Shown: positions 1-6,648 of the stretch, in pieces
Numbering within the stretch: position 1 is the first letter of the stretch
How the letters are laid out: each line of letters opens with the position of its first letter
Assembly: GCA_015655565.1 (NCBI GenBank)
Contig: JAATEU010000152.1
Span: 1-6,648 of the forward strand
Origin: Clostridiales bacterium
GTDB lineage: Bacteria > Bacillota > Clostridia > Lachnospirales > Lachnospiraceae
Direction of reading: 5' to 3'
Length of the DNA stretch: 6,648 nt
Translations under genes and position numbers: made by a program
Notes under the pieces: model-generated
What the model saw: the letters and a program-made list of their open reading frames with translations, nothing else
What the model was told of the DNA's origin: nothing
Databases searched by the model: none

Positions 1-282
1 AAATATTTTTTCATAATTATAACACTTTTACAGCATTTTTAAAAGGATGTTTTGGTAAAATCAGCAACAAATTACCCACGTCAATCTAACGTGGGTAATT
101 TAACTGAATTTCTTTTATATATGCACTCTGTATCTTAAATCCGTTGCAACAGGACTACAACTTCCACGTGCCTTGAACGGTCAATAAAGATGCCGCTTGA
201 ACCTGATACCCGCTTAGAGGAAAGGCATATGGTATTCCCTAAACGGTATGTTGTTTATCATTCTATCATTGGAAAGAAATTA
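1..282. other. Intergenic region left of the GNAT gene
   Basis: No gene can be firmly supported here. A perfect inverted repeat at 69-101 is listed separately. Between about 135 and 251 both strands stay open. The minus strand reads a short frame that ends SRHVEVVVLLQRI at a TAA (135-137). The plus strand has an ATG at 190 whose frame runs to 450, but most of that frame is antisense to the acetyltransferase gene. Neither frame has a convincing ribosome binding site. The minus-strand tail could be a gene remnant, but I do not recognise it. Confidence 0.5.
69..101 (-). terminator. Perfect 12-bp hairpin, probable terminator
   Basis: The arms AAATTACCCACG (69-80) and CGTGGGTAATTT (90-101) are exact reverse complements around a 9-base loop. 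The hairpin lies about 180 bases downstream of the acetyltransferase stop, so it would fit as the end of that transcript. The arms begin and end in A/T, which could serve in either direction, but neither side carries a classic unbroken T-run. A protein-binding palindrome or a mobile-element end is an alternative. Confidence 0.45.
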
Positions 283-825
283 TTAACCACACATATCCCC
301 CTCGATTTTCCACTCGTCCATTTCCTCGCTAACAGGAATAAACCCAAACTTTTCGTACATTTTAACCGCTCTATCGTTGCAAGCGGCAACCGTCAGAAAA
401 ACAGGCGTGCACTGCGTTTGTTGAAGCTTTGCGACAATAAAATTCAATAATTTCGGCCCGTAACCTTTGCCCTGAGACTGCGGAGCGACCATCACTCTCT
501 CGACCTCATAACAGTTTTCCTCTTTGTTGTGATTAATCCGGATGCTTCCGACAAACTTATCGTTTTCGAACCATAGATATATTTCTCGATTTTGAACTTC
601 TTCAAGTGGGAAAAATTGGCGTATATTGCTGTGCATTTTGCTAAATAAATTAACAAAAATTTCATTTCCGACCTTTTGATAGATATTGTAATATTTGTCT
701 TGAAACAAAATCAACTTCGGCTCTAAATCTGAAGTGACAGCCCCGCCTCTATACTCCATTCTTGTAAACCAGGCGTAAACAATGCCGTTTGCTTCATCGA
801 TTCGTAATGGATAATTTGCTTTCAG
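283..825 (-). CDS. GNAT-family N-acetyltransferase with probable CTG start
   Basis: The product is a GNAT-fold acetyltransferase that would transfer an acetyl group from acetyl-CoA to an unknown amine substrate in the cytoplasm. Numbered from the first ATG (759), the acetyl-CoA pyrophosphate-binding loop is QSQGKGYG (94-101), matching Q/R-x-x-G-x-G. It follows strand VERVMVAP (87-94). The late motif NDRAVKMYEKFGF (128-140) is the usual GNAT Asn and Tyr region. From the ATG the protein is 158 residues. The frame stays open upstream, and a GAGGAG site (839-834) lies 8 bases before a CTG (825-823) that overlaps the TGA of the preceding remnant as CTGA. Starting there gives 180 residues and adds 22 coding-like residues (KANYPLRIDEANGIVYAWF). 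No ribosome binding site precedes the ATG at 759. ATT at 828 is a less likely start. The family call is firm; the start is inferred and the substrate is unknown. Confidence 0.88.
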   Translation of the reverse strand: MKANYPLRIDEANGIVYAWFTRMEYRGGAVTSDLEPKLILFQDKYYNIYQKVGNEIFVNLFSKMHSNIRQFFPLEEVQNREIYLWFENDKFVGSIRINHNKEENCYEVERVMVAPQSQGKGYGPKLLNFIVAKLQQTQCTPVFLTVAACNDRAVKMYEKFGFIPVSEEMDEWKIEGDMCG

Positions 826-935
826 AATTTTCTCTCCTCGTATATATCTCCTGATTTATAGCCGTTTTCCTGGCGCAGCTCACAAATGATAATAGTCCAG
901 TCGAGGCAAGTAAAAAAGCAATCTCTCGTTTGATT
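822..935 (-). pseudogene. 3' remnant of an unrecognised gene upstream of GNAT
   Basis: A 37-codon open stretch follows an in-frame TAG (936-938) and ends at TGA (822-824). Its end reads LDWTIIICELRQENGYKSGD followed by IYEERKF, which has the composition of a real protein C-terminus. It has no start codon with a ribosome binding site. The stop overlaps the proposed CTG start of the acetyltransferase in the CTGA arrangement typical of translational coupling, and its last codons contain that gene's Shine-Dalgarno sequence. I infer the tail of a gene once co-transcribed with the acetyltransferase, its 5' part lost or replaced by the neighbouring lipoprotein gene. The family is not recognised. It could also be an incidental open frame. 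Confidence 0.45.
834..839 (-). promoter_or_regulatory. Ribosome binding site that decides the GNAT start
   Basis: The minus strand reads GAGGAG at 839-834. It stands 8 bases before CTG (825-823) and 5 before ATT (828-826), but about 74 bases before the first ATG at 759. This favours a non-ATG start for the acetyltransferase. Confidence 0.55.
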
Positions 936-948
936 CTATTTTCTCCCC

Positions 949-1950
949 TCATTTATCCATAATGCCAAACTCTGCTGCAGCAAGAATCTCCATCGCAGTC
1001 TTACCAAGCTTCGGCCACCATCCGTCTACGGCTTCGGTCATAGCAACAAAGTTCCCCTCATCCGCCTCAAAGCTAACGAAATCCCATACGGCATGGTTAT
1101 CATAGGTGCCCATGGTACCGTGGCCGTAGGACTCTGTTTTCAACCCGGTGCCACAGACTCCGAAACTCTCCCAGTAGTGGAGATCAATCCAGCCATCCTC
1201 TCCGACCGGGCGAAAGCTGAGACCGTAGCTTATACATCCCCTAGCATACTCCGTTATGCAGTATTCCCAGCCTTCCATATAGGGCAGACTAATGCTGATA
1301 CTGTCATGCTCATAGCTGACGTCAAAATCATTAATATTCTTATTGAGATTAAAACCTGCATAATAGAGCTTTTTGTCATAATCACCGGTACCTCTGAAAT
1401 CCATGATCTCCTTTCCGATGCGATAGCTACCTGTAGGGAGCTCACCATATAGCCTGGTCCAGTCTACCGTCCATTCAACCGAATCATTAGCGTTGATACA
1501 CCAAGCTTCATCCGTCCATACTAATTCGTACTCTGATAGAAGGAGTTCGACCTCGACCCATTCTCCATCCGTCAAGACTTCAAGAAAATACGGACTTCCG
1601 GTCTGGAGCTTTCCGCTGGGTTCTCCCTCTGACTGCTTGCAGATGATGGTAAGACCGATGGAATTGATATCCCTTGCAATGAGTTTCACACCCCATTCAT
1701 CTTGATAAGCTTCATCAGCGTTCGTCCTTCCGATGCCGACGACATCGGATATGGGGACTGTATTCTCATTAGGAAGCGTTCCCTTATCCGGAAGCTCATT
1801 GTCATAGCTGTTGTCATATGCGTTCAGCGACCCACTATGTTTGTCTTCTGCTTTCAACATGGTTAAGGGTTTTTCTCCCTCTGCTTGACATCCATAGAAC
1901 ATGCACATGAAAAGAACCACCATGATATAGATTAATTTTCTTTGCTTCAT
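949..1950 (-). CDS. Secreted lipoprotein with Big_14-like Ig domain
   Basis: A 333-residue probable surface lipoprotein of unknown role. I chose the ATG at 1950 because GGAGG (1962-1958) sits 7 bases upstream and the product opens with a signal peptide: basic MKQRK, a hydrophobic stretch, then FYGC with Cys21 as the likely lipidated residue. The lipobox is imperfect, with Phe and Tyr before Gly-Cys. The frame extends 23 codons further to 2019, but that part has no matching site. After a polar linker (about 25-80), residues 85-202 read like the bacterial Ig-like domain Pfam names Big_14: WGVKLIARD, LQTGSPYFLEVL, GEWVEVELL, and LYGELPTGSYRIGKEIMDF. The remainder (about 208-333) is rich in Gly, Trp and Tyr, with LPYMEGWEYCITEYARG and WDFVSFEADEG; I do not recognise it as a family. 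The GC content is visibly higher than in the operon at the right, suggesting a different origin. The lipoprotein and Ig calls are good, the function unknown. Confidence 0.85.
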   Translation of the reverse strand: MKQRKLIYIMVVLFMCMFYGCQAEGEKPLTMLKAEDKHSGSLNAYDNSYDNELPDKGTLPNENTVPISDVVGIGRTNADEAYQDEWGVKLIARDINSIGLTIICKQSEGEPSGKLQTGSPYFLEVLTDGEWVEVELLLSEYELVWTDEAWCINANDSVEWTVDWTRLYGELPTGSYRIGKEIMDFRGTGDYDKKLYYAGFNLNKNINDFDVSYEHDSISISLPYMEGWEYCITEYARGCISYGLSFRPVGEDGWIDLHYWESFGVCGTGLKTESYGHGTMGTYDNHAVWDFVSFEADEGNFVAMTEAVDGWWPKLGKTAMEILAAAEFGIMDK

Positions 1951-1977
1951 AAACACCCCTCCAAGATAAGTTATATT

Positions 1978-1983
1978 ATTATA
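1978..1983 (-). promoter_or_regulatory. Possible -10 element for the lipoprotein gene
   Basis: The minus strand reads a perfect TATAAT at 1983-1978, 27 bases before the ATG at 1950. No good -35 hexamer stands 16-18 bases further upstream (the sequence there is about ACCATT), so this is only a suggestion. Confidence 0.3.
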
Positions 1984-1989
1984 GACGAA

Positions 1990-2016
1990 AAAAAACAGAA
2001 AATGGTTCCGTTTTTT
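1990..2016. terminator. A/T-tract hairpin, possible bidirectional terminator
   Basis: AAAAAACAGAA (1990-2000) can pair with TTCCGTTTTTT (2006-2016) around a 5-base loop, with one mismatch that becomes a G-U pair in the minus-strand transcript. The arm ends form a T-run on either strand. The stem has little GC, so it would be weak. It lies just upstream of the lipoprotein promoter region and may insulate it from transcription coming from the right. Confidence 0.25.
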
Positions 2017-2056
2017 CATGTTTATTATGAATAAAGCTTTCTGAAAGCATACAACT

Positions 2057-2174
2057 TTTATGTTCCAGTTTCACCAACTAAGTTTATGTTCCATCGAAGC
2101 TCCATAAAGTAGCAGGTGGTGTTAGCCTTAAATAACTCGGTAGTGTCACTTTCTAATGTTGCTAAAGATAACAT
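2057..2174. repeat. 11-bp direct repeat, possible IS21-family end relic
   Basis: TTTATGTTCCA occurs exactly at 2057-2067 and again at 2083-2093, 26 bases apart, with CAGTTTCACCAACTAAG between. Spaced TGTTCCAGTTT-like repeats near the termini are a feature I associate with IS21-family elements, so this may be a leftover end. No transposase gene or second end is in the window. The minus strand also has a 38-codon frame (2174-2058, ATG start, ending LRWNINLVGETGT) that covers the repeats. It lacks a ribosome binding site and I do not call it a gene. Confidence 0.3.
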
Positions 2175-2215
2175 AATAGTGTGCCCAATTTTAAATAGTT
2201 TGAAGTACAATAAAA

Positions 2216-2788
2216 TTATTGTGACTGTCGCTTTTCATTTACCCGCTCATCAATCCACGTGTATATGTTGTTAATTTCTGCTTCATAGTCTTCATTAATT
2301 TCAAAGAACTTCGCATTATTCTCACTACAACGTTCTTTAAGTTGAGTATGTAGCTTAATAAAATTATCTCGGTTCATATAATCATCACATAAATCCTTTT
2401 TCTCTATCTCACTTCTATGCTCAATGATTCCAGAAATGAAATGCTTCTCAAGATAATTTATTGAAAAGCCTATGTATAGAGAAATAATCTGTTCTGAATA
2501 CTCAGGTTCAAACTCTCGAATTTGGTCTGGCGGTAAATAGCACCCTTCAATAATGATGTGCTGCCCATTTTCAATATTGGTCATAATAATGCCCTTTACA
2601 AGCGGCCACAGTTTATCTGTAAGCTCATCTTCTTTGTCAGTTGCAGTAAAATCACAATATTTATTTCCACGAATCAATCCCATTTTTACGTGGTCTATTG
2701 ATAAATATGGTATCTTATATTTTTCAAGTAATTTCTGTGCCATCAATGTTTTCCCAGTACAACTAACTCCACCAATTAAAATAACCAT
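2216..2788 (-). CDS. Small P-loop kinase-like ATP-binding protein
   Basis: A 190-residue cytoplasmic P-loop protein. A Walker A motif GGVSCTGKT (6-14) directly follows the first strand, as in compact nucleotide or small-molecule kinases. YLSIDHVKMGL (28-38) puts an Asp where this group often has its substrate-binding or catalytic acid. HIIIEGCYLPP (77-87) is a hydrophobic strand ending in Glu, a plausible Walker B equivalent. The C-terminal half is helical and charged, with YMNRDNF (137-143) a possible lid. Length and layout resemble proteins annotated as 2-phosphoglycerate-kinase-like, zeta-toxin-like or chloramphenicol-phosphotransferase-like; I cannot choose between them or name a substrate. 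The start is supported by AAGGAG (2799-2794) 5 bases upstream. It stands alone between a decayed region and the lipoprotein, with no partner antitoxin beside it. Kinase-like fold: fairly confident. Specific reaction: unknown. Confidence 0.8.
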   Translation of the reverse strand: MVILIGGVSCTGKTLMAQKLLEKYKIPYLSIDHVKMGLIRGNKYCDFTATDKEDELTDKLWPLVKGIIMTNIENGQHIIIEGCYLPPDQIREFEPEYSEQIISLYIGFSINYLEKHFISGIIEHRSEIEKKDLCDDYMNRDNFIKLHTQLKERCSENNAKFFEINEDYEAEINNIYTWIDERVNEKRQSQ

Positions 2789-2875
2789 TACTTCTCCTTC
2801 TCATTGTATGAATTTTAAACATTTTCCTCTTTTTGAAGAAGAGTTTACTTAATTTACCCAGTTTGTATTCATAAT

Positions 2876-3098
2876 TTATATATTTACTTTTATTTTATAC
2901 AAACCTTGAAATCTAGTGCTTTCAATGCGTACAGTGTCAATAACAATTCTCACCCAATGAGCGAAATTATAAAAAAAGCAATAGATTATATCTCTTTTTC
3001 AAATTTATGTTTATCATTTTCTCCTGTTGATATACAAACCCCGAATGGTGTTAGCATATCAATCAAGCTATAGCTACCACCTCAATTTCTACATTCAT
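2876..3098 (-). pseudogene. Small gene broken by two frameshifts
   Basis: An ATG at 3098, 6 bases after AAGGTG (3110-3105), starts MNVEIEVVAIA and hits TGA at 3065. Shifting frame continues as LIDMLTPFGVCISTGENDKH and KFEKEI to TAA (2988-2986). A second shift continues as YCFFYNFAHWVRIVIDTVRI then ESTRFQGLYKIKVNI to TAA (2878-2876). Each segment has protein-like composition, and together they make about 75 codons with two one-base changes. The ribosome binding site overlaps the stop of the preceding frame, and the ATG follows 11 bases later, as in an operon. I infer a recently inactivated small gene of unknown family. A plus-strand frame across the same bases (to TAG at 3071-3073) is open longer but has no ribosome binding site. 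Sequencing error at the two shifts is possible. Confidence 0.45.
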
Positions 3099-3109
3099 TA
3101 ACTTCACCT

Positions 3110-3259
3110 TTAGTTTTCTTTAAGAATCATTTCTATATATGTTAAATATTCTCTTGACTCCGTATTATACTGTTTTGTTTCATTTTCAATATAAACATAC
3201 AGCCCCTCAGGTTTAAAATCCGTGCATTTTTCCGAAATAATTTTTGAAATGTTCTCCAA
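3110..3259 (-). pseudogene. Short frame after the AAA gene, probable gene remnant
   Basis: A 49-codon frame reads ENISKIISEKCTDFKPEGLY, then VYIENETKQYNTESREYLTY and IEMILKEN, ending at TAA (3112-3110). The composition is that of a real soluble helical protein. The only in-frame start is TTG at 3259; the nearest GGAGG (3279-3275) is 15 bases away, too far to be normal. In another frame GTG, next to that GGAGG, reads LIISFGEHFKNYFGKMHGF before a stop, and removing one T from the TTTT run at 3218-3215 (minus strand) would join it to FKPEGLYVYIE. So it may be a frameshifted gene with a good start, or a 3' remnant. It begins about 60 bases after the AAA gene and could once have been the operon's next gene. 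Family not recognised. Confidence 0.4.
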
Positions 3260-3321
3260 AACTTATTATCAGCACCTCCGCCCAAAAAACCTTTAAGATA
3301 CTAACTGTAATTTTGACTTTA

Positions 3322-4878
3322 TTATACTATTACTCTTCGAGTATGTTTATTTTCCAATTCCTTTCCACCAATTGGTTTACCAGAAGCTGGAACAGCACGC
3401 TCTCTTCCCCAATCTCTAATGAACTCTATTTTCTCCGGACTGGTTTGGGATAATGGAACTACATTTTTTAGCGATGTTATAATCAAATCATCTGTTAAAA
3501 CTAAATCCTCATTTGCGATTAGGCGGTAAGATACTTCTCTTATTGATGCTTCCAGATCTGCTCCCGTAAACCCTTCCGTAATACTTACCAATTGCTGGAT
3601 TATATCTTCCTTCAGATCAATCTGCAAGTATTTCTTTATATACATCCCAATAATTTCTTTTCTTTCTTCTTCAGTAGGCAAATCTATGAAAAACAATTCA
3701 TCAAATCGACCACGTCGCAATAATTCAGAAGGAAGCATACTAATATCATTGGCAGTTGCAACAACGAATACCATTTTCTTACACTCCTGCATCCAGAACA
3801 AAAATTGCCCCACCATACGTGTAGTTACTCCCGATGAATCATTTCCTGTTCCACCAAGTCCCTTCTCAATTTCATCAATCCATAATACACAAGGTGATAA
3901 ATGTTCTGCTGACTGAAACGCATCTTTTAACTGCTGCTCACTTTGCCCAACATACTGCCCCTGTACAGTGGCAAAATCCAATCGGTACAAAGGAAGATTC
4001 CAATTAGCAGCAATAGCTTTTGCAGAAAGTGATTTTCCACAGCCGGGAACACCTACTAAAAGAACCCCCCGCGGAGGCTGCAAGCCTCTTCTGCGCAATT
4101 CATCTCTTTTTTCAGGAGTCTGTAACTTTTTTTTATCATTGAGCCAACTTTTTAATCCATTAAGTCCCCCAATTTCCAATATCTTATCCGAGATATCTAT
4201 ACGCTCCAGACCTTCTATATTTGAAAATAACTTATCCTTGACAAACTTCAATTCTATCAAATCATCTTTTCTAATCATTCGATTAGCAATTAGCGATGCA
4301 ATTACATTTTGTGCTTCGACTCTGGTAACACCTGTCAATATTGTTGCAGCCTCCCGATAATCATTGCTATCCCACTCAATCTTAATATCCCGCTGATATG
4401 GCTCTACATTTTCATATATAATCTGAAGCATTTCTTCCTCTGTGGGAAGATCCAATGTAATAGCCATTCCCAAACGCTGTAATTGCCCCCAAACACTATT
4501 ATTAGTAATAACGATTATAACACCACCATTTTCTTCAGCAAGAGATACCACATCTAATAAATAACGTGATGCCATTGAATCATTTTCAATATCCGAGACC
4601 TCTGTTAATATGAAAGTCAGATTTTGCTTTAGCCTGATTTGTTCAGCTATATAATCCAAAGCCCCGATTAATGTCTTATCATCATTCACATTTTTCCCAG
4701 TAGAAATATCATAAATACCTTTTGACAGGGTATGTACATAGAAAGGCAAGTTTAATTCATAGGAAACTGCTTTTAAAACTTCTAACCCCCTTGCTTTTTC
4801 CATTGTATAAAATGAGATAAATGGAATCCTTGCTAAAGAATATTGCTTCATTGTTGAAATACTTGTTTTTACATCCAT
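3322..4878 (-). CDS. Ycf46-like AAA+ ATPase
   Basis: A 518-residue cytoplasmic AAA+ ATPase, presumably a remodelling motor. Residues 1 to about 200 form an ATPase-like domain without a Walker A motif; it begins ARIPFISFYTMEKARGLEVL, includes NLTFILTEVSDIE (86-98) and GGVIIVITNNS (118-128), and ends in a helical lid. The intact AAA domain follows: GGLNGLKSWL (237-246), Walker A GVPGCGKS (276-283), pore-loop-like GQYVGQSE (307-314), Walker B VLWIDE (331-336), sensor-1 Asn377 in VVATAND, arginine-finger region RRGRFDE (388-394) and sensor-2 region GFTGADLE (436-443). The C-terminal WGRERAVPAS (490-499) matches the tail I associate with Ycf46-like proteins. Inactive-then-active domains and length fit that family. 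The Cdc48/FtsH/proteasomal groups are more distant alternatives, and no protease domain is present. The start follows the 152-codon gene's stop by 3 bases, with AAGGA (4892-4888) 9 bases upstream, so translation is probably coupled. Its client is unknown but likely encoded next to it. Confidence 0.9.
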   Translation of the reverse strand: MDVKTSISTMKQYSLARIPFISFYTMEKARGLEVLKAVSYELNLPFYVHTLSKGIYDISTGKNVNDDKTLIGALDYIAEQIRLKQNLTFILTEVSDIENDSMASRYLLDVVSLAEENGGVIIVITNNSVWGQLQRLGMAITLDLPTEEEMLQIIYENVEPYQRDIKIEWDSNDYREAATILTGVTRVEAQNVIASLIANRMIRKDDLIELKFVKDKLFSNIEGLERIDISDKILEIGGLNGLKSWLNDKKKLQTPEKRDELRRRGLQPPRGVLLVGVPGCGKSLSAKAIAANWNLPLYRLDFATVQGQYVGQSEQQLKDAFQSAEHLSPCVLWIDEIEKGLGGTGNDSSGVTTRMVGQFLFWMQECKKMVFVVATANDISMLPSELLRRGRFDELFFIDLPTEEERKEIIGMYIKKYLQIDLKEDIIQQLVSITEGFTGADLEASIREVSYRLIANEDLVLTDDLIITSLKNVVPLSQTSPEKIEFIRDWGRERAVPASGKPIGGKELENKHTRRVIV

Positions 4879-4881
4879 CGT

Positions 4882-5340
4882 CTATAATCCTTCCAATTTA
4901 TCAAGGTTATTTTTTTTAATTATACTTGTTAACATTCCTGTCCGATCTAATTTCACTGCTGAGGTTTCCAGGCTTTTCTGCATTGATGACGCCTGTTCTT
5001 TTATGGCATTTACCAAAAGTTCTGCATCTTTTGGCGGCAGAATGGGAATGCGGGCAAATTGAACCAGAAAAATAAACTCTTTTCTTAATGCCAGTAGAGC
5101 ACTACTAAGCAGATTTATATCGCCGCCATTCATTTGTATGGCACGATCAAATTTATCTGATGCTTTCTTAATTCTGTATTGAATCACGGCATTTAACTGT
5201 TCTGCAAATCTGCCTGCCACTCCAGCAGATAACGTAAGACTTCCCTTTCTTACACAATCTAATACTTCAGAGTCCTGAGCACCTGCCTTCACAATATCAA
5301 AACATTCCATCCAAGCTGAATATGTATTAGGTATTTTCAT
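4882..5340 (-). CDS. Helical 152-residue protein, AAA partner
   Basis: Family not recognised. The protein has 152 residues, no signal peptide and no membrane segment, and appears almost wholly helical: AGVAGRFAEQLNAVIQYRIK (39-58), INLLSSALLALRKEFIFLVQ (75-94), and a charged C-terminal helix from about 103 onward. The short turn ARIPILPPKDAE (96-107) is the only Pro-rich break. Its ATG overlaps the stop of the 59-codon gene as ATGA (5340-5337), and GAGGAG (5352-5347) lies 6 bases upstream. Its own stop is 3 bases before the AAA gene. This tight coupling suggests a stoichiometric partner, either an adaptor or a structural subunit acted on by the ATPase; that is inference from position only. 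Confidence 0.8.
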   Translation of the reverse strand: MKIPNTYSAWMECFDIVKAGAQDSEVLDCVRKGSLTLSAGVAGRFAEQLNAVIQYRIKKASDKFDRAIQMNGGDINLLSSALLALRKEFIFLVQFARIPILPPKDAELLVNAIKEQASSMQKSLETSAVKLDRTGMLTSIIKKNNLDKLEGL

Positions 5341-5516
5341 AGACTTCTCCTCACTCTTTTAATTACCTGAAAAGGTGGAACAAGATTCCATTCAGGGAAT
5401 GCAACTGCAAACTCATCGGCAGCCTGTTTCTTTAATTCAATATTGTCAGATGAAAGATTACTTTCATTATTTGTAACAGCAGTATTATTACTATTATCTA
5501 AAATTATTTTACTCAT
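5337..5516 (-). CDS. Conserved-looking 59-residue protein
   Basis: A short gene that simple length cut-offs would miss. ATG at 5516 follows AGGAGG (5530-5525) by 8 bases, and the ribosome binding site overlaps the TAG of the membrane-protein gene. The stop TGA overlaps the next gene's ATG as ATGA. The first 25 residues are Asn/Ser-rich and probably disordered (MSKIILDNSNNTAVTNNESN). Then come a helix IELKKQAADEFAVAF (26-40), the motif FPEWNLVPPFQ (40-50), and a basic end VIKRVRRSL. A flexible leader plus an aromatic/proline motif and basic tail suggests a short linear docking peptide, perhaps binding the 152-residue protein, the ATPase or the membrane protein. No family is recognised. Two-sided coupling makes the gene itself very likely real. 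Confidence 0.82.
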   Translation of the reverse strand: MSKIILDNSNNTAVTNNESNLSSDNIELKKQAADEFAVAFPEWNLVPPFQVIKRVRRSL

Positions 5517-5528
5517 ATAGCATTCCTC

Positions 5529-6648
5529 CTAAATTACTTGTCTGATTTTCTGTGTATCAACAGATGAGATATACTGTTCCGGTTTTAGTTCCTGAAGGAA
5601 ATCTATCACTTTTTGGTACTCTGAATCTTTTTCAGCGAGTAGTCTTTTGTAATCTACAATTTCAGCTATGGTTCCGTTTAACATAGTCAAGGTTTTATTT
5701 CTAAAATCCTCCATCTGAGCCTGTGTTGCTTTTATATTCTTATCAGCCTTTGATTTTTCCATAAATATATAGATTACAACCGCTGTAACTGCCAGGAATG
5801 GAATAATAATTGTACTCCGTCCTATCAGGCAGACAATAATACCGATAATAACTGCAATAATTACATTTGATTTAAACCATTTTATTGATGAAATTGCTTT
5901 GTCTTTTAATTCATCCACAAATTCATTCAAGGACTTTTGCAATTCCAATTCATTTGAACCATCTCTAGTGCTGCCTGTCCAATCTGATATACTAATTTGG
6001 ATATCCAAAGGGACTTCTGACCTGCTTTTTACCGTAATATCTTCATAGGCATTTGAAATCCAGTCTTTTGATAATGAGATTGCCAACTTCTGTGTAGCAA
6101 TCAAAGCACCAGAAGATTCTGGTGCCAGAGCAATACTTGTAAGATGCTGGGAAAAATCTTCATATTGTTCATATGCTATAGTCTCTGCCTCATAACGCAC
6201 ATTTGCTTTGTCAAGATTTCCATATTCTTCAATAATCAAGTTATTCTTACGAAGCTGCAGCCTTAGCAGTAATTCTTCATTATCATAATTTGTTATGAGG
6301 CTATCAAGCAGATCATCTATTTTAGCAGAAATGGATGCGATATTTTCAACCGGTGTATTAAATATAGTACTGAAATACTGGTAAACATCATTGTGAGTTT
6401 TTGCCCATTCCAAAACCGCTTTTAGGTTTGGCCAGGTAGGGCTATATTGATGGAGATAAGAAAACTCTTCCGGATTAACAGTAGCTTTCTTTCCAAGAAT
6501 AGCTTTCGTCCATTGATCCTTCTGTGCTTCAAGAAACCCCACTCTCTCCGATAATTCTTCAAGCCATGCTTTAATCTTATTCGAACATATACCCTTACTA
6601 TCTGCTCCAAACAATCCACTGGCGAAGGCATCTAATACAACAATAATT
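5529..6648 (-). CDS. C-terminal part of a membrane protein, 5' end outside window
   Basis: The frame is open to the window edge (the first visible residues read IIVVLDAFASGLFGADSK), so the start lies upstream of the window. The TTG at 6614 has no ribosome binding site and is probably internal. Numbered from that TTG, residues 1-240 are soluble and mostly helical. Two close hydrophobic segments at about 250-264 (VIIAVIIGIIVCLIG) and 268-285 (TIIIPFLAVTAVVIYIFM) make a membrane hairpin, followed by a charged helix likely to form a coiled coil (286-345). Both ends would face the same side, probably the cytoplasm. The stop overlaps the ribosome binding site of the 59-codon gene. The visible part matches no family I can name; a missing N-terminal NTPase or other catalytic domain is possible. 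In context it is the likely membrane anchor of the AAA-linked system. Confidence 0.8.
   Translation of the reverse strand, partial: IIVVLDAFASGLFGADSKGICSNKIKAWLEELSERVGFLEAQKDQWTKAILGKKATVNPEEFSYLHQYSPTWPNLKAVLEWAKTHNDVYQYFSTIFNTPVENIASISAKIDDLLDSLITNYDNEELLLRLQLRKNNLIIEEYGNLDKANVRYEAETIAYEQYEDFSQHLTSIALAPESSGALIATQKLAISLSKDWISNAYEDITVKSRSEVPLDIQISISDWTGSTRDGSNELELQKSLNEFVDELKDKAISSIKWFKSNVIIAVIIGIIVCLIGRSTIIIPFLAVTAVVIYIFMEKSKADKNIKATQAQMEDFRNKTLTMLNGTIAEIVDYKRLLAEKDSEYQKVIDFLQELKPEQYISSVDTQKIRQVI

What the first reader, a model, noticed from the sequence alone, without database searches (positions are those of the whole stretch)
3322..6648. Four-gene coupled operon built around a Ycf46-like AAA+ ATPase and a membrane protein
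Seen: a partial membrane protein, a 59-residue protein, a 152-residue helical protein and a two-domain AAA+ ATPase, with junctions of stop/RBS overlap, ATGA overlap and 3 bases. Known: AAA+ motors of this type remodel specific protein partners, and such tight coupling usually marks one complex. Inferred: a membrane-tethered ATPase machine with a short docking peptide and a helical adaptor or subunit. None of the three partners matches a family I can name, and I know no described system with this composition. The accessory setting, with remnants, possible IS relic and single cargo genes, would fit a defence, competition or secretion role, but nothing in the sequence proves any of these.
Basis: partly seen in the sequence, partly recalled or inferred. 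Interest (0 to 1): 0.75.

Follow-up and report, generated by a model that had tools for sequence, protein, structure and literature searches.

The report
Mobile five-gene membrane AAA+ machine
Five tightly packed genes, kept together in bacteria of five phyla, encode a AAA+ ATPase and four partners that match no curated protein family; together they are predicted to form a membrane-anchored machine that takes protein scaffolds apart, likely used in conflicts between microbes.

Summary
A 141-base contig overlap in the same assembly completes the membrane protein (575 aa) and adds a fifth gene upstream (157 aa). Around the best 80 of 148 relatives of the membrane protein, 71 loci have at least 3 kb of room downstream; 69 of these carry all five genes, always in the order membrane protein, small protein, helical protein, ATPase. 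The fifth gene is first in 27 and last in 42. Carriers span five phyla and the tree does not follow taxonomy, so the unit likely moves as a whole. The ATPase site is intact in 70 of 70 orthologues examined. The partners match no curated family in the libraries searched. Best reading: a membrane-tethered AAA+ remodelling machine that would work like Vps4/ESCRT-III but is built from unrelated parts, with the small protein's conserved P-x-W-x3-P tail as the likely tether. Wider relatives of the membrane protein sit beside Band-7/SPFH zinc-ribbon genes, and five clostridial cassettes hold toxin-like genes. The role (defence, toxin deployment or envelope repair) is not shown; a neighbour scan showed no clear enrichment of defence genes. 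New system, new variant of a known kind of machine.

The parts
3322..4878 (-). AAA+ ATPase, 518 aa (SpoVK/Ycf46/Vps4-like; one active AAA domain after a 235-residue N-terminal part without P-loop)
   Evidence: Pfam PF00004 E 2.3e-31; active-site residues kept in 70 of 70 rows
4030..4053 (-). Walker A GVPGCGKS (residues 276-283)
3937..3960 (-). pore-loop-1 region GQYVGQSE (307-314), Tyr in 65 of 70
   Evidence: the name pore loop 1 is by analogy with Cdc48/Vps4 (recalled)
3862..3885 (-). Walker B LWIDEIEK (332-339)
3700..3717 (-). arginine-finger region RRGRFD (388-393)
3325..3342 (-). C-terminal tag TRRVIV of the ATPase (513-518)
   Evidence: R514 in 68 of 70, V516 in 67 of 70
4882..5340 (-). 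helical 152-aa protein, predicted adaptor ('ADP' in this report)
   Evidence: alignment A3; no family over a curated cut-off
5337..5516 (-). small 59-aa protein ('SML')
   Evidence: alignment A2
5355..5396 (-). conserved tail P-E-W-N-L-V-P-P-x4-K-R of SML (residues 41-54), predicted docking motif
   Evidence: P41, W43, P47 invariant in the 26 aligned of 82 SML rows; fused to the membrane protein in P0110 and in L152-L154
5337..5340 (-). ATGA stop/start overlap SML-ADP
5529..6648 (-). membrane protein ('MEM'), C-terminal 372 of 575 aa; the rest is on contig C575 (L003:3348-4094), where the 157-aa fifth gene lies at L003:2850-3323
5766..5870 (-). predicted transmembrane hairpin of MEM
   Evidence: hydrophobic stretch read in the sequence; helices in the AlphaFold2 model of the Anaerocolumna relative P0005
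5532..5546 (-). C-terminal IRQVI tag of MEM

Best explanation
The five genes are kept together as one unit and likely encode one membrane-tethered AAA+ machine, in which the ATPase is predicted to pull apart or rearrange a scaffold made of the membrane protein. Shown: the gene set and order, the intact ATPase site, the conserved P-x-W-x3-P tail of the small protein and its natural fusion to the membrane protein. Indicated by the tree and carriers: horizontal spread. Predicted from an AlphaFold2 model: the membrane protein has a long N-terminal coiled coil, a helical (TPR-like) body, a two-helix membrane hairpin and a second coiled coil. Inferred: the ATPase forms a ring; the small protein's tail, with the helical 152-aa protein, recruits that ring to the membrane protein; the 157-aa protein gathers the subunits through the short Arg-Arg-hydrophobic tags at their termini; ATP hydrolysis then resets or opens the scaffold. 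It would thus work like Vps4 on ESCRT-III, with unrelated parts. The most likely use is as a mobile envelope-guarding or effector-releasing module in microbial conflict; this last step is the weakest.
Confidence: 0.45

Rival explanations
1. The cassette is the core of a toxin-deployment system. The AAA+ ATPase and membrane protein prepare or thread toxin proteins for export, with a HerA/VirB4-like ATPase as pump where one is present.
For: Five of the six loci with genes c2 (zinc-ribbon-like by eye, no Pfam match) and c0 (HerA-like: DUF87 E 7e-9; HerA/VirB4 profiles under cut-off) directly upstream (L038, L045, L046, L050, L057, not L066) have a large acidic toxin-like gene between the ATPase and P157, and small genes follow it. 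L057 has a Gln_amidase domain, L046 a SUKH immunity neighbour. A regex for FDDC-type motifs with two or more hits found four of these five (L057 has one hit) and one other ORF in the 80 loci.
Against: Only 5 of the 42 complete P157-last cassettes were seen to have such a gene; the 27 P157-first ones, the window's kind, have the five genes side by side, and their flanks were not scanned for toxin domains. c0 with an acidic giant gene also occurs without the cassette within the 19.5 kb read (L173, L174), so the toxin module is separable. The other toxin-like genes (L038, L045, L050 and the L046 one itself) match no Pfam family; their toxin features are read by eye.
Confidence: 0.2
2. It is an envelope-stress module without a conflict role: a horizontally spread relative of the Band-7/SPFH and PspA sub-membrane assemblies that repairs or organises membrane domains.
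For: MEM paralogues lie in operons with Band_7_1 (E 2e-34 and 5e-28) and zinc-ribbon genes. A published survey notes a two-AAA protein with inactive N-terminal copy beside PspA, and Vps4-like ATPases beside a TPR/6TM protein (PMC11237479, passages read).
Against: No Band-7 or PspA gene in the five-gene cassette; the one PspA found in this incomplete genome lies on another contig. Patchy, mobile distribution is unusual for envelope maintenance.
Confidence: 0.2
3. It is an anti-phage defence system in the strict sense, carried as cargo; the membrane protein senses or executes membrane damage under control of the AAA+ ATPase.
For: Wadjet JetABC 500 bases upstream in Anaerocolumna sp. AGMB13025; type I restriction HsdR and a recombinase fragment upstream in this genome; presence in the record of satellite Javan368 and on plasmids.
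Against: No clear enrichment of PADLOC families among 93 near neighbours against 93 distant ORFs. No subunit matches a PADLOC system apart from AAA-core matches to IetA and others. In three other S. oralis loci the cassette is present without the satellite, so the satellite record may simply include a neighbour.
Confidence: 0.15

Closest known systems
Vps4/ESCRT-III and bacterial PspA/Vipp1 with AAA+ partners
   Same: Classical-clade AAA+ with intact pore loop and Arg finger next to a coiled-coil membrane-proximal protein; short tail peptides as candidate docking motifs (the comparison with ESCRT tail motifs is recalled)
   Different: No MIT domain on the ATPase and no ESCRT-III/PspA family match in the parts scanned; the membrane partner has its own predicted membrane hairpin; two further orphan subunits
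Operons surveyed in PMC11237479: PspA with a two-AAA protein whose N-terminal copy is inactive, and Vps4-like ATPase with a TPR/6TM protein (passages read)
   Same: The pairing of such an ATPase with a membrane-proximal partner
   Different: The passages read do not mention the small tail protein, the 152-aa or the 157-aa protein; whether their ATPase is the same clade was not tested
Bacillus subtilis pspA-ydjGHI (SPFH) operon, PMC8581546 (passages read)
   Same: Wider MEM relatives sit with Band-7 and zinc-ribbon genes of this general kind
   Different: The five-gene cassette has neither Band-7 nor PspA
IetAS anti-phage system
   Same: AAA domain matches IetA profiles
   Different: Match covers the AAA core only, 82.6 bits against a cut-off of 510; no protease partner among the five genes
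Polymorphic toxin systems (PMC3482391, passages read)
   Same: Toxin domain at the C-terminus (L057) and immunity gene next door (L046) in some clostridial cassettes
   Different: None over cut-off in the window ORFs scanned; none of the trafficking modes in the passages read has this gene set

Membership tests
ESCRT-III/Vps4 system | Classical AAA+ ATPase with Walker A/B, Arg finger and pore loop | tested here: met
   Walker A, D335/E336 and R388/R391 in 70 of 70 rows; pore-loop Tyr 65 of 70
ESCRT-III/Vps4 system | MIT domain on the ATPase | tested here: not met
   no MIT match among Pfam families at E 0.1
ESCRT-III/Vps4 system | ESCRT-III/PspA-family polymer partner | tested here: not met
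   no Pfam match of that family for the MEM C-terminal 372 aa, ADP, SML, P157 or three full-length MEM paralogues; full-length MEM itself was not run against Pfam. A fold-level relation is not excluded
Ycf46 family | Inactive N-terminal plus active C-terminal AAA domain (recalled) | tested here: inconclusive
   P-loop absent from the N-terminal part in 70 of 70; source names of some relatives include SpoVK/Ycf46/Vps4; that the N-terminal part is a AAA fold was not tested
IetAS defence system | IetA score over cut-off plus IetS protease | tested here: not met
   82.6 bits against 510; no protease family among the subunits
PSP/SPFH operon | Band-7 or PspA gene in the operon | tested here: not met
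   none of the five; a PspA is on another contig. Met only in wider MEM relatives for Band-7 (L016 and L149 scanned)
Polymorphic toxin locus | Toxin with immunity gene | tested here: not met
   no toxin family over cut-off in the seven window ORFs scanned (the kinase-like ORF 2216-2788 has a Zeta_toxin match of 15.7 bits under the cut-off of 22.3) or on C575 (HsdR, recombinase piece and P157 scanned); present in L057 and L046
Anti-phage defence system | Protects cells against phage | not testable with these tools
   needs plaque assays; the context test gave no clear enrichment
Membrane-anchored complex | Physical association of the five proteins | not testable with these tools
   only gene linkage and fusions seen

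The most novel reading that the evidence does not exclude
A mobile, ESCRT-like membrane machine assembled from parts unrelated to ESCRT: five subunits that travel together across bacterial phyla, four of them from undescribed families, held together by a shared Arg-Arg-hydrophobic terminal code read by the 157-aa hub, and deployed in microbial conflict, in some Clostridia with exchangeable toxins slotted into the cassette.
Probability: 0.25. Interest if true: 0.85.

Novelty: new variant of a known kind. Interest (0 to 1): 0.62.

Why it matters
A five-gene unit this strictly conserved from Clostridia to Burkholderiales, with four subunits that reach no curated cut-off in Pfam or NCBIfam and no convincing PADLOC match (PHROGs was searched for three of the four), is a ready-made target: one cassette, five genes, testable in laboratory strains. 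If the Vps4-like reading holds, it would show a further way in which bacteria couple a AAA+ ring to a membrane scaffold, and would link the Band-7/SPFH network, mobile cargo and polymorphic toxins through one protein family.

Tried and rejected
Literature: ten searches of the open PMC set with SPFH/YdjI, Ycf46, HerA, polymorphic toxin, PspA, satellite and PICI terms; I saw the listings, and passages of four papers (PMC8581546, PMC3482391, PMC7159879, PMC11237479). None of what I saw shows this gene set. Most subscription papers are not held, so this is no proof of absence from print.

Defence-island test: 93 near neighbours (nearest ORF each side within 2.5 kb, 120-800 aa; a random 93 of 116) against 93 outermost ORFs over 5 kb away, PADLOC E 1e-10. 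Family names matched: 35 near (25 listed) and 16 far, each by one member; several names are alternative profiles that look like one protein (PD-T4-6 near, mREase_IV/PbeA far), and the tool does not tell how many distinct proteins are hit, so the sets cannot be told apart. Dropped before the test: near-duplicates L033, L041, L042, and L003, L014-L016 and the window. The size and distance limits also kept out the Wadjet genes of L019, so that case did not count for enrichment.

Satellite cargo: the Javan368 record ends with the cassette, which looked like satellite cargo; BLAST against three other S. oralis loci showed the cassette there without the satellite, next to an integrase remnant, so I do not claim satellite cargo.
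Full report
What is in the window. The minus-strand run is as described: a membrane protein running off the window end (5529-6648), a 59-aa protein (5337-5516), a 152-aa protein (4882-5340) and a 518-aa AAA+ ATPase (3322-4878). Re-reading the junctions gives TAGGAGG stop/RBS overlap, ATGA overlap and 3 bases. In this report they are called MEM, SML, ADP and AAA.

The missing end. The window is contig C426 of a fragmented genome (632 contigs, 63% complete). Contig C575 ends in the same 141 bases, letter for letter, as contigs do where an assembly graph branches. It completes MEM to 575 aa, the commonest length among its relatives, and shows a 157-aa gene (P157) 24 bases upstream. P157 is preceded by a 56-aa serine-recombinase piece (Resolvase E 0.003, under cut-off) and by the 3' part of a type I restriction HsdR gene. 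P157 has one match in the genome.

The unit recurs. A scan of one genome per species with an alignment of 22 MEM homologues confirmed 148 relatives, of which the best 80 were fetched. Profiles started from the window and Anaerocolumna proteins and iterated on these loci were run over their ORFs (limits E 1e-10 for MEM and AAA, 1e-4 for ADP and P157, 0.01 for SML). Of 71 loci with 3 kb or more downstream of MEM, 69 have all five genes, all in the order MEM-SML-ADP-AAA; median gaps are 13, -4 and 10 bases; P157 is first in 27 and last in 42. The two misses are L065 (MEM alone) and L072 (MEM and a long SML). Nine loci have less room; two of these still show all five, seven are incomplete. A tree of MEM plus AAA from 71 rows splits P157-first from P157-last by one branch (support 100); it mixes taxa: Brachyspira (Spirochaetota) within the Anaerocolumna/Clostridium group, Streptococcus beside Lachnospiraceae rows, a Fusobacterium row among Clostridia (quick method; the Brachyspira and Fusobacterium rows are long branches and flagged as unsure). 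With Pseudomonadota, Verrucomicrobiota and Bacillota that makes five phyla (Fusobacterium record).

Does the ATPase occur without partners? In 295 genomes of the order, eight have a match at E 1e-60 (best five candidates scored per genome). Four are 60-100% identical to the window ATPase, and those four genomes also carry MEM (in G284 the full ATPase match is on another contig than MEM, whose contig ends inside an ATPase gene); the other four genomes, and a second match in G284, are 33-41% identical, and no MEM was found in those four genomes. In the wider protein set at least 7,922 relatives of the ATPase exist (a capped count), as expected for this clade. In the phage collection, at E 1e-40, 51 records match; the only one covering 80% or more of the ATPase is Javan368 (63% identity); the mycobacteriophage records listed match 69% of it at about 34%.

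The ATPase. Walker A, the Walker B acidic pair, sensor-1 Asn and R388/R391 are kept in 70 of 70 rows (ORFs of 500-560 aa; shorter and longer ones and L014 left out), pore-loop-1 Tyr in 65 of 70; the first 235 residues have no P-loop in 70 of 70. Its AAA domain is most similar to the second AAA domain of Cdc48/p97 proteins in solved structures. The last residues are mostly R-[RK]-V-[IL]-V.

The tail of SML. In 26 aligned SML proteins, chosen from 82, P, W and P of P-x-W-x3-P are invariant (one has an extra residue before W), while the N-terminal part varies and in Clostridia carries a zinc-ribbon-like CxxC..CxxC segment, read by eye. One MEM homologue of the 120 listed (P0110) ends with this very tail, and three solitary MEM relatives (L152-L154) end with P-x-W-D-[LI]-x-P. 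This natural fusion is the best evidence that SML works on MEM.

Terminal tags. After seeing the termini I set two patterns. The C-terminal one (R[RKQ] plus hydrophobics within the last nine residues) is found in 65 of 78 AAA, 49 of 82 MEM, 20 of 76 ADP, 1 of 78 SML and 0 of 70 P157 rows, against 6 of 775 neighbouring ORFs; the N-terminal one ([RK]-x-hydrophobic-hydrophobic) in 51 of 70 P157, 13 of 78 SML and 2 each of MEM, ADP and AAA, against 78 of 775. The rows within a family are related and the patterns post hoc, so the weight lies in four non-homologous families showing the like, not in the counts. A common receptor is my inference.

Wider relatives. MEM paralogues occur in Band-7/zinc-ribbon operons: in two genomes of the window's genus with three MEM copies, an SML and an ATPase of 37-38% identity (one of the two scanned: Band_7_1 E 2e-34; MEM homology), and in two genomes of the family with an SML but no such ATPase (one scanned: E 5e-28). 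This ties MEM to sub-membrane assemblies of the SPFH kind.

Mobility and conflict. Besides the tree, the cassette is on 26- and 38-kb Komagataeibacter plasmids with an integrase gene nearby and in S. oralis follows a tyrosine-integrase remnant (Phage_integrase E 1e-16) downstream of what reads as rpsD (by eye). In Anaerocolumna sp. AGMB13025 it starts 500 bases after Wadjet JetABC (E 8e-167, 6e-75, 0). In six clostridial loci the genes c2 and c0 (HerA-like) stand directly upstream, and in five of these a large acidic gene with toxin features lies between AAA and P157: Gln_amidase in L057, a SUKH immunity neighbour in L046, HExxH motifs read by eye in L045, L038 and L050. Homologues of c0 with an acidic giant gene occur without the cassette in two other genomes, found at E 1e-120 in 2 of 391 genomes of the class. 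Against a defence reading, PADLOC families are not clearly enriched next to the cassette.

Verdict. A real five-gene system, undescribed in the sources searched. The membrane-remodelling mechanism is the best inference from anatomy; the biological role is open among conflict, toxin deployment and envelope repair.

Noticed in passing
window 283-759 (-): GNAT acetyltransferase (PF00583 E 8e-21).
   Followed up: no
window 949-2019 (-): 356-aa protein with Big_14 Ig-like domain (E 2e-17) and a lipoprotein-like start, read by eye.
   Followed up: no
window 2216-2788 (-): Small P-loop kinase-like protein (AAA_33/AAA_18, under cut-off; weaker zeta-toxin and CPT matches).
   Followed up: no
window 3110-3259 (-): 49-aa ORF just downstream of the ATPase that could be the end of a decayed gene; no Pfam match.
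   Followed up: partly
L003:1-1827: 3' part of a type I restriction HsdR gene upstream of the cassette in the same genome.
   Followed up: yes
L014:1434-6965: Wadjet JetABC genes directly upstream of the cassette in Anaerocolumna sp. AGMB13025; JetD was not looked for.
   Followed up: partly
L038, L045, L046, L050, L057, L173, L174: HerA/VirB4-like ATPase (about 890 aa), a small zinc-ribbon-like gene and large acidic proteins, several with repeated FDDC-like motifs, with small genes after them: a possible toxin-delivery module of its own, separable from the cassette.
   Followed up: partly
L030:9192-9974, L099:8844-9647: Tyrosine-integrase remnant between a gene that reads as rpsD and the cassette in S. 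oralis; the Javan368 satellite record may include a neighbouring resident element.
   Followed up: yes
L046:20987-21661: Tubulin_2 family gene (E 5e-30) near the cassette of a Mogibacterium MAG.
   Followed up: no
G000:C580:4378-5037: A PspA_IM30 homologue elsewhere in the same genome.
   Followed up: no
A3, ADP profile positions 97-141: Weak resemblance to an annexin repeat segment (E 4e-4), probably chance.
   Followed up: no
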